This document shows positions 1 to 64,000 of a stretch of 64,000 nt of DNA, in pieces. The stretch's first letter is position 1. Each line of letters opens with the position of its first letter. The notes beneath the pieces are model-generated. The model was not told the DNA's origin. It made no database searches and saw only the letters and a list, made by a program, of their open reading frames with translations. Source of the DNA: Emticicia oligotrophica DSM 17448 (lineage in GTDB: Bacteria > Bacteroidota > Bacteroidia > Cytophagales > Spirosomataceae); the NCBI RefSeq assembly GCF_000263195.1, contig NC_018748.1, forward strand, positions 1,922,001 through 1,986,000, read 5' to 3'. A program made the translations under genes and the position numbers.

Positions 1-575
1 TATCCTTTTTTTATCGCAGCTAATCTTTTGGGGCGAGCTGGGTGTGAGCCACCATCATAATCAGATGTAAGTTTACTTATAGCAGCTTGAGCTTCTTTCA
101 AAGTTGCTCCCATTTGATACATCACAAATCCGGAGAATTCATCTGCCTCTAATTCTTTAGTTGGGTCTGAACCTCCTTCAATAATTGTATGGCCTTGCAA
201 ATGATGACCAATTTCGTGAGCTAAAATACTTAATGCACCCCAATCTGATTTCGAAAGGTCATTGGCTTTTTTCATAAATGCTCCATCATAGACAATCAAC
301 CTTGTTTGACCTTGAATAGCTGCAAAACAATTATCCGTATTTGGACATTCCATCACATAAAAGTTTCTTTTCAATCCACTTCTTCTTACAATTTCATCCA
401 CTGCTTTTTCAGCAATTTCTTTTGAACGGAAACTAAATTGACTACAAAATGCTCTTTCGTTTATTTTTTGTCCGTAATAATTATATCCAAGTGAATGTAC
501 TGTTTCTTCTTGAGCATTTGCAATACTTAAGATTGTGGAAAACACTGTGGACAGTGTTAATAACTTTAGTTTCAT
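1..575 (-). CDS. Exported zinc metallopeptidase, M48-like (C-terminus cut by window edge)
   Basis: Reading the minus strand from ATG at 575 gives an open frame of 191 codons that runs off the left edge. Residues 1-22 are a signal peptide ending in A-N-A-Q. HEIGHH at about residues 120-125 is a zincin HExxH motif, and ELEADE at about 141-146 resembles the ExxAD third-ligand segment of M48-type peptidases. It should therefore be a periplasmic or surface protease (family inference). The Cys residues at about 44, 77 and 83 are consistent with an exported protein. Its true C-terminus is not visible. The nearest gene upstream on the same strand is the TPR gene, separated by a terminator, so it is probably transcribed alone. 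An overlapping open frame at 481-702 is a shadow of this one. Confidence 0.8.
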   Translation of the reverse strand, partial: MKLKLLTLSTVFSTILSIANAQEETVHSLGYNYYGQKINERAFCSQFSFRSKEIAEKAVDEIVRRSGLKRNFYVMECPNTDNCFAAIQGQTRLIVYDGAFMKKANDLSKSDWGALSILAHEIGHHLQGHTIIEGGSDPTKELEADEFSGFVMYQMGATLKEAQAAISKLTSDYDGGSHPARPKRLAAIKKG

Positions 576-666
576 TGGGTGAAAGTTTTACAAATATTAA
601 ATAGACTATTATCGTGTAAAGTATATTTCGATAGTGTAAAGGAGGTTTTTGAGGTTGATTTAACAA

Positions 667-699
667 AAAAGCCTCAAAGCAGAAAGGTTTGAGGCTTTT
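667..699 (-). terminator. Rho-independent terminator of the TPR gene
   Basis: AAAAGCCTCAAA and TTTGAGGCTTTT form a 12-bp stem around a 9-nt loop. On the minus strand it is followed by a T-rich run, immediately downstream of the TPR gene stop. Confidence 0.75.
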
Positions 700-722
700 C
701 AATATATAAATGTGGAAAACAA

Positions 723-2525
723 TTAGTTTATTGTATCTCCTCGTAAATTTCTAAATCGCTTTCGTGCCTCCGCACCATAAATTGAACCAGGGAACTTTTG
801 AAGTATTTCTCTATACAATTCCATAGCTTTATCTTTTTGGCCAAAATACTCTTCATAAATTTTTGCTTCTAAAAATATCGCATCATCAGCCAATATATCG
901 AAGTTATAATTTTTTCTTAGTAGCTCTAAATCTTCAAGAGCTTTTTGTGGTTCATTTACTTTTAAATGCGTGTTTGCTTTAAGCCAAAGTATATCATCGG
1001 CCAAACTATGTGACTTATATTTTTCGAATATTGAATCCAATGCACGCATGGCTTCATCATTTCTATTTTGAAATAACAATAAATCAACTTTGGCATATTC
1101 TTGCATGGCAACTTCAGAGGTATCAAGCCCAATATTATCTTGTATCAGCAAACTCAATTGCATGGCATCATTGGCAATTTCTCGGGTAGTTGCTTTTTTT
1201 AAAATGTCAAGGATTTCCTTTGCTAGGTCAAACTCACCGCTGTAGTAATGAAGTTTTGCGTTTCTCAGCTTAGCTTCTTGCCCGAGTTGGTCTTCCTTTT
1301 GAGATTTTTCAACCTGTGAATAGAGCAGAGTGGCTTCCCAAGGTTCGTTTTTTAGTATGTAAATATCACCCAAATCTAACTTACATCTATCTCTAAAGGC
1401 ATTATCTGAGCCTGCTATCTTGATTGCTGTTTCAAGTACTGTGATGGCAGTGTCTTTTTCATTCAAATAAAAAGCATAAAGTTGAGCTGCATTGCGTAAT
1501 GCCTCCATTGTCTTGATGTTTCTGCCTAAATCTGAAAATAAACTTTGATAATCTTTAATCAATGCCCTTATGTCTGTAATGTTGACAGGATAAGTTGTTT
1601 TTACCACTTCTTCTTTGCAGAATAACGCATTTCTTCTTGCATAAATATAGTATTGACCTTGAGGATATTCTTTCATCACATAGTCATACATTTGTATGGC
1701 ACTTTTAAAATCTTTATTTACCAAAGCAGTTTGAGCTAATTCAAAAACACTTTGTCCATCTTGTCTAAGGCGTCGGTCCAATGCTCTTGTTTGTATAAAG
1801 GCCTTAGAAAACTCTTTCTGCTGCACTAAATGCCAAATTAGAAGGTTTGCATAGTATTGTTCCGTTGGAAACCTCTGTACCTTGCTGTAAAGGGCTTTTT
1901 CAAGCATTTCTATTTCAGCATCTGTTTTCAAATTATCTTGGAACGTTGCTTTTACGTAATCGGCATTGCCTTCTACTAATCCATACTTCAACATTTCTTC
2001 TATCATTTGCTCTTTTTGCCCATTATATAGATAGGCTCTGGCCATCAAAATAGAGAATTTGTTTTCATCTCTAGCTTGTTCTCTTCCTCTTTTTAATAAC
2101 TGAATAACTAAATCAGTTTTTGAATTCTTGTATAAAAAATCTTGGAGCTCATAAATTGTTCCTTCATTTCTTGCCGCAAGGTCAATTAAAGCTTCCATTT
2201 CTTTTTGAGCTTCTACAAATTTACCAGTCATTTCGAGCAAGGCTGTGTAATCTGCTCTAAAAGTTATACCTGTTATATCGTTGTTCTTTATTTGACGCCT
2301 CAAATATTTTTCAGCTTCATCATAGTTTTTCAGTTTAAATAAACATTGAATATAATTCGCATGAATTAAACGTACATTGTTCCTATCCTTCGCAATTTTT
2401 TGAAAAATGTCCTTAGCCTTTTCATATTCTCCTTGTTTAAAATATTCATTGGCCAACTCAATATCTTGAGCTTTTAGAATTCCGCTTATCAGTAAGAATA
2501 AGATTATTAACACATTCCGTTTCAT
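723..2525 (-). CDS. Exported TPR-repeat protein
   Basis: The open frame extends to 2654, but the first 43 codons have no signal-peptide character. The internal ATG at 2525 begins MKRNVLIILFLLISGILKAQ, a clear signal peptide, so the protein is about 600 residues. The mature part is almost entirely helical tetratricopeptide-like repeats (for example ANEYFKQGEYEKAKDIFQKI near the N-terminus and KAMELYREILQKFPGSIYGA near the C-terminus). Such proteins are usually periplasmic scaffolds for protein-protein contacts; no catalytic motif is visible. It is a single gene with its own terminator, lying directly beside the candidate replication origin. Specific function not recognised. Confidence 0.85.
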   Translation of the reverse strand: MKRNVLIILFLLISGILKAQDIELANEYFKQGEYEKAKDIFQKIAKDRNNVRLIHANYIQCLFKLKNYDEAEKYLRRQIKNNDITGITFRADYTALLEMTGKFVEAQKEMEALIDLAARNEGTIYELQDFLYKNSKTDLVIQLLKRGREQARDENKFSILMARAYLYNGQKEQMIEEMLKYGLVEGNADYVKATFQDNLKTDAEIEMLEKALYSKVQRFPTEQYYANLLIWHLVQQKEFSKAFIQTRALDRRLRQDGQSVFELAQTALVNKDFKSAIQMYDYVMKEYPQGQYYIYARRNALFCKEEVVKTTYPVNITDIRALIKDYQSLFSDLGRNIKTMEALRNAAQLYAFYLNEKDTAITVLETAIKIAGSDNAFRDRCKLDLGDIYILKNEPWEATLLYSQVEKSQKEDQLGQEAKLRNAKLHYYSGEFDLAKEILDILKKATTREIANDAMQLSLLIQDNIGLDTSEVAMQEYAKVDLLLFQNRNDEAMRALDSIFEKYKSHSLADDILWLKANTHLKVNEPQKALEDLELLRKNYNFDILADDAIFLEAKIYEEYFGQKDKAMELYREILQKFPGSIYGAEARKRFRNLRGDTIN

Positions 2526-2994
2526 ACCTAAAAAAATAAAAAATATATTATTTAAAATGTTGTTTTTGTTTATTAGCACTGTGGATTTGTGAATTTCTTT
2601 TATTTGTTGAAAACCCCATTTAAAGCTGTGTACATAACTAATCGTCTTATCCACAAGTTTATTATGCTAATTAACACTTATATTCTTGATAATCAATTCT
2701 AATGCTATTTATTGACACTCATAAAAAATATTTTGTGTGAATTATTTGCTTCACTTTCCACAGTATGTGTCCACGTTAATTAACAAGATGTGAATTGAGG
2801 ATAACCTCCTACTTATGCCTCTTTTCCACTGTTGAAAATTTCTTTCCACCATTTCTTTTCTTTTCCCACAACCCTTTCAACCCCTCTGTTCACTATATCC
2901 ATTTATAATCCACATGCTTGTCCACAATATTTATTGGATATTTTTTATTTTGAATTGACCTTTTTTGAATCGGTATTGGTGAAACACCTTTCCC
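2526..2994. other. Candidate chromosomal replication origin (oriC): DnaA-box cluster
   Basis: This 469-bp stretch holds no credible gene. It contains a perfect DnaA box TTATCCACA at 2647-2655, one-mismatch boxes TAATCCACA at 2906-2914 and TTGTCCACA at 2918-2926, and two-mismatch boxes at 2580-2588 (reverse strand), 2754-2762 and 2822-2830. All but the first lie on the same strand. An AT-rich tract at about 2927-2965 adjoins the last box and could be the unwinding element. Reverse boxes TGTGGAAAA occur at 534-542 and 711-719, on the other side of the TPR gene. mnmG (gidA), a common neighbour of oriC in bacteria, is 1.7 kb away with parS-like sites beyond it. The function is inferred from box clustering and context. 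Confidence 0.6.
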
Positions 2995-4605
2995 CTACTT
3001 TATTGAAATATCTCTTACCTCAAAATTCGCCTTTAACCTTATTGGTTCTGAATAAAATGATATGCTTTCCGGAAGTATATTATTCTCTACATTTCCATAA
3101 TCCCAATATCCATTTTCATTTTCGTCCTTAATTATCCTAATTAAATATATACCGGGTTTTACATGAATGAATAAGAACTTATCTTTAGCCTTCTGCTCTG
3201 AAACAACCTCATATTTCTCATTAATTAATTGTATAATTTTATTGGATTTCTTTTCTTCAAAACTTCCTTCAAGTAGTGCATATTCTTCGGTTTTTAGGAT
3301 TGAATTTTTTTGTATAAATCGCTCACTCGAATCTCCCATGATATCTACAAATGCACCTTTAACCAACTCAAGTTTTATGTCTTGTTTGGCCTTTATTTCT
3401 TTTTGAATGATTAGTTTGGTTTTTGATTGATTCCAAATGATATTCGAATTTTCAAGTTTTTCTTCTGTGATTGTATCTGATAATATTTTGATTTTCGTTA
3501 AATCAAAGTCTTTTATTGGCGTTAAAAATTTTAGTTCGTAAACCAATTTTTTCTCTACATCTTCTCCTTGTTTCGGTTTTATACTGAATTGTGTATATTC
3601 CTTTTTTTCTTTTTTCTTTTTCTCAGGTTCTCTAAACTTAATTTTTTGAAAATGAGTGAGTACATTTCCACTCGAATCTTTTACAGTAATATTTGCTTTA
3701 AGTGTATCAAGGCTTTGGTTTACATTATAAAACTTAAGTTCTTTTCCTTCTCCGTAGTAAGGAATACTATCGTTTTTTCTTTCAAATTTCACTTCAAAAG
3801 ATAAAATGTTTTTATCATACTGAACTGTAAAATCTTCTACTTTTGAAATAGCTTTTTGATTTTTTGGTTTTTCATTATTAGCATTTGCGAGTAATAAATT
3901 TACGTTTGAATAATTTTTACTCAGTTTGATCGTATCTTTTGTAAAACCTATTGATTCTGTTTTTGCATCAAATTTTAGGTTATTATTTTTATCTGTAAAT
4001 GCATAGATTTTATAATTACCACTTTTGATGTTTTCAAATTGATAATTTCCGCTTGAATCTGTTTTTATAAAGTAATCAGGTTTTGTCTTTTTTAGGTCTA
4101 ATGAATCCTGAATTTTATATAAAGCTACGTGTGCTTCTAAAATTGGTTGGTTTGTCAACAAGCTTTTCACATTTCCACTTACTTTCATTGAATCTATTAA
4201 GTTTCCTGTACTGAAGACAAGTTTCAGATTTCTGGCTTCATTTCTTTCATTCAAATCCTTTATTCCTTTTCTAAAATTCAGTGTGTAAGTTGTACTATCC
4301 TTAAATTGATTATCAAATTTTAGGATTACACTATTAGCTTTTGATTTAATATTAAATGAACCTTCTATTTCAGGAACAACAAGTAGTTCTTGTCGTAAAC
4401 TTGTTACATCTACTAACTCATCAAAGGCTAGTGTAATTGATTTTTCTTTAAAATTCCTTTGCCCATTTTTGGGATTTGATGAAATGAGTTTCGGGGGTAT
4501 TTCATCTTTTTTACCACCTGTCGGTGGAACAAACTGTGCACAGCCCCAAATACTTCCAGCTATTGACCAAATAATAATGTTTCTAATTGATTTATTAATT
4601 ATCAT
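2995..4605 (-). CDS. Lipoprotein with N-terminal SbsA-type Ig-like domain
   Basis: This 536-residue protein has an N-terminal hydrophobic segment and a lipobox-like Cys at about residue 22, followed by the motif PPTGGKKDEIPP that is typical of a conserved Bacteroidota lipoprotein family. Residues about 35-135 look like an SbsA/Big_5 Ig-like domain (SNPKNGQRNF, ITLAFDELVD, DSTTYTLNF). A carboxypeptidase-regulatory-like beta sandwich follows at about 140-215 (TDSSGNYQFENIKSGNYKIY). The C-terminal part is beta-rich and charged and ends with another small sandwich. It is predicted to be an outer-membrane-anchored surface or periplasmic protein of unknown role. It lies between the candidate origin and mnmG on the same strand, with a terminator between it and mnmG. 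Confidence 0.8.
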   Translation of the reverse strand: MIINKSIRNIIIWSIAGSIWGCAQFVPPTGGKKDEIPPKLISSNPKNGQRNFKEKSITLAFDELVDVTSLRQELLVVPEIEGSFNIKSKANSVILKFDNQFKDSTTYTLNFRKGIKDLNERNEARNLKLVFSTGNLIDSMKVSGNVKSLLTNQPILEAHVALYKIQDSLDLKKTKPDYFIKTDSSGNYQFENIKSGNYKIYAFTDKNNNLKFDAKTESIGFTKDTIKLSKNYSNVNLLLANANNEKPKNQKAISKVEDFTVQYDKNILSFEVKFERKNDSIPYYGEGKELKFYNVNQSLDTLKANITVKDSSGNVLTHFQKIKFREPEKKKKEKKEYTQFSIKPKQGEDVEKKLVYELKFLTPIKDFDLTKIKILSDTITEEKLENSNIIWNQSKTKLIIQKEIKAKQDIKLELVKGAFVDIMGDSSERFIQKNSILKTEEYALLEGSFEEKKSNKIIQLINEKYEVVSEQKAKDKFLFIHVKPGIYLIRIIKDENENGYWDYGNVENNILPESISFYSEPIRLKANFEVRDISIK

Positions 4606-4635
4606 TTTCTATTTGAATTTTTATCTAAAATAAAA

Positions 4636-4656
4636 CCCTCAATGATTAGTTGAGGG
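4636..4656 (-). terminator. Rho-independent terminator of mnmG
   Basis: The CCCTCA/TGAGGG stem has a 9-nt loop, and on the minus strand it is followed by TTTTATTTTA. It sits 24 bp beyond the mnmG stop. Confidence 0.75.
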
Positions 4657-4679
4657 TAATTATGAAAATTTAACTTTTA

Positions 4680-6542
4680 TTATCTTCCTAGGTGAATCAT
4701 AATAACTGATATATCTGCTGGTGAAACCCCACTTATTCTCGAAGCTTGTCCTAAAGTTTGTGGTTTTATCTTCTTTAATTTTTGTCTTGCTTCAATCGAA
4801 ATTGATAGTAACTTTTCGTAGTCAAAGTCTGGGTTTATTCTTAAATCTTCCAATCTCGACATTTTCTCAGCCATTAATAATTCTTTTTCTATATAACTTT
4901 CGTACTTCACTTTTATTACTGCTTGTTCGATTATTTCGTCATCAAATCTGCTCAGATACTCTGTCATTTCTTTGTCTAACATTCTTATATTATTGATTTC
5001 AATTTCAGGTCTTTTCAATATACTATAGAATGTTGATTTTTCCCTAAGCCCTGAAGAGCCTATTCCTTCAAGATATGAATTTGCTACATCGGGTGCAATC
5101 TTTCTCGTTTTGATTTCTTTTACTATATCTTCTGCTGAAGTTTGTTTATACTTCATTCTATCTAATCGTTCCACAGAAGCCAATCCTAAATCATAACCTT
5201 TTTGGGTTAATCTTATATCCGCATTGTCTTGTCTTAATAAAGTTCTGAATTCAGCTCTTGAAGTAAACATTCTATAAGGCTCATCTGTCCCTTTATTTAT
5301 TAAGTCATCAATTAAAACGCCTATATAAGCTTCATTACGTTTGAGGATGAATTCTTCTTTTTCATGAACTTTATTGTGTGCATTTATACCAGCCATCAAT
5401 CCTTGACATGCCGCTTCTTCATAACCTGTTGTTCCATTTATTTGCCCTGCGAAATATAAGTTCTCAATTAAATGAGTTTCAAGGGTTAGTTTCAATTGAG
5501 TTGGTGGAAAAAAATCATATTCAATGGCATATCCAGGTCTAAACATTCTTACTTTCTCAAAACCTTTAATTTTAGTCAAGGCCTCATACTGAATTTCTTC
5601 AGGCAACGAAGTAGAAAATCCATTTATATACATTTCTACTGTATTCCATCCTTCTGGTTCTACAAATATTTGATGATGGTCTTTATCTGCAAATCGATTT
5701 ATTTTATCTTCAACAGATGGACAATACCTTGGACCTAGACCTTTAATTCTTCCACTAAACATCGGTGACTTGTCGAACCCTTTTCTTAGTACTTCGTGAA
5801 CTTTTTCGTTCGTATAGGTTACATAACAACTTCTTTGCTTAGTTAATTTAGGTGTATCTGTATATGAGAATTTCTCTGGATTTTCATCTCCTTTTTGTTC
5901 TTCCATTAATTCCCAATTCAGCGAACGTCCATCAATTCTTGGTGGAGTACCAGTTTTCATTCTTCCAGATTCAAATCCTAAACTTATTAATTGCTCTGTA
6001 ATTCCATAAGCTGCTTTCTCTCCAGTTCTACCTCCACCAAAGTTTTTTTCTCCAATATGAATCTTTCCGTTTAAAAACGTCCCATTTGTCAATACTACGG
6101 CTTTAGCTTTAACCTCAAGTCCCATTCCTGTACGCACCCCCACTACCCTATTATCCTTGATAATTAATCCTTCTATCATTTCTTGCCAAAAGTCTACGTT
6201 CGGGATTTTTTCCAACGTATCTCTCCATTCTTGGGCAAATAACATTCTATCACTTTGGCATCGTGGACTCCACATAGCCGGACCTTTCGAACGATTAAGC
6301 ATTCTAAATTGAATCATGGTTTTATCACTTATGATTCCTGATTGTCCGCCTAAAGCATCTATTTCACGAACTATTTGTCCTTTTGCTACACCGCCCATTG
6401 CTGGATTACATGACATTTGTGCTATCGTGTGCATATTCATTGTAACCAATAAAACAGACGAACCCATATTTGCGGCAGCGGCAGCAGCTTCGCAACCTGC
6501 ATGCCCAGCACCTACTACAATTACATCGTACTCTTTAAACAT
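4680..6542 (-). CDS. mnmG: tRNA U34 carboxymethylaminomethyl synthesis enzyme MnmG (GidA)
   Basis: MnmG, together with MnmE, installs the (carboxymethyl)aminomethyl group at C5 of wobble uridine in certain tRNAs, using FAD, NADH and a folate one-carbon donor. The 620-residue length is normal for the family. Visible motifs are the FAD-binding GAGHAGCEAA at 11-20, CNPAMGGVAKGQ at 45-56, the family signature GPRYCPSVEDKI at 270-281 and TTGYEEAACQG at 371-381. The C-terminal helical domain ends SRISGVSPADISVIMIHL, as expected for MnmE/tRNA contacts. The start is ATG at 6542. It appears monocistronic, with a terminator downstream and parS-like palindromes 15-68 bp upstream of the start. mnmE is not in the window. 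Confidence 0.98.
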   Translation of the reverse strand: MFKEYDVIVVGAGHAGCEAAAAAANMGSSVLLVTMNMHTIAQMSCNPAMGGVAKGQIVREIDALGGQSGIISDKTMIQFRMLNRSKGPAMWSPRCQSDRMLFAQEWRDTLEKIPNVDFWQEMIEGLIIKDNRVVGVRTGMGLEVKAKAVVLTNGTFLNGKIHIGEKNFGGGRTGEKAAYGITEQLISLGFESGRMKTGTPPRIDGRSLNWELMEEQKGDENPEKFSYTDTPKLTKQRSCYVTYTNEKVHEVLRKGFDKSPMFSGRIKGLGPRYCPSVEDKINRFADKDHHQIFVEPEGWNTVEMYINGFSTSLPEEIQYEALTKIKGFEKVRMFRPGYAIEYDFFPPTQLKLTLETHLIENLYFAGQINGTTGYEEAACQGLMAGINAHNKVHEKEEFILKRNEAYIGVLIDDLINKGTDEPYRMFTSRAEFRTLLRQDNADIRLTQKGYDLGLASVERLDRMKYKQTSAEDIVKEIKTRKIAPDVANSYLEGIGSSGLREKSTFYSILKRPEIEINNIRMLDKEMTEYLSRFDDEIIEQAVIKVKYESYIEKELLMAEKMSRLEDLRINPDFDYEKLLSISIEARQKLKKIKPQTLGQASRISGVSPADISVIMIHLGR

Positions 6543-6556
6543 TGTTATTTATTTAT

Positions 6557-6572
6557 GTTTCCACGTGAAACG
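6557..6572. other. parS-like palindrome 1 (weak)
   Basis: GTTTCCACGTGAAACG matches the B. subtilis parS sequence TGTTCCACGTGAAACA at 13 of 16 positions. On its own a 13/16 match can arise by chance in 64 kb, so the call rests on the much better site 23 bp away. Confidence 0.45.
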
Positions 6573-6594
6573 TTTTTGTGTTTGTATTTTTGCG

Positions 6595-6610
6595 TGTTTC
6601 ACGTGGAACG
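6595..6610. other. parS-like ParB-binding site 2
   Basis: TGTTTCACGTGGAACG matches the reverse complement of the B. subtilis parS sequence (TGTTTCACGTGGAACA) at 15 of 16 positions. It lies in the intergenic region upstream of mnmG, 3.6 kb from the candidate oriC. ParB family members recognise this core across most bacterial phyla (established). Use by this organism's ParB is inferred. Confidence 0.75.
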
Positions 6611-6755
6611 TGAAAATTTTATAGTGATATTTGGATAAAAAACTTCCGAATATATGTTAAGAAATTTTATTAAAATATATAATGTGTGAAATGTGATTTA
6701 ACTATCATATAATAAAAAAACAGAAATTGGAACTGAATATAAATAGAAACAAAAA

Positions 6756-6778
6756 AGGGACGCATTTGGTGCGTCCCT
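6756..6778 (-). terminator. Rho-independent terminator of the DUF4175 gene
   Basis: AGGGACGCA and TGCGTCCCT form a perfect 9-bp stem with a TTTGG loop. On the minus strand it is followed by TTTTTTG. A very similar stem occurs at 16850-16875. Confidence 0.8.
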
Positions 6779-6800
6779 GCAAATTTAGTAATAAAAATCT

Positions 6801-9800
6801 TTACTTGATTTTTCTAAAATAATTATCAGTTTGTTTCTTGTAGAATGGAGTATAATTAGGCGGAACTGTGCGAATTAATTCTACTTGTTTTTGTTTTTCC
6901 TGCATAAACTTTTCCATAGAAGGAGGAGATTGACGATTGAATTGTTGTGCTGTCTTAGATTGACGCGTAGGGTCTTCCTCTTGCTGTTGAATCGCTTTCT
7001 CTGCTTCTAAAAGACGAGTCTGAATATCTCGAGAACGTTTGATTAAATCAGGGTTTACTCGCTTGTTAACTAAATCAGTTTCATTTTCGTCCATTCTCTT
7101 TTCAATATCTTTCAGTTCATTGCCGAGTTTTTTTCCAATATCAGTACCTTTTAATTCATTTTGAAGTTGTTGAATTCTTCTTCTCAATTCTGCTTGTTCT
7201 TGGGCAAGTTTGGCGGCTTGCTCAGACATCTCTCTTCCAGACATTCCTCCCTTGGAAAGTCTATCCATTCCTTTGTTGATTTGCTCTTGTTTTTCACCCA
7301 TTGGCATTGGCATACTACCTTTCTTTCCTTTGCTCTTTCCACTTCCAGGCATAGCATTTGCCATCATTTGTTGCATTTGACTAAAAGTATCACTTAACAT
7401 TAATGCAAGATTATTAATGGAGGTCATTGAAAACTGTTGTTTGGCAGAAGCAATATTTAATTTACGTTCTTTGATAAACTTTACACTTTCATCCATGGAG
7501 TTTCGCATAGATGTTACCTCCTTTGTCACGAAAGATTGAATTTGAAGAACACGTTTTGCTAATGAATAAAGACTATCTTCAATCATTTTGGCATCATCTT
7601 GAATCTTTAATTGTTCTTGAGAAAGTTTAATAAATCGAGGGTCTGAGACATTTAGACTTCTAAAATCCTTCATAATCTTTTCTTGGTCGAAAGATAATTT
7701 AACTAAATTCTCAAGAATAGCCCTCAAGGCATCTATATCTTCGTCCATTTCCTTCATTTCTTGAGACTTCATAGATTCTTTCATTTTTTGAGCCATCTTC
7801 TTCATTTTTTGAGAGGCTTTCTTTTGGCTTTTTGAAGCAGCATTATTTTGATTTTCTTCAAGTTGCTTTTCGGAATTTTGTTGGTCATCTGAAATTTCAT
7901 CTTGCTCATCCTTTTGCTCATCAAAATCTTTTTTCAATTCTTTGCTAAGCTCCTCAATATCTTTCATTTGTTCTTTTTTATCATCGAACTCTTTTGAAAG
8001 CTTTTCTTGCTCTTTTTTCAATTCGTCATTTTTTGATTCTTTCTGTTGTTGATTTTGTTCTTTATCATTCTTTTGAGTTTCATCCGAAAGTTTATCTTGT
8101 TTCTCAGCTAACTTTTCAAGTTCATTAGCTGTCTTTTCAATTTTCTGTTGCATTTGAAGCTGCTTAAAAAGTTTTAGCGTACGGTCAATGTCTTTATCCA
8201 TATTACGCTCTTGGTTTTTGAGTTTTTCAAGTTGTTCAACAGTTTTTTCATCAAGACCTTTTTCCAACATTTTTTTCAACTCCTCATACATTTTGCTAGT
8301 ATCCTCATTCATAATTTCTTCCATGAGTTTTTTGAGTTGGTTCATTTTCTTTTCGAGCTCCGGAGATTGTTGCTGAAAACGGTTTGTTTTTTCCTGCATT
8401 TGCTGAAATTGTTCTTGCATTGCTTTCATTTCAGCCATTAACTCATCACGCTTTTTGAGCAGGTCTTCTAGTTGCTTTTTTTCTTGAAAATCTAAGTCTT
8501 TTTTACTCTTTAGTTTATTTTCAAGGTTGTTCAATTCATTTTTTAGTTTCTTTGATTTCTCGCTAAGCTTTTCAAGCATATTTTCGGTCTTTTCAGAGGC
8601 TTTCTTTATCTCGGCGTCATAATTCTTCGAAGAAGGTAAAGCAAACGTTAAAACAGGCGTTTTTGTGCTTTTAGAACCATTCACTCCATCATTATCCCAA
8701 ACCTGTAAAAAGTATTCTACCTTTTCACCTGGATTAAGTTTAAGTTCAATTAGTGGGAACTGATAATAGAAACTTTGGGAAATCTGAGTTTTATTAAATG
8801 GAACATCAAGAGAAACAAATGCTTGATTCTGATTTGAGGTTGTTTCGCGGATAGGACGATAAAAAAGTTTGAATTTCGATAAACCATAGTCATCGTTAAT
8901 ATTTCCACCTAAGACAATATAATTGAATAAGGTAGTGTCTTTAACTTGTTCGAGCTGAATTTGTGGAAATTTATCGGGAATAACGTTGATATAAAAGTCA
9001 ATATTTTCACGATTGGCACTAAACTGATTTTTTAACTGGATTTTGTAAGGGGAAGAATTTTTCATTCGCCTAACGTAAGAAAAATTATCACCAAAGCCAT
9101 CTTTAGATAAATGTTTGGGTTCATTTTCAAACAAAAGATAAAGAGAGTCAGTATTACTAGCTTTGAAATTCCACTCAACTGTCGTTCCTTCTGGTACAAC
9201 AAGGTTTCCAACATTATCAAAACTCTCATTTGATTTATTGAGATAAGAAGGATAATTTAAAGAAACATCAAAAGAAAGTAGATTTGGGCGACTGATGAGT
9301 TCTAATTCAAATTCATTTGATTTGAATCCTGATGCTAGAAAATGAAAATCTAATGCATCTTGAACCTTTGAAAAGGTAAAATTATAATTCTTACCATCCA
9401 CAGAATTCATTTTAAACTTTCGGTCATTAGCAACTAAATAAACAGCTTCAGGAATGGCATTGCCGATAAGTGATAGATTTAAAGTAAAATCTTCATTTTT
9501 GACAGCCTTAAGTTCGGGGTTGGTAATTTTAAATTTAAAAGGTGCTTCTTCTGCGAAATCTTTCTGAAAATAAACAATACGCTCTGTACTGCTCTTAAAA
9601 AACTTAGGAGAAACAGCCGCTATTAGCATAATTAATGCTAAAGGAGGGAGCACATATTTTAGGTACTTTTTGTTTTCATCGATTTTGATAGCATCGGCAA
9701 ACTTAACAAACTTAAGTTCATGTGTTTTCTGAGCAATACTAGCTTGTAAAAGCGAATTATCGGAGTCGGAAATTTGTGCCAATTGAAGTGTATTTAATAG

Positions 9801-10124
9801 CCTATCTCCTATTTCAGGAAAAAACTTGCCAATTTCTTGAGCGGCTTTTTCATAAGAAAGCGGTTCATGAAAATGAAATAAATACAAAAAAGGCTTAATC
9901 ACCCATGCAAAAAGTGAATAAATTACTAAGGCAAGAAAACTAAAAAACAAGGTTGCTCTGATTGTTGAATTGAATCTACCAAAATATTCAACGGTATTAA
10001 GCAACAGAAATGTGGATAAAACCAAAGCAAGTGTGAATAACGAACCTTTAATAAGAAGGTTTTTATAATACTTTCTTTTGTAATCGTCTATTTTTTCAAA
10101 AATAGTTTTTACAGATGGAGACAT
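6801..10124 (-). CDS. DUF4175-family membrane protein with long coiled coil
   Basis: This 1107-residue protein starts at ATG 10124. The N-terminus has two hydrophobic helices at about 24-45 and 55-78 and a third at about 155-172 (YVLPPLALIMLIAAV). A beta-rich, Ig-like extracytoplasmic region follows at about 190-500. A very long Lys/Glu/Gln-rich coiled coil covers about 510-810, then Met/Gln/Gly-rich and helical segments run to the C-terminus. This architecture matches the Bacteroidota DUF4175 family, which has no established function. A mechanical or scaffolding envelope role is a guess. xth lies upstream on the same strand with a 24-bp gap, so the two may be cotranscribed. Confidence 0.8.
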   Translation of the reverse strand: MSPSVKTIFEKIDDYKRKYYKNLLIKGSLFTLALVLSTFLLLNTVEYFGRFNSTIRATLFFSFLALVIYSLFAWVIKPFLYLFHFHEPLSYEKAAQEIGKFFPEIGDRLLNTLQLAQISDSDNSLLQASIAQKTHELKFVKFADAIKIDENKKYLKYVLPPLALIMLIAAVSPKFFKSSTERIVYFQKDFAEEAPFKFKITNPELKAVKNEDFTLNLSLIGNAIPEAVYLVANDRKFKMNSVDGKNYNFTFSKVQDALDFHFLASGFKSNEFELELISRPNLLSFDVSLNYPSYLNKSNESFDNVGNLVVPEGTTVEWNFKASNTDSLYLLFENEPKHLSKDGFGDNFSYVRRMKNSSPYKIQLKNQFSANRENIDFYINVIPDKFPQIQLEQVKDTTLFNYIVLGGNINDDYGLSKFKLFYRPIRETTSNQNQAFVSLDVPFNKTQISQSFYYQFPLIELKLNPGEKVEYFLQVWDNDGVNGSKSTKTPVLTFALPSSKNYDAEIKKASEKTENMLEKLSEKSKKLKNELNNLENKLKSKKDLDFQEKKQLEDLLKKRDELMAEMKAMQEQFQQMQEKTNRFQQQSPELEKKMNQLKKLMEEIMNEDTSKMYEELKKMLEKGLDEKTVEQLEKLKNQERNMDKDIDRTLKLFKQLQMQQKIEKTANELEKLAEKQDKLSDETQKNDKEQNQQQKESKNDELKKEQEKLSKEFDDKKEQMKDIEELSKELKKDFDEQKDEQDEISDDQQNSEKQLEENQNNAASKSQKKASQKMKKMAQKMKESMKSQEMKEMDEDIDALRAILENLVKLSFDQEKIMKDFRSLNVSDPRFIKLSQEQLKIQDDAKMIEDSLYSLAKRVLQIQSFVTKEVTSMRNSMDESVKFIKERKLNIASAKQQFSMTSINNLALMLSDTFSQMQQMMANAMPGSGKSKGKKGSMPMPMGEKQEQINKGMDRLSKGGMSGREMSEQAAKLAQEQAELRRRIQQLQNELKGTDIGKKLGNELKDIEKRMDENETDLVNKRVNPDLIKRSRDIQTRLLEAEKAIQQQEEDPTRQSKTAQQFNRQSPPSMEKFMQEKQKQVELIRTVPPNYTPFYKKQTDNYFRKIK

Positions 10125-10148
10125 GGTATGAATGGTTTAAAGAAAATT

Positions 10149-10910
10149 CTATTGTAAAACTAATTCAATCGGACAGTGGTCAGACATCAATTGGTCTGGG
10201 TGAATAGCAGCACTAATAAGTTTTTCTTTGAGGTTTTCAGTAACAAAATGATAATCAATACGCCAACCTAAATTTTTTTGCTTTGCTCCTGCTCTATAAG
10301 ACCACCAAGTATAATGATGAGGTTCTTGGTTAAAGTGCCTAAAAGTATCAACGAATCCAGTATCAAGAAATTTGCCAACCCACTCGCGTTCTTCAGGTAA
10401 AAAGCCTGATGAATTTGCGTTACTCTTGGGATTATGGATATCTATCTCCCGATGACAGATATTTACATCTCCACAGATAACTAAATTTGATAACTCTTGA
10501 CGAAGATTATTTACATAAACCAGAAAGTCTTCTAGGAAGTGCATTTTAACTGTCTGCCTTTCATCTCCAGAAGAACCAGAAGGAAAATACATACTTAAAA
10601 TTGAAAAGTCTTCAAAATCAGCCCTTAACATACGTCCTTCGTTATCAACCAAAGGATTTCCATTGCCATACTGAATGTGTTTAGGTTTTGTTTTTGAAAG
10701 TAATGCTACTCCACTATATCCACGCTTTTGTGCTGGATACCAAAAACAGTGATAGTCTAATTCTTCAAAAAACGGACTTACAAGCTCCGTTTCAGAAAGT
10801 TTAATTTCTTGTAGGCATAAAATATCAGGATTACTAATTTTGAGCCAGTTGAGAAGGCCTTTATTAATAGCAGAACGAATTCCATTTACATTATAAGAGA
10901 TAATTTTCAT
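10149..10910 (-). CDS. xth: Exodeoxyribonuclease III
   Basis: This 253-residue member of the endonuclease/exonuclease/phosphatase fold has the ExoIII/AP-endonuclease signatures MKIISYNVNGIRSA at the N-terminus, LCLQEIKL at about 35 with the metal-binding Glu, CGDVNICHREIDIHNPKS in the middle (Asp and Asn of the active site) and RIDYHFVT followed by SDHCPIEL at the C-terminus, with the catalytic Asp-His. It is expected to cut abasic DNA and degrade 3' ends in base excision repair. The family is normally about 250-270 residues, so it appears complete. It lies in a same-strand run with the DUF4175 gene and the small unknown gene upstream (35-bp gap). Confidence 0.95.
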   Translation of the reverse strand: MKIISYNVNGIRSAINKGLLNWLKISNPDILCLQEIKLSETELVSPFFEELDYHCFWYPAQKRGYSGVALLSKTKPKHIQYGNGNPLVDNEGRMLRADFEDFSILSMYFPSGSSGDERQTVKMHFLEDFLVYVNNLRQELSNLVICGDVNICHREIDIHNPKSNANSSGFLPEEREWVGKFLDTGFVDTFRHFNQEPHHYTWWSYRAGAKQKNLGWRIDYHFVTENLKEKLISAAIHPDQLMSDHCPIELVLQ

Positions 10911-10945
10911 AATTTGGTATGAGTGCTAATTGATTAAATAAATAA

Positions 10946-11305
10946 TTAAATATGAAGCCCAACTTCCCTTTTAAAATATTCAATAACAAAATGTTTGAGT
11001 AAAACCTCTTGCGAAAGCATATCTAGGCTTGGTAAAGGTTTAATTAGCTTCCAATGGGGCCAACCTTCTTTATCTACGCCTTCAAGCTCGTAGTATCCAC
11101 CAAAACTTAGTACCTTACAAATAGCAATATGCATGAGGTCTTGTTTTTGTTCTTTTGTAAAAACTTTTTTACCTTGTCCAAGCTCTTGAACGCCGATAAG
11201 AAATAAAACACCATTTAAATCTGTAGGTTTTTTACCTAAATTATTTTTCAAAAAAAGTAATAAAGTTTGCCAGTTTTCTTTTAATAAAATGTCTTCTTGT
11301 GTCAT
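10946..11305 (-). CDS. Conserved-looking protein of unknown function, 119 aa
   Basis: This small soluble, mainly helical protein has no signal peptide. Notable segments are LLFLKNNLGKKPTDLNGVLF near residue 16 and a Trp-containing GGYYELEGVDKEGWPHWKL in the second half. I do not recognise a family. The ATG at 11305 is well placed, and the frame is compact and lies on the same strand as xth. The divergent comF gene starts 35 bp away, so the two probably share a promoter region. It is judged real from amino-acid composition and gene packing. Confidence 0.7.
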   Translation of the reverse strand: MTQEDILLKENWQTLLLFLKNNLGKKPTDLNGVLFLIGVQELGQGKKVFTKEQKQDLMHIAICKVLSFGGYYELEGVDKEGWPHWKLIKPLPSLDMLSQEVLLKHFVIEYFKREVGLHI

Positions 11306-11340
11306 AAAATATTATTTATATACAAACTTAAACAAACAAC

Positions 11341-12027
11341 ATGAAATGGTTTAAGCATTTTTTAGATATAATCTATCCAAGAAGCTGCGAAGCATGTGGA
11401 GAAGCCCTTTTAGGTGGAGAAAATTTGATTTGTACAAATTGTATGGTAGAACTACCACGAACAAATTCACACATTTTACAAATTGAAAATATATCCAAGA
11501 GATTTTGGGGTAAAATTCCAGTTGATAATGCAATAACCTTTTTAAACTTTTCGAAAAAAGGTAGAGTTCAAAAATTATTGCATGAGCTTAAATACCGCAA
11601 TAAACCAGAAATTGGGAAATACTTAGGTAAGCTTTATGGGGTAGATTTGAAAGCAACAGAATTTAATAAAAAAGTAGATTTAATAATTGGTGTTCCTCTC
11701 CATCCTAGCAAATTTGAACAAAGGGGATATAATCAAGCTGATTGCATTGCTGAAGGGCTTTCAGAAGCCCTAGATTTACCGTTTAGAACAGATTTGGTGA
11801 AAAGATTAACAAATACTTCAACTCAGACTAAAAAGAGTCGTATCGAAAGATTTTATAATGTAGATAGAATTTTTGAAGTTTTAGCAAAAGAAGAAATTAA
11901 AGGAAAAAGAATTGCGATTGTTGATGATGTATTAACTACAGGAGCAACAATAGAATCTTTAGGAATGATATTGCTTGAAGCAGAAGCAAAGAGCATTTCT
12001 GTAATAACAATTGCAGCAGCGGCATAA
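11341..12027 (+). CDS. comF: ComF-family phosphoribosyltransferase-like protein
   Basis: The 228-residue protein has the ComF layout. An N-terminal zinc ribbon has Cys at 16, 19, 31 and 34 (CEACG and CTNC). It is followed by a type I phosphoribosyltransferase domain with the PRPP-binding loop IAIVDDVLTTGAT at about 190-203. ComF proteins are needed for natural transformation in several bacteria, acting in the cytoplasm after DNA uptake (established for Bacillus and Haemophilus homologues); the role here is inferred. The start is ATG at 11341. It is divergent from the 119-aa gene and ends at a strong bidirectional terminator. Confidence 0.88.
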   Translation: MKWFKHFLDIIYPRSCEACGEALLGGENLICTNCMVELPRTNSHILQIENISKRFWGKIPVDNAITFLNFSKKGRVQKLLHELKYRNKPEIGKYLGKLYGVDLKATEFNKKVDLIIGVPLHPSKFEQRGYNQADCIAEGLSEALDLPFRTDLVKRLTNTSTQTKKSRIERFYNVDRIFEVLAKEEIKGKRIAIVDDVLTTGATIESLGMILLEAEAKSISVITIAAAA

Positions 12028-12028
12028 C

Positions 12029-12069
12029 ACAAAAAAGTCCCAGTTTTTTAAACTGGGACTTTTTTTGTG
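12029..12069. terminator. Bidirectional terminator between comF and the gldJ-like gene
   Basis: AAAAAAGTCCCAGTTT pairs with AAACTGGGACTTTTTT across a short loop, with A and T tracts on both sides. It lies between convergent genes and can serve both. Confidence 0.85.
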
Positions 12070-12090
12070 TTTATAAGAAGAATTTCAAGA

Positions 12091-13380
12091 TTATATTTTA
12101 CGTTTTCCTTTAGGTCCAATGGCAATCATAGCACAACGGAAACCAATAGTAGCAGTAGAAGAATCTTGGTCTAATGCACGGCGTGTACCTGGAGATAACC
12201 AATAAGCTACATCATTCCATGAACCACCTTTATAAACTCTCAAGTGGTTATCAATCAATGAATTATAACCTTTTTTATCGTAAAGCTTTTCTTCATCAAG
12301 ATAGTCATTACGACGGATTGGGTTTAAATCATTAACGTCTTGGAAAGAGTTTGGACGGTAAAGGTCATATACCCACTCATTAACATTTCCAGCCATATTA
12401 TAAAGACCAAAGTCATTTGGTGGGAACTCATAAACTTCAAGGGTAATAGTACCTTTATCATTTTGATGACCTGCAATACCTGCATAGTCACCACGGCCAC
12501 GCTTGAAGTTGGCAAGCATCGTACCTTTTGTTTTTCCTTTGCTTTTACGTAGAGAAGAACCATCCCATGGGTAAATACGTTGGTTTGATTGGTTTTCGTC
12601 CATGTATTGCGTACCAATCAACGCTTTTGCTGCATATTCCCACTCTGCTTCAGTTGGGAGGCGGTAAGCTGGTAAAACATTACCTGATTCAATTGCTAAA
12701 CGACCACCTGTTTTGGCAGAAGGGGCTTCTGCAACTGGAGCTTTTTTAGCAGATTTCTTACCAAAACCAATCTTTGTTTTAGATTTTGTTTTGTCACCAA
12801 AACGTGAGGCCATTTCACCATTAACTGCATCAGTTCTCCACTTGCAATAATCAGATGCTTGAACCCAAGAAACCCCAACAACTGGATACATTCGGAAACC
12901 TGGATATCTAAGGTATTGTTCAGTGAATTGGTCATTGAATGAAAGCTTGCTTAGCCATACTGTTGTATCAGGAAGAGCAGATTCATAAAATTCTTGAGAA
13001 GAATCTTTTTGAATGGCATTTAGGTATTCTAACCAGTGTAGATTAGTAATTTCAGTTTCATCCATATAAAAAGACGAAACTGTAACAGTTCTTTCAAGGT
13101 TATCACGAGAAAAAGTAACATCTTCCTCCACAGTACCCATAGTAAAACGCCCACCTTCGATATAAACAAGGTTTGGACCTGCTGGTTGACCCTTGAAATC
13201 CTTTACCTGCAAACCTATAGGTTCTTTACCTTTCTTACTTTTCTTGTTGTATGCAATACCGGTTGCAGTACTTTTGCGTCCAGGATTAATACTTGAAGCT
13301 TTCTTTTTGCTCGAACAACCACTGAGCATTAGCGAAAGAGCTAAAGCAACCGCAGTCGAACTAAAAAGTAGTTTTTTCAT
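12091..13380 (-). CDS. gldJ: GldJ-like gliding motility / type IX secretion lipoprotein (SUMF1 fold)
   Basis: The 429-residue lipoprotein has a signal peptide and lipobox SGC (Cys 22). A formylglycine-generating-enzyme-like (SUMF1) domain follows, with LVYIEGGRFTMGT at about 70, YRLPTEAEWEYAA in the middle, FGLYNMAGNVNEWVYDLYRP and the C-terminal YKGGSWND...IGFRCA. The segment LANFKRGRGDYAGIAG and the absence of neighbouring gldLMN favour GldJ over GldK (inference). GldJ-type proteins lack sulfatase-activating chemistry and act in the outer membrane of the type IX secretion/gliding machine. A Lys/Ala-rich insertion (about residues 195-225) interrupts the domain. It appears monocistronic, with a TATTTTTG promoter element 36 bp upstream. 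Confidence 0.8.
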   Translation of the reverse strand: MKKLLFSSTAVALALSLMLSGCSSKKKASSINPGRKSTATGIAYNKKSKKGKEPIGLQVKDFKGQPAGPNLVYIEGGRFTMGTVEEDVTFSRDNLERTVTVSSFYMDETEITNLHWLEYLNAIQKDSSQEFYESALPDTTVWLSKLSFNDQFTEQYLRYPGFRMYPVVGVSWVQASDYCKWRTDAVNGEMASRFGDKTKSKTKIGFGKKSAKKAPVAEAPSAKTGGRLAIESGNVLPAYRLPTEAEWEYAAKALIGTQYMDENQSNQRIYPWDGSSLRKSKGKTKGTMLANFKRGRGDYAGIAGHQNDKGTITLEVYEFPPNDFGLYNMAGNVNEWVYDLYRPNSFQDVNDLNPIRRNDYLDEEKLYDKKGYNSLIDNHLRVYKGGSWNDVAYWLSPGTRRALDQDSSTATIGFRCAMIAIGPKGKRKI

Positions 13381-13415
13381 TTTCGGAATGATTTTTGTTA
13401 AATAAATACGTTTTG

Positions 13416-13445
13416 CAAAAATAGGTAATTCAATATATATTTCAG
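13416..13445 (-). promoter_or_regulatory. Putative Bacteroidota-type promoter of the gldJ-like gene
   Basis: On the minus strand TATTTTTG matches the -7 element TAnnTTTG. It is preceded after 19 nt by CTG, a weak match to the -33 TTG. It lies 36 bp upstream of the ATG. Confidence 0.45.
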
Positions 13446-13481
13446 TAGAAATCTGAAAATCAATTACTTGAGAAATTAAGA

Positions 13482-16400
13482 TTAAATGACCATTCCACGC
13501 AATAAATTGTCTAATTCGTCAATTGACTGAACTTTTTCAACAGTAAGAATAAGTTTAGACTTGATTTCTTTGAGCGAACATTGCTTTGGATTATTCTTGA
13601 TGTAATCAAGAATTCTGCCAAACTTATCTGTCTGAAAATATTCGGTTCGCTCTTGAGAAACGAAGTAGCCTTTAGCGATATTGTTTTTTAAAGTTAATTT
13701 TTCAAATCCGATTTGCTCGGCTTTCCATCTGATACGAGCAATTTTGAATAAATTTTCAACTTCTTCAGGCATCGGACCAAAACGGTCAATCATAGACTTA
13801 TGAAACTCTTGGAGTTCATCTTCTTTCTCAATGTTATCTAATTGGTTATAGAGAGAAAGTCTTTCAGAAATATTCCCAACGTAAGTTTCAGGAATGATAA
13901 TCTGTAAATCAGTTTCGATTAGGCAGTCAGGAAGTTTCAAATCTAAAGGAGTACCTAACTCTTTCATGAATAAATCTTTGAACTCGTTTTCCTTTAGCTC
14001 TTGTACTGCTTCATCAAGAATTTTATGATAAGTTTCGTAGCCTAAGTCATTAATGAAACCACTTTGTTCGGCACCAAGTAGATTCCCTGCTCCTCTAATG
14101 TCAAGGTCTCGCATTGAAACTTTAAAGCCATCGCCTAAATCTGAAAATTCTTCAAGTGTTTGTAATCGTTTTCTAGAATCTTTGGATAGAACAGAAATTG
14201 GTGGTGTTAATAAATAGCAAAATGCTTTTCGATTCGAACGTCCTACCCTACCACGCATCTGGTGTAAGTCAGACATTCCAAAATTTTGAGCTTGATTAAT
14301 AATGATTGTATTAGCATTTGAAATATCAAGACCAGATTCTATGATATTGGTTGAAACAAGAATATCATAATCACCTTCTATAAATTTCATCATTACTTTT
14401 TCTAGTTTATCACCATCCATTTGGCCATGGGCGATACCTATTTTAGCGTCTGGAACAAGACGCAAAATGATATTAGCAATAGACTCAATATCATTTACTC
14501 TATTATGTACAAAGAAAACTTGTCCCCCTCTTTTCAGTTCATAACTAATCGCATCACGAATAAACTCCTCTTTAAAAACATGTACTTCAGTTGTAACTGG
14601 TTGGCGATTTGGTGGAGGGGTAGAGATGATAGAAAGGTCTCGAGCACCCAAAAGAGAAAAATGAAGTGTACGTGGTATTGGGGTTGCAGTCAGCGTTAAA
14701 ACATCCACGTTATGCTTAATTTCTTTTAGACGGTCTTTGGCTTTAACTCCAAACTTTTGTTCTTCGTCAATAATTAATAAACCTAGATTTTTAAATTCTA
14801 TATCTTTATTTAGAATTCTGTGAGTTCCAACAAGAATATCTGTTTTTCCCTCCTTTACGTTTTTAAGTGTTTGACTTATTTCTTTCGCAGATTTGAATCT
14901 ACTAATTTCTTCAATATTAACAGGGAATTTAGAAAGACGTTCTTTAAAAGTTCGGGTATGCTGCATTGCCAATACAGTAGTTGGAACCAATACCGCTACT
15001 TGTTTGCTATCTGCAACAGATTTAAAAGCAGCTCTTATGGCGATTTCAGTTTTTCCAAAACCAACGTCACCACAAACAAGGCGGTCCATTGGATGTGGTT
15101 TTTCCATATCATCTTTTACATCAGCGGTAGCTTTGGCTTGGTCAGGTGTATCTTCATATAAAAATGAAGATTCGAGTTCAGCCTGCATAAAACCATCTTT
15201 CGAAAATTGAAAACCAGGGGCAAGGCGTCGTTTTGCATAGAGGGAAATAAGCTCTTTGGCTATATCTTTTACTTGCCGTTTAACTTTTGATTTTTTATTT
15301 TCCCACTCACCTGAACCTAACTTACTCATGGTTGGTGGAGAACCTTCCTTACCTGAATATTTCGCAATTTTATGTAAAGAATGTATATTTACGAGAAGAA
15401 TGTCATTGTCTCGATAAATTAGTCTAACAGCCTCTTGCTCTTTATCTCCAACCATTACTTTTTCCAAGCCCACAAATCTGCCAATGCCATAATCAATGTG
15501 AGTGACGAAATCACCAGTTTGCAAGGCTCTTAACTCTTTTAAAGTTAGAGCTTTCGATTTGCTAAATTTATCTCTTACCTTGAAACGATGATATCGGTCA
15601 AATATTTGGTGGTCGGTATAACAAGCAATTTTTGTAAGTTCATCAATAAAGCCACCTCTCAAGGAAATTTCTAAAGCTTGAAATTTAACGAAAGGGTCTA
15701 TTTCTTCAAAAATTGATTCGAGACGATTTAATTGTTTTAATGAATCGGAAGCAATAAGTGTGGTAATGTTGATTGATTGATTCTCTTTGACATTATCAAT
15801 CAACTTTTTAAAGTCCTTATTGAAAGAAGGTTGAGTTTTAGAAGGATAAATTATTTTTTCAGTTTCTTTGAAATAGGATTTGGTTCCAAATTCAATAATG
15901 CTAAACTTTTTTATTTCATTTAGATAAGTTCTTCGAGTTTCAAATAATTCTTCTGGTTTTAATATAACCTTTATTCCTCCGCTCTGCTCAATTATTTTTT
16001 GAAATTGTTGTTCTACATTGTTAAAACAATCTTCAATACACTCTAACGAATATTCTACGTCTTTTATCCATATTGTACTTTGATTACGAATAAAATTAAA
16101 GAAAGATTCGCGAGTTTCTTCAATTAACTTATTCTGAACATCGGGAATAATATTAATTTGATTGACACTCTGTTGTGAAAGCTGACTTTCGGGGTTAAAT
16201 AATCGAAGGCTATCAATTTCATCTCCAAATAATTCTATGCGACATGGAAATTCAGATGCGTATGAAAAAATATCCACGATTCCACCTCTCACCGAAAATT
16301 GACCAGGTTCATAAACAAAATCGGCCTTTTCAAAATCGTAAGAAATCAATAGTTCAGATATAAATTCAATATCTAACTTGTCTCCTATCTTTATTTGTAG

Positions 16401-16823
16401 GGTATTTGCAATTAAAGATTTTTTATTAATTACCTTTTCTGAAAGAGCCTCGGGGTAGGTTACAATAAGTAAGTTCGCCTTATCATTGTTCAATTGATTC
16501 AAAACTTCTGCTCTTTGTAGTACATTGGCATTATCAATTTCTTCATAAAGATAAGGCTTTTTGTAGGACATTGGGAAAAGAAAAACATTTTCCTCGTCAA
16601 GCAAATTTTGTAAATCATTGTAGAAATAAGCGGCATCTTCTTTATCGTTTAAAATAAAGATATTATGCTGGGGGTTTACTTGATAGTTTACTGAAGCAAT
16701 AACTGAATCTAAACTACCTGATAAACCTTTTATATAGACGTTTTTTTTTGATTTTATTTCATCAAGAAGTGTTTTAATAAAACTATCTTCTTGATAAATT
16801 TTTAATAATTCGAAAGCCTTCAC
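13482..16823 (-). CDS. mfd: Transcription-repair coupling factor Mfd
   Basis: The 1113-residue protein has the full Mfd layout: a UvrB-homology N-terminal module, the RNA-polymerase-interacting CarD-like domain ([20 protein letters not shown] at about 430), a RecG-like translocase with Walker [10 protein letters not shown] at about 583 and DEEQ at about 686, motif [13 protein letters not shown], motif [11 protein letters not shown], and the C-terminal TRCF domain. It removes stalled RNA polymerase and recruits UvrA (established). The start is GTG at 16823; no ATG gives a better N-terminus. It is transcribed alone, with the ppk2 terminator upstream. Confidence 0.97.
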
Positions 16824-16849
16824 AATATAACACTTTTATAAATACAAAA

Positions 16850-16875
16850 GGGACGCAGGGTAATAACTGCGTCCT
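16850..16875 (-). terminator. Rho-independent terminator, probably of ppk2
   Basis: GGGACGCAG pairs with CTGCGTCCT (one G-T pair). On the minus strand it is followed by TTTTGTATTT. It is 117 bp downstream of ppk2 and just ahead of mfd. The stem closely resembles that at 6756-6778. Confidence 0.65.
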
Positions 16876-16991
16876 ATCAAATAACTCACAAAGTTAAATA
16901 AGTCCGTTCAATTTGTTGTCAAACTTTAAAAAAATGAACATGTTTAATATAATTATTCGTATAAAAATTATAATTTAGTAGTTATACGAAT

Positions 16992-17882
16992 TCAAATAGA
17001 ATCTTGCTGTTTTATTGTATCAATCAGTGAAAATAAAAATTCTTGTCTTGCTAAATCAGATTTTGGAAATTCAATATCTAATGACATTAATTTGTGGACT
17101 AAAATATTGGCTACGATGAGACGCATATTTTTCTTATCATCGGCCGGAATTATATACCAAGGACAATCTTTACTAGATGTGTCATTGATGGCATCTTCAT
17201 AAGCATTTTGATAATCATCCCAAAATTCCCTTTCCTTTACATCTTGTTCTTCGAATTTCCAGTTTTTGGTTGGGTCTTTAATTCTTTCAATTAATCTTTC
17301 AGATTGCTCTTTTTTTGAAACATGTAAGAAAAACTTCACTACATGAATACCATTGCGATTAAGGTATTTTTCTAAATTAGAAATATCTTCATATCTATTC
17401 TTCCATACATCGCTTAAATCTTTGGTATATTCTGATGGAATACGTTGATTTTTTAGAAGTATTTCAGGGTGAGCTTTAACAACTAAGACTTCTTCATAGT
17501 AAGAACGATTAAAGACAGTAATTGTTCCTCGTTCTGGTAACTGCAAATTAGTTCGCCATAAAAAATCATGGTCAAGTTCAGTTTCAGATGGACGCTTGAA
17601 AGAATAAAAACGCATACCCTGTGGGTTTACTCCTGAGAATACTGCCTTTAAAGTTCCGTCTTTTCCGGCAGCATCCATAGCTTGGAATATCACAAGCAAA
17701 CCATATTTGTTATGAGCATACATCATTTCTTGTAGGGAGTCTAGTTCAGCCTGTAAAGATTTCAATGCATTTTCATAATCTTCTTTATCTTCGTAATAAT
17801 CACTAACTTTGGTCGCAGCTTTCTTAATTGAAAACTTTCCTTTACCATCAAACCTAAAATGGTCAATATCTATTTTCTTCAT
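16992..17882 (-). CDS. ppk2: Polyphosphate kinase 2 family nucleotide phosphotransferase
   Basis: The 296-residue protein is a PPK2 with Walker A-like AMDAAGKDGTLKAVFSGVNP at about 68-87, lid-region residues RTNLQLPERGTITVFNRSYYE, and HVSKKEQSERLIERI...PTKNWKF. PPK2 enzymes transfer phosphate between polyphosphate and AMP, ADP or GDP. The single-domain length and the motif spelling fit the class that phosphorylates AMP and/or ADP (inference from resemblance). It is cytoplasmic, starts at ATG 17882, and is divergent from msrA (90 bp). Confidence 0.92.
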   Translation of the reverse strand: MKKIDIDHFRFDGKGKFSIKKAATKVSDYYEDKEDYENALKSLQAELDSLQEMMYAHNKYGLLVIFQAMDAAGKDGTLKAVFSGVNPQGMRFYSFKRPSETELDHDFLWRTNLQLPERGTITVFNRSYYEEVLVVKAHPEILLKNQRIPSEYTKDLSDVWKNRYEDISNLEKYLNRNGIHVVKFFLHVSKKEQSERLIERIKDPTKNWKFEEQDVKEREFWDDYQNAYEDAINDTSSKDCPWYIIPADDKKNMRLIVANILVHKLMSLDIEFPKSDLARQEFLFSLIDTIKQQDSI

Positions 17883-17972
17883 TGGGAATAGAAACGTTTG
17901 TTTGGAAGTAGAATAATGGTTTGTTTGAAAATTTGAGAGCTAAGAAACATAACCCAAAAGTAAATTGTTAAG

Positions 17973-18635
17973 ATGAAAAATGTATTTTCATTATTAGGGC
18001 TAATACTGTCTGTTATTTCAGTAAATGCTCAAACGGATAAAAACAAAGTTAATAAAATGAATCAAGAAAATGTTAATTCGGTAAATAGTACATTTCCAAA
18101 AGTAGGTGTGGCAACATTCGGAGCTGGATGTTTCTGGTGTGTAGAAGCAATGTTTCAGAAACTTAATGGTGTTGAAAAAGTTGAATCAGGGTATATGGGT
18201 GGAACGGTGAAAAACCCAACCTATAAACAAGTTTGTACTGGAGAAACGGGGCATGCAGAGGTAATACACATTACTTATAATCCAAATATTGTTTCCTATG
18301 AAGAGTTGCTCGAAGTATTTTGGAAAGTTCATGACCCAACCACTTTGAACAGACAAGGTGCAGATGTTGGCACACAATATCGTTCGGTGGTATTTTTTCA
18401 TGATGAAAACCAACAAACAATTGCAGAAAAATTAAAAAAAGATTTAGATTCTTCAGGAGCGTTTGACGCCCCAATCGTGACTTCAATTGAACCTGCTGGT
18501 GTGTTTTATATCGCAGAAGATTATCACCAAGATTATTATAATTTGTTAGGTGGTACGAACTCTTATTGTCAAATGGTTGTGAAGCCCAAGATTGAGAAAT
18601 TCAAAAAAGTCTTTAGTGATAAAATTAAGCACTAA
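17973..18635 (+). CDS. msrA: Exported peptide-methionine (S)-S-oxide reductase
   Basis: The 220-residue protein carries the MsrA active site GAGCFWCVEAMF (catalytic Cys 53, second Cys 56), GHAEVIHITYNP, and DVGTQYRSVVFFH. It reduces methionine-S-sulfoxide in proteins. Residues 1-20 (MKNVFSLLGLILSVISVNAQ) form a signal peptide and the next 25 residues are an Asn-rich linker, so this copy acts in the periplasm rather than the cytoplasm. The start is ATG at 17973, and a terminator follows 22 bp after the stop. No MsrB partner is fused or adjacent. Confidence 0.94.
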   Translation: MKNVFSLLGLILSVISVNAQTDKNKVNKMNQENVNSVNSTFPKVGVATFGAGCFWCVEAMFQKLNGVEKVESGYMGGTVKNPTYKQVCTGETGHAEVIHITYNPNIVSYEELLEVFWKVHDPTTLNRQGADVGTQYRSVVFFHDENQQTIAEKLKKDLDSSGAFDAPIVTSIEPAGVFYIAEDYHQDYYNLLGGTNSYCQMVVKPKIEKFKKVFSDKIKH

Positions 18636-18657
18636 TAAATATCAAAAATGAATATGA

Positions 18658-18677
18658 GGTGTAAGGCGACTTACACC
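18658..18677 (+). terminator. Rho-independent terminator of msrA
   Basis: The GGTGTAAG/CTTACACC stem has a GCGA loop followed by TTTTTTG. The remaining 240 bp up to the next gene hold no gene that I can see. Confidence 0.8.
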
Positions 18678-18916
18678 TTTTTTGTTTGCAAGCATTTGAT
18701 CAAACTTCAAGATTGACCGTTAAGTAAATTTTTTCGACATTTTAAGAATCTAAAAAAGCTACGAATTATATTTTTATGTTCATTTGCGACTCGTGGTTCA
18801 AGATTTATTAAATACAATGTCAATTTGAAATATCTTCAATAGTTCTTTGTAAATCAATTAAAAATTTTAAACTTGTAATTAATAATAATTATTTAACTAT
18901 TAAACTATTTGTTCTT

Positions 18917-19540
18917 ATGAAAAAACTAATCCTCTTCCTCTCGGCAATTATTTTCTTAGCTTCATGCCAAAAGAAAGAATATGCATCTTTTCAAAAAAGC
19001 CAAAGCCCAACTTATGCAGTAGCTAAAAAACAAGCTGTTGTTGCTCCATCAGCAGAAGTTGCAGTCGTAGAAGAAGCTACAGTTTCAATGGTTGCTCCAA
19101 CAGAAACCACTCTTTCAGCAGATAATTCTGTTGAGGTATCTTCTTTAAACACAGAAGCTACTACTGCTCCAGCCATTTCTGAAAGCCAAGCTATGACTTT
19201 CAATGAAAAAGCTGTTAGTGCAGAATTTGAGAAATTAGCTAAGTTAGAAGAGTATGTTAATGCTCACGAAGGCACTACTATTGAAGATGTTAAAGAAACA
19301 GAATTAACAAAAGATTTAAACTTAGATACAAACGTTACTAATGCAGTTGCAGCTAGTGAATTACCATTGGGTATCCCAGCTTTCTGGTGGGGTTGCGTAC
19401 TTGGTTTATTAGGTGTGTTGGCAGTATATTTAATTACAGATAAAGATAAAGAGCAAACTAAAAAAGCACTTTATGGATGTTTAGCATGGACTGTCCTTTG
19501 GGTTGTTTACTACTTTGTTGTATTAGCAGCTGTAAGATAA
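18917..19540 (+). CDS. Lipoprotein with Ala/Val/Thr-rich linker and two C-terminal membrane helices
   Basis: The 207-residue protein has a lipobox LASC (Cys 17). A long, low-complexity Ala/Val/Thr/Glu-rich region covers about 30-100, and a short charged helix about 105-135. Two hydrophobic segments lie near the end: PAFWWGCVLGLLGVLAVYLI at about 154-175, and LYGCLAWTVLWVVYYFVVLA at about 186-205. A lipid anchor at one end and a helical hairpin at the other is an unusual topology. The lipobox suggests outer-membrane sorting, while the hairpin suggests the inner membrane. Function not recognised. It is a single gene flanked by terminators. Confidence 0.8.
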   Translation: MKKLILFLSAIIFLASCQKKEYASFQKSQSPTYAVAKKQAVVAPSAEVAVVEEATVSMVAPTETTLSADNSVEVSSLNTEATTAPAISESQAMTFNEKAVSAEFEKLAKLEEYVNAHEGTTIEDVKETELTKDLNLDTNVTNAVAASELPLGIPAFWWGCVLGLLGVLAVYLITDKDKEQTKKALYGCLAWTVLWVVYYFVVLAAVR

Positions 19541-19563
19541 TAAAACATTATTTTTACTGGAAG

Positions 19564-19590
19564 ATAGCCCAATTCGGAAGATTGGGCTAT
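19564..19590 (+). terminator. Rho-independent terminator of the 207-aa lipoprotein gene
   Basis: ATAGCCCAAT pairs with ATTGGGCTAT around a 7-nt loop and is followed by TTTTGTTTCTTT. Confidence 0.8.
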
Positions 19591-19615
19591 TTTGTTTCTT
19601 TACAAATACCTTAGC

Positions 19616-20341
19616 ATGAAAAAAATATTATTTCTATTACTTTTTGGATTATTTGCTACAACATCGCAAGCTCAACAGTTTTATCGAATCAAAGCAGACG
19701 TTTCTATCAAAGATAAACTTTCAAATGGTTCTTACAGACTCACAGTTGGAAAGGCATATTATGATAAAACTTCTTTAAAAATTGTTTATAAGCTTTCTTT
19801 TCCTCAAAAAGAAACAATAATTATTAAAGACACTACTTTATATAAAATAACAAAAGATAGTGTACTAGTTCAATCAATTTTAGCGTCAAATGAATTTTCA
19901 ATTTTTCATTTATCTCTTTCAGGAAAATTAGCTGATTATGGTTTAAATTCAGGAAATGTGGCTAGAATATATAAAATTTCAAAAGTTGAAAAAGATAAGG
20001 AAGGTAGGGTAATTACAACTTGGAGTGTCATAGAGAAAAAGCTGATGAATACTTTAGGTAAAATAAAGATGGCAAATGTAAATAAACGCTTAGATGCCAT
20101 AGCGTTCTATGATGCCAAAGATAAATTACTCAGTCAGCAATTTTTTAAGGAATACGAAAACTTTAATGGGGTTGAATTTCCTAAACAGGTCACGCAAATA
20201 TCTTTTAATTCAGATGGCACGCAGAATATTCAACAAACGACTTATAAAAATATTATCATAGACCAAGAAAATGAAAACGAAGTTTACAATTATCCTATTC
20301 CTACTGTTGGCTCAAAGCAACCTAATAAAAGCCCAAAGTAA
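19616..20341 (+). CDS. Exported protein with possible LolA-like fold; first gene of an envelope operon
   Basis: The frame opens at 19592, but MKKILFLLLFGLFATTSQAQ at 19616 is a clear signal peptide, giving about 241 residues. The mature protein is beta-rich. Its C-terminal half, with LDAIAFYDAKDKLLSQQFF, then NFNGVEFPKQVTQISF and TTYKNIIID, resembles the terminal strands of LolA/LolB-type lipoprotein carriers. This is a resemblance by eye only. The next gene (YidD-like) starts 71 bp before this gene's stop in another frame, indicating tight coupling. The terminator immediately upstream separates it from the preceding lipoprotein gene. Alternative: an unrelated Bacteroidota exported protein of unknown function. 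Confidence 0.75.
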   Translation: MKKILFLLLFGLFATTSQAQQFYRIKADVSIKDKLSNGSYRLTVGKAYYDKTSLKIVYKLSFPQKETIIIKDTTLYKITKDSVLVQSILASNEFSIFHLSLSGKLADYGLNSGNVARIYKISKVEKDKEGRVITTWSVIEKKLMNTLGKIKMANVNKRLDAIAFYDAKDKLLSQQFFKEYENFNGVEFPKQVTQISFNSDGTQNIQQTTYKNIIIDQENENEVYNYPIPTVGSKQPNKSPK

Positions 20342-20660
20342 GGAAGAAGTAAATGCACTGAGAGGCGTTATTCAGACTGCTCAAAAGAAGACTTATAAAG
20401 AGGCCAAAGGAAATAAAAATGAAGTACAATACTTATTTTCAGGGTTATTTCTTTTTTATAAAACCTTCTTTTCTTCACAAGACCTAACAGTGTGTACCTT
20501 TACGCCCTCTTGTTCAGAATTTGGTATTTTAGCCGTCAAAAAAAGTGGATTAGTTATGGGAGGGATAAAAACTATGGACAGGCTTACACGCTGCAACGGA
20601 CTAAGTCCAGAAAAATATGAAATTGATTACAAGGCTAAGCTTTTGATAGATAAACCCTAA
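20271..20660 (+). CDS. yidD: YidD-family membrane-insertion efficiency factor with a signal peptide
   Basis: The 129-residue protein has the YidD signature: YKTFFSSQD, CTFTPSCSEFGILAV (Cys of CxFxPSCSEY at about 78-85) and a closing RLTRCNG at about 104-110. Ordinary YidD is about 75-90 residues, cytoplasmic, and encoded between rnpA and yidC. This one has an added N-terminus beginning MKTKFTIILFLLLAQSNLIK that reads as a signal peptide with a Gln after Ala, and it is not near rpmH/rnpA/yidC. It overlaps the preceding gene by 71 bp and is 2 bp from the next. Domain identity is confident; cellular location and role are inference. Confidence 0.85.
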   Translation: MKTKFTIILFLLLAQSNLIKAQSKEEVNALRGVIQTAQKKTYKEAKGNKNEVQYLFSGLFLFYKTFFSSQDLTVCTFTPSCSEFGILAVKKSGLVMGGIKTMDRLTRCNGLSPEKYEIDYKAKLLIDKP

Positions 20661-20662
20661 TA

Positions 20663-21490
20663 ATGAGAAATATACTTTTAATACTTTTAATAATAATAAA
20701 ATTCGAAGTAATGTATGCTCAAGATTTATACGACTTCGAAAACTCAAAAAAATTTGCTGAGTATTTAGCTAAATCGGGTCAATATGATTTAGCCACGCGT
20801 GAATACGAACGTTTATCATTTATGAAGCCGACCAATGATACACTAAAGGCTTCTCTCCTATCAATGTATCGTCGTGCTGGAAAATATGATGAAGCTTTAA
20901 GTAGAGGCAAACAGCTGTATCCTGATTTGCAAACAATGAATAGTTGGTCAGCTATCGAATATGGAAGAGTATTACTACTGAAATCTGAATTTAATAGTGC
21001 AAAAAACTTTTGGGAAGCCAATCAAAACTTAAGTTCTCCCGATAAAATTATTCTTTCAGCAACTTCTGAAATATTACAAGATAACTATAAAAATGCACGA
21101 CATATATTAGCGAATATCAAACCCGAAGAACACAAACTCGCGGCTAATTATAAAGACCTAACCGAACAAGCCTTTAGTATTCGAAGAAAAAGTCCAGCGG
21201 TGGCAGGAATTATGTCGGCCATTATTCCTGGAACAGGCCGTATGTATGTGAAAGATTGGAAAGACGGAATTGTTTCAATGGTTTTTGTTAGTACAATGGC
21301 GTTTCAGGCATATCGTGGTTTTAATAAAAATGGCATAAATAGTACTAGGGGCTGGATTTATGGGGGTATCGGATTGGGCTTTTATTTAGGGAATATTTAT
21401 GGTTCTGTTGCTTCTGCAAAAGGATATAATAAGAAAACCCATTTAAGTGTTCGAAACAAAATAGATAACCTTTTCAATACTTATTTTTAA
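20663..21490 (+). CDS. Exported TPR protein with C-terminal membrane domain (paralogue 1)
   Basis: The 275-residue protein has a signal peptide (MRNILLILLIIIKFEVMYAQ) and TPR-like helices at about 25-170 (YDLATREYERLSFMKP, KYDEALSRGKQLYP). A hydrophobic C-terminal domain starts SPAVAGIMSAIIPGTGRMYV at about 177. The P-G-x-G-x-x-Y turn resembles TM2/DUF5683-type membrane hairpins. The following gene has the same architecture and similar turn sequence, so the two are tandem paralogues. The 2-bp and 6-bp gaps place both in one operon with the exported YidD. Function unknown. Confidence 0.8.
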   Translation: MRNILLILLIIIKFEVMYAQDLYDFENSKKFAEYLAKSGQYDLATREYERLSFMKPTNDTLKASLLSMYRRAGKYDEALSRGKQLYPDLQTMNSWSAIEYGRVLLLKSEFNSAKNFWEANQNLSSPDKIILSATSEILQDNYKNARHILANIKPEEHKLAANYKDLTEQAFSIRRKSPAVAGIMSAIIPGTGRMYVKDWKDGIVSMVFVSTMAFQAYRGFNKNGINSTRGWIYGGIGLGFYLGNIYGSVASAKGYNKKTHLSVRNKIDNLFNTYF

Positions 21491-21496
21491 GTAAAT

Positions 21497-22336
21497 ATGC
21501 GGCAAATATTATTAATACTTTTAATACTTTCTTTTAGTTTTGTTTACTCACAAGACATTAAACAAACGTTCGATTTTGCTAATGAACTTTACAACAAAAA
21601 AGACTATGAAGGGGCGAGTATTTCATACAGAAGGGTAATTTATTTTGATAAAGCAGACCAATATAGAAAAGACTGCTATAAAAATATTGCTGATTGTTTA
21701 TACGAAACACAGCAATTTGAAGAAGCTGCCGATTATTACGAATTGGCTTTTTTTCAACAAAAAAGTGATAGTTCAAAAGCAGAAGTAATTTTCAGAAAGC
21801 TTTCGTGTTTTCTTATACTCAATAGTTTTGATTACGCAGAAATTGAGTTATTGAGCTTACCCTCAAATCTAACACCAAAACAAGCTCAAAGAAAGATGTT
21901 CTACTCGGCTGTATTAAACTTTTCGATTGAAAAATATGACTTGGCAAAATCACAATTTTTGTCTCTTATTGATTCAACCAACAAGGAAACAAAAGAGAAA
22001 ATAGAACAACTATTTACTAAAAATGAAAAGATAAATCAGCTAAGTCCAAGAAAAGCAAAAATAATGAGTATGTTGATTCCCGGCTTAGGACAATTTTATG
22101 CTGGAGATTTGAAAAATGGATTTAATTCGATGGTATTAACGGTAGGTATTGCTACGCTAGGAATTGCAACCGCAGTAAAGAGTACAAGTCCGTTTGATGT
22201 ATTAGTAACAGCGGCACCGTGGTTTCAGAGGTATTATATGGGTGGCTATAAAAAGGCTGAGCAGATAGCAATTAATGAAAAGAAACGCCGCAGGTCAAAA
22301 GTATATAATCAAATACTAAATGAACTAAGTTATTAG
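21497..22336 (+). CDS. Exported TPR protein with C-terminal membrane domain (paralogue 2)
   Basis: The 279-residue protein has a signal peptide (MRQILLILLILSFSFVYSQ) and TPR-like helices at about 22-185 (NKKDYEGASISYRRVIYF, QQFEEAADYYELAFF). The C-terminal membrane domain begins SPRKAKIMSMLIPGLGQFYA at about 190, contains GFNSMVLTVG, and ends in a basic tail (KKRRRSK). It parallels the preceding gene: signal peptide, TPR, then [SP]-x-x-A-x-IMS-x-x-IPG-x-G. It is cotranscribed with that gene (6-bp gap). The role is probably tied to the YidD-like and LolA-like proteins of the same operon, by context only. Confidence 0.8.
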   Translation: MRQILLILLILSFSFVYSQDIKQTFDFANELYNKKDYEGASISYRRVIYFDKADQYRKDCYKNIADCLYETQQFEEAADYYELAFFQQKSDSSKAEVIFRKLSCFLILNSFDYAEIELLSLPSNLTPKQAQRKMFYSAVLNFSIEKYDLAKSQFLSLIDSTNKETKEKIEQLFTKNEKINQLSPRKAKIMSMLIPGLGQFYAGDLKNGFNSMVLTVGIATLGIATAVKSTSPFDVLVTAAPWFQRYYMGGYKKAEQIAINEKKRRRSKVYNQILNELSY

Positions 22337-22401
22337 TGATTAGTATGATAAAACGTAAATTTCACACTTTAAATAAAATCAGTAAATTAAATTTATTTCA
22401 C

Positions 22402-22914
22402 ATGAAAAAAAACCTTTCTTTTCTATTGTTAGTCACTTGTTTATTCTTATTCAGAAATACGAGTGCCCAGTCTTTTACAAAAGGACAGAAAAACTTCAGT
22501 GTTGGAGTTGGTGTAGGTTATGGATTAGGTGCTACCGCAGCGGTTGATTATGGTATTACGGATATGGTAAGTATCGGAGTTGTTGGCGGATATTCATCAA
22601 GAAACTATGGATACATACTTTCAAACTATCGTGTAAACTATATCGGGCTTGCGGGTAGAGCAGCTATTCACTTCGGAAAATACTTAAAGGAAATAGGTAT
22701 TAATGAGGCAAAATTAGACCCGTATGTAGGTGTAGTAGGAGGATTCAGAATGGTAAATTACAGCGATGCCTATTCTTCATATTATAATGGTAGAAACGCA
22801 GGAATAATTTTAGGTGGTATTCTGGGTGCAAGGTATTACTTGAAAGAAAAAGTGGCGTTATATGCAGAAGCGGGCGTACCATACAGTACGATTGGGCTTT
22901 CTGTGAAATTCTAA
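22402..22914 (+). CDS. Small outer-membrane beta-barrel protein
   Basis: The open frame reaches back to 22336, but the ATG at 22402 gives MKKNLSFLLLVTCLFLFRNT with a signal peptide ending SAQ. The mature protein (about 150 residues) is Gly/Tyr-rich with alternating hydrophobic strands (NFSVGVGVGYGLGATAAVDY, MVSIGVVGGYSSR). It ends with a C-terminal aromatic, GLSVKF, as expected of an outer-membrane barrel. It is the last gene of the operon that starts at 19616 (65-bp gap after paralogue 2) and is followed by a strong terminator. Confidence 0.8.
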   Translation: MKKNLSFLLLVTCLFLFRNTSAQSFTKGQKNFSVGVGVGYGLGATAAVDYGITDMVSIGVVGGYSSRNYGYILSNYRVNYIGLAGRAAIHFGKYLKEIGINEAKLDPYVGVVGGFRMVNYSDAYSSYYNGRNAGIILGGILGARYYLKEKVALYAEAGVPYSTIGLSVKF

Positions 22915-22934
22915 AAAAAGCCTTGTAAAAAAAG

Positions 22935-22958
22935 AAAGGTGAGCTTTGGCTCACCTTT
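22935..22958. terminator. Bidirectional terminator
   Basis: AAAGGTGAGC pairs with GCTCACCTTT across a 4-nt loop, with A and T tracts on both sides. It lies between the convergent barrel and DUF1080 genes. Confidence 0.85.
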
Positions 22959-22963
22959 CTTTT

Positions 22964-23623
22964 TTATAACTCTTTAATTTTAATACTCTTGAAAGAAACC
23001 ATATCACCGTGGTCTTGAAGAGCAATCTTTCCTTTAGCGTGAGCCTTTGCAAAATCCCAACTTGCAAATTTACTCTTAGCAACCATCACTTGCCAATCAG
23101 TACTGCCATATTCATATTCAACCATTTTTTTTCCATTTAACCAATGTTCAACGTGGTTATCTTTAACAATGATTTTCCCCTTATTCCACTCTCCTGCTGG
23201 CTTCACTACACTAAGGTCTGCCGGTGGTTGCATATCATAATTTGCTGCTGTTTTTTGAACATCCTTAATGGGTGAAGGATAATTCTTATCATCAATAATT
23301 TGATATTCGGGCCCTGACATATAAGAAGCTTTTGCTTCTGGTGTTTCTATTACTTTGTAAATAATTCCACTATTACCCTTTGGAGCGACCTTAAATTCGA
23401 AAGTAAGTTCAAAGTCTTCATATTCTTTATCAGAAACTAAGTCTCCACTCCCACCGTGAGTCATCAAAATACCATTCATGACGTGCCATCCTTTTACTGA
23501 AGTTTCGTGCCAAGAATGCCAACCATTAGTTGTCTTACCATCAAATAAATTAACTGTTTTGTCTTTTTGTCCATAGACAAAAGAACTGCACGCAAAAAGT
23601 GCCAAAATTATTACTTTTTTCAT
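22964..23623 (-). CDS. Exported DUF1080 (3-keto-disaccharide hydrolase domain) protein
   Basis: Starting at the internal ATG 23623, MKKVIILALFACSSFVYGQ is a signal peptide; the longer frame to 23692 adds a non-signal leader. The 219-residue protein is essentially one DUF1080 jelly-roll domain: VNLFDGKTTNGWHSW near the start, DFELTFEFKVAPKGNSGIIY, YEYGSTDWQVMV, and GKIALQDHGDMVSFKSIKI at the end. The family binds or hydrolyses glycans, with some members acting on 3-keto sugars. Which applies here cannot be told from sequence. A second DUF1080 protein lies at 41441-42373. Confidence 0.88.
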   Translation of the reverse strand: MKKVIILALFACSSFVYGQKDKTVNLFDGKTTNGWHSWHETSVKGWHVMNGILMTHGGSGDLVSDKEYEDFELTFEFKVAPKGNSGIIYKVIETPEAKASYMSGPEYQIIDDKNYPSPIKDVQKTAANYDMQPPADLSVVKPAGEWNKGKIIVKDNHVEHWLNGKKMVEYEYGSTDWQVMVAKSKFASWDFAKAHAKGKIALQDHGDMVSFKSIKIKEL

Positions 23624-23750
23624 TTTGAGAGGATTGAATTTAAAAAATAAAAGAAAACGTTGATGAACGTTTAAATATTTTAAAATTAACAAGATGAAAC
23701 GTAATAAGCAAAGAAATAATGAGACTTAAAGTAAAGAATAGCCTGAACAA

Positions 23751-24764
23751 TTATTTTTGAGAAATACGAGAAATAGGGTTTTCTTCGATAATCTTTAGCA
23801 TTAATATAGTTCGAGCACTACCAATAGAAATAGCAGTAGTTGGTGAAGTAAAAACAGTTTCGTAGATATTAAATGCTTTATTGAGTTTTTCTCCAAATAC
23901 CTTGTAGTTACCAGCTTTATCACCAAGAACGATTTGTCCATTACAAGCTGAGTAAATTTCGTATTTTTCGTTAGTTACACGACCCCAAAGTAAACCCGAA
24001 TGAGGAAGTTCGAGCTTTTGATTTTTATGATGAATACGGCCTTTTTTACCCATCCATCCACCCATGGCAATAAAGTCTTCAGTATTTTCAAATTGAATTT
24101 CATGAAAAATACTATTACCAATTTTTTGCCTTCTCTCCCATTTCTCATTTTCTAAAGCAAAAAGATGCGTTTTATTTGGGGTGTACATTAGGGCATAAAC
24201 TTTATGGTCAAGCACATTGTACTTAACGCACCAAACCATTTTAAAAGCATTTTTATAGACTTGAGTCCATGTTTTACCTTTATCAGTAGTTTTAAGAATA
24301 AAGCCGAAGGGAACAGTCTTTTTAGAATGAGCAATGGCAGATTTACCACCGCATATATAAGCAGTAGAATCGTTGACTACAGTAAGATTATAAAAACAAG
24401 ATTTTTCAAAACCTTTAATTTTAATGGTTTCCCAAGTATTAGAATTAAGATTATGTTTGTAAACAATGCCTTTATCACCACTAATTATTAAATTATTTTT
24501 ATCGAAGTAGTCTAATTTATAAATATCAACCTGTAAATTAGGGTAGCTGATATTATTCAAATTGCCTTCGGAGTCAATGGTCTTTAAGGTACCATATTTA
24601 CCTCCAATCCAAAATTTATCTCCTACTGGTATAATGTCGTAATAAGAAGAGTCTGAGTATGAGACTCCCTGTTGCAATACCTGAATACTAACCCTCTGAG
24701 AGTAAGATGTACTTAAGGTTAATGAAAGAAGTAGGCAAAAAATTATTTTATATAAAAACTTCAC
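23751..24764 (-). CDS. Exported BNR/YCF48-like beta-propeller protein
   Basis: The longest frame begins with TTG at 24845, but the first 27 residues do not look like a signal. A GTG at 24764 starts VKFLYKIIFCLLLSLTLSTS, a good signal peptide ending SYSQ, so I chose it (alternative: the upstream TTG). The mature protein (about 315 residues) has propeller-like repeats with FWIGGKYGTLKTID, an Asp-box TTDKGKTWTQVY and GSARTILMLKI. It resembles YCF48/sortilin-type propellers that bind proteins or glycans at the surface. Function unknown; no neighbour clarifies it. Confidence 0.7.
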   Translation of the reverse strand: MKFLYKIIFCLLLSLTLSTSYSQRVSIQVLQQGVSYSDSSYYDIIPVGDKFWIGGKYGTLKTIDSEGNLNNISYPNLQVDIYKLDYFDKNNLIISGDKGIVYKHNLNSNTWETIKIKGFEKSCFYNLTVVNDSTAYICGGKSAIAHSKKTVPFGFILKTTDKGKTWTQVYKNAFKMVWCVKYNVLDHKVYALMYTPNKTHLFALENEKWERRQKIGNSIFHEIQFENTEDFIAMGGWMGKKGRIHHKNQKLELPHSGLLWGRVTNEKYEIYSACNGQIVLGDKAGNYKVFGEKLNKAFNIYETVFTSPTTAISIGSARTILMLKIIEENPISRISQK

Positions 24765-24891
24765 CAAATGGTAGTTTCGTTTGACGCCCCGAAATAGCGT
24801 TTGAGTTGAATTCAAATTAAAACAAAAATATGTAGTTGAAATCAAAAATTCAAATCATTTTCGAAGCACGAAGAAGAAATTGGGGGGAATT

Positions 24892-25638
24892 TTAAGATTT
24901 TATCTCAAGAATTTCACAAGCACGACGTGCAGCTTCTTGTTCTGCTTTTTTCTTGTTCCATCCACCACCTTTACTCACAGCTTCGCCGTCAACTGAAACC
25001 TGAGCAACGAACTCTTTATGGTGGTGTTTTCCATTTTCTTGGATAATCTCAAACGTAATACGCTTGCCCTCCTGCTGAGACCAACTGAGAAGAATACTCT
25101 TATAGTTTGTATTGGTTTGAATAACCGTATCGAGGTCGAAGTAATTAGCAAGAAGTTTCTTTAAAATGAATTTCTTGGTAAATCGAAATCCTTTATCAAG
25201 GTAAATAGCCCCAATAAGGGCTTCCATGGCATCGCCATACATAGAAGTACGATTATGAGCGACTCTTTGTCCATCGAACTCAATGAGTCGCTCTAAACCG
25301 ATTTTTCTTGCAAGAATATTCAATGATTCACGGTTTACAATTCGAGAGCGAATCTCGGTTAGGAAACCTTCATCTTTGAAGGGATATTTTTTGAAGAGGT
25401 ATTCCGCTACAATCATACCTAAAACCGAATCACCAAGGTATTCTAGTCTTTCGTTAGATTCTCGGAAACCACCAATGTTTGTTTCTTTCGAAGCGGATGT
25501 ATGTCTAAAAGCAAGTTGATAGAGCAACGGATTTCCTGGCTTTTCGCCAATAATCTGCTCCACAGATTTTCTAAAGCTGCGTTCTTTAGAATCAGATTTG
25601 AAAAAACCTAAAATAGAATTGCTTACTTCCGACAACAC
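24892..25638 (-). CDS. rnc: Ribonuclease III
   Basis: The 248-residue RNase III has the catalytic signature ERLEYLGDSVLG at about 65-76, a second acidic cluster MYGDAMEALIGAIYLDKGF at about 130-148, and a C-terminal double-stranded RNA-binding domain ending WNKKKAEQEAARRACEIL. It processes rRNA precursors and other duplex RNA. The start is GTG at 25638, only 9 bp after the fabF stop. acpP-fabF-rnc is a well-known gene order. Confidence 0.96.
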   Translation of the reverse strand: MLSEVSNSILGFFKSDSKERSFRKSVEQIIGEKPGNPLLYQLAFRHTSASKETNIGGFRESNERLEYLGDSVLGMIVAEYLFKKYPFKDEGFLTEIRSRIVNRESLNILARKIGLERLIEFDGQRVAHNRTSMYGDAMEALIGAIYLDKGFRFTKKFILKKLLANYFDLDTVIQTNTNYKSILLSWSQQEGKRITFEIIQENGKHHHKEFVAQVSVDGEAVSKGGGWNKKKAEQEAARRACEILEIKS

Positions 25639-25647
25639 GATTCCTAA

Positions 25648-26895
25648 TTATATTTTCTTGAAAATCAACGTAGCGTTATGGCCACCAAAACCAAAACAGT
25701 TACTCAAAACTACATCAATTTTTCGAGCTTTCGCAACATTTGGTGTTAAATCTATTCTTGGGTCAATTGCTTCATCAACATTAAAGAGATTAATTGTTGG
25801 CGGAACAACTTGGTGTTGAATAGCTAATACAGCAGCAACTGACTCGACAGCACCAGCAGCACCAAGCAAGTGGCCAGTCATTGATTTGGTTGAACTAATA
25901 CTCATTTGATAAGTATGCTCGCCAAAAAGTCTTTCGATAGCCTTGATTTCTTGTGGGTCGCCAAGTGGAGTAGAAGTACCGTGTGTATTAATATAATCAA
26001 CCTCTTCAGGTTTTATGCCAGCATCTTCAAGGGCATCAACCATTGACATGTAAGCACCTTCTCCTTCTGGATGTGGAGCAGTAATATGGTAAGCGTCAGA
26101 AGACATACCACCACCGATAATTTCACAATAAATTTTTGCTCCACGAGCAACAGCGTGCTCATACTCTTCTAAAATAAGAGCCGCACCACCATCGCCTAAT
26201 ACGAAACCATCGCGATCTTTGTCATAAGGACGTGAACCAGTAGTTGGGTCATCGTTTCTCTCAGACATCGCACGTAATCCATTAAAACCACCAATACCCG
26301 CTTGTGTTACAGCTGCTTCTGAACCACCAGTAATACAAATATTGATTCTGCCCAAGCGGATATAATTGAATGCATCAATGATAGCGTTATTGGTAGATGC
26401 ACAAGCTGAAACCGTTATGTAGTTTGGTCCACGGAAACCATATTTAATTGAGATTTGCCCAGAAGCACTATCTGCAATCATTTTAGGAATAAAAAACGGA
26501 TTAAACTTCGGAGTACCATCGCCGTTTGAAAAATTAATTACTTCCTCTTCGAAAGTTTTCAAACCGCCAATACCCGAACCCCAAATTACTCCTGCTTTAT
26601 GTTTATTAATACTTTCTAAATCAAGACCAGAGTCATTGATGGCTTCATCAGCAACCACCATTGCAAACTGGGTGAATAAGTCCATCTTACGAGCATCCTG
26701 ACGAGGAATGAACTGCGTAACATCGAAGTTTTTTACTTCACAAGCAAATTTTGTACGAAACTTACTCGCATCGAATCTGGTGATTGTGGCCGCACCGCTT
26801 TTGCCAGTTGATAAGCCATGCCAAAATTCTTCTACCGTGTTTCCGATAGGCGTCAAAGCTCCTAAGCCTGTAACAACTACTCGTTTAAATGCCAT
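25648..26895 (-). CDS. fabF: 3-oxoacyl-ACP synthase II (FabF)
   Basis: The 415-residue condensing enzyme of fatty-acid elongation is intact. The Cys-His-His catalytic triad is visible as SACAST (Cys at about 165), NTHGTSTPLGD (His at about 303) and GHLLGAAGAVE (His at about 340). The C-terminal NCFGFGGHNATLIF is typical of FabF. It lies between acpP, its substrate carrier, and rnc in one operon. Confidence 0.97.
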   Translation of the reverse strand: MAFKRVVVTGLGALTPIGNTVEEFWHGLSTGKSGAATITRFDASKFRTKFACEVKNFDVTQFIPRQDARKMDLFTQFAMVVADEAINDSGLDLESINKHKAGVIWGSGIGGLKTFEEEVINFSNGDGTPKFNPFFIPKMIADSASGQISIKYGFRGPNYITVSACASTNNAIIDAFNYIRLGRINICITGGSEAAVTQAGIGGFNGLRAMSERNDDPTTGSRPYDKDRDGFVLGDGGAALILEEYEHAVARGAKIYCEIIGGGMSSDAYHITAPHPEGEGAYMSMVDALEDAGIKPEEVDYINTHGTSTPLGDPQEIKAIERLFGEHTYQMSISSTKSMTGHLLGAAGAVESVAAVLAIQHQVVPPTINLFNVDEAIDPRIDLTPNVAKARKIDVVLSNCFGFGGHNATLIFKKI

Positions 26896-27001
26896 AAAGT
26901 ATAAGTTTGTTTGTCAGAATAAAAAGTAAACAAGATTTACAGCGTTAAATCGAAAGAAAATATCTGATTATCTAACACTATAAATCTTGAATAAGGAATA
27001 C

Positions 27002-27238
27002 TTATTTAGAATTCTCTTCTAAGTAAGTGATAGCCTGACCAACAGTTTGGATATTCTCTGCTTGGTCATCTGGAATAGATACATTAAATTCTTTTTCAAA
27101 TTCCATTATTAACTCAACGGTGTCTAATGAGTCCGCTCCTAAGTCATTTGTAAATGAAGCTTCGGCTGTTACTTCTGACGCATCAACGCCGAGTTTATCA
27201 ACGATAATTTGAGTTACTTTAGATGCAATTGCTGACAT
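27002..27238 (-). CDS. acpP: Acyl carrier protein
   Basis: From the ATG at 27238 this is a 78-residue acidic ACP with the phosphopantetheine attachment site [17 protein letters not shown] (Ser 37). The longer frame to 27340 adds a basic leader unlike any ACP, so the internal start is chosen. It is the first gene of the acpP-fabF-rnc operon. The 241-bp region between it and the divergent kdsA must hold promoters for both; I could not place them securely. Confidence 0.97.
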
Positions 27239-27479
27239 TTTGAACTGTAGTTTGGTGAAAAACGACTGCAAAGAAAATGGTTTTATGCGAAAACAACAAA
27301 ATACAGGAAATTTTTTTAGCGTGAGATTTGTTAAGACCATTACAACTAGGATTGCTAAATGGGCTATTTTCAGTAAAAAACAACACCTAAAGCCCTGAAA
27401 ACAGGCAATTTGTACTGAAAAAATATTTGGTTAAAAAATTTTAGATACTTTATAATAATTTACAAAAATAGGCAAAGCA

Positions 27480-28289
27480 TTGAAAATCAATTACTTAAAA
27501 AATCAAGATTCGGGCAATTTTTTCCTTATGGCGGGTCCATGTGTTGTTGAAGGTAGAGACATGGCTCTAGAAATTGCAGAGAAAATAAAGACAATCACCG
27601 ATAGATTGGCAATCCCTTATATTTTCAAAGCTTCTTACCGAAAAGCCAATCGTACAAAACTAGATTCATTTACAGGCATTGGCGATGAACTTGCCCTTAG
27701 TATTTTGAAAGAAGTTGGAGATACTTTTCAACTACCAACCGTTACAGATATTCATGAATCTGAAGAAGCAGCTTTGGCAGCACAATATGTAGATGTACTT
27801 CAAATACCTGCATTTCTTTGTCGTCAAACTGAGCTACTCATTGCTGCTGCCCAAACAGGCAAGGCCGTAAATGTAAAGAAAGGACAGTTTATGCATGGTT
27901 CGGGTATGGGTTTTGCAGTTGAGAAGATAAAGGCTATCAATCCAGATGCTGATGTAATGTTGACCGATAGAGGAAATTCTTTTGGCTATTCAGACATCGT
28001 AGTCGATTACAGGAATATCATCGAAATGAAAGCATTTGATGTGCCAGTAGTTATGGATTGTACACACTCACTTCAACAGCCAAATCAATCTTCGGGTGTA
28101 ACCGGAGGAAAGCCAGCCTTGATAGAAACCATTGCTAAGGCTGCTATTGCAGTTGGTGCTGATGGAATTTTTATCGAAACACACCCAAACCCTTCAGTTG
28201 CTAAGTCAGACGGGGCAAATATGTTGGCATTAGATAAGTTAGAAGGCTTGCTTGAAAAGCTCCTTAAAGTGCGAGAAGCAGTAAAATGA
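27480..28289 (+). CDS. kdsA: 3-deoxy-8-phosphooctulonate (KDO-8-P) synthase
   Basis: The 269-residue enzyme condenses phosphoenolpyruvate with arabinose-5-phosphate for lipopolysaccharide KDO. Recognisable segments are MAGPCVVEGRDMALEIAE near residue 17, FKASYRKANRTKLDSFTG, TDIHESEEA, LQIPAFLCRQTELL, VNVKKGQFM, TDRGNSFGYSD and DCTHSLQQP. The start is TTG at 27480; no upstream ATG is in frame, and the next ATG would delete the first strand. An initiator of this kind suggests modest translation. Confidence 0.97.
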   Translation: MKINYLKNQDSGNFFLMAGPCVVEGRDMALEIAEKIKTITDRLAIPYIFKASYRKANRTKLDSFTGIGDELALSILKEVGDTFQLPTVTDIHESEEAALAAQYVDVLQIPAFLCRQTELLIAAAQTGKAVNVKKGQFMHGSGMGFAVEKIKAINPDADVMLTDRGNSFGYSDIVVDYRNIIEMKAFDVPVVMDCTHSLQQPNQSSGVTGGKPALIETIAKAAIAVGADGIFIETHPNPSVAKSDGANMLALDKLEGLLEKLLKVREAVK

Positions 28290-28418
28290 GGTCATTTTTT
28301 TTAAAATAGACCATACAATAACAAATTGTAGGCTAATTTTCATTTTCGAAAAATGATTTCTATATTTGGTTATTCAAACAAAACGATGACTCCCAATCAT
28401 CTAAATACACAAATAATA

Positions 28419-28748
28419 ATGGCTAAACGCAAAGATGTTCAAGATGAACCAGAACAACAAATAAACATTGAGTTATCGGAAGAAATGGCAGAAGGTGTAT
28501 ATGCTAATTTAGCGATGATAGCTCATTCAAATACAGAATTTGTGATTGATTTTATAAGATTAATGCCGGGTGTTCCGAAGGCAAAGGTAAAATCAAGAGT
28601 AATTCTAACGCCAGAGCATGCACAACGTTTATTGGTTGCCTTACAAGATAATATCGCCAAGTATGAAGATAACTTTGGAAGTATTAGAGAAACAAACGAG
28701 GCATTGCCTTTTCCGATGAACTTTGGTGGCCCAATGGGTGAAGCTTAA
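28419..28748 (+). CDS. DUF3467 family protein
   Basis: The frame extends upstream to 28353, but MAKRKDVQDEPEQQINIELS at 28419 fits the usual start of this family, giving 109 residues. Typical segments are EGVYANLAMIAHSNTEFVID, RLMPGVPKAKVKSRVILTPE and RLLVALQDNIAKYE. The protein is cytoplasmic with no known activity. A terminator follows, and kdsA precedes it by 129 bp on the same strand. Confidence 0.88.
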   Translation: MAKRKDVQDEPEQQINIELSEEMAEGVYANLAMIAHSNTEFVIDFIRLMPGVPKAKVKSRVILTPEHAQRLLVALQDNIAKYEDNFGSIRETNEALPFPMNFGGPMGEA

Positions 28749-28786
28749 GATTTCGGCAGCATATTTTCAACAGATTTTAAAATACT

Positions 28787-28811
28787 AAAAGCCTCGAATT
28801 TCGAGGCTTTT
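28787..28811. terminator. Bidirectional terminator
   Basis: AAAAGCCTCGA and TCGAGGCTTTT form a perfect 11-bp stem between the convergent DUF3467 and S58 peptidase genes. Confidence 0.85.
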
Positions 28812-28826
28812 GGCTATTTAAGGGGT

Positions 28827-29963
28827 TTATTTTATTCGATTATACTTCTTTAAAATATCTATTGTTTTATCAATAGGCAGTGCTTCTACCTTAGTGTTTT
28901 CAAAGCCAGTAAGTGTTTCTGCCGCAAATAAGGAATTTATTATGGCTTCTTCAGTGGCTTCAATGACGGCTTCAAAAAGTAGGTCTAAATCGTTGTTTCT
29001 TAGCACTTTAAAAGTTTCAAACATAGAGTCAGAGTTATGAGCAATGCGTAGTTCTTCCGCAGTAGATGCTGCAATTACGTAGTCTCCGCTGCCGTTGGCC
29101 GCTATGCCGCCCGTGCGGGCAAGACCAAGCATGGCACGAGAGGCCAAACGTTTTAGGTTTTTGGCTGAAAGAGGTGCATCTGTCAAAACAACAATCATGC
29201 AAGAACCATCATCTTTGTAAGCTTCATTGAGTTTACTAAACTTATGTTTATCAAGTTCAATACCTACAGGAGCACCATTGATTTGCAAAACACCTCCAAA
29301 ATTTGATTGAACAAGCACTCCTACTGTATAACCTCCTTTTGATTTAGGCAGAATCCTCGAAGAAGTGCCGATACCACCCTTAAAACCAAAACAAACAGTT
29401 CCAGCACCAGCTCCTACATTTCCTTCTTCTACGGGGCCATTTTGTGCTTTTTTCAAAGCTTCAAGTACATGTTCTTTAGTAATAAATCTTTTTCTAATAT
29501 CATTTAAGCCACCATCATTAGTTTCACCAACAACAGCATTGACACTTCGAACACTATTATTTTCTAAAAATTGAAAAGTATAATCAATAACCGCAGCAGC
29601 AGCAGTCGGAACAGAAAGGGTGTTGGTTAAAATAATAGGGGTTTCTAAATTGCCTAACTCTTCAACTTGTGAATAACCCGCCAGTTTTCCAAAGCCATTT
29701 CCTATGTGAATAGCCGCAGGAATTTTGTTTTGAAAAATATTTTTATCATGCGGAAGAATCGCTGTAACTCCAGTATGGACATCATTTCCTTGATGAAGTG
29801 TAACTTGTCCAACCTTCACCCCCGCAACATCTGTAATTGCGTTGAGTTTTCCAGGGCGAAGAACTCCAATTTCAATGCCAAAATCACGAGCTCGTTTTTT
29901 TTGTGCAAAAATTGAAAAATTTAGTAGAAAGAGAAAAACGAAAAGTGGAAAGTGTTTTGGCAT
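28827..29963 (-). CDS. Exported P1/DmpA-family (S58) aminopeptidase
   Basis: The 378-residue protein has a signal peptide (MPKHFPLFVFLFLLNFSIFAQ) and the DmpA/BapA fold. AITDVAGVKVGQ is near the N-terminus, and the autoproteolysis/nucleophile site GGIGTSSR is at about 197-204. SNFGGVLQINGAP follows, and a C-terminal AEELRIAHNSDSM completes the fold. These N-terminal-nucleophile enzymes self-cleave before the Ser and hydrolyse N-terminal D-, L- or beta-aminoacyl peptides; specificity here is unknown. The protein is expected in the periplasm. It is an isolated gene, convergent with the DUF3467 gene. Confidence 0.93.
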   Translation of the reverse strand: MPKHFPLFVFLFLLNFSIFAQKKRARDFGIEIGVLRPGKLNAITDVAGVKVGQVTLHQGNDVHTGVTAILPHDKNIFQNKIPAAIHIGNGFGKLAGYSQVEELGNLETPIILTNTLSVPTAAAAVIDYTFQFLENNSVRSVNAVVGETNDGGLNDIRKRFITKEHVLEALKKAQNGPVEEGNVGAGAGTVCFGFKGGIGTSSRILPKSKGGYTVGVLVQSNFGGVLQINGAPVGIELDKHKFSKLNEAYKDDGSCMIVVLTDAPLSAKNLKRLASRAMLGLARTGGIAANGSGDYVIAASTAEELRIAHNSDSMFETFKVLRNNDLDLLFEAVIEATEEAIINSLFAAETLTGFENTKVEALPIDKTIDILKKYNRIK

Positions 29964-30064
29964 GAGTATAGATATTGCATTTGAGTAAATATAAAAACAA
30001 AACCAATGAAACCTTTTGAAGTTGTTATATATTATTTTAAAAGATTTGGAAAGTCTATAAAAAA

Positions 30065-30104
30065 ATAACCCCGAAGAATACAGATTGTATAGCTTCGAGG
30101 TTAT
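30065..30104 (-). terminator. Terminator of the 213-aa barrel gene
   Basis: ATAACCCCGAAG and CTTCGAGGTTAT form a stem with one mismatch. The minus-strand sequence then runs into TTTTTAT. Confidence 0.65.
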
Positions 30105-30158
30105 GTGTTTAGATTGTACTTTTTTGAGAAAAGGATATTTTCCAATATCAAAAATTTC

Positions 30159-30800
30159 TTAAAACTCAATTCCAAATCTGATGACAACACGTTTGTATTT
30201 TCGAACTTCATTAGATTCATACCAATAATAATCATCCCCTCTTTCCTGCGTATAATCTGCTCTTTGAAAGCGATAGCCAAAATTAATTAACCATGAAGAG
30301 CCATTTCGCATGGGTAATTTGTAACCAATGGCAGGATTTATACTTATACCACCTTTGGTGTGAAAACCAGTATTATCTTCATTGAGCCAATTAGTTGAAT
30401 AACCAGCATCAAGGCTTCCCAACAGTATACTTCCTCCTTGTTTTTTTTGAAGTAAAGTTCGACGCACACCTGCTGAGAACGGCATGAGAATTGTTGACCC
30501 ATATGAATCTACACCGACTGTTAAACCAAAGGCAGTTTTGGGGTTAAGATAGAAACCATTGAAAGTTTGAACTGATAAATTTAAATGATTTTTTACTTGA
30601 TAGGTTGGCTCATAGGGTTGAGGATAATATCCACGGTAAAAACTATAAAAATTCTCAAACTTACCTCGTCCAAATAATAAACTAAATTCGGTCATGTTGA
30701 CAAATGGGTGTTTTTTGAAAAATCCTTTTGACTCTTCTTGTGCCCAAGATGGAAGAAAACTCATTACTCCCATCAAAATAATAATAAATGATTTTTTCAT
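30159..30800 (-). CDS. Exported outer-membrane beta-barrel protein, 213 aa
   Basis: The signal peptide MKKSFIIILMGVMSFLPSWAQ is followed by an aromatic, Gly-rich sequence with alternating strands (LNLSVQTFNGFYLNPKTAFG, LINFGYRFQRADY). It ends with a terminal Phe (VVIRFGIEF), as expected for an outer-membrane barrel. It lies 15 bp downstream of the LVIVD-repeat gene on the same strand, so they are probably cotranscribed. Function not recognised. Confidence 0.8.
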   Translation of the reverse strand: MKKSFIIILMGVMSFLPSWAQEESKGFFKKHPFVNMTEFSLLFGRGKFENFYSFYRGYYPQPYEPTYQVKNHLNLSVQTFNGFYLNPKTAFGLTVGVDSYGSTILMPFSAGVRRTLLQKKQGGSILLGSLDAGYSTNWLNEDNTGFHTKGGISINPAIGYKLPMRNGSSWLINFGYRFQRADYTQERGDDYYWYESNEVRKYKRVVIRFGIEF

Positions 30801-30815
30801 GATTTTGATAAGGAA

Positions 30816-32105
30816 TTAGTTTTCTCTTTTTACAGGTATGACACTCAACTGTTTCAAATTCTTTGGGTTTGAAGTATCGTATTGGTATAGTCCATCTTTT
30901 CCAACCATTAATAAATGTTTACCCTCCAATGGTATTACATCATAAGCATCTATTTTTTCAATGTGTTGTTGGAGTATAATATTTGTACTCGAAGAAGCAT
31001 CGAAAGTTTTTAGTCCATATTGACTTTCACAAATAAATAAGTTTGGAAAATCAATACCTAAACCAGCAGGTTGTTGCATATCATAACTCTTGATAAGGCT
31101 CGGAGAGGAGAGGTTTGATACATTCACCACATCAAGTCTATTGGGAGCAACACCACACCAACCAGTACGTAAGGTAACATAGGCAACATCATTGTGTACA
31201 ATAACAGGGTCACAGGCACGAGCGTGTTGAAAAATCGAAAGACGTTCTGGTTTTTCTGGATTTTTGTTGTCAAAAATGTACATTCCAGTGTTCGAACCAA
31301 TGAAAAGTTTATCCTTATAGGGAAAAATCGTTTCAATTCCCCAACCAAGATTAATTTTAGTTTGTTGGGCGGGTTTATTATTAGTTTTTACATCAAAAAC
31401 TAATAAATCTGATTGAGATACGGCATATAAATAGTCATTATATAAGGTGAATCTAGCCATTGAGCCACCTGTACCAGTGCTTGTGGTTGCTGCTCCACTT
31501 CCAGAACCAGAGCTAACTGTTGGAGAAGAAGACTTTAGAGCATCTTGAAGGTAATAAATAGGGTTAATGGTTGTGTTTTCTAGTCCGCAATTAGTTTTAA
31601 TTTTCTCAGTGATTATTTTTACCTCATAATCTGTTATGGTTTGATTTTGGTTATTGTAATACCAATAAATACCATCAGCTAAACCATTTTGAAAAATTTC
31701 TTGCAGACGCCCCGTTTCTTTGATATTGGTAGGGTTAGAAATATCAAAAGTAACAAGGTCCATATAACTATCGGCATAGAGCGTATTGTCTTTAACAGCC
31801 ATATCTATTACCCCTGGAATCTGTAAAAAGGCAATGTTTTTGGGTTGTTGAGGGTTTGAATTATCAATAATATGGATGCCCTTTTTTACCTCATTAATAA
31901 ACAAATAATTGTCTTTAACATAAATTTTACCGGGATTGACTAAATCTTGGGGCGATTTGGTTGTAATTCCTTTGCGAATCTCTTCAACTGAAAGCGTAAA
32001 AGGAACGTTGGTTCGATAACTACGAGTTGTTTCACAGTCATCTGTGCAGGCTGAGTTAGCAAAAGTTATGTAAACAAATGCTAAGAGTAGTAATTGTTTT
32101 TTCAT
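30816..32105 (-). CDS. Exported LVIVD-repeat beta-propeller protein
   Basis: The 429-residue protein has a signal/lipobox-like N-terminus with Cys 20 (ANSAC). Multiple LVIVD-type repeats follow: KGIHIIDNSNPQQPKNIAFL, LVTFDISNPTNIKETGRL, GMYIFDNKNPEKPERLSIF, LDVVNVSNLSSPSLIKSYD and LYQYDTSNPKNLKQLSVI. These make a surface propeller. A Ser/Gly/Thr-rich loop (SSGSGSGAATTSTGTGG) separates the propeller halves. It is likely the first gene of a pair with the barrel protein downstream, which suggests an outer-membrane complex (inference). Confidence 0.85.
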   Translation of the reverse strand: MKKQLLLLAFVYITFANSACTDDCETTRSYRTNVPFTLSVEEIRKGITTKSPQDLVNPGKIYVKDNYLFINEVKKGIHIIDNSNPQQPKNIAFLQIPGVIDMAVKDNTLYADSYMDLVTFDISNPTNIKETGRLQEIFQNGLADGIYWYYNNQNQTITDYEVKIITEKIKTNCGLENTTINPIYYLQDALKSSSPTVSSGSGSGAATTSTGTGGSMARFTLYNDYLYAVSQSDLLVFDVKTNNKPAQQTKINLGWGIETIFPYKDKLFIGSNTGMYIFDNKNPEKPERLSIFQHARACDPVIVHNDVAYVTLRTGWCGVAPNRLDVVNVSNLSSPSLIKSYDMQQPAGLGIDFPNLFICESQYGLKTFDASSSTNIILQQHIEKIDAYDVIPLEGKHLLMVGKDGLYQYDTSNPKNLKQLSVIPVKREN

Positions 32106-32120
32106 AGTTTTAATTTCTTG

Positions 32121-32196
32121 TTACCACAGAGGCACAGATTAAATAAATATTACAGAAATTTCTATAGAAATCATAAAATCTGTGCCTCCGTGGTAA
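32121..32196. repeat. Long inverted repeat between serpin and LVIVD genes
   Basis: TTACCACAGAGGCACAGATT at 32121-32140 pairs with 32177-32196, its reverse complement with one mismatch, around a 36-bp AT-rich centre. It fills the whole intergenic region and has no terminal T run, so it is not a simple terminator. Confidence 0.75.
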
Positions 32197-32199
32197 ATT

Positions 32200-33414
32200 T
32201 TATAAATTCACAATTTTACCAGCAAAAAGAATCGTATTTGATTGCTTTTCACTAATAAAGAATGCGAATGGCTTATTACAGATAAATTCTGGCAAGATAG
32301 GCATTGAAGTAAGTTCAATGCCTATTGTTGTTACTGCCGCTGCTTCTGTGCCTTTTTCGTCAACCGCTACGAATGTATTTTGCTTAACGAACCCCACTTT
32401 TAATTTACCAGCAGGTTGTGCAATTTTCGATAAATCGGCCGCATCTGTAAACATGGTTTTCATACCCATATTTGCTAAAACATTATTTAAGTTGGTCTCA
32501 TATTCAATGGTAAATTTCGGTAAACCAACTATTACTTTTTGTTCTGTAAGTGAAGCGTTTAAGTTTTTCCACTCACTTACTGACATTGTGTTGATAACTT
32601 CACCAACAGAAGTTTTTCCTTCTGGTAATACAATCGTCATTACATAATTTCCATCACCGTAAGCAAGTTCAAGTGCTTGGTAGTTAGGTCTTTTGGTATA
32701 TTTTAATTTTTCAGTCATACTCATCATTTTGACCGAATTTGTACCTGTAGTTCCTGCAAAATTTTCCTCGTGTGTATTGGCTGTTTTGAATGGGATTTTC
32801 CAATCGCCTTTAAAATAAAGAGCATTCATCAAAAACATTACATGAGCAGGTTCGATTTTATCTAAAACCTTTTTGATTTTACCATTAGTATTATCACTTG
32901 CCCAGTTGTTTATTTTACCTACGGTTGCGGTATTTTCAAAGTCTTCTGCATAGGCTTTTGCATTGAATGACTCTCTGAGCACATCAAGAAAAGACTTTTC
33001 AACTGAAAAACTATTTCGATACCAAACAGAATTAGCAATGGTATTTGTCACTTTAGAATCGACATTAGGAAGACCATCCATTAAATCTTTGTAAATGGCG
33101 TTTGTTGCGGCGAGGTCAGGAGAAACCCTCAAACCTGTTTGAATTTCTTCTTTGGTCTTGGTGTCTGCCCCATTCAAAAGCATTCCTAGAGCAACATGTA
33201 AGCTAAGAGGCGAAACAAAATAGTTTTTGTCGGCCTTTTCTTCAGCATTATGTTTCTTTAAAAAATCGAAAGCAAACTCGCTTGTTTGGTCGGCAAAAGT
33301 AGCAGGAACGGCTCTGAGAAGTTGGTTGGGTTGCACGGAATCTGTTTCGGTATTACAACTGGCAGCCATCAAAAAAAGGGTACCAGCTAAGGTTAGACTT
33401 TTTATACTTTTCAT
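32200..33414 (-). CDS. Serpin-family protease inhibitor, lipoprotein
   Basis: The 404-residue serpin has a lipobox MAASC (Cys 20) and full serpin landmarks: NYFVSPLSLHVALGMLLNGA, NSVWYRNSF, MFLMNALYFKGDWKIPF, KMMSMTEKLKYTK and the hinge EKGTEAAAVTTIG, followed by a proximal FICNKPFAFFI. The Ala-rich hinge predicts an inhibitory serpin able to insert its reactive loop. The scissile bond lies around Thr-Ser-Met in IELTSMP but cannot be fixed exactly. It would be lipid-anchored and could trap proteases at the cell surface. Bacterial serpins are uncommon but known. Confidence 0.94.
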   Translation of the reverse strand: MKSIKSLTLAGTLFLMAASCNTETDSVQPNQLLRAVPATFADQTSEFAFDFLKKHNAEEKADKNYFVSPLSLHVALGMLLNGADTKTKEEIQTGLRVSPDLAATNAIYKDLMDGLPNVDSKVTNTIANSVWYRNSFSVEKSFLDVLRESFNAKAYAEDFENTATVGKINNWASDNTNGKIKKVLDKIEPAHVMFLMNALYFKGDWKIPFKTANTHEENFAGTTGTNSVKMMSMTEKLKYTKRPNYQALELAYGDGNYVMTIVLPEGKTSVGEVINTMSVSEWKNLNASLTEQKVIVGLPKFTIEYETNLNNVLANMGMKTMFTDAADLSKIAQPAGKLKVGFVKQNTFVAVDEKGTEAAAVTTIGIELTSMPILPEFICNKPFAFFISEKQSNTILFAGKIVNL

Positions 33415-33428
33415 TGGTTTGAGTTTTT

Positions 33429-33461
33429 AACGAAGTCTTCGCTTTGAGCGAAGACTTCGTT
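33429..33461 (-). terminator. Terminator of the small lipoprotein pair
   Basis: AACGAAGTCTTCGCT pairs perfectly (15 bp) with AGCGAAGACTTCGTT around TTG. On the minus strand it is followed by AAAAACTC and lacks a long T run, so efficiency is uncertain. The stem resembles that at 42402-42434. Confidence 0.6.
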
Positions 33462-33475
33462 TGGGTTAACGAGAA

Positions 33476-33928
33476 TTATTTTCTTTCAAAATAAATGGCT
33501 TCATTAGAAGGGCTTGCCAGATAAAATACTAAAGTGTTTTTATCTTTGAAGTCGTAGCGTTGGATACTTCTCAATCGTTCGTAAAAGGTCGCTTCAAATT
33601 GATTCGCTTCGAGTGTACCCGCAATTTTGGTACTTCCTATAACCGGAATCGAAATTGTTTTTTTGTTTTCATCAATTTCAGGAGAAATAAAATAGAAATT
33701 CACGGAAGAACGACCATTAAAAGTATATTTACCTTCCTCATCTTTGATTTCAAGCGTCACATCAAATGCAGGGACATTTCCATCGGCATAGCCTTTCAAT
33801 TTCCATTGACCTAATAGGTCTGATTTTCTCAGTGAACTTATGGTCATATTGTTCGCTTCTACAATTTCTTTTGAACACGCACTTAAAAATAAGGTGCAGA
33901 TTATCAGTGTATTAACTAATACTTTCAT
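33476..33928 (-). CDS. Small lipoprotein, lipocalin/META-like
   Basis: The 150-residue protein has a lipobox LSAC (Cys 18). It is beta-rich, with LLGQWKLKGYADG, VTLEIKDEEGKYTFNGRSSV and a closing NTLVFYLASPSNEAIYF. This pattern occurs in META (HslJ-like) and lipocalin-like lipoproteins of Bacteroidota; the resemblance is by eye. It is 8 bp downstream of a second small lipoprotein gene, forming a two-gene unit next to the serpin. Function unknown. Confidence 0.75.
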   Translation of the reverse strand: MKVLVNTLIICTLFLSACSKEIVEANNMTISSLRKSDLLGQWKLKGYADGNVPAFDVTLEIKDEEGKYTFNGRSSVNFYFISPEIDENKKTISIPVIGSTKIAGTLEANQFEATFYERLRSIQRYDFKDKNTLVFYLASPSNEAIYFERK

Positions 33929-33936
33929 TGCTAGTT

Positions 33937-34353
33937 TTACTTTTTAATACGTTGGTAGGATTCGCTAAAGCCATCATAAAAATTATCTGCTAAAGATAAT
34001 TCGTCGGCTGTTTGACTCATAATTACGGCCGAGGTGCTATCACTAAATTTAATAAAGTCAACTTGTTCGGGTTTATAAATAGATTTACCCTGTGTAATCT
34101 GGTAAGTGCCAGAAATTTCGAGTTTGTTGTCTTTATAACGAGAAAACTTTAGGTCTGAAGTTAGAACTAAACGTCGTTCGTAGCCTGCTGTTGAAGGTGT
34201 AATTGTTTTGCCAGCAATTCCACCAGTTGAAGAAATCCAACGCCACTCTCCAACAAGGCTATTCGTAGTTTCGTTGGTGGCTTTCACCTCTTCTTTACTG
34301 CATGAAAACGTAAAAAGTGTGGCAAAAATTAATAAAAAACTTAGCTTTTTCAT
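33937..34353 (-). CDS. Small lipoprotein, lipocalin-like
   Basis: The 138-residue protein has a lipobox TFSC (Cys 18) and a lipocalin-like opening SLVGEWRWISSTGGIAG after a short linker, then RRLVLTSDLKFSRY and TYQITQGKSIY. The type is common in Bacteroidota and its ligand is unknown. It is the first gene of the pair with 33476-33928 and is divergent from the gamma-glutamyltransferase gene. Confidence 0.75.
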   Translation of the reverse strand: MKKLSFLLIFATLFTFSCSKEEVKATNETTNSLVGEWRWISSTGGIAGKTITPSTAGYERRLVLTSDLKFSRYKDNKLEISGTYQITQGKSIYKPEQVDFIKFSDSTSAVIMSQTADELSLADNFYDGFSESYQRIKK

Positions 34354-34434
34354 TTTAAATTATAGTTTTGTTTGTGAATCTTGTCGGGTCATCTCTATGG
34401 TCTGCAGCCCATCGTAATTATTTAAACTCAGCTT

Positions 34435-34478
34435 GTCGGGGAGAAGAAAAAGGATACACTCATTTCTTCTCCCACGAC
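34435..34478. repeat. Hairpin in the intergenic region between the lipoprotein and ggt genes
   Basis: GTCGGGGAGAAGAAA pairs with TTTCTTCTCCCACGAC with one bulge, giving about 14 base pairs. No T tract follows on either strand. It lies upstream of the predicted ggt promoter, so it is not in that transcript. Its role is not apparent. Confidence 0.5.
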
Positions 34479-34547
34479 GAAACAAAGTGTTTCTGTCTGA
34501 GTAAATTACCCTTTTCACAAATAATGATTCTGCTTTGTAAAAATTGG

Positions 34548-34578
34548 TTGGAAGCCGTGGCTAAAAAAATTATATTTA
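34548..34578 (+). promoter_or_regulatory. Putative Bacteroidota-type promoter of the ggt homologue
   Basis: TTG, a 20-nt spacer, then TATATTTA (7 of 8 to TAnnTTTG), ending 22 bp before the ATG. Confidence 0.45.
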
Positions 34579-34600
34579 TGAAAAAAATTAACAAACTACA

Positions 34601-36295
34601 ATGAAAAAACACCTAACCTTCATTTCTCTGCTTACTTTATCAATTACTTCATATGCACAAGACCGCATTTCTGGAAAAACTTGGGCGGGTCGTTCGGAGG
34701 TAATTGCACAAAATGGGATGGTTTGTACGTCTCACCCACTTTCTACGCAAGCGGCTATCGAAGTCCTTCGTGCGGGCGGAAGTGCTGTTGATGCCGCCAT
34801 TGCGGCAAACGCCATGGAAGGAATGGTTGAACCACACGTAAATGGTATTGGTGGTGATATCTTTGCTATCGTATGGGATGCCAAGACTCAACGACTTTAT
34901 GGTTTGAATGGCTCGGGACGTTCGCCATATAGTCTTACTTTGGAAGAATTCAAAAAACGTGGACTTACGCACATTCCTGCACTTGGTCCTTTGCCAATTA
35001 GTGTTCCGGGTTGTGTAGATGGTTGGTTTGAGTTGCATAAAAAGTTTGGGAAATTACCGATGGAAAAAATTCTTTCGCACGCCATTTATTATGGAAGAAA
35101 TGGCTTTCCAGTACACGATGAATTAGCAGTAAGTTTACAAAATGTTCCTCGATTATATGGTAAGTTTCCGAACATAAAAGAACACTATTATCCAAATGGT
35201 GAAGTACCAAAGAAGGGTGATATTTTCAAAAACCCAAATTTGGCAAATACCTTAGAAAAAATCGCCAAAGGTGGTCGTGATGCTTTTTATAAAGGGGAAA
35301 TCGCTCAAACAATAGATGCTTTCATGAAGAAAAACGGAGGTTTTTTAAGTGCTAAAGACCTTGCCGACCATACTTCTACTTGGATAGAGCCAGTTTCGAC
35401 GAATTATCGTGGCTATGATGTTTGGGAATTACCTCCGAATGGACAAGGGATTGCGGTTTTACAAATGTTAAACATTTTGGAAGGTTACGATTTTTCAAAA
35501 ATTCCTTACGGAAGTACCGAACACGTACATCTTTTTACAGAAGCCAAGAAGTTGGTTTTTGAAGACCGTGCAAAATTCTATGCCGACCCCGAATTTGCTA
35601 AAATTCCAGTAAAATCATTAATATCGAAAGAATATGCGGCCGAAAGACGCAAACTAATCGACCCAAATAAAGCTGCCACTCATTACGATGCAGGAAACCC
35701 CGCTTTGCGAGAAGGTGACACCATTTACTTGACCGTAGCCGACAAAGACGGAAACATGGTTTCGTTGATTCAAAGTAATTACCGAGGTTTTGGTTCGGGA
35801 ATGATGCCCGATGGTTTAGGTTTTATTTTTCAAGACCGTGGTGAATTGTATAATTTGAAAGAAGGAGAAAACAATACTTATGCTCCGCACAAACGTCCGT
35901 TTCAGACAATTATTCCAGCATTTGTGACCAAAGATGGCAAACCATTTATGAGTTTTGGTGTAATGGGCGGAGCTTTCCAACCTATGGGGCATGTGCAGAT
36001 AATTATGGATGTGGTTGATTTCGGTATGAATCTACAAGAAGCAGGCGATGCCCCAAGACTCAACCACGATGGTTCATCAGAGCCAACGGGCGAGCCAATG
36101 GAAGGCGTAGGCATGATAACGATGGAGTCGGGGATACCTTATGAAACCATCAGAGGTTTAATGCAAAAAGGACATAAAGTGGGCTACACGCTTGGTCAAT
36201 ATGGTGGTTATCAAGCCATTCGCTACGACCCTGTGCGAAAAGTATATTTCGGAGCATCAGAATCTCGAAAAGATGGCCATGCGGCTGGGTTTTGA
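34601..36295 (+). CDS. Exported gamma-glutamyltransferase / acylase family protein
   Basis: The 564-residue N-terminal-nucleophile hydrolase has a signal peptide (MKKHLTFISLLTLSITSYAQ). The family segments STQAAIEVLRAGGSAVDAAI, NGIGGDIFAIV, PGCVDGWFEL and ELPPNGQGIAVLQ are present. The autocleavage/nucleophile Thr is at about residue 374 in EGDTIYLTVADKDGN, followed by NYRGFGSGM. The second residue of the usual T-T-H motif is replaced (T-I-Y), as in YwrD-like members, so the substrate may be a gamma-glutamyl or other acyl amide. It is expected in the periplasm, handling glutathione or similar compounds. A terminator follows the stop. Confidence 0.92.
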   Translation: MKKHLTFISLLTLSITSYAQDRISGKTWAGRSEVIAQNGMVCTSHPLSTQAAIEVLRAGGSAVDAAIAANAMEGMVEPHVNGIGGDIFAIVWDAKTQRLYGLNGSGRSPYSLTLEEFKKRGLTHIPALGPLPISVPGCVDGWFELHKKFGKLPMEKILSHAIYYGRNGFPVHDELAVSLQNVPRLYGKFPNIKEHYYPNGEVPKKGDIFKNPNLANTLEKIAKGGRDAFYKGEIAQTIDAFMKKNGGFLSAKDLADHTSTWIEPVSTNYRGYDVWELPPNGQGIAVLQMLNILEGYDFSKIPYGSTEHVHLFTEAKKLVFEDRAKFYADPEFAKIPVKSLISKEYAAERRKLIDPNKAATHYDAGNPALREGDTIYLTVADKDGNMVSLIQSNYRGFGSGMMPDGLGFIFQDRGELYNLKEGENNTYAPHKRPFQTIIPAFVTKDGKPFMSFGVMGGAFQPMGHVQIIMDVVDFGMNLQEAGDAPRLNHDGSSEPTGEPMEGVGMITMESGIPYETIRGLMQKGHKVGYTLGQYGGYQAIRYDPVRKVYFGASESRKDGHAAGF

Positions 36296-36302
36296 TTGGT
36301 TT

Positions 36303-36328
36303 AAAAGAGAATTTTATAATTCTCTTTT
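36303..36328 (+). terminator. Terminator of the ggt homologue
   Basis: AAAAGAGAATT pairs with AATTCTCTTTT across TTAT and is followed by ATTTTTGTC. Confidence 0.8.
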
Positions 36329-36364
36329 ATTTTTGTCATAACTTCACATAAAAATTAGAAAAAT

Positions 36365-37663
36365 ATGAGAATTACACGCCTCGAAGCAAAAGGAATTGGC
36401 CCATTTGAAGACTTAAATATTGAATTTAAGCCAAAACCTGCGGGCATGGAAAACAAAGCCGAAATTCATATTTTGACTGGTGAAAATGGGACTGGGAAAA
36501 GTACGATTTTGATGCTTCTAAGTTGCTATGCCGATAAAACGAATGACAATTTAATTCTCTCTAGATTCAGAAGTAAAAAAATAGTACAAAGTGTTTTAGA
36601 CGAGGGACTGATAAGTAGGTTTGATATTTACTCAGATGAGGCAGAAAGGTTTCAATCTTTTTTTATTTATTCAAATCAAAATATATCAACTGTTAATTAT
36701 GACTTTACAAAAAAAGTTGATAGAATAATTTTAAACAAGGAAATTAATGCGAGATATTTATTTTTTGCATACTCTGGAAATAGAGAATTAGAAACTAAAA
36801 ATGAAATTAAAATTGCTGAAATTAATGAGTCTCCAATTTTTGATACTTTAAATTTTAGAAAAAAAATAAACTTTGATACTATCCTTAATTGGATAGCAAC
36901 AAACAAAGCAAAAGAAGCTTTTGCTTTGTTGAAAAATAATAATAGTTCAGCCCAAAAATATGAAAACAGTTTGAAAAAAATTGAAGATTCTATTTCAAAT
37001 ATTACACAAAAAGCAGTAGAGTTTGATATTGAAGACCAACCGTTTCGAGTATTTTTAAAGATTGCTAATAAAAGCTTAGATTTCAATATTTTACCCGACG
37101 GTCTAAAATCCATAATCTCTTGGTTATCAGACCTATTGATGCGTTTGGATAGAATTGATTGGGCTGATAAATCTAAAAGCATTCTCGAACAAAACTTTAT
37201 TCTTTTCTTAGACGAAATAGAAGTGCATCTTCACCCATCTTGGCAACGAAAAATTTTACCCGTTGTACAAGATTTATTTCCGAATGCACAAATTTTTATT
37301 TCTACTCACTCGCCTTTTGTAGTTGGTTCGGTTGACGGGGCGAGAGTTTACAAGTTCAAGTTAGATGAGAATAATAATAGTGTTTTAGATAGTGAGTATT
37401 GGACAGAAGATGGCAATAGTTATGACCGAATTTTAGAAGAAATTTTCGATATAAAAGAACGTTTTGGGGTTGGTGTTCAAAAGCAATTGGATGAGTTTAA
37501 AGAATATAAAATCCAAATATTGAAAGGAAAAACCATTGATGAAGAGGCTTTTATGAAATTAGCAAATGAAATTGCCAAACAAAGTATCGAATTAAATGGA
37601 ATTATAAGTTTTGAACTTCGACAATTAAAAAGAAATACCACACAAAAACTCGAAACTGCCTAA
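36365..37663 (+). CDS. ptuA: Septu-like defence ATPase (PtuA-like)
   Basis: The 432-residue SMC/ABC-type ATPase starts MRITRLEAKGIGPFEDLNIE. Walker A is GENGTGKST at 39-47, a signature-like LPDGLKSIISWLSDL lies at about 240, Walker B is ILFLDEIEVHLHPSW at about 279, and the H-loop is STHSPF at about 313. The middle is helical and Asn/Lys-rich. Immediately downstream (1-bp gap) is an HNH nuclease, and this ATPase plus HNH pairing is the Septu (PtuA-PtuB) anti-phage layout, also used as the effector of some retrons. No reverse transcriptase is present, so it is a stand-alone Septu-like pair. It is AT-rich compared with the gene that follows. Confidence 0.82.
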   Translation: MRITRLEAKGIGPFEDLNIEFKPKPAGMENKAEIHILTGENGTGKSTILMLLSCYADKTNDNLILSRFRSKKIVQSVLDEGLISRFDIYSDEAERFQSFFIYSNQNISTVNYDFTKKVDRIILNKEINARYLFFAYSGNRELETKNEIKIAEINESPIFDTLNFRKKINFDTILNWIATNKAKEAFALLKNNNSSAQKYENSLKKIEDSISNITQKAVEFDIEDQPFRVFLKIANKSLDFNILPDGLKSIISWLSDLLMRLDRIDWADKSKSILEQNFILFLDEIEVHLHPSWQRKILPVVQDLFPNAQIFISTHSPFVVGSVDGARVYKFKLDENNNSVLDSEYWTEDGNSYDRILEEIFDIKERFGVGVQKQLDEFKEYKIQILKGKTIDEEAFMKLANEIAKQSIELNGIISFELRQLKRNTTQKLETA

Positions 37664-37664
37664 A

Positions 37665-38285
37665 ATGAGGAAATTGATAAGACCCAATGCTCCTAATTTT
37701 TTGACAGAAAAGCTACAAATAGAATTAGGTGAGCGTTATAAAAAGAATAGAGAAAAAAATAAAGGTCACCAGTTCAACTATTGGCACACCGAAAAAGTCG
37801 GAGAATCAACACTTTACAAAGAAATACGAAACAAACTTATCGAAATCTCAGATGACCATTGTTTTTATTGTGATGGCTATCCTCCACTGAGCGATGACGA
37901 CACAATTGACCATTTTAAACCGAAATCAAAGCCAGAGTTTTACGATTTGGTTTGTTCATGGGAAAATCTATACTTGGCTTGTGGGCATTGTCAAAAAGCG
38001 AAGGGTTCTGAATACAATGATTTAATTTTAAGGCCCGATGAAATCAACTATGAGTTTGATAAGTTCTTTAAGTATGACTCTGATAATGATGAAGTTATAG
38101 TAAATCTCGGAGCTGACGACTTGAGCCAGTTGCGAGCAGAGAAAACAATAGAAGTATTTGATTTCAATCATGTCGGTTTAAAAAAGCTGCGTGGTTTCTT
38201 TAGAAAAGTATATAGTCAAGACCCCCAAATAAACATTAATGACCTTGGTTACAGATTTTGTTTAAACTTTCAACAAACAATATGA
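37665..38285 (+). CDS. ptuB: Septu-like HNH endonuclease (PtuB-like)
   Basis: The 206-residue protein has the PtuB-type HNH fold: CFYC (Cys 66 and 69) and DTIDHFKPKSKP (Asp 82-His 83). WENLYLACGHCQKAKG then supplies Asn 101 with Cys 106 and 109. The four Cys form the structural zinc knuckle and the DH/N residues form the active site. It is predicted to cut nucleic acid when PtuA senses infection (known for Septu; inferred here). It starts 1 bp after ptuA stops. Its stop overlaps the ATG of the next gene (ATGA), and its last residues read the AT-rich leader of that gene, so the C-terminus may be a junction product. Confidence 0.85.
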   Translation: MRKLIRPNAPNFLTEKLQIELGERYKKNREKNKGHQFNYWHTEKVGESTLYKEIRNKLIEISDDHCFYCDGYPPLSDDDTIDHFKPKSKPEFYDLVCSWENLYLACGHCQKAKGSEYNDLILRPDEINYEFDKFFKYDSDNDEVIVNLGADDLSQLRAEKTIEVFDFNHVGLKKLRGFFRKVYSQDPQININDLGYRFCLNFQQTI

Positions 38286-41200
38286 AAAAACAACTAACCC
38301 TAATCACCTTATTATCAATCACTTGCTTTGCTGGGTTTTCCCAGAAAAAGAAGAAAGTTGTCGCTGAAACAGCTCCAGTAGTCACCGCCGATGTGGTTTC
38401 TCCAACATCAGCCACTGAGCGAATGGCTGGCTATGAGCAACGCAAAAAATTGCAAGAAGCATCGCTCGTCAAAAATCTGAAATTCAGAAATGTTGGCCCA
38501 ACCGTTATGAGTGGCCGTATTGTAGATATTGATGCAAATCCCGAAAACCCAACTGAGTTTTATGCGGCTTATGCTTCGGGTGGACTTTGGTACACGGTCA
38601 ATAATGGTCAATCTTTCTCGCCAATCTTTGATAATGAGGCAGTTATGACCATTGGCGATATTGCCGTTGACTGGAAAACTCGTACAATTTGGATTGGTAC
38701 GGGCGAAAACAACTCAAGTCGCTCATCGTATTCGGGTGTGGGAATGTACAAATCAACCAATAATGGCAAAACTTGGGAGTATCTCGGCTTGCCTGAATCA
38801 CACCACGTTGGTAGAATCGCTTTGCACCCAACCGACCCAAATATTGCGTGGGTTGCGGTTTTGGGACATTTGTATTCGCCAAACAAAGAGCGTGGCATGT
38901 ACAAAACCACCGATGGCGGTAAAACTTGGAAACAAACACTTTACATCAACGAAAATACTGGTGCGATTGACGTAAGACTCGACCCAAATAATGCCAATAC
39001 TCTTTATGCTACCATGTGGTACAAAGAACGCACGGCATGGAATTTTGTAGAAGGTGGAAAAGAATCGGGCATTTATAAAAGTACCGATGCGGGCGAAACT
39101 TGGAAATTGATTTCGGGCGAGGGAAGTGGCTTCCCGACTGGTGCGGGCAATGGTCGCATTGGTCTGGCAGTTTACCCAAAAAATCCCAACATCGTTTATG
39201 CCATCATTGATAATCAGGCAAATAGACCAAAGAAAGAAGAAAAAGAAGATGCCAGCCGTCTGACCACAAAAAGAATGAAAACCATCACCAAAGATGAGTT
39301 TTTGGCTTTGAGCGATGCAACAATCAATGAATATTTAGATGGACAAGGTTTTCCTGAAAAATTCACGGCAAAGGCTTTCAAAGAAGACCTAAAGGCTGAT
39401 AAAATTAAGGTACAAGATATTTATGAATATACTTACAATGGTAATAATGATTTATTCGATACGCAAGTAACGGGAGCGGAGGTTTATCGAAGTGAAGATG
39501 CAGGTGCAACTTGGAAACGCACCCACGCCGACTATTTGGATAATATCTATTTCACTTATGGCTATTATTTCGGACAAATTTGGGTTGACCCAACTGATGA
39601 TAAGAAAATCGTAATTGTGGGTGTGCCAATCGTGCGTTCGGAAGATGGTGGTAAAAGTTTCAAAAGTATCGAAAGAGAAAACGTACATTCCGACCACCAC
39701 GCTTTATGGTTCGACCCGAAAAATCCGAAACATTATATCAACGGAAATGATGGCGGAATCAACATTACTTACGATGATGGTAAAACTTGGTTCAAGGCAA
39801 ACTCAATTCCTGTGGGGCAACTTTACCACGTTTCGGTCGATATGGCCAAGCCTTATAATGTCTATGGTGGCTTGCAAGATAATGGCGTTTGGTATGGTTC
39901 ATCAACCAATTCGTTCGATTATAACTATGGTATCTTCGATAATGGCGATGGCTATAAATTCTTGCTCGGTGGCGATGGAATGCAAGTACAAGTAGATTAC
40001 CGAGATAATAACACGGTTTACGCAGGGTTTCAGTTTGGAAACTATTTCAGAATCAATAAAGCAACCAACGAACGCAAGCGTTTGGAAGTTCCACGTGAAT
40101 TAGGCGAAGCTCCTTTCCGTTTCAACTGGGAATCTCCACTTACGATTTCTCGCCACAATCAAGATATTATCTATTTTGGTTCAAATAAATTCCATAGAAG
40201 TTTCGATAAAGGCGATACTTTCAAAACCCTTTCGGGAGATTTGACTCGTGGCCGCAAAGAAGGTGATGTGCCTTTCGGAACACTAACAACCATAGAAGAA
40301 TCACCAAGCAGATTTGGTTTGATTTACACAGGCTCAGATGATGGTTTGATTTATGTCACAAAAGATGGCGGTTATACTTTCACCAAAATCATGGATAAAC
40401 CAAATCTTTGGGTAAGTGGCATTGCGGTTTCGGCTCATGCGGAAGGAACGGTTTATGCTTCATTAAATGCTTATCGTGGCGACCATTTCAAACCTTATTT
40501 GTTTGTTTCGACTGATTACGGTCAAAATTGGCAAGCAATCGGTGCAGATTTACCAGCCGAGCCAATCAACGTAGTAAAAGAAGACCCGAAAAATGCCAAT
40601 ATCATTTATGTTGGAACTGACAATGGTTTATATATTTCGATGGATAAAGGCAAAACTTTTATGCGTGGCAATGGCGACGGAATGCCAAGTGTCTCAATCC
40701 ACGATTTGGTGATTCACCCAAGAGAAAATGAATTGGTCGTTGGCACGCACGGACGCTCGATTTATATTGCTGATGTGAAGCCATTACAAGCATTGAGTAG
40801 CGAGGTTTTAGCTAAAAATATTCACGTATATGATTTACCATCAATCAATTACAATGCTTCTTGGGGTAGAATGTTTGATAAATATGCCGAACCAGAAGAA
40901 CGTAAGTACAATATCACTTACTACGCAAAAGCAGCAGGAAAAGCCACAATCAAGATTCAGACAGATAAAGGATTAGTTGTAAAAAACATTTCGGATGATG
41001 CCGAAGCTGGTTTAAATAACGTAAACTTCGACCAAGCGATTGATATAGCGGCTAAAGGCGAATACGAAAAGTATCTGAACGATGTAAAGAAAAAAGAAGA
41101 TAAAGAAATCAAACTGGAGCTTGCCGACGATAAGAAAATTTATTTCCGCCCAGGAAAATATAAGCTTATCATCGAACTCAACGGCGACAAAGTAGAAAAA

Positions 41201-41323
41201 GACCTTGAAATAAAAGCATCGGAGCGTCGTTCACGCAGGGCAATGAGTCCGAAACCAACAGCTTCGCCAGAAGAATTTGAAGAATGGTACGAAGAAATGG
41301 GTTTTGAAGAAACCAAGAAGTAA
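38282..41323 (+). CDS. Large exported sortilin/VPS10-like BNR beta-propeller protein
   Basis: From the ATG at 38282, MKKQLTLITLLSITCFAGFS is a signal peptide; the frame itself opens at 38258. The protein is about 1013 residues. The body is two propellers of BNR/sortilin repeats with Asp-box motifs, for example MYKTTDGGKTWKQ, IYKSTDAGETWKLI, VYRSEDAGATWKR and FVSTDYGQNWQAI. A charged C-terminal region then ends in an acidic tail. Bacteroidota homologues are often labelled glycosyl hydrolase, but no catalytic motif can be named here. Its start overlaps the ptuB stop by 4 bp. The gene is less AT-rich than the Septu pair. Confidence 0.88.
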   Translation: MKKQLTLITLLSITCFAGFSQKKKKVVAETAPVVTADVVSPTSATERMAGYEQRKKLQEASLVKNLKFRNVGPTVMSGRIVDIDANPENPTEFYAAYASGGLWYTVNNGQSFSPIFDNEAVMTIGDIAVDWKTRTIWIGTGENNSSRSSYSGVGMYKSTNNGKTWEYLGLPESHHVGRIALHPTDPNIAWVAVLGHLYSPNKERGMYKTTDGGKTWKQTLYINENTGAIDVRLDPNNANTLYATMWYKERTAWNFVEGGKESGIYKSTDAGETWKLISGEGSGFPTGAGNGRIGLAVYPKNPNIVYAIIDNQANRPKKEEKEDASRLTTKRMKTITKDEFLALSDATINEYLDGQGFPEKFTAKAFKEDLKADKIKVQDIYEYTYNGNNDLFDTQVTGAEVYRSEDAGATWKRTHADYLDNIYFTYGYYFGQIWVDPTDDKKIVIVGVPIVRSEDGGKSFKSIERENVHSDHHALWFDPKNPKHYINGNDGGINITYDDGKTWFKANSIPVGQLYHVSVDMAKPYNVYGGLQDNGVWYGSSTNSFDYNYGIFDNGDGYKFLLGGDGMQVQVDYRDNNTVYAGFQFGNYFRINKATNERKRLEVPRELGEAPFRFNWESPLTISRHNQDIIYFGSNKFHRSFDKGDTFKTLSGDLTRGRKEGDVPFGTLTTIEESPSRFGLIYTGSDDGLIYVTKDGGYTFTKIMDKPNLWVSGIAVSAHAEGTVYASLNAYRGDHFKPYLFVSTDYGQNWQAIGADLPAEPINVVKEDPKNANIIYVGTDNGLYISMDKGKTFMRGNGDGMPSVSIHDLVIHPRENELVVGTHGRSIYIADVKPLQALSSEVLAKNIHVYDLPSINYNASWGRMFDKYAEPEERKYNITYYAKAAGKATIKIQTDKGLVVKNISDDAEAGLNNVNFDQAIDIAAKGEYEKYLNDVKKKEDKEIKLELADDKKIYFRPGKYKLIIELNGDKVEKDLEIKASERRSRRAMSPKPTASPEEFEEWYEEMGFEETKK

Positions 41324-41327
41324 CTTT

Positions 41328-41400
41328 GTAGCACAATTTTCTGAAAGGGCGGCGTTCCGCTTGTGTTTTGCGTAACTCACAATTCGGAGAATTGTGCTAC
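41328..41400. repeat. REP/BIME-like palindromic element with GTAG ends
   Basis: GTAGCACAATT at 41328 pairs with AATTGTGCTAC ending at 41400. The right half is itself a hairpin: CACAATTC at 41378-41385, GGA loop, GAATTGTG at 41389-41396, then CTAC. GTAG next to a hairpin is the layout of REP elements moved by RAYT (TnpA-REP) transposases. It lies 5 bp after the stop of the propeller gene. No RAYT gene is in the window. Confidence 0.55.
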
Positions 41401-41440
41401 AATCCAATTTTAACCAAATTTTATTCAACCAAAAACAAAC

Positions 41441-42373
41441 ATGAAGCAAAACTTTGTAAAATTTTTAGGAGCAATCCTTATCAGCAACTCTCTCATGGCA
41501 CAATTAGCTCCAATCAAGAGCATCGAAGGCCGTTGGGACATTACAATTACCAAAGGCAATAAAAAGATGCCATCTTGGTTAGAAGTAAGTCATTCAGGAG
41601 AGAAATATTTAAATGGTCATTTTGTTGGAGATGGTGGAAGTGCCAGACCAATTTCACGAATCAATTTTGCGGATGATAAAATGTCTTTCTCAATTCCGCC
41701 ACAATGGGATAGAGCCGAAAAAGATTTAGTGGTTGAGGCTGTTTTGAAAAATGACAAGCTTACTGGTACTATGAATACGCCAAGCGGTGAAGTGTTGAGT
41801 TGGGAAGGCGTACGTGCACCGAAGTTAAATAGCACTAAAACACCAGTTTGGGGCACTCCTATCAAACTTTTCAATGGAAAAAACCTTGATGGTTGGCAAG
41901 CCGTAAGTGGCGAAAACCAATGGGTTGTAGAGAATGGTATTCTGAAAAGTCCAAAATCAGGGGCAAACTTACGCACAATCGGAACTTATAATGACTTCAA
42001 ATTACATGTAGAGTTCAAATACCCAGAAGGTAGTAATAGTGGGGTTTATCTCAGAGGTCGTTATGAAGTACAAGTAACCGATAGCAAGGGCCGTGAACCA
42101 TTAAAAGACCAATTAGGTGCAATTTATGGTTTTATTGCTCCAATCGAAATGCCAGCTAAAAGTGCTGGCGAATGGCAAAGTTTTGATATTACCTTAGTTG
42201 GAAGATTAGTAACGGTTGTTTTGAATGGCAAAACGATTATTTATAAAAACGAAATTCCAGGAATTACGGGCGGAGCTTTAGATAGTAATGAAGGCGAACC
42301 AGGTCCAATCTTTTTCCAAGGCGACCACGGCCCTATCGAATATCGAAATATTATCCTTACGCCTGCTAAGTAA
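41441..42373 (+). CDS. Exported two-domain DUF1080 protein
   Basis: The 310-residue protein has a signal peptide (MKQNFVKFLGAILISNSLMAQ). An N-terminal beta-rich domain covers about 25-125 (SIEGRWDITITKGNKKMPSW, DKLTGTMNTPSGEVLSWEGV). A DUF1080 jelly roll at about 135-308 contains IKLFNGKNLDGWQAV, FKLHVEFKYPEGSNSGVYLR and IFFQGDHGPIEYRNIIL. The family includes 3-keto-disaccharide hydrolases and glycan-binding modules. Compared with the single-domain paralogue at 22964-23623 it has an extra domain. It is downstream of the large propeller gene and separated by the REP-like element. Confidence 0.9.
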   Translation: MKQNFVKFLGAILISNSLMAQLAPIKSIEGRWDITITKGNKKMPSWLEVSHSGEKYLNGHFVGDGGSARPISRINFADDKMSFSIPPQWDRAEKDLVVEAVLKNDKLTGTMNTPSGEVLSWEGVRAPKLNSTKTPVWGTPIKLFNGKNLDGWQAVSGENQWVVENGILKSPKSGANLRTIGTYNDFKLHVEFKYPEGSNSGVYLRGRYEVQVTDSKGREPLKDQLGAIYGFIAPIEMPAKSAGEWQSFDITLVGRLVTVVLNGKTIIYKNEIPGITGGALDSNEGEPGPIFFQGDHGPIEYRNIILTPAK

Positions 42374-42401
42374 ACTTTTTTACATAAAAGGTGTTATTTC
42401 T

Positions 42402-42434
42402 AAGGAAGGCTTCGCTATTAGCGAAGCCTTCCTT
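42402..42434 (+). terminator. Terminator of the DUF1080 gene
   Basis: AAGGAAGGCTTCGCT pairs perfectly with AGCGAAGCCTTCCTT around ATT and is followed by TTGATTTTA. The inner stem resembles that at 33429-33461. Confidence 0.7.
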
Positions 42435-42466
42435 TTGATTTTATATCGAAAAAGAATCCTCATTTT

Positions 42467-43447
42467 ATGAAAATACCCGTTAATATTATCACAGGCTTCT
42501 TAGGAGTAGGAAAAACCACTACCATTAAGCATATTCTTGCCAATAAACCCTCAGGCGAGCGTTGGGCGGTAATAATCAATGAATTTGGTGCCGTATCTAT
42601 CGACCACACAGCTATTGAAGAAAAAGATGACCTGACAATTAGAGAAGTTGCTGGAGGTTGTATTTGTTGTACTGCCAATTTACCGATGCAGGTTACGCTC
42701 ACTACCCTTTTACGTAGCCAAAAACCAGACCGAATTCTGATAGAGCCAACAGGAATGGGGCATCCCGAAAAAATATTAGATTTATTACAAAACCAATACC
42801 TAAGAGACATTCTTGAAGTAAGAGCCACCATTTGTTTGGTTGACCCACGCAAATGGATAGATGCAAATGTACGTGCCCATGAGACCTTTCAAGACCAAAT
42901 AAATTTAGCCGATGTTTTGGTAGCTAATAAAGCTGATGTTGCAGGGGAAGAATTGGTAAGCAAGTTTAAGCTTTGGTCGGAAAACCTGTATCCGCCCAAA
43001 TTGTTGATAGACTCAGTTTCGAATGGTGAAATAAATATTGATTGGCTTGATATACAACCATTTGAAGGCCGAAAATCAGCCTTTCCACAAGCACATACGC
43101 ATGAGCATCACCATCATAATGAAGAAGAAAATGAATTAGCTGAGGTAGGAAAACCAGTAAAAAAACTAAGTAAAGGTCTAGGAATGTATAGTTGTGGGTG
43201 GCTTTTTTCGCCCGAAGAAGTTTTTAGTTTACCAAAACTCCGTCAATTTTTCAGTTCAATGCAAGGAGTAGAACGTGCCAAAGGTGTTTTTCGAATAGGT
43301 AAAGATTGGGTTTTGATAAATGCAATAGATGGAGAATTTTCAATACAATATATTGCTTATAGACGAGATAGTCGCATTGAACTTATTGCTAATTATGATT
43401 TAGATTGGCTGGTTTTTGAAGTGAAATTGAAAGACTGTTTGATATAA
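42467..43447 (+). CDS. CobW/COG0523-family GTPase, probable metal chaperone
   Basis: The 326-residue GTPase has Walker A GFLGVGKTT at 10-18, the metal-binding GGCICC at 63-68, NKADVAGE as the guanine-specificity motif at about 152, a His-rich loop HTHEHHHHNEEE at about 208-220 and the C-terminal CobW domain (GWLFSPEEVFSL). COG0523 proteins deliver zinc or other metals to client enzymes; the His-rich loop fits zinc or nickel. The substrate cannot be decided from the neighbours (DUF1080 protein and kup). No Zur box was identified. Confidence 0.9.
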   Translation: MKIPVNIITGFLGVGKTTTIKHILANKPSGERWAVIINEFGAVSIDHTAIEEKDDLTIREVAGGCICCTANLPMQVTLTTLLRSQKPDRILIEPTGMGHPEKILDLLQNQYLRDILEVRATICLVDPRKWIDANVRAHETFQDQINLADVLVANKADVAGEELVSKFKLWSENLYPPKLLIDSVSNGEINIDWLDIQPFEGRKSAFPQAHTHEHHHHNEEENELAEVGKPVKKLSKGLGMYSCGWLFSPEEVFSLPKLRQFFSSMQGVERAKGVFRIGKDWVLINAIDGEFSIQYIAYRRDSRIELIANYDLDWLVFEVKLKDCLI

Positions 43448-43451
43448 TAAT

Positions 43452-43479
43452 AAAAAGGGAGCTGAAAGGCTCCCTTTTT
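43452..43479. terminator. Bidirectional terminator between cobW-like and kup genes
   Basis: AAAAAGGGAGC pairs with GCTCCCTTTTT across TGAAAG. It begins 5 bp after the CobW-like stop and ends at the kup stop. Confidence 0.88.
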
Positions 43480-43480
43480 A

Positions 43481-45421
43481 TTAATCTTCTCTCTCGAGCG
43501 AAATATTATCAATAGGTCGAAGAATAAGTGGTACTTTTTCAACCTTTACATTACTTGTATCGAGTCCAAACCACTTGTCTTCAGAGTTTGTAAAGCCTTT
43601 AATGAAGAAATACGCCTCCATCGTTAAACGCTCCCAGAAAGGAAGTTTGTTTTCATTTGATAAGTATCTTTCTAAAACTACAAATCTAAAATCACCAATA
43701 ACGTTTTGTTTATGAAGAGATTCATAACGACTTCTAATATCAACCTCTTTACGTTTCACCATTTCTTCAATAACTTTTCTGAAATAGAGGTTTATTTTTT
43801 GTTCAACTCTGAAGCCTAATTTGAAAGTTACTTTTATAACATCATCTGGTTCGATTATATTAACCTTGTATTTCATTGTATAAGGTTCGTCGGTTATATC
43901 AACATGAATAAACCAATAAATATCTGCTCTTTTAGGGCGTTTCTCAAAAATCGAATACATAACTTTCGATTCTATCTCAGAAACTCTATGAGCATTGCTC
44001 ATATAAACCAAGTGAGTAGAATACTTCTGTATTGATTCATCTTTGCTTAGCTCTTTTAATCCATCGAGATACTTTTCAAGCTTCACAAACTCAGTTAATC
44101 TATTTTTGATAATATTTGAGCGATACCAAATAATCATAACCAATGCAATTACAGCTGCAATAAATACCGATACCCAACCACCGTGCGTAAACTTCAACAT
44201 ATTGGCAGCTAAAAATGCCCCTTCAATTAAAACATAAACGGTTAGGAAGGTTACAATTAAAAGTTTATTGAATCGGTGTGTATAAAGATAATAACCAGCC
44301 AATATGGTAGTCATTAACATCGTAAGGGTAATGGCCAAACCGTAAGCGGCTTCCATATTTGCGGATTCTTTAAAGTATAAAACTACACCAACGCAGCCAG
44401 CCCACAATAACCAGTTAATACTTCTGATGTAAAGCTGTCCTTTGTGGTCAGAAGGGTATTTCAAACGAACCTTTGGCCAAAAAGTAAGTCGAATGGCTTC
44501 AGAAATAAGGGTATATGAACCCGTAATTAAGGCTTGACTGGCAATGATAGTTGCGGCAGTGGCGATACCAATTCCGATAAGCAAGAACCAATCTGGCATA
44601 AGTTGGTAGAATGGCTTACGACCATCAAGATACTGACCATTCATTGAAATTGCCCAAACACCTTGCCCGAAATAATTGAGCAATAAGCAAATCTTCACAT
44701 AAATCCAGCTAATTCTAATATTGCCACGTCCACAATGGCCGAGGTCTGAATACAATGCTTCGGCACCAGTCGTACACAAAAACACGGCACCTAATAGCCA
44801 AAATCCATCTTGATGATAGAACAACAGGCGGTACGCGTGATAAGGGTTAATTGCTTTAAAAATAGCAGGCTCATGAATAATTTGTCGGATACCGAGCACC
44901 GCCAACATGGTGAACCATATAAACATTATTGGTCCGAAAGCCTTACCCACCGCACTTGTTCCAAACGCTTGTACCAAGAAAAGTGTAGTAATGATACCAA
45001 TAATGATTGGAATGGTTTGGATGTCGGGATAAACAATTTGCAAACCTTCAATTGCCGAAGAAACCGAAATCGGTGGTGTGATGATGCCATCGGCTAACAA
45101 AGCACTACCACCAATAATCGCAGGCACAGTAAGCCATTTGGCGTGTCTTCTTACGAGTGCATAAAGTGCAAAAATCCCACCTTCGCCGTTGTTATCAGCT
45201 CTCAGTATCAAAATAACGTACTTGAGCGTAGTTTGTAAAGTAAGCGTCCAGAAAATGAGTGACAATGAACCAAAGACAATTTCTTCATCAATCTTTTCTT
45301 TGCCAATGATGGCCTGCATTACGTAGAGTGGAGATGTTCCAATGTCTCCGAAAATGATACCAAGTGTAATAAGCAATCCTGCGGCCGTAACCTTATCAAG
45401 GTTTTTGTGATTAAGGCTCAT
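43481..45421 (-). CDS. kup: KUP-family potassium uptake transporter
   Basis: The frame opens at 45562, but its first 47 residues are unlike the family. The ATG at 45421 starts MSLNHKNLDKVTAAGLLITL and leads directly into the first membrane helix, giving 646 residues. The family hallmark GDIGTSPLYV is at about 23-32, followed by about 12 hydrophobic helices (for example ADGIITPPISVSSAIEGLQ and GAVFLCTTGAEALYSDLGHC). A cytoplasmic C-terminal domain of about 180 residues ends the protein. Kup is a low-affinity K+/H+ symporter. The -7 element TACATTTG, 30 bp upstream of this ATG, supports the chosen start. Confidence 0.95.
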   Translation of the reverse strand: MSLNHKNLDKVTAAGLLITLGIIFGDIGTSPLYVMQAIIGKEKIDEEIVFGSLSLIFWTLTLQTTLKYVILILRADNNGEGGIFALYALVRRHAKWLTVPAIIGGSALLADGIITPPISVSSAIEGLQIVYPDIQTIPIIIGIITTLFLVQAFGTSAVGKAFGPIMFIWFTMLAVLGIRQIIHEPAIFKAINPYHAYRLLFYHQDGFWLLGAVFLCTTGAEALYSDLGHCGRGNIRISWIYVKICLLLNYFGQGVWAISMNGQYLDGRKPFYQLMPDWFLLIGIGIATAATIIASQALITGSYTLISEAIRLTFWPKVRLKYPSDHKGQLYIRSINWLLWAGCVGVVLYFKESANMEAAYGLAITLTMLMTTILAGYYLYTHRFNKLLIVTFLTVYVLIEGAFLAANMLKFTHGGWVSVFIAAVIALVMIIWYRSNIIKNRLTEFVKLEKYLDGLKELSKDESIQKYSTHLVYMSNAHRVSEIESKVMYSIFEKRPKRADIYWFIHVDITDEPYTMKYKVNIIEPDDVIKVTFKLGFRVEQKINLYFRKVIEEMVKRKEVDIRSRYESLHKQNVIGDFRFVVLERYLSNENKLPFWERLTMEAYFFIKGFTNSEDKWFGLDTSNVKVEKVPLILRPIDNISLERED

Positions 45422-45450
45422 TAATTTATGATATTTAGTAAAAAAGTGTG

Positions 45451-45479
45451 CAAATGTACTTGTTTGTAGGATATTGCAA
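45451..45479 (-). promoter_or_regulatory. Putative Bacteroidota-type promoter of kup
   Basis: On the minus strand TTG, an 18-nt spacer, then TACATTTG (8 of 8 to TAnnTTTG), ending 29 bp before the ATG. Between it and the secDF terminator (45480-45694) I see only AT-rich sequence. Confidence 0.6.
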
Positions 45480-45694
45480 TATTTTTTCTGAATTTTTTGT
45501 AGTGGATTTACATAAAATAGCAAGATATTTTTGTTTTTCGTGGAAAAGTATAAAAAAATCAAAATATAATACCAAGTTAAATTTTACTGATACTTAATTA
45601 AAATTTGTCTAAAACCACGTAGAGAAATAATAAACGGTTTAGTACAAAAATTTAGTCTGCTTAGAAAAACATTATTCAGAAAAACTGTAAATAA

Positions 45695-45737
45695 AAACGC
45701 TCCCAAAAATTCTGAATCAGAAAGTTTGAGAGCGTTT
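45695..45737 (-). terminator. Probable terminator of secDF
   Basis: AAACGCTC pairs with GAGCGTTT (with an extra AG at the base of the right arm), with CCAAA/TTTG extending the stem around a long loop. T-rich sequence follows on the minus strand. Confidence 0.6.
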
Positions 45738-45778
45738 GAAAATTTAATTAATATTAGAGCTGCTTATGAAGCAAATCA

Positions 45779-48700
45779 TTAAGCTTTCTTACCTTTTTTA
45801 GCCTCAGCATCAACGGGTACAGCAGCTAATTTAGCATCTTCATTCTTTAAATCACGTTGCATCGCATCAACAACGATTGGAGTTGCTACGAATAACGAAG
45901 AGTATGTACCAACGATTACCCCAACAAACATGGCAAATACGAAGCCACGAATTGTTTCACCACCAAAAATCAATAACACTAAAAGTACGATTAAAGTAGA
46001 GAAACCAGTAACTGCCGTACGGCTCAGTGTACTATTCAAGGCATTGTTGATAACTGTAGGAATATCTTCTCTCACACCACGTTTTTCACGTAAGTATTCA
46101 CGTACACGGTCGAATACAACTACGGTGTCGTTCATTGAATAACCCATAATTGTTAGAACTGCACCCACAAAAGCTTGGTCAACATCAAGCGAGAATGGAA
46201 GCCAACCGCGGAAAATTGAGAAAATACCAAGAATGATAGCCACATCGTGGAATAAGGCAACCAATGCACCATAACCAAATGCTAAGCTACGGAAACGTAA
46301 ATAGATATAGATAAATACCAATGCGATTGAAAGCAATATGGCTTTTAATGCACCGCCAATTGCATCATTTGCGATGGTTGGACCAACTTTCGAAGAACTT
46401 GTTATTTTGCCTTTATTGCCATTTACGTTGGCCAAAGCATTATTTACATTGTTTTCGATTTGTTTTTCAATTTCAGGATTTGTGTTTTCGATTTTATAAG
46501 GAGTCGTGATTTTTACTTGGTCGAATCCACCGAAAGTTTTTACTTCGATTGCTTGGCCTTCGAAAGTTCCTTTCAATGCTGCGTCGATTTCTTCAGTATT
46601 TACGGTTTTTTCAAATTTTGCTACGTATGTACGACCACCTAGGAAGTCAACACCTAAACCAAAGCCTTTAAAGAATATCGAAACAATACCCGCAATGATA
46701 ATGGCACTTGAGATAGTGTAATATAACTTACGCTTAGAAACGAAATCGAATTGTGAGTCTTTGAATAGTTTCTCAGTAAATTTCGTGTAGAATGATACTG
46801 TTTTTCCTTTACCAATGTAGTATTCAAATAATAATCTTGATACAAAAATAGCGGAGAATAAAGAAGTAAAAATACCAATTAAGAGCGTAGTAGCGAAACC
46901 AAGAATTAAGCCTGAACCAAAGATAAATAATACCGCACCGGTAATGAGCGTAGTAACGTTTGAGTCAATAATTGATGACATTGCATTTTGGAAACCATCA
47001 CGAACAGCCGTAGCAAATGTCTTACCTAAAGCTAATTCTTCTTTGATACGCTCATAAATCAATACGTTGGCATCGACTGACATACCTACTGATAATACTA
47101 AACCTGCAATACCTGGTAGGGTAAGTGTTGCACCAAATGAAGCCATTACACCTAATAATAGGAATAAGTTTACAATAAGGGCGATATTGGCAATCAAACC
47201 AGCTTTGTTGTAATAAATCATTACGAAAGCTAATACAAATAATACGCCAATAATTGAAGAAAGAATACCTGCACGAGCGGCTTCCGAACCTACGGTTGCA
47301 CCTACGATATCTTCTGAAATTACATTTGTTGGGGCAGGAAGTTTACCAGCCTTCAATACGTTTGCAAGGTCAAGAGCCTCTTCAACAGTGAAGTTTCCAC
47401 TTATGCTCGAGCGACCACCGCCAATTTCACCATTAACAACTGGAGCAGAATAAACAAAGTTATCAAGGATAATAGCAACCTGACGGCCTACGTTTGCAGC
47501 TGTTAATGCTTTCCATTTTCTTGCACCTTCAGCATTCATTTGCATTTCTACTGCTGGCTTTCCTCTTTCATCGAAGTCTTGAGTAGCGTTAGTTACAACA
47601 TCTCCTTCTAATGGAGCTTTACCTAAATCTTTAACAAAGTAAATATCAACAATATCTTCGTTTGCGTTTGTACCATTGGCACGTGGTTTTACATCATATA
47701 CAAAGTTTGCATCAGCTGGGAACAATGATTGAACATCCGGACGACGCATGATTTGGTTTACACGTGAAGTGTCTTTCACACGTACTGCTACGCCATATCC
47801 AGTTCCAACGAATAAATTACTAAATGCATTTGATTGGCGTTGAGCTAGAGCAGTTGAATCCTTTTTCGAAGTATCTGTTTTGCTTCCCCCAGCCAATTTA
47901 GCTGCTAAACTATTTTTTGAAGTATCATTTGTAGCTGCCGCTGCGTTATCACCTTTTCCTGCAATTTTATTTAAATCTGTTTTCGCAGCAGCCTTTGCCT
48001 CAGCATCCATTTGTAATAAGATAGCCGATAAACCATCAAACGCTGGAGCAATTTCTTGCATGCTATATACTTCGCAAAACTCTAATTTTGCAGCACCAGA
48101 AAGGAGTTTACGCACACGTTGAGGATTATCTACACCCGGCAATTCTACTTGAATACGGTTAGTTCCCGAAAGTCTTTGTAAGTTAGGGTTAGCAACACCA
48201 AATTTATCAACACGCGTTTGGATAATGCGGAATGCACGGTCGAAAGCACCATCAACTTCTTTTTTGATATAGCTTATCACTTGGCTATCAGAAGATTCCA
48301 AACTTAGTGTACCACGATTTGAACTATTTGAGAAAATACTAGATAATTTTGTATCAGGAGCTACTTTCTTAAATTCTTCAGCAAATAAATCTACAAAATT
48401 AGCACTGCTATTAGCTGCTCTTTCTTGTGCTTTAGAGATAGCCGTGGCTACTTTAGGGTCACGAGAATTTGCCAATGCACGAACGATTTCTGTAGGTGAT
48501 ACCTCCAAAATAACACTCATACCCCCTTGAAGGTCAAGGCCTAAACCTAATTCTTGTTTCATTAGGTCTTCAGTTGTAGTCATTCCTAAGAAAACGGGTT
48601 GTTTCCAAAGAGAATCTAAATAACGTTGTTTTTTTGTGTAATCAACTTTACCTGATTTGTCTGTTGCATACGCTTCTGCGTCTTTTCTGATGTCGTTTGC

Positions 48701-48781
48701 CTTCCAAGTACGAGCCAAGAAGTAAACACTAATTGCTAAAAAAGCCACCAATAGAGCGACTATACCACCTTTGTTTCTCAT
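45779..48781 (-). CDS. secDF: Protein translocase SecDF fusion
   Basis: This 1000-residue fused SecD-SecF uses the proton gradient to drive late steps of Sec export. The SecD half has LGLDLQGGMSVILEV at about 72-86, the six-helix RND region with ITTPGIAGLVLSVGMSVDANV-type sequence at about 560, and DGFQNAMSSIIDSNVTTL. The SecF half starts near residue 660, with FKGFGLGVDFLGGRTYVAKF and VVVFDRVREYLREKRG. An Ala/Lys/Asp low-complexity insertion lies at about 255-320 in the periplasmic part of SecD. The C-terminus is Lys-rich. Fusion is usual in Bacteroidota. Monocistronic. Confidence 0.97.
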   Translation of the reverse strand: MRNKGGIVALLVAFLAISVYFLARTWKANDIRKDAEAYATDKSGKVDYTKKQRYLDSLWKQPVFLGMTTTEDLMKQELGLGLDLQGGMSVILEVSPTEIVRALANSRDPKVATAISKAQERAANSSANFVDLFAEEFKKVAPDTKLSSIFSNSSNRGTLSLESSDSQVISYIKKEVDGAFDRAFRIIQTRVDKFGVANPNLQRLSGTNRIQVELPGVDNPQRVRKLLSGAAKLEFCEVYSMQEIAPAFDGLSAILLQMDAEAKAAAKTDLNKIAGKGDNAAAATNDTSKNSLAAKLAGGSKTDTSKKDSTALAQRQSNAFSNLFVGTGYGVAVRVKDTSRVNQIMRRPDVQSLFPADANFVYDVKPRANGTNANEDIVDIYFVKDLGKAPLEGDVVTNATQDFDERGKPAVEMQMNAEGARKWKALTAANVGRQVAIILDNFVYSAPVVNGEIGGGRSSISGNFTVEEALDLANVLKAGKLPAPTNVISEDIVGATVGSEAARAGILSSIIGVLFVLAFVMIYYNKAGLIANIALIVNLFLLLGVMASFGATLTLPGIAGLVLSVGMSVDANVLIYERIKEELALGKTFATAVRDGFQNAMSSIIDSNVTTLITGAVLFIFGSGLILGFATTLLIGIFTSLFSAIFVSRLLFEYYIGKGKTVSFYTKFTEKLFKDSQFDFVSKRKLYYTISSAIIIAGIVSIFFKGFGLGVDFLGGRTYVAKFEKTVNTEEIDAALKGTFEGQAIEVKTFGGFDQVKITTPYKIENTNPEIEKQIENNVNNALANVNGNKGKITSSSKVGPTIANDAIGGALKAILLSIALVFIYIYLRFRSLAFGYGALVALFHDVAIILGIFSIFRGWLPFSLDVDQAFVGAVLTIMGYSMNDTVVVFDRVREYLREKRGVREDIPTVINNALNSTLSRTAVTGFSTLIVLLVLLIFGGETIRGFVFAMFVGVIVGTYSSLFVATPIVVDAMQRDLKNEDAKLAAVPVDAEAKKGKKA

Positions 48782-48888
48782 TATTTTGATGCCCCCTAAC
48801 CCCCGATGGGAGGACTATTTATGGATTATTTTCATGTTTTGAGGGTTAGTTTGAAAACATGATTTTAGAATATACAGATTGATTGCAT

Positions 48889-48907
48889 TACAATTCTCAG
48901 AATTGTA
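48889..48907. repeat. Palindrome related to the element at 41378-41396
   Basis: TACAATTC, TCA, GAATTGTA is a perfect 8-bp stem. Its core differs from the hairpin near 41 kb at only a few positions, but it lacks a flanking GTAG. It sits in the 223-bp gap upstream of secDF. Confidence 0.4.
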
Positions 48908-49004
48908 TCATTTTGTAAAAACAAAGATTATTTTGTCTTAACAAAAAAGAGAAGATTGTTAATGAATATGAATAGAAAGTAATCATTAACCCAATAACCG
49001 CCAA

Positions 49005-49364
49005 TTATGGGGCATTGGGAGCAATAAAATGCTCGTAGAGGTTTTCGAAATATGAAATAACAAAGATAGGTTTAGTAAAAACCTTTGCCTTTGTTTCAAT
49101 ATCTAAATAAATAATTTGCGGAGTAGGAAGAATGATTGCGTCGTGGGTGAAGTCGAACGCATGGCTGGGTACAACCACCTCCAACGACAATTCGCTAACA
49201 ACTGTTTGGTTTTCAGTTGGTTTGGTATTGCCGTTTTGTTCTTTTGGGGCTTTATTATTTTGTGCATGATGTTTGGGTAGCTGCTTTCCGAAAACGCTCG
49301 TCAGCATCACCATCATGAACATTAAAAGTCCAAAAGTACGCGATATGTAGGAGTATCTCTTCAT
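49005..49364 (-). CDS. Exported or membrane-anchored small protein of unknown function
   Basis: The 119-residue protein has an N-terminal hydrophobic segment (RTFGLLMFMMVMLTSVFG) that reads as a signal peptide or anchor. A Lys/Asn/Gln-rich linker covers about 30-55, and a beta-rich C-terminal half contains LEVVVPSHAFDFTHDAIILP and PIFVISYFENLYEHFIAP. I do not recognise a family. It is upstream of secDF on the same strand (223-bp gap) and divergent from the acyltransferase gene. Confidence 0.6.
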   Translation of the reverse strand: MKRYSYISRTFGLLMFMMVMLTSVFGKQLPKHHAQNNKAPKEQNGNTKPTENQTVVSELSLEVVVPSHAFDFTHDAIILPTPQIIYLDIETKAKVFTKPIFVISYFENLYEHFIAPNAP

Positions 49365-49678
49365 TTTTAAGAACGCAAAGCTACAAGAATTTCTGGAAAT
49401 AAGTCAAAATTTATACCAAAAAATCTAAAAAAAGCATTCAGATGAATTTGAAAAATAAAATTCAGATAGTTATTCGACCGGTTTTTCGGTAGTCTTATAT
49501 AACTTTATTAGGGGTTTACATAAAACATTTCAAGTATCTTTATAGGGTTTGGAACATACATCGTTTGCTATTTATTTCATTGTTGATTTTCTACTTTATT
49601 CAAATTTTACTTAAATTTTCAATAAAATTGCGTATAATAACTTCTTAACTATAGAAAATCGACAAACCCTAAACATTA
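49365..49678. other. Intergenic region without a gene
   Basis: This 314-bp AT-rich spacer between divergent genes must contain their promoters. TATCTTTA near 49536 resembles a -7 element but has no convincing -33 partner. Nothing else was seen. Confidence 0.5.
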
Positions 49679-50950
49679 ATGAAACAACGCTTAACTTCTA
49701 TTGACGTTTTCAGAGGCATGACTATCATGCTCATGACTATTGTAAATAACCCCGGAGATTGGAGTCATATTTACGCTCCACTCGAACATGCTGAATGGCA
49801 TGGATGTACACCAACCGATTTAGTTTTTCCGTTTTTCTTGTTCATTGTAGGTATTTCTACTGTTCTTTCAAGTCCTGTTAAGAGATTTGATAGCAATACT
49901 TTTGAGAGAATAATTACCCGTGCATTACGAATATTTTTGCTGGGGCTATTTCTTAACTTTTTCTCAAAAATCCACCTTGGAACGCTTGAAGGAGTGCCGT
50001 TGATGCTCATAAGATTAGTACTCACAGGAATTGCTACCGTGCTTTTATTGGGAGATTTTGATAAGAAAAAACAATTTTATGCAGCGGTTGGCCTATTCGT
50101 ATTCATGATATCCCTCTGTTTTAGCGGGATTGAAGATTTTGCTTCGGTACGAATTCCGGGTGTTTTGCAACGAATTGCCATGGTGTATTTAATAGTATCG
50201 GTGCTATATGCCACTACCAACACAACTACTCAAATTGTTGTTGGACTAGTGTGTCTGTTGGGTTATTGGGCTTTAATGGCTTTAGTTCCTGTACCTAATG
50301 TTGGGACGGCCAACTTCGAAAAAGGTACAAACCTAGCCGCTTGGATTGATAATTTATTACTTCCAGGGCATTTATGGTCGGTTTCTAAAACATGGGACCC
50401 CGAAGGTATTTTAAGCACTATTCCTGCTATCGGAACCGCTTTGGCAGGCGTTTTTACAGGAAAGCTATTAACTAATGACTTTCCCAAAAACAAAAAGGCC
50501 ATCTATCTACTTTCTGCGGGTGTAATAGGTGTAATGATTGGTTTTTTATGGAATGATTATTTTCCAATCAATAAAGCTCTTTGGACAAGCTCTTATGTGC
50601 TTTATGTAGCTGGTTGGGCTTTGTTGGTATTGGGCGTTTTATATTTCATCATTGATGTTTTAGGTTTTGAAAAATGGACGAAACCCTTTGTAATCTTTGG
50701 CGTAAACCCAATGGTGGTGTTTTTCTTTTCAGGAATCATTCCTAGAGCCTTGAATATGATTAAGATTGCCCAGCCAGAAAATGTAGAAACCCCCAATACT
50801 GGTTTAATAGAATGGCTTTATAGACATTGGATAGAACCATTTTTTGCCGAACCTAAAGATGCTTCTTTGGCTGGAGCATTGACTTATCTTTTCATTTGGT
50901 TTTTAATCTTATTATGGTTTGATAAAAAGAAAATGATTTTTAAGGTTTGA
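49679..50950 (+). CDS. HGSNAT/NagX-like membrane acyltransferase (COG4299, DUF5009)
   Basis: The 423-residue membrane protein has about 10-11 hydrophobic helices. The hallmark N-terminus RLTSIDVFRGMTIMLMTIVN is followed by GCTPTDLVFPFFLFIVGIS with conserved Asp/Phe residues. Later segments are RIPGVLQRIAMVYLI and SKTWDPEGILSTIPAIGTAL. The family includes heparan-alpha-glucosaminide N-acetyltransferase and bacterial NagX, which act on amino sugars. A role in acetylating or transporting amino sugars of cell-wall or glycan origin is inferred. The start is ATG at 49679. The downstream ndk has its own promoter. Confidence 0.9.
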   Translation: MKQRLTSIDVFRGMTIMLMTIVNNPGDWSHIYAPLEHAEWHGCTPTDLVFPFFLFIVGISTVLSSPVKRFDSNTFERIITRALRIFLLGLFLNFFSKIHLGTLEGVPLMLIRLVLTGIATVLLLGDFDKKKQFYAAVGLFVFMISLCFSGIEDFASVRIPGVLQRIAMVYLIVSVLYATTNTTTQIVVGLVCLLGYWALMALVPVPNVGTANFEKGTNLAAWIDNLLLPGHLWSVSKTWDPEGILSTIPAIGTALAGVFTGKLLTNDFPKNKKAIYLLSAGVIGVMIGFLWNDYFPINKALWTSSYVLYVAGWALLVLGVLYFIIDVLGFEKWTKPFVIFGVNPMVVFFFSGIIPRALNMIKIAQPENVETPNTGLIEWLYRHWIEPFFAEPKDASLAGALTYLFIWFLILLWFDKKKMIFKV

Positions 50951-50979
50951 TTGAATCTGCCCAAAAATGAGTAATTTTG
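50951..50979 (+). promoter_or_regulatory. Putative Bacteroidota-type promoter of ndk
   Basis: TTG immediately after the acyltransferase stop, an 18-nt spacer, then TAATTTTG (8 of 8 to TAnnTTTG), ending 29 bp before the ndk ATG at 51009. It supports the internal ndk start. Confidence 0.6.
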
Positions 50980-51008
50980 TTAAAATTTTAAACCAAATAC
51001 ATTTTATT

Positions 51009-51428
51009 ATGGCAGGTAACAGAACTTTCACGATGATTAAACCTCATGCAGTGGCTGATAACCACATTGGGGGAATTACGGCGATGATTGAGGCGGCTGG
51101 TTTCAGAATCGTGGCAATGAAAAAAACACAATTATCAGCAGCACAAGCTGGTAAATTCTACGAAGTACACAAAGAAAGACCTTTCTATGGCGAATTATGT
51201 GAAATGATGTCTTCGGGACCAATCGTTCCGATGATTTTAGAAAAAGATAATGCCGTAGCAGATTTCCGTGCTTTGATTGGGGCTACAAATCCAGCGAATG
51301 CAGAAGAAGGAACAATTCGTAAGAAATATGCTAAATCAATGGGCGAGAATGCTATTCACGGTTCAGACTCAGATGAAAACGCTGCTATCGAAGGTGCATT
51401 TTTCTTTGCTTCTATTGAGCAATATTAA
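51009..51428 (+). CDS. ndk: Nucleoside diphosphate kinase
   Basis: The frame opens at 50967, but [20 protein letters not shown] at 51009 is the normal N-terminus, giving 139 residues. The phosphorylated His is 117 in [12 protein letters not shown], and TMIKPHAV and [18 protein letters not shown] are typical. It transfers the gamma phosphate between nucleoside triphosphates and diphosphates. The promoter element lies upstream of this start and a strong terminator is downstream. Confidence 0.97.
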
Positions 51429-51440
51429 TTGATTTTGATA

Positions 51441-51486
51441 AAAAAGAGACGCTGCCTGAGCATAGTCGAAGGCAGCGTCTCTTTTT
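51441..51486. terminator. Bidirectional terminator between ndk and the Gfo/Idh gene
   Basis: AAAAAGAGACGCTGCCT pairs perfectly (17 bp) with AGGCAGCGTCTCTTTTT. The loop region reads GAGCATAGTCGA. Confidence 0.88.
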
Positions 51487-51498
51487 ATTTTAACTTCA

Positions 51499-52488
51499 TT
51501 AATCAATTCCATCATAAAAAATTCCAGCCTTTTCTCGAATCTCATCTAGTAAGCTGATTAGCTTCACACTCATAGTAAGCGGCATTTTATCACTTTCTTT
51601 CTTTCCTGCTCTCAAACATTCATTCACTTCTTCGATTTCAAAATTATAGCCAAAGGTTTTTCTTGGAAAATTAAATTTTACTGGCTTTTGGTCTGTCACA
51701 TAAAGCGTAATCTTTTTAGCTTCCATGAAACGGCCTTCAATATGAATGTACCCCTTTTCTCCGTAGATTAGGGCTTCTGTACGTGTTCGAGACCTAAGCG
51801 TACAACTTAAATTAGCGGTTGCTTCATTTTTAAAATCCAAAATAAAGCTCGTTGTTTCGTCAATTCCCGTAGAGCCAAAATTGCTAATAGCTTTTACTTC
51901 TGAAGGATAACCTAAAATCAATAAGCTTAAATAAGCGGGATATATTCCAATATCAAGCAAAGCACCGCCACCAAGATTTGGATTTAACAATCTTTTTTCG
52001 GGTAAAAAAGGAGCATTGAATCCAAAATCTGCTTGAATATTTCTCACTTGTCCGATAGCCCCTTCTTTAATTAATTCTAAGGTTTTATTAATGGCAGGAA
52101 TAAATCTTGTCCACATGGCCTCCATTAAGAAAGTATCGTTTTTTCGGGCAGATTCAACCATTTCTTGAACCTGTTTAAGATTCATGGCAAAAGGTTTTTC
52201 ACATAAAACAGGTATTTTATGTTTTAAGCATAAAAGAGTATTGTCTGCGTGCGAAGTATGTGGCGTTGCAATGTAAATGGCATCTAAATCGGGCGTTTGA
52301 AAGATATTTTCGTAAGAATCGTAAGCGAATGGGGCATTGTAACGATTGGCAAAATCCTGTGCCCTTTCAAGCGAAGATGAGGATGCAACTGCGTGGAGTT
52401 GAGCGTTCTTAACAGACTTTAAGTCGGTGGCAAATTTCTCGGCAATTTTACCAACTCCGATAATTCCCCACTTTATATTTTTTTTCAT
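51499..52488 (-). CDS. Gfo/Idh/MocA-family NAD(P)-dependent oxidoreductase
   Basis: The 329-residue protein has an N-terminal Rossmann fold (WGIIGVGKIAEKFATDL at 7-23), the family's EKP catalytic motif (CEKPFAMNL, Lys 98) and the C-terminal beta-sheet domain (NLGGGALLDIGIYPAYLSLL, TGIDETTSFILDF). Members oxidise or reduce sugars, inositols or dihydrodiols, and the sequence resembles the trans-1,2-dihydrodiol dehydrogenase-like branch. The substrate cannot be assigned. Cytoplasmic; isolated gene between two terminators. Confidence 0.9.
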   Translation of the reverse strand: MKKNIKWGIIGVGKIAEKFATDLKSVKNAQLHAVASSSSLERAQDFANRYNAPFAYDSYENIFQTPDLDAIYIATPHTSHADNTLLCLKHKIPVLCEKPFAMNLKQVQEMVESARKNDTFLMEAMWTRFIPAINKTLELIKEGAIGQVRNIQADFGFNAPFLPEKRLLNPNLGGGALLDIGIYPAYLSLLILGYPSEVKAISNFGSTGIDETTSFILDFKNEATANLSCTLRSRTRTEALIYGEKGYIHIEGRFMEAKKITLYVTDQKPVKFNFPRKTFGYNFEIEEVNECLRAGKKESDKMPLTMSVKLISLLDEIREKAGIFYDGID

Positions 52489-52669
52489 CTTAAGTTAGTT
52501 TCTTTTTTGGAGCGAATTTAATGAAAAAATTATTATCGGATAATAGTTTTTTCGGAGTAAGTCTGCCGAACATTTTGCAAATAGAAAAAACTTCTGTTTA
52601 ACAAGCAGTAAAGCTAATATTTAAAGTTTTGTGTTAAAATTCTTTGCCCAAAAGTATTATGAAAAAAGA

Positions 52670-52696
52670 ATGCCCCAACCATTACAGTTGAGGCAT
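52670..52696 (-). terminator. Terminator of icd
   Basis: ATGCCCCAAC pairs with GTTGAGGCAT with one mismatch. On the minus strand it is followed by TCTTTTTTC. Confidence 0.75.
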
Positions 52697-52722
52697 CTGG
52701 GTTTTTATAGAGGGGTTTATTA

Positions 52723-53955
52723 TTATTTTGCCGCTAATTTAACCTTTAAGTTTTGGTCAATTGCTTCTAAGAATTCCTCTGTATATAAATAGTGCTCGCC
52801 GTGGTTCACTTTATTTCCGTGAATACAAACAGCTAAATCTTTAGTCATTTTACCAGATTCAACAGTCTCAACACAAACTTGCTCAAGTGCTTGGCAGAAA
52901 TCAACTAAAGCTTGGTTGCTGTCTAACTTTCCACGGAACTCTAAACCACGAGTCCAAGCAAAAATAGAAGCGATTGGGTTAGTTGAAGTTGGTTTACCAG
53001 CTTGGTGGTCACGGTAGTGGCGAGTTACGGTTCCGTGAGCTGCTTCAGCTTCCATTACATCACCACTTGGTGTAACTAATACTGATGTCATTAAGCCTAA
53101 CGAACCAAAACCTTGTGCTACTGAGTCAGACTGAACGTCACCATCGTAGTTTTTACAAGCCCAAACGAAAGAACCATTCCATTTCAATGCCGAAGCAACC
53201 ATGTCGTCAATTAGACGGTGTTCGTAAACGATACCAGCAGCTTCAAATTTAGCTTTGTAATCTGCTTGGTAGATTTCTTCGAAAATATCTTTGAAACGAC
53301 CATCATATTTCTTCAAAATTGTATTTTTTGTAGAAAGATAAAGAGGCCATTTTTTGTTCAAAGCAACTTGGAAACAAGAGTGTGCAAAACCACGGATTGA
53401 TTCGTCAGTATTGTACATACCCATTGCTACACCACCACCTTTGTAGTTGTAGATTTCGTATTCTTGTACGGTTCCGTCTTCGCTTTCAAATTTCATGGTT
53501 AATTTACCTGCTCCTTTCACAACGAAATCAGTTGCACGGTATTGGTCACCAAAAGCATGACGCCCAACGATAATTGGTGAAGTCCAGTTAGAAACTAAAC
53601 GTGGTACGTTTTGACAAACGATTGGCTCACGGAAAACAGTACCATCCAAGATATTACGGATAGTTCCATTAGGTGATTTCCACATTTGTTTCAAGTTGAA
53701 TTCTTTAACACGAGCTTCGTCAGGTGTAATAGTGGCACACTTGATACCAACACCGTATTCTTTGATTGCATTTGCAGCATCAATAGTTACTTGGTCGTTG
53801 GTTTCATCACGGTACTCAATGCCAAGGTCATAGTACTTGATATCAACATCAAGGTAAGGAAGAATCAATTTTTCTTTGATAAAACGCCAAATGATACGAG
53901 TCATTTCGTCGCCATCAAGCTCAACAACTGGATTTGCAACTTTAATTTTTTCCAT
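52723..53955 (-). CDS. icd: NADP-dependent isocitrate dehydrogenase (eukaryote-like dimeric type)
   Basis: From the ATG at 53955 the protein is 410 residues; the longer frame to 53991 adds 12 residues ([12 protein letters not shown]) that do not belong. [20 protein letters not shown] and [20 protein letters not shown] are as in animal/fungal IDH1. The substrate-binding Ser/Arg cluster sits in that segment, and [20 protein letters not shown] and [20 protein letters not shown] bind metal and NADP. It converts isocitrate to 2-oxoglutarate, producing NADPH. Monocistronic. Confidence 0.97.
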
Positions 53956-54185
53956 TTTTCCGAGAAGCTCTCCACCCCCAAGGAGAAGCAAAGATTTATA
54001 AGTTATATATATGTGTCTTGGGGAATTTATAACGAATAACCGAGAAAAACATTAAAAGTAAGCATATTAGATGCTAGAATTACCCTTAAAAACCTTCGAG
54101 TTACCCACTAATTGACACGAATAATTTTTTACTGCCACAAAGGTAATACGATTTATATAAATATTCTAAGATTCGGGCAAACAAA

Positions 54186-54213
54186 AAAAGAGCCTCCAAA
54201 TGGAAGCTCTTTT
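54186..54213 (-). terminator. Terminator of the TonB-dependent receptor gene
   Basis: AAAAGAGCCTCCA pairs with TGGAAGCTCTTTT with one C-A mismatch. A minus-strand T run follows. The rest of the 310-bp gap up to icd holds no gene. Confidence 0.75.
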
Positions 54214-54265
54214 CTGACTTAAACCAAAGAAAATTATGAAAATTAATAAAAACGTTTTCAGGGAA

Positions 54266-57200
54266 TTATTTATTTGATAATTCATCGAATGAAAGTGCTA
54301 CATAATACATTGTGCCAACGGCCGCACTACCAAATGCTTGGATGTATGGTTTGCCACCGATGTTTGTTCCACCGATTTTCAATACCGATTTCATGCTTGG
54401 TAATTTAAGGCTGATTTGTGCATCAAGGTTTGTAATTGCAGGCACTTTTGTATTTGTAAATAAAGCCTGAGTTGCATCAGATGGTTGAACAAAACTTGCT
54501 TCCCAAGTGAATTGGTCTTGGTGACGTAAGTTTACGTTGAAACCAAATTTCTCTCCACTTCCCAAACGTTTTCCGAAGCTAACGTTATAGCGATTCTTAG
54601 GCGTGTTGAAACCAGCATATTGTTGGTCAGGCGTTGGAGTAAATCCTTTAAGATTATTTTGAGCGAAATTCAAGCCAACATTATACCCTTTCGATAAAGA
54701 ATAGTTCGCACTAATCGCAAAACCATTTGCTCTGATATCTTCGCTTGTATTTGATACACGAGAATATCCTTTCAACAAACCTGCACCAATACCTGATTCG
54801 ATTGGTAAACCTGGTGCTGCTGGTGCAGTTGGAACCACGATTACAGTTCCACCGATGAAGTTTCTGTATTTACTTGTATAGAAATAAGAATCAATGAATA
54901 ATTTTTTAGCAATTAAGCCTTTGTAACCAATTTCATACGATTCGATTTTTTCAGGAACTAACTTTTTCGCTTGGTATTTAGGTAATGCTGCCAATCCAAA
55001 TGCTGGAGCAACTTGTGCAGTAACTCCCGGTACATTTGCAGCAAGAGCTTTTGCTAACTCAGCATTGAAAGCTGGTTGGAAGTTAGCAGCAAGTGCACCT
55101 GGTAAAGTAGCACTTACACCTGCTTGAATATTGCTTTGGATTGTTGCTTGCGTTGCAGGAAGTGCAATTTGCTGAGCGACTCCAGCTTGAATAGCTGATT
55201 GAGTAGCAGGAAGGGCCAATTGAGAAGCAATCCCTGCTTGGATAGCAGCAGCAGCTTGTTCGGCAGCTAATGTTCCAGCGGCAACTGCAGCATTTACTTG
55301 TGCTGTTACGGCAGATGTAATTTGTTGGGTTACGGCAGCTGTAACACCAGCAGTTACTTGTTGTGTAACAATTGAGTTAACTTGTTGTGTAACCCCAGCT
55401 GTAACTTGCTGCGTAATAGCGGCTGTAACTCCCGCAGTGATAGCAGGTGTTGCTTGTGCAGTAACGGCTGCAGTTGCATAAGCTTGAGCTTTAGCTAATA
55501 CATCGGCTGTGATATATTTTGATGGATTTGCTGAGAAATCAACCAAAGTTGCACGGTTAATACCAGAAGCAAGGCCATATCTTGCGTCAAATTCAGGAGT
55601 TGCACCAATCAAAATGCCTAGTGGCGTAGCTAGGTCGATGTATTGGTTTTGAGTAGTAGGAATACGGTAACCTGTTTGGAATGACGCACGAATGTTATGT
55701 TGTCCAAACGAAGCAACAGCTGATAAACGTGGTGTAAAGAATCCATCAAAGTTTTTACTCTTATCGTAGCGTAATGAACCCGAAAGTTTCAAGTGGTCTT
55801 TAAATAAGCTTTTAGCAGCTTGTAAGAAAGCACCATATTCGTTAATCGGAATAGTTCCATTACGGCCTTCTTTTGTATCAGAGAATAATGTACCGTTTGA
55901 ACGCAATTGGTATTGGCGGAAGTTAGCTCCACCCAATAACTCCATAAATTTGATTTGATTTTTGAAGTTATAAATGCCTTCTGCATGATAAAGGTTAGTT
56001 TTATCTAAGAAACCACCACCACCAGTGTTGATAGACGCATTACGTGCATTGTCTAAAGCTGTTTGGAATGCCGCAGTACCAGGAGTTGGCATGCCAGCAT
56101 CCGCCGCTTTTCTTGCCGCAATTGGGTCTTTAGATTTGTCGTATTCTGATTTGTAAGCAGCAAACCACTGGTCATCAGTCTTAACGGCTCTTTGCATAGC
56201 TAAAGCAACTAAACCAGCAGTGTAAGAATCACCCGAACGCTCTTGAGTAGTATAACCTCTTAAGGTAAAGTTATCACCACGAAGTTCGAGTTTAGCTTGT
56301 GTAAGATTGAAGTTACGAAGTGCATAACGGCCAGTACCTGTGTAAACAGTAGTACCGAAACCATAGTTAACTTGACCAACAGCCTCAACTTTTTCATTGA
56401 TACGATAGTGAAGAGCAATATTTGTTTTAAAAGATTTTGTGTTATAATCTACTAAATCTTTTTCTAAAAGACCAGTACGAGTTACTGGAACACCAGAAAC
56501 AACTCTTCTTGTTTCATCACCATAGGTGTTTACACCATCATAGTCAGTGTCGGCTCCTGCAAAACGAGTAGGGTCAGCCGAACCACCAACGTTTAAGTTA
56601 GAGTAGTCATTTGCTTGCCAGTCTTTAGCTGTTATGTACGCTAAGTTTACTTTGTAGGCGAATTTGTTGTCTTTTGAAGCTTTAGCATAACGAAACGAGA
56701 AGTCATAAAAAGGAGTTGTCTTCACATCTCTATTACTTGCACTCATTACGCCAGTCTTTACCGTTGCACTTGCACCTTGGTACAAGAATGGGCTTTTGCT
56801 ATTCATCAAAATCAAACCATTGATGGCATTTGGGCCATAAAGGGCCGAAGCCGCACCTGGAAGAATTTCAACGCTTTCAACATCTAGCTCAGGCATACCA
56901 ACGATATTATCAACTGGGAAGTTTAAGCCAGGAGCTTGGTTATCCATACCATCAATCATTTGTACGGTACGAGGGTTACCAGTAGCACCAAAACCACGCA
57001 TATTTACAGATTTAAAAAGTAAACCTTGCGTAGTCATGTCAATACCTTTCATGTTTGAAAGGGCGTCATAAAAAGATGGAGCTGGAGCTTCTTTGATACT
57101 TCGAATATCTAATTTCTCAACTGTTACAGGTGATTTCATTACAGATTCTTCAACCCTTGAAGCAGCTACAACAACTTCTTGACCCATGATTGCTTGTTCT

Positions 57201-57502
57201 TTCAGCGAAACATTAATGGCTGCATTATTACCCGATACACTCATTTCTTGAGATTCGTAGCCAACTGAAGTAATAACTATTGTAAATGGCGGAGGAGTTG
57301 ATACATTAAAAGAAAACTCACCTTTTGAGTTTGTGATTGTTCCAATCACTTTACCTTTTACCTGAACACTTACCCCAATAAGTGGTTCTTTAGTGGTAGC
57401 ATCGGTAACCGTCCCAGACACTTTTGTTTGAGCAAACGAGAGCTGTGTTATGAGAAAGCAGCAAATTCCGAGCAAACAATTTTTTACGGAAAGTTTGTAC
57501 AT
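54266..57502 (-). CDS. TonB-dependent outer-membrane receptor with a long tetrapeptide-repeat insertion
   Basis: From ATG 57502 the protein is about 1078 residues with signal peptide LLGICCFLITQLSFAQ. A CarboxypepD_reg-like domain follows (KVSGTVTDATTKEPLIGVSV). The plug domain contains SFYDALSNMKGIDM and VEILPGAASALYGPNAINGL, and a 22-strand-type barrel ends the protein. No SusD partner is adjacent, so it is not a classic SusCD pair, and the substrate is unknown. Residues about 674-837 are a low-complexity insertion with period 4, [VI]-T-x-x, such as VTAGVTAAVTQQITSAVTAQ, then Ala/Gln/Pro-rich spacers. It lies in the barrel just before PEKIESYEIGYKGL. The promoter TATGTTTG is 42 bp upstream of the start. 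Confidence 0.93.
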   Translation of the reverse strand: MYKLSVKNCLLGICCFLITQLSFAQTKVSGTVTDATTKEPLIGVSVQVKGKVIGTITNSKGEFSFNVSTPPPFTIVITSVGYESQEMSVSGNNAAINVSLKEQAIMGQEVVVAASRVEESVMKSPVTVEKLDIRSIKEAPAPSFYDALSNMKGIDMTTQGLLFKSVNMRGFGATGNPRTVQMIDGMDNQAPGLNFPVDNIVGMPELDVESVEILPGAASALYGPNAINGLILMNSKSPFLYQGASATVKTGVMSASNRDVKTTPFYDFSFRYAKASKDNKFAYKVNLAYITAKDWQANDYSNLNVGGSADPTRFAGADTDYDGVNTYGDETRRVVSGVPVTRTGLLEKDLVDYNTKSFKTNIALHYRINEKVEAVGQVNYGFGTTVYTGTGRYALRNFNLTQAKLELRGDNFTLRGYTTQERSGDSYTAGLVALAMQRAVKTDDQWFAAYKSEYDKSKDPIAARKAADAGMPTPGTAAFQTALDNARNASINTGGGGFLDKTNLYHAEGIYNFKNQIKFMELLGGANFRQYQLRSNGTLFSDTKEGRNGTIPINEYGAFLQAAKSLFKDHLKLSGSLRYDKSKNFDGFFTPRLSAVASFGQHNIRASFQTGYRIPTTQNQYIDLATPLGILIGATPEFDARYGLASGINRATLVDFSANPSKYITADVLAKAQAYATAAVTAQATPAITAGVTAAITQQVTAGVTQQVNSIVTQQVTAGVTAAVTQQITSAVTAQVNAAVAAGTLAAEQAAAAIQAGIASQLALPATQSAIQAGVAQQIALPATQATIQSNIQAGVSATLPGALAANFQPAFNAELAKALAANVPGVTAQVAPAFGLAALPKYQAKKLVPEKIESYEIGYKGLIAKKLFIDSYFYTSKYRNFIGGTVIVVPTAPAAPGLPIESGIGAGLLKGYSRVSNTSEDIRANGFAISANYSLSKGYNVGLNFAQNNLKGFTPTPDQQYAGFNTPKNRYNVSFGKRLGSGEKFGFNVNLRHQDQFTWEASFVQPSDATQALFTNTKVPAITNLDAQISLKLPSMKSVLKIGGTNIGGKPYIQAFGSAAVGTMYYVALSFDELSNK
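54985..55480 (-). repeat. In-frame degenerate repeats inside the receptor gene
   Basis: About 500 bp encode tandem four-residue units rich in Val, Thr, Ala and Gln, with 12-nt periodicity. Later units are Ala/Gln/Pro-rich (GVAQQIALPATQATIQSN). The frame is uninterrupted, so this is a coding repeat, not a CRISPR array. Confidence 0.75.
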
Positions 57503-57544
57503 AGAGAATATTTGGTTAGTGGTTAACAAAACGTAATTTTGTGT

Positions 57545-57575
57545 CAAACATAGAAAAGAAAATAATAATATGCAA
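57545..57575 (-). promoter_or_regulatory. Putative Bacteroidota-type promoter of the receptor gene
   Basis: On the minus strand TTG, a 20-nt spacer, then TATGTTTG (8 of 8 to TAnnTTTG), ending 42 bp before the ATG. Confidence 0.6.
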
Positions 57576-57635
57576 GCATACTATTGGTAGTTTGTATTAA
57601 AATCATACAATTTTAACGAAAAATAGTTATATCCA

Positions 57636-58688
57636 ATGCAAAAGACAATTTTTCTAGTAATATTTTATTCACTCTGTACGTTTTTGTTTGAGACTCAAGC
57701 TCAAAAAAACGCTATTTTATCTACTCATTTTGATGCTAAAAATGTGCCCCCAGCCCCTAATTATGCTCAGAATGATGCGTGGGCGGCCTTGCCAACAAAA
57801 AATGACCCCGCCGATAGAATTCCGAACGGTTTATATGTAAACGAAAATCAAACTGAAGCTAAAGCAGATGTATTCTTTTTACATCCTACTACATTTACCT
57901 ATAAACCTCGTAACCAATATGAATGGAATGGAGATGTAAATGATGTAGAATTGAATGAAAAAACAGATAATTCAACCATTTTAAATCAAGCCTCAGCTTT
58001 CAATGGTTCTGGAAAAGTATATGCACCTCGTTATCGTCAGGCACACTACTACACTTTTCTGACACCCAATCAAGATGATAAAAAACAAGCCCTTGATTTG
58101 GCCTACACCGATATTAAGGCAGCTTTTGAATATTATTTAAAAAATTGGAATCAAGGTCGCCCAATTATTATTGCGTCTCATAGTCAGGGAACTATTCATG
58201 CAAAAAGATTACTGAAAGAGTTTTTTGATGGGAAGCCATTACAAAAACAATTAGTTGAGGCTTATCTCATCGGTATTGCTACGCAACCTAATACTTTTGA
58301 AAATATTCAAGCAAGTAAATCGGCAGAAGAAATAGGAGGATTTGTTTCATGGAATACTTTTGCTAGAGATTTCCTGCCCAAATATTACGAAGATGGCCTA
58401 AGTACATCTGTAAGTACAAACCCTCTTACATGGCGTTTAGATGAAGATTTTGCCCCTAAAGAACTAAATAAAGGTGGGGTTGGCTATAAGTTTACATTTG
58501 TAGAGCAAGCTGCCGATGCACAAAATCATAAAGGTGTTTTATGGATAAATAAACCATATATCAAAGGTCGTATATTTATAAATATGAAGGTATGGCACAT
58601 AGCTGATATAAATCTTTTTTGGATGAATATCAGAGAAAATGTAGCTTTACGTTTGGAAAGTTTTTTTAAAAACACCATAAAGCCATAG
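57636..58688 (+). CDS. Exported DUF3089 alpha/beta-hydrolase-like protein
   Basis: The 350-residue protein has a signal peptide ending TQAQ at about residue 22. The DUF3089 segments ADVFFLHPTTF, YAPRYRQAHYYTF and the nucleophile elbow IASHSQGTIHAKRLL (Ser at about 187) are present, followed by AYLIGIA and FVSWNTFA. An esterase or lipase activity is inferred from the fold; the substrate is unknown. The signal peptide indicates the periplasm. It is divergent from the TonB receptor with an 89-bp gap after the receptor promoter, and is followed by manC at 45 bp. Confidence 0.88.
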   Translation: MQKTIFLVIFYSLCTFLFETQAQKNAILSTHFDAKNVPPAPNYAQNDAWAALPTKNDPADRIPNGLYVNENQTEAKADVFFLHPTTFTYKPRNQYEWNGDVNDVELNEKTDNSTILNQASAFNGSGKVYAPRYRQAHYYTFLTPNQDDKKQALDLAYTDIKAAFEYYLKNWNQGRPIIIASHSQGTIHAKRLLKEFFDGKPLQKQLVEAYLIGIATQPNTFENIQASKSAEEIGGFVSWNTFARDFLPKYYEDGLSTSVSTNPLTWRLDEDFAPKELNKGGVGYKFTFVEQAADAQNHKGVLWINKPYIKGRIFINMKVWHIADINLFWMNIRENVALRLESFFKNTIKP

Positions 58689-58733
58689 TGATTAGCTATT
58701 TACAAAAATTATAACAAAGAAAATTCAATAGAA

Positions 58734-59831
58734 ATGCAACAAACAGATACCCAAAAAAATAATTCTGCAAATAATTATGTAGTTATTATGGCTGGTGGAG
58801 TCGGAACAAGATTCTGGCCGTTTAGTCGAACAACTAATCCCAAACAATTTCATGATGTATTGGGCGTTGGGAAAACAATGATTCAACAAACAGTTGAGCG
58901 TTTTGACGGGATTTGTCCGAAAGAAAACATTTACATTGTTACGAGCAAAGAATATTACGATATAACCAAGCAGCAATTGCCGTATTTGAGTGATGACCAA
59001 ATTTTACTTGAACCTAATCGCCGAAATACTGCTCCTTGTATAGCTTATGCCTGCTACAAGATTGGAGCTAAAAATCCTGAAGCCAACATTGTAGTTGCCC
59101 CTGCCGACCATATTATTCTGAAAGAGGAGGAGTTTCGTAAACGTATTAGTATTGCGTTGCATTTCTCGGCTAAAAACGATGTACTAGTTACTTTGGGTAT
59201 TACTCCAACTCGTCCAGATACAGGTTATGGTTATATCCAATTTTTAGAATCGGAAGGCGATATTAAACGAGTGGTAACTTTCACCGAAAAGCCAAATCTT
59301 GAATGGGCGGTTAAGTTTGTTGAAAGCGGCGAATTTGTTTGGAACGCTGGTATTTTCATTTGGAATGTAAATGCTATTAAAAAGTGTTTTGAGGCGTTTT
59401 TACCTGAAATGGCTGAGGCCTTTGAAGAAATAAAAGGAGATTTTTATTCAGAAAGAGAAGAAGAATCATTGAATAGGGCGTATCCTCAGTGCAAGAATAT
59501 CTCAATTGATAATGGTATTATGGAACGTGCTGAGAATGTTTTTGTGGTATTATCGGATATCGGTTGGTCAGATTTAGGAACTTGGAAGTCATTGTATGAA
59601 ATTTCAGATAAAGATGAAAATGAGAATGCGATTGATGCCCATACAATGCTTTATAATACCAAAAATTGTATCATAAAAACCCCTAAAGACCGCTTGGTGG
59701 TTGTTAATGGCTTAGATGGTTATATTGTGGCAGAATATGACAATGTTTTGATGATTTGTAAGAAAGATGATGAACAAAAAGTGAAGGAGTTTGTGGCGTC
59801 GGCAGGAGTGAAAGGGAAGGAGTTTGTGTAA
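58734..59831 (+). CDS. manC: Mannose-1-phosphate guanylyltransferase
   Basis: The 365-residue nucleotidyltransferase has the signature VIMAGGVGTRFWPFSR at about 17-32, LEPNRRNTAPCIAYA, VVAPADHIILKE and GYGYIQFL, then FTEKPNLEWAVKFV and FVWNAGIFIW. It makes GDP-mannose from mannose-1-phosphate and GTP for glycan and polysaccharide synthesis. It is the short form without the C-terminal phosphomannose isomerase domain (inferred from length). It begins 45 bp after the DUF3089 gene and is followed by a terminator. Confidence 0.95.
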   Translation: MQQTDTQKNNSANNYVVIMAGGVGTRFWPFSRTTNPKQFHDVLGVGKTMIQQTVERFDGICPKENIYIVTSKEYYDITKQQLPYLSDDQILLEPNRRNTAPCIAYACYKIGAKNPEANIVVAPADHIILKEEEFRKRISIALHFSAKNDVLVTLGITPTRPDTGYGYIQFLESEGDIKRVVTFTEKPNLEWAVKFVESGEFVWNAGIFIWNVNAIKKCFEAFLPEMAEAFEEIKGDFYSEREEESLNRAYPQCKNISIDNGIMERAENVFVVLSDIGWSDLGTWKSLYEISDKDENENAIDAHTMLYNTKNCIIKTPKDRLVVVNGLDGYIVAEYDNVLMICKKDDEQKVKEFVASAGVKGKEFV

Positions 59832-59881
59832 TAGTCGAAGCCCATTGAGCATTTTTTCTAAGACTTTAGTAATTTACAAGA

Positions 59882-59909
59882 GGGTTCGATTATTCGAATC
59901 CTTTTTTTT
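59882..59909 (+). terminator. Terminator of manC
   Basis: GGGTTCGA pairs with TTCGAATCC (imperfect) around a short loop and is followed by a run of eight T. Confidence 0.7.
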
Positions 59910-59936
59910 GAACCAAATTTTTTCTACGTAGGTTTT
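59908..59936 (+). promoter_or_regulatory. Possible promoter of the DsbA-family gene
   Basis: TTG directly after the manC terminator T run, an 18-nt spacer, then TAGGTTTT (7 of 8 to TAnnTTTG), ending 24 bp before the ATG at 59961. Confidence 0.4.
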
Positions 59937-59960
59937 ATTTGAAAATTAAGAATAGAGAGT

Positions 59961-60656
59961 ATGACTAAAAAAGCATTGCAAATAGATATTGTTTCGGATG
60001 TTGCTTGTCCGTGGTGTTATATTGGAAAAAAACATTTAGAAAAAGCACTTGAAAATTTTGATAGCCAGCCAGTAGAGATTACTTGGCATCCATTTCAACT
60101 CGACCCAACAATTCCAATGGAGGGTTTAGATAGAGAAACATACTTCATCAATAAATTCGGAAGTAAAGAGAGAATTGAACCTATGTTTGAGCGTGTAGTT
60201 GGTGTTGGGCAGCAAGCGGGTATTCAACTCAAGTTTGATAAAATGCCGAAGGTGATGAATACAATTCCTTTACACAAAATCTTACATATTGCTCATGAAG
60301 AAGGTTTTCAGAATGAACTGGAAGAACGTTTTTTCAAAGCATACTTTACTGATGGCGTAGATTTTACGAATACCCAACAAGTAGTGGCTATTATGGAAGA
60401 GTTTGGATGGACGAAAGAGAAAACAGAAGGTGTTTTAAGCAGCGAAGAAATTTCTTATAACGTTATACAAGAAATTAAGCATTTTCAGAATTTGGGTATT
60501 TCGAGTGTTCCGTTCTTTATTATTAATAAAAAGTATGGTATTAGCGGGGCACAACCGACCAGTGTGTTCTTAGATACACTCAATAAAGTATCAGCTGAAA
60601 TGAAACCTGTTGAGGCTGTTGGTGAAGCCTGCGACATTAATGATAAAAATTGTTAA
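59961..60656 (+). CDS. DsbA-family (FrnE-like) thiol oxidoreductase
   Basis: The 231-residue protein has a thioredoxin fold with active site VACPWCYIGKKHLEKAL (Cys 16 and 19), a helical insertion, and the cis-Pro loop GISSVPFFIINKKYGISGAQ at about 180. There is no signal peptide, so unlike classical DsbA it is cytoplasmic, as for the FrnE/2-hydroxychromene isomerase-like branch. Likely roles are disulfide isomerisation or oxidative-stress protection (family inference). It ends with a Cys pair (GEACDINDKNC). Confidence 0.92.
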   Translation: MTKKALQIDIVSDVACPWCYIGKKHLEKALENFDSQPVEITWHPFQLDPTIPMEGLDRETYFINKFGSKERIEPMFERVVGVGQQAGIQLKFDKMPKVMNTIPLHKILHIAHEEGFQNELEERFFKAYFTDGVDFTNTQQVVAIMEEFGWTKEKTEGVLSSEEISYNVIQEIKHFQNLGISSVPFFIINKKYGISGAQPTSVFLDTLNKVSAEMKPVEAVGEACDINDKNC

Positions 60657-60663
60657 TGATGTT

Positions 60664-60694
60664 TACCGTTGTTTGTTAAATACAAACAACGGTA
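60664..60694. terminator. Terminator of the DsbA-family gene
   Basis: TACCGTTGTTTGT pairs with ACAAACAACGGTA (13 bp) across TAAAT and is followed by TTTTATTTC. Confidence 0.8.
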
Positions 60695-60771
60695 TTTTAT
60701 TTCTTCCATTGGTTTTTGTGCTGTTTGAACGATATAAACTTACAAGCGAATGTCCTGTTTAAGGAGTATTT

Positions 60772-61122
60772 TTAGAAAAATGCATCTTCAAAGTGAGCAA
60801 TCTCGAAATATTTGCCTACGGTAATTGCAATAATATCGAAACGTACGTGTCCATGCCAGTTGTTTTGATAGATATAGTTTTCAGCAGTTTTAATAATTAA
60901 ATTCGCTTTTGCTTTTGAAATAGTCTGTTCAGGAAACCCATGTGCGACCTCAGAGCGAGCTCTTACTTCAACAAAAACCAACCAATTATCTTTTAAGGCA
61001 ATAATATCAATTTCTCCCTTGCCGTGAGCATAATTTTGGTCAAGTATTTCGTAACCTTTCTTTTGTAGATAGCCAACAGCCATTGCTTCGGCTTTACTTC
61101 CTGTTTCGTTGTGTTCTGCCAT
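60772..61122 (-). CDS. YraN/UPF0102-family putative endonuclease
   Basis: The 116-residue protein has the restriction-endonuclease-like YraN fold: GSKAEAMAVGYLQKKGYEIL at 8-27, NYAHGKGEIDIIALKDNWLVFVEVRAR-type sequence with the catalytic Asp and ExK-like residues at about 34-60, and VRFDIIAITV. The family has unknown physiological substrates; Holliday-junction-type nuclease activity is only a fold-based guess. Its start lies 8 bp from the REP-like element between it and psd. Confidence 0.92.
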   Translation of the reverse strand: MAEHNETGSKAEAMAVGYLQKKGYEILDQNYAHGKGEIDIIALKDNWLVFVEVRARSEVAHGFPEQTISKAKANLIIKTAENYIYQNNWHGHVRFDIIAITVGKYFEIAHFEDAFF

Positions 61123-61130
61123 CGCCGCAT

Positions 61131-61215
61131 GTAGAGGACAGGCTTTTAACCTGTCAATAATTACATCGTTGATAAAAAGAATAAGAAAAAAAGACAGGTT
61201 AAAAACCTGTCCTAC
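61131..61215. repeat. REP/BIME-like element: two inverted GTAG hairpins
   Basis: The left unit starts with GTAG at 61131 followed by hairpin GACAGG (61137-61142), loop, CCTGTC (61150-61155). The right unit is the mirror image: GACAGG (61193-61198), loop, CCTGTC (61206-61211), CTAC (61212-61215). The two halves are near-perfect inverted copies of each other. The right CTAC supplies the psd stop codon (TAG on the minus strand). The layout fits REP pairs (BIME). Confidence 0.65.
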
Positions 61216-61871
61216 ACTAATTCTGCGATGACCGTTTCGCCGCCTACGGGCTTGTCATCAATATTTACCAAAATTTTGGCGTCAAGTGGTAAGAAAATAT
61301 CAATTCTTGAACCAAATTTAATAAAACCAAATTCTGAGCCTTGTTCAACCGCTTGTCCCTCTTTTACATACCAGCAAATTCTACGAGCCAAAGCTCCAGC
61401 AATCTGACGGAATAAAACTTCCGTTCCATTTTCGTGTTTCACGACGATTGTCGTGCGTTCGTTTTCTGTACTTGATTTTGGATGCCAAGCAACTAAGTAT
61501 TTTCCTGCATGGTATTTGGCATAAGAAACAATACCCGAAATAGGATTAAAGTTTATATGCACGTTAAGTGGCGACATGAAAATAGAAACCTGACGGCGTG
61601 GGCCCTTGAAATATTCAGTTTCTACTACTTCTTCTATTACTACTACTTTGCCATCAGCTGGGGCAATTACGTGTTTTGAATTTTTAGGTGTAACGCGTGT
61701 CGGTTTACGGAAAAACTGAACGACAATTACAAATAAAAACATACTTACTACAAGTAGTAAAGTATGAAGAATTTCTTGTTCGGGTAAAAAATATCTTAGT
61801 GCGGCATTGGCTGCCAATAGTCCGATAATTGTAAGTGAAATAGTGCCTGTTCCTTCCTTATGAAGTGTCAT
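61212..61871 (-). CDS. psd: Phosphatidylserine decarboxylase, short pyruvoyl type
   Basis: The 219-residue pro-enzyme has two N-terminal hydrophobic segments (ISLTIIGLLAANAALRYF and LHTLLLVVSMFLFVIVV), then the core with VIAPADGKVVVIEEV, SIFMSPLNVHINFNPISG, YHAGKYLVAW and ERTTIVVKHENG. Self-cleavage at Gly-Ser in GFIKFGSRIDIFLP (about residue 190) should create the pyruvoyl group. It converts phosphatidylserine to phosphatidylethanolamine in the inner membrane. The length fits the PSD-A family. pssA is not adjacent in the window. The REP-like element forms its stop. Confidence 0.95.
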   Translation of the reverse strand: MTLHKEGTGTISLTIIGLLAANAALRYFLPEQEILHTLLLVVSMFLFVIVVQFFRKPTRVTPKNSKHVIAPADGKVVVIEEVVETEYFKGPRRQVSIFMSPLNVHINFNPISGIVSYAKYHAGKYLVAWHPKSSTENERTTIVVKHENGTEVLFRQIAGALARRICWYVKEGQAVEQGSEFGFIKFGSRIDIFLPLDAKILVNIDDKPVGGETVIAELV

Positions 61872-61970
61872 TGCTTTGAGGTGTTTAGTTTTTTAGAACC
61901 GCAAATATAATCAAACAATGTTTTTACGTTATCTTCACGGCTCAAATATTTACAGCAAATGTGTAAAAGC

Positions 61971-62000
61971 TGTGGATAAGTAGGTGTTTCACGTGGAAAA
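61971..62000. other. DnaA box adjoining a parS-like site
   Basis: TGTGGATAA at 61971-61979 is a perfect DnaA box on the reverse strand. TGTTTCACGTGGAAAA at 61985-62000 matches the B. subtilis parS (TGTTTCACGTGGAACA) at 15 of 16 positions. Both lie in the 143-bp gap between divergent psd and the membrane/TPR gene. Confidence 0.7.
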
Positions 62001-62014
62001 CTCTAAATGTATTT

Positions 62015-64000
62015 ATGCAAAAACTCATTTTTTGGCGAAATTGGCCTAAAAACGAACAAATTAGCTTTAGTATAATTCTTTCAATTCTTGCTGTTTGTAT
62101 CTTATATCTTTCATTCACTTGGTTTCGAGGTTTAGAAAATGTCATTCATTGGGATATACTAAGTGAGCTCGATGAAATTCCCGCAGCGATTGATACCTTC
62201 TCAGATGGCAAACTTCGATTTGTTGTCAATGGAAACGCATATATTGTTAAAGAAAGGTTTTTGGCCTCAACAATGGATGTCAATTATTGGGCCAATTATG
62301 AAATGGCATTTGGCTTAGGCTTGGGTTTAGCTTTATTGCTCACAGCGTTTTCAACGATGAGTCGATATTGGTTTTTAGGAGGAATGGTTGCTTTGGCGGG
62401 AATGTTAATAACCATTCATCTTGAAATTATTTTTCAAGCAACTAATCAGTGGCCATTTTTAGTGGCTTTTGCGTTATTGGCAGGTTTATCATTCTATTTT
62501 AATAATTATGCTCCAAGTACAAACGCCCTCAAACGTTTTGGGAGTTTTTCGGCCTTAATTATATTAGTAGCAATCGGTATTGGTATAACAAGTAAGGTGC
62601 AGCAGCCTGCATTGGCGATTGTTTCCTATGGTTTACTTTCCGCAATTGTATTTTCGGTTATTTTTATACTGTTTATTTCTCACGAAATCATAGCAGCTTT
62701 AGTTTGGGTTGTATCTAATGCGGGCGTGAAAAATCGCAATCATTTACCTTCATTTTTAACTATCTCAAGTATCTACTTACTTAATGTATTGCTTATCTAT
62801 CTCGAAAAATCTCAATATATAGATTGGAATATTATTTCGATAAGTCCATTGGTGTTGTATGGTATTTCCATGCTTTTGGCTATTTGGGGTTTTAGAGAAT
62901 ATACCGAACAAGCTAATTGGTTTAATTTTCGCACCATTGCAGCATGGTTATATTTAGGTTTAGCTATTATCACCACACTTACGCTTACTTTTGCCTATGC
63001 AACAGCCAACGACCCACTCATCGAAGCATTTGAAGATTTTATCTCTTATGCACATTTATCAATGGGCATTTGCTTTGTTTTTTATATCCTTATAAATTTC
63101 ATCCAGCCACTACAAAAAGGTTTAGAAGTACATAAGGTTATCTACAAACCTAAGTTTTATGAACTGATGCTTTTTAGGTTGGCTGCTGCTATCGGTGTTT
63201 TCATGCTTATTTCATTTAAGAATTATAATAATTTCTTTCAAGCAAAAGCTGGTTATTATAATGCAATTGCTGATTATTATTTAGCTACTGATGATTTACA
63301 AGCTGCTGAAACATTTTACAAAGAAGCCTTACACTTCGATATTCGTAATCATAAATCAAATTATGCTTTAGCTTCATTAGCTCAAAAGAACAACGATAAA
63401 GAAAATACTGGTGTTTTTCTGAAAAATGCTTTGGAAAAAAATGCAAGTGCGTTTGCGTATGTAGGTTTGAGTAAGGTATTGCAGGAAAAAGATATGTTCT
63501 TTGACGCACTCTTTACTTTAAGAGAAGGGGTAAGTAAATTTCCAACAAATGAGGCTATTCTTACGAACTTAGCACAGTTGTATGAAAAAACAAAAGTGAT
63601 TGATTCGACCTTTTACTATTTGAACCTAGCTAAAGAGCACTGTGAAAATTGCGAATTGACAGAATCTAATTTACTGGCTTATCAGTTAAAATATAAAGCC
63701 AACACCACCGAAGATTTGAAAGTATTGAAATTTGAAAATAATACTACTACTTATACAAGTTTGAGAGCTAATCGTGCGGCATTTGATAAGCTCTCAAAGC
63801 GAGTAGCTGCTACGAATCTTAATCTAACAAAAGATTCATTGTTGAATGTGAGTCAGTTTGCTTTACTTTATAATCTTTCTACATTCAATAATTATCAGTT
63901 TAGTTATAGCACGAAAGAACTACAAAATATTCAAAAGAAAGAGTTGAATAATTCTTATTTTGAAGATTTAGAATTTGCTATTTCTTGTAGAAATTACTAT
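62015..64000 (+). CDS. Polytopic membrane protein with C-terminal TPR region (cut by window edge)
   Basis: The frame from ATG 62015 stays open for 662 codons to the right edge. Residues 1-410 contain about ten hydrophobic helices (for example ISFSIILSILAVCILYLSF, MAFGLGLGLALLLTAFSTM and ALIILVAIGIGI). A TPR-like soluble region begins near residue 412 (YYNAIADYYLATDDLQAAET, NALEKNASAFAYVGLSKVLQ). The domain order is unlike the usual TPR-then-membrane proteins. Function unrecognised. The start is 15 bp past the parS-like site. Antisense open frames at 61942-62145 and 63285-63509 are shadows. Confidence 0.8.
   Translation, partial: MQKLIFWRNWPKNEQISFSIILSILAVCILYLSFTWFRGLENVIHWDILSELDEIPAAIDTFSDGKLRFVVNGNAYIVKERFLASTMDVNYWANYEMAFGLGLGLALLLTAFSTMSRYWFLGGMVALAGMLITIHLEIIFQATNQWPFLVAFALLAGLSFYFNNYAPSTNALKRFGSFSALIILVAIGIGITSKVQQPALAIVSYGLLSAIVFSVIFILFISHEIIAALVWVVSNAGVKNRNHLPSFLTISSIYLLNVLLIYLEKSQYIDWNIISISPLVLYGISMLLAIWGFREYTEQANWFNFRTIAAWLYLGLAIITTLTLTFAYATANDPLIEAFEDFISYAHLSMGICFVFYILINFIQPLQKGLEVHKVIYKPKFYELMLFRLAAAIGVFMLISFKNYNNFFQAKAGYYNAIADYYLATDDLQAAETFYKEALHFDIRNHKSNYALASLAQKNNDKENTGVFLKNALEKNASAFAYVGLSKVLQEKDMFFDALFTLREGVSKFPTNEAILTNLAQLYEKTKVIDSTFYYLNLAKEHCENCELTESNLLAYQLKYKANTTEDLKVLKFENNTTTYTSLRANRAAFDKLSKRVAATNLNLTKDSLLNVSQFALLYNLSTFNNYQFSYSTKELQNIQKKELNNSYFEDLEFAISCRNYY

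Follow-up and report, generated by a model that had tools for sequence, protein, structure and literature searches.

Replication origins that lie beside mnmG and far from dnaA have already been reported for Bacteroidota (PMC4755523, PMC11278836, PMC12843772), a phylum in which origins far from dnaA are common (PMC4755523). The predicted oriC of Prevotella intermedia is a cluster of DnaA boxes at a GC-skew switch, far from dnaA (PMC4755523). Among the Flavobacteriaceae, the predicted oriC of Mariniflexile litorale (PMC11278836) and that of Algorimicrobium (PMC12843772) lie beside mnmG in agreement with GC skew, and that of M. litorale is not at dnaA (PMC11278836, in which one figure legend swaps the oriC and ter labels relative to the text). 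Both are Ori-Finder predictions, and the sections of the two papers that present them give no dissected layout (PMC11278836, PMC12843772). In Melioribacter roseus, of the Bacteroidetes/Chlorobi group, an origin between dnaA and dnaN was predicted from skew and boxes (PMC3534657). The literature searched, from which subscription papers were mostly out of reach, yielded little experimental work on Bacteroidota origins and no dissected origin from the Cytophagales. The Flavobacteriaceae belong to another order than the host studied here, and Cytophaga hutchinsonii belongs to the same one; for the latter species, Xu et al. reportedly described in 2012 a functional oriC and oriC plasmids.

The locus described here is in Emticicia oligotrophica DSM 17448, within a window of 64,000 bases (C5:1,922,001-1,986,000; coordinates without a prefix are window positions). 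C5 is a 4,798,158-bp contig of a 5.22-Mb genome in six contigs (G000), on which the candidate oriC occupies 1.9245-1.9250 Mb. Like the predicted Flavobacteriaceae origins, it is a neighbor of mnmG; as in P. intermedia and M. litorale, it is remote from dnaA; and, as in M. roseus, skew and boxes both point to it, although its position is not the one between dnaA and dnaN seen in that bacterium. It is framed by three genes:

2526-2994, no strand assigned: candidate oriC core, from the start of the TPR gene to the end of the Big_5 gene, recognized by box density and by synteny and boxes in 30 gaps
723-2525, minus strand: TPR-repeat gene, with the core on one side and the satellite boxes on the other, its extent based on orthologue starts
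2995-4605, minus strand: Ig-like (Big_5) lipoprotein gene, the synteny anchor, matched in 54 of the 58 genomes searched, G000 among them
4680-6542, minus strand: mnmG (gidA; Pfam GIDA, 8e-165)

This gap contains DnaA boxes that are conserved in relatives, a skew switch and a parS-like site lie nearby, the gene order recurs, and the genome encodes a DnaA that has a DNA-binding domain. Boxes, skew, parS, and synteny are independent lines of evidence that strongly support reading 2526-2994 as the chromosomal replication origin, and we put the probability of this reading at about 0.92. The original prediction had proposed the same and had staked it on the position of the skew switch and on the persistence of the boxes in relatives; both were checked, and the proposal is upheld.

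TTATCCACA is a DnaA box of the Escherichia coli type; the same box is given in PMC8287927. The cluster of boxes that had been predicted is real:

2647-2655, plus strand: perfect DnaA box TTATCCACA, by motif match
2796-2804, minus strand: DnaA box with one mismatch (TTATCCTCA) inside the conserved block TGTGAATTGAGGATAA, by motif match and alignment
2906-2926, plus strand: two DnaA boxes with one mismatch each (TAATCCACA at 2906 and TTGTCCACA at 2918), by motif match and alignment

The gap thus holds one perfect match to TTATCCACA, as predicted, and three rather than the predicted two with one mismatch, in addition to 10 with two mismatches. Under a first-order Markov model, 0.25 matches with at most one mismatch would be expected where four are found, and 2.62 with at most two mismatches where 14 are found; neither count was reached in 2000 simulations. 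The strand bias that had been claimed depends on the cut-off and is weaker than stated, with three of four boxes on the plus strand at one mismatch or fewer and 7 of 14 at two or fewer.

To rank box density, 469-base windows were compared over 1.61 Mb sampled from the 4.80-Mb chromosome. By most measures, though not all, the gap is the densest DnaA-box stretch in this sample. The 469-base window from 2502 ranks first for TTATCCACA with at most two mismatches (15, next 10), and the gap ranks first for TTWTNCACA with at most one mismatch (13, next 8), for TCCACA (5, next 3), and for TCCAC (8, next 6). For TTATCCACA with at most one mismatch, it shares a three-way tie at four, and for exact TTWTNCACA it is outside the top 12 sampled windows. 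The excess is local, because the window as a whole shows none (235 matches to TTWTNCACA with at most one mismatch versus 247 expected). All 49 perfect TTATCCACA boxes of the genome are on C5, and both the densest 50 kb (six boxes, a number reached in 26 of 5000 uniform simulations) and the densest 100 kb (eight of the 49; 12 of 5000) begin at C5:1,903,636.

For comparison with relatives, we used the gaps at the 30 best-matching Big_5 loci from the 58 genomes searched. Twenty-eight come from the host's own family and two (G039 and G051) from families elsewhere in the order; one genus contributes 10 of them, which are not independent. For four long gaps, the first 520 bases were used; longer stretches (L115 and L116) took the place of loci L072 and L073, and the TPR start of L093 is uncertain. 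Locus L094, the only one used of three from a contig scan, is on the same contig as L066 of G010 and was kept out of the counts. The order of TPR gene, box-rich gap, Ig-like lipoprotein gene, and mnmG recurs in the family. A match to mnmG is on the expected side in all 30 loci and in L094, in a number of cases at a distance of about 1 kb, and the TPR gene is on the other side in 28 of these 31 loci and, in longer stretches, in two more; at L078, the contig ends first. In total, the 30 gaps contain 221 boxes with at most one mismatch versus 7.2 expected, about seven per gap, and each of these best-matching gaps has at least three. The expectation that relatives would keep the boxes is therefore borne out.

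Three further loci outside the 30 delimit this pattern. In G044, from another family, TPR, gap, Big_5, mnmG, parS, and DUF4175 follow in order, and the gap has the left element (described below) at two mismatches and only two boxes with at most one mismatch. Within the 9 kb read at the Big_5 match of G014 and of G055, no TPR gene, mnmG, or box cluster was found. Because the G044 gap is poor in boxes and G014 and G055 are without the locus at their Big_5 match, the layout is common in the family and not universal in the order. Within the genus, the ten gaps can be aligned over most of their extent. Between G000 and G010, identity is 73 per cent in the core, 71 per cent in the gap upstream of mnmG, and 64 per cent in the TPR-M48 gap; since the core is about as similar as the gap upstream of mnmG, what is conserved is the boxes and their positions, more than overall identity.

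The gap is also the upstream region of the TPR gene, and its recurrent gene order would suit a DnaA-controlled promoter region whose boxes serve transcription only. Such a region would not be expected to carry about seven near-perfect boxes per gap across the 30 gaps, nor to have a parS site and a skew switch nearby, and we regard this explanation as highly improbable.

As an origin, the locus would need a place to open, and its left end has a composite arrangement that suits this role:

2526-2578, no strand assigned: AT-rich tract, probable DNA unwinding element, from A+T content and alignment
2557-2574, minus strand: six consecutive NAN triplets, DnaA-trio-like, after the pattern defined in PMC8287927
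2579-2596, minus strand: conserved left element CTGTGGATTTGTG with an abutting box, matching CTGTGGAWWTGTG exactly

The 50 bases to the left of the tandem boxes are 90 per cent A+T (72-96 per cent across the 30 gaps). The tandem minus-strand boxes, at 2580-2588 and 2588-2596, are both weak in G000, and the triplet run begins 5 nt from the box. With at most two mismatches, CTGTGGAWWTGTG is present in 29 of the 30 gaps versus 41 of 1500 simulated gaps, and in 29 of 30 an AT-rich tract and a tandem box pair with DnaA-trio-like triplets are at the left end. The NAN runs average 4.67 triplets versus 2.40 at control positions; runs of at least three, which are frequent by chance in AT-rich DNA, occur in 25 of the 30 gaps versus 38 per cent of control positions and are missing in the other five. 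This arrangement is the one described for the basal unwinding system (PMC8287927), for which we required a box with at most two mismatches, a spacer of at most 16 nt, and at least three NAN triplets; the sequence in G000 has a box with two mismatches, a 5-nt spacer, and six triplets. An AT-rich element adjoining boxes, one of the marks by which we recognized an oriC, is thus present as far as sequence can tell. The original prediction had pointed to an AT-rich right end. That end is indeed AT-rich, but the conserved AT tract beside tandem boxes is at the left. Because the conserved tract, the tandem pair, and the triplets all sit there, opening is likelier on the left (2526-2591) than at the right-hand AT tract.

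Two more elements lie between the left module and the Big_5 gene:

2679-2691, plus strand: IHF/HU-like site (YAANNNNYTGATW with one mismatch), overlapping the palindrome TTGATAATCAA
2936-2960, plus strand: right-end element GGATATTTTTTATTTTGAATTGACC, 25 bp, non-coding, from the alignment of the genus gaps

YAANNNNYTGATW is the IHF consensus. The site is 100 bp from the left element, and matches with at most one mismatch occur at +90 to +140 in 22 of the 30 gaps versus 8 per cent of simulated ones, an interval picked after the gaps had been inspected. A second scan covered all offsets from 14 to 199. With the other nine genus members removed, a match lies within 2 bp of +100 in 10 of 21 gaps, and the median count over these offsets is zero. 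The G000 genome has two HU/IHF-family genes. The right-end element is invariant in eight of the ten genus gaps and degenerate or lost in G009 and G003; no known motif was recognized in it. Among 291 genomes of the order, a set in which G000 was the only member of its genus, it was found with at most three mismatches in G000 alone, which shows only that at this threshold the element is not widespread in the order.

GC skew was computed from 78 stretches of the chromosome and the window. The raw cumulative skew was too noisy, owing to a coding-strand effect, its minimum staying flat between 1.44 and 1.95 Mb, and third-codon-position skew was therefore used instead. On the top strand, the latter is mostly negative for both gene orientations at 4.70-4.80 and 0-1.92 Mb, apart from departures at 0.39, 1.64-1.70, and 1.82 Mb. 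Between about 1.93 and 4.67 Mb it is for the most part positive, with single orientations slightly negative in some stretches and clearly so at 1.954 and 4.60 Mb. Local reversals at C5:1,640,001-1,680,000 and C5:1,820,001-1,840,000 are perhaps inverted or acquired segments. A two-segment fit to 1128 genes gave a third-position G/(G+C) of 0.549 inside one segment and 0.458 outside it, with the negative-to-positive switch at C5:1,930,464-1,937,154 and the reverse switch at 4.665-4.702 Mb. On this 4.8-Mb chromosome, the candidate oriC is 5.5-12 kb from the negative-to-positive switch, and we counted this proximity among the marks of an oriC. The gap is 5.5 kb outside the support interval because the skew of mnmG and the DUF4175 gene is still negative. 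Replication arms from the candidate would measure about 2.76 and 2.04 Mb.

Near this switch, the DUF4175 gene carries within its 5' end (10011-10040) a pair of exact TTWTNCACA boxes (TTATCCACA and TTATTCACA) that are 12 bp apart.

Skew in three relatives was surveyed coarsely, with 20 stretches each. The switch is at 4.68-4.95 Mb in G003 (locus at 5.165 Mb) and between 1.50 and 1.66 Mb in G044 (locus at 1.746 Mb), in both cases within 0.1-0.5 Mb of the locus and not on it. In G031, the switch interval of 4.07-4.33 Mb includes the locus at 4.160 Mb, but the chromosome is a patchwork: on this single contig (L137-L156), the sampled skew is mostly negative with positive islands, as if it were rearranged or misassembled.

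Chromosome partitioning sites were sought with two motifs of different stringency, and two parS-like sites lie upstream of mnmG:

6595-6610, plus strand: parS-like site TGTTTCACGTGGAACG upstream of mnmG, at the same place in L094
6557-6572, strand not assigned: weaker parS-like site, by motif match

With at most one mismatch, TGTTTCACGTGNAAC occurs at three places in the genome (two in the window, at 6595 and 61985, and a third on contig C1), and the predicted site near mnmG is the sole exact match. The looser TGTTNCACGTGNAACA adds two matches on C5, at 3.30 and 4.51 Mb. Nine genomes with large contigs were searched with TGTTNCACGTGNAACA, and the Big_5 and mnmG locus was confirmed in seven (G000, G003, G011, G013, G031, G039, and G044). 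The other two, G014 and G055, were left out of the parS and dnaA-distance counts; they are uninformative on parS because their Big_5 match lies in another context. A parS match is just beyond the locus on the mnmG side in five of the seven (G000, G003, G031, G039, and G044; G039 has one further match away from it), and no match to TGTTNCACGTGNAACA is at the locus in G011, which has one elsewhere, or in G013, which has none genome-wide. G000 thus carries an origin-side parS, another of our marks of an oriC. Its genome has one parB-family match, at C5:4,113,223.

At 61971-62000, the one-mismatch parS site is 5 bp from a perfect DnaA box on the minus strand, some 100 bp upstream of a gene for phosphatidylserine decarboxylase.

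The DnaA ATPase domain is found at C5:522, so C5 is numbered from dnaA, which is 1.92 Mb from the candidate oriC. The N-terminal, ATPase, and helix-turn-helix domains are all present in DnaA (Bac_DnaA_C, 1e-29). Around dnaA, in the region reaching from 1500 bp ahead of the contig start to 600 bp beyond it, no box with at most one mismatch was found, and in all seven locus-confirmed genomes dnaA is at least 0.7 Mb from the locus. Three of nine large contigs compared, C5 included, are numbered from dnaA.

Box clusters and an IHF-like site also characterize datA. A locus of the datA or DARS type, which titrates or recharges DnaA near an origin without being the origin itself, could resemble this gap, and the 5.5-12 kb between the gap and the skew switch would be in keeping with it. 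IHF at datA is mentioned in PMC13036160. At the switch itself (1,930-1,937 kb), however, the best 469-base window has six boxes with at most two mismatches versus 15 at the gap; moreover, an AT-rich tract and triplets at a fixed place beside the tandem pair fit DNA opening, and parS is next door. We consider a titration or recharging locus very unlikely.

Besides the core, the origin may have outer parts beyond the TPR gene. The original prediction had listed boxes at 534-542 and 711-719, both of which exist:

534-563, minus strand: satellite cluster B, where the M48/MORN gene begins, its boxes degenerate in G000 and stronger in relatives
711-719, minus strand: DnaA box TTTTCCACA directly beyond the TPR stop codon, at the same place in G002 and G008

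Further satellite boxes lie just left of the window, at C5:1,921,803-1,921,820. A reading of the box cluster at C5:1,921,431 as coding noise was dropped, since relatives have the cluster. From these boxes, the origin had been proposed to be split around the TPR gene, and a multi-part origin that requires outer clusters B and C in addition to the core would be one form of the explanation that we favor. In the genus, cluster B lies at -190 to -168 relative to the TPR stop, where a 429-aa M48/MORN protein begins; it has at least one box with at most one mismatch in nine of ten genus genomes (not in G003); the same proportion holds for cluster C, at about -1000 to -850 and further inside the M48/MORN gene. 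G003 is without the M48/MORN gene at the locus, yet it keeps cluster C, with spacings (82, 12, 9) nearly equal to those of G001 and G008 (84, 12, 9) and G002 (12, 9). The recurrence of the outer clusters in the genus lends support to the proposed split, though both are degenerate in G000, with weaker boxes of one or two mismatches each, and clusters B and C are within coding sequence in most of the genus. Within 1400 bp in seven genomes outside the genus, no outer boxes were found in G031, G013, or G039; G029 has one weak box, G032 two, G011 four, and G030 five, those of G011 and G030 being in other places. We hold a requirement for the outer clusters to be a minority possibility.

From the arrangement of sites, we infer each DnaA, HU, and IHF binding, bending, and opening step of the following scheme. 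DnaA would load on two sets of boxes, the plus-oriented ones at the center and right of the gap and the tandem minus-strand pair at 2580-2596, and an HU/IHF-type protein would bend the DNA at about 2679-2691, joining the two arms. From the tandem pair, DnaA would extend across the short spacer onto the minus-strand triplets at 2557-2574 and open the AT-rich tract at 2526-2578, where the helicase would be loaded. ParB, acting from the parS upstream of mnmG, would segregate the new origins, and the satellite boxes (534-563, 711-719, and C5:1,921,803-1,921,820) may join by looping or tune the DnaA supply. More broadly, the family and some members of other Cytophagales families may share one ancestral, dnaA-unlinked design (an unwinding module at the left, a bend by IHF/HU some 100 bp inward, and a box array), to which the genus would add satellite clusters in the M48/MORN gene and a looped multi-part assembly around the TPR gene; in its entirety, this proposal is speculative and rather doubtful.

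The layout of sites common to many related bacteria shows how dnaA-distant origins may be built, and its conservation makes it a ready target for oriC plasmids and for locating origins in draft genomes. Contigs often start at dnaA, which in this genome is probably not the origin, and the locus is suited to experiments on the action of DnaA at an origin that lies 1.9 Mb away from dnaA. Boxes kept in a coding gene, and also where that gene is missing, would offer a clean test of the outer origin parts.

The bipartite origins of Bacillus subtilis and Helicobacter pylori (PMC8287927, PMC8235120) resemble the locus in having tandem boxes, a short spacer, triplets with a central A, and an AT-rich tract. 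The B. subtilis spacer is GGCC (PMC8235120), and the spacer is similar to it in several relatives of G000. The main text of PMC8287927 is without the word stem Bacteroid. As at this locus, a second box cluster lies beyond a gene in B. subtilis and H. pylori (PMC8287927, PMC8235120), but that gene is dnaA there and the TPR gene here. Bipartite origins are defined by clusters separated by dnaA, whereas here the TPR gene is in between and dnaA is 1.92 Mb away. Also unlike those two origins (PMC8287927, PMC8235120), the locus has an IHF-like site at about +100.

This site is part of a possible likeness to E. coli. At the E. coli oriC, gidA/mnmG is next door and an IHF-type site lies between the box on the DUE side and the array, and the present locus shares the mnmG neighbor, while its IHF-like match, with one mismatch, may correspond to the IHF-type site. 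It differs from the E. coli oriC in its spacing of about 100 bp and in its DUE side, which faces away from mnmG.
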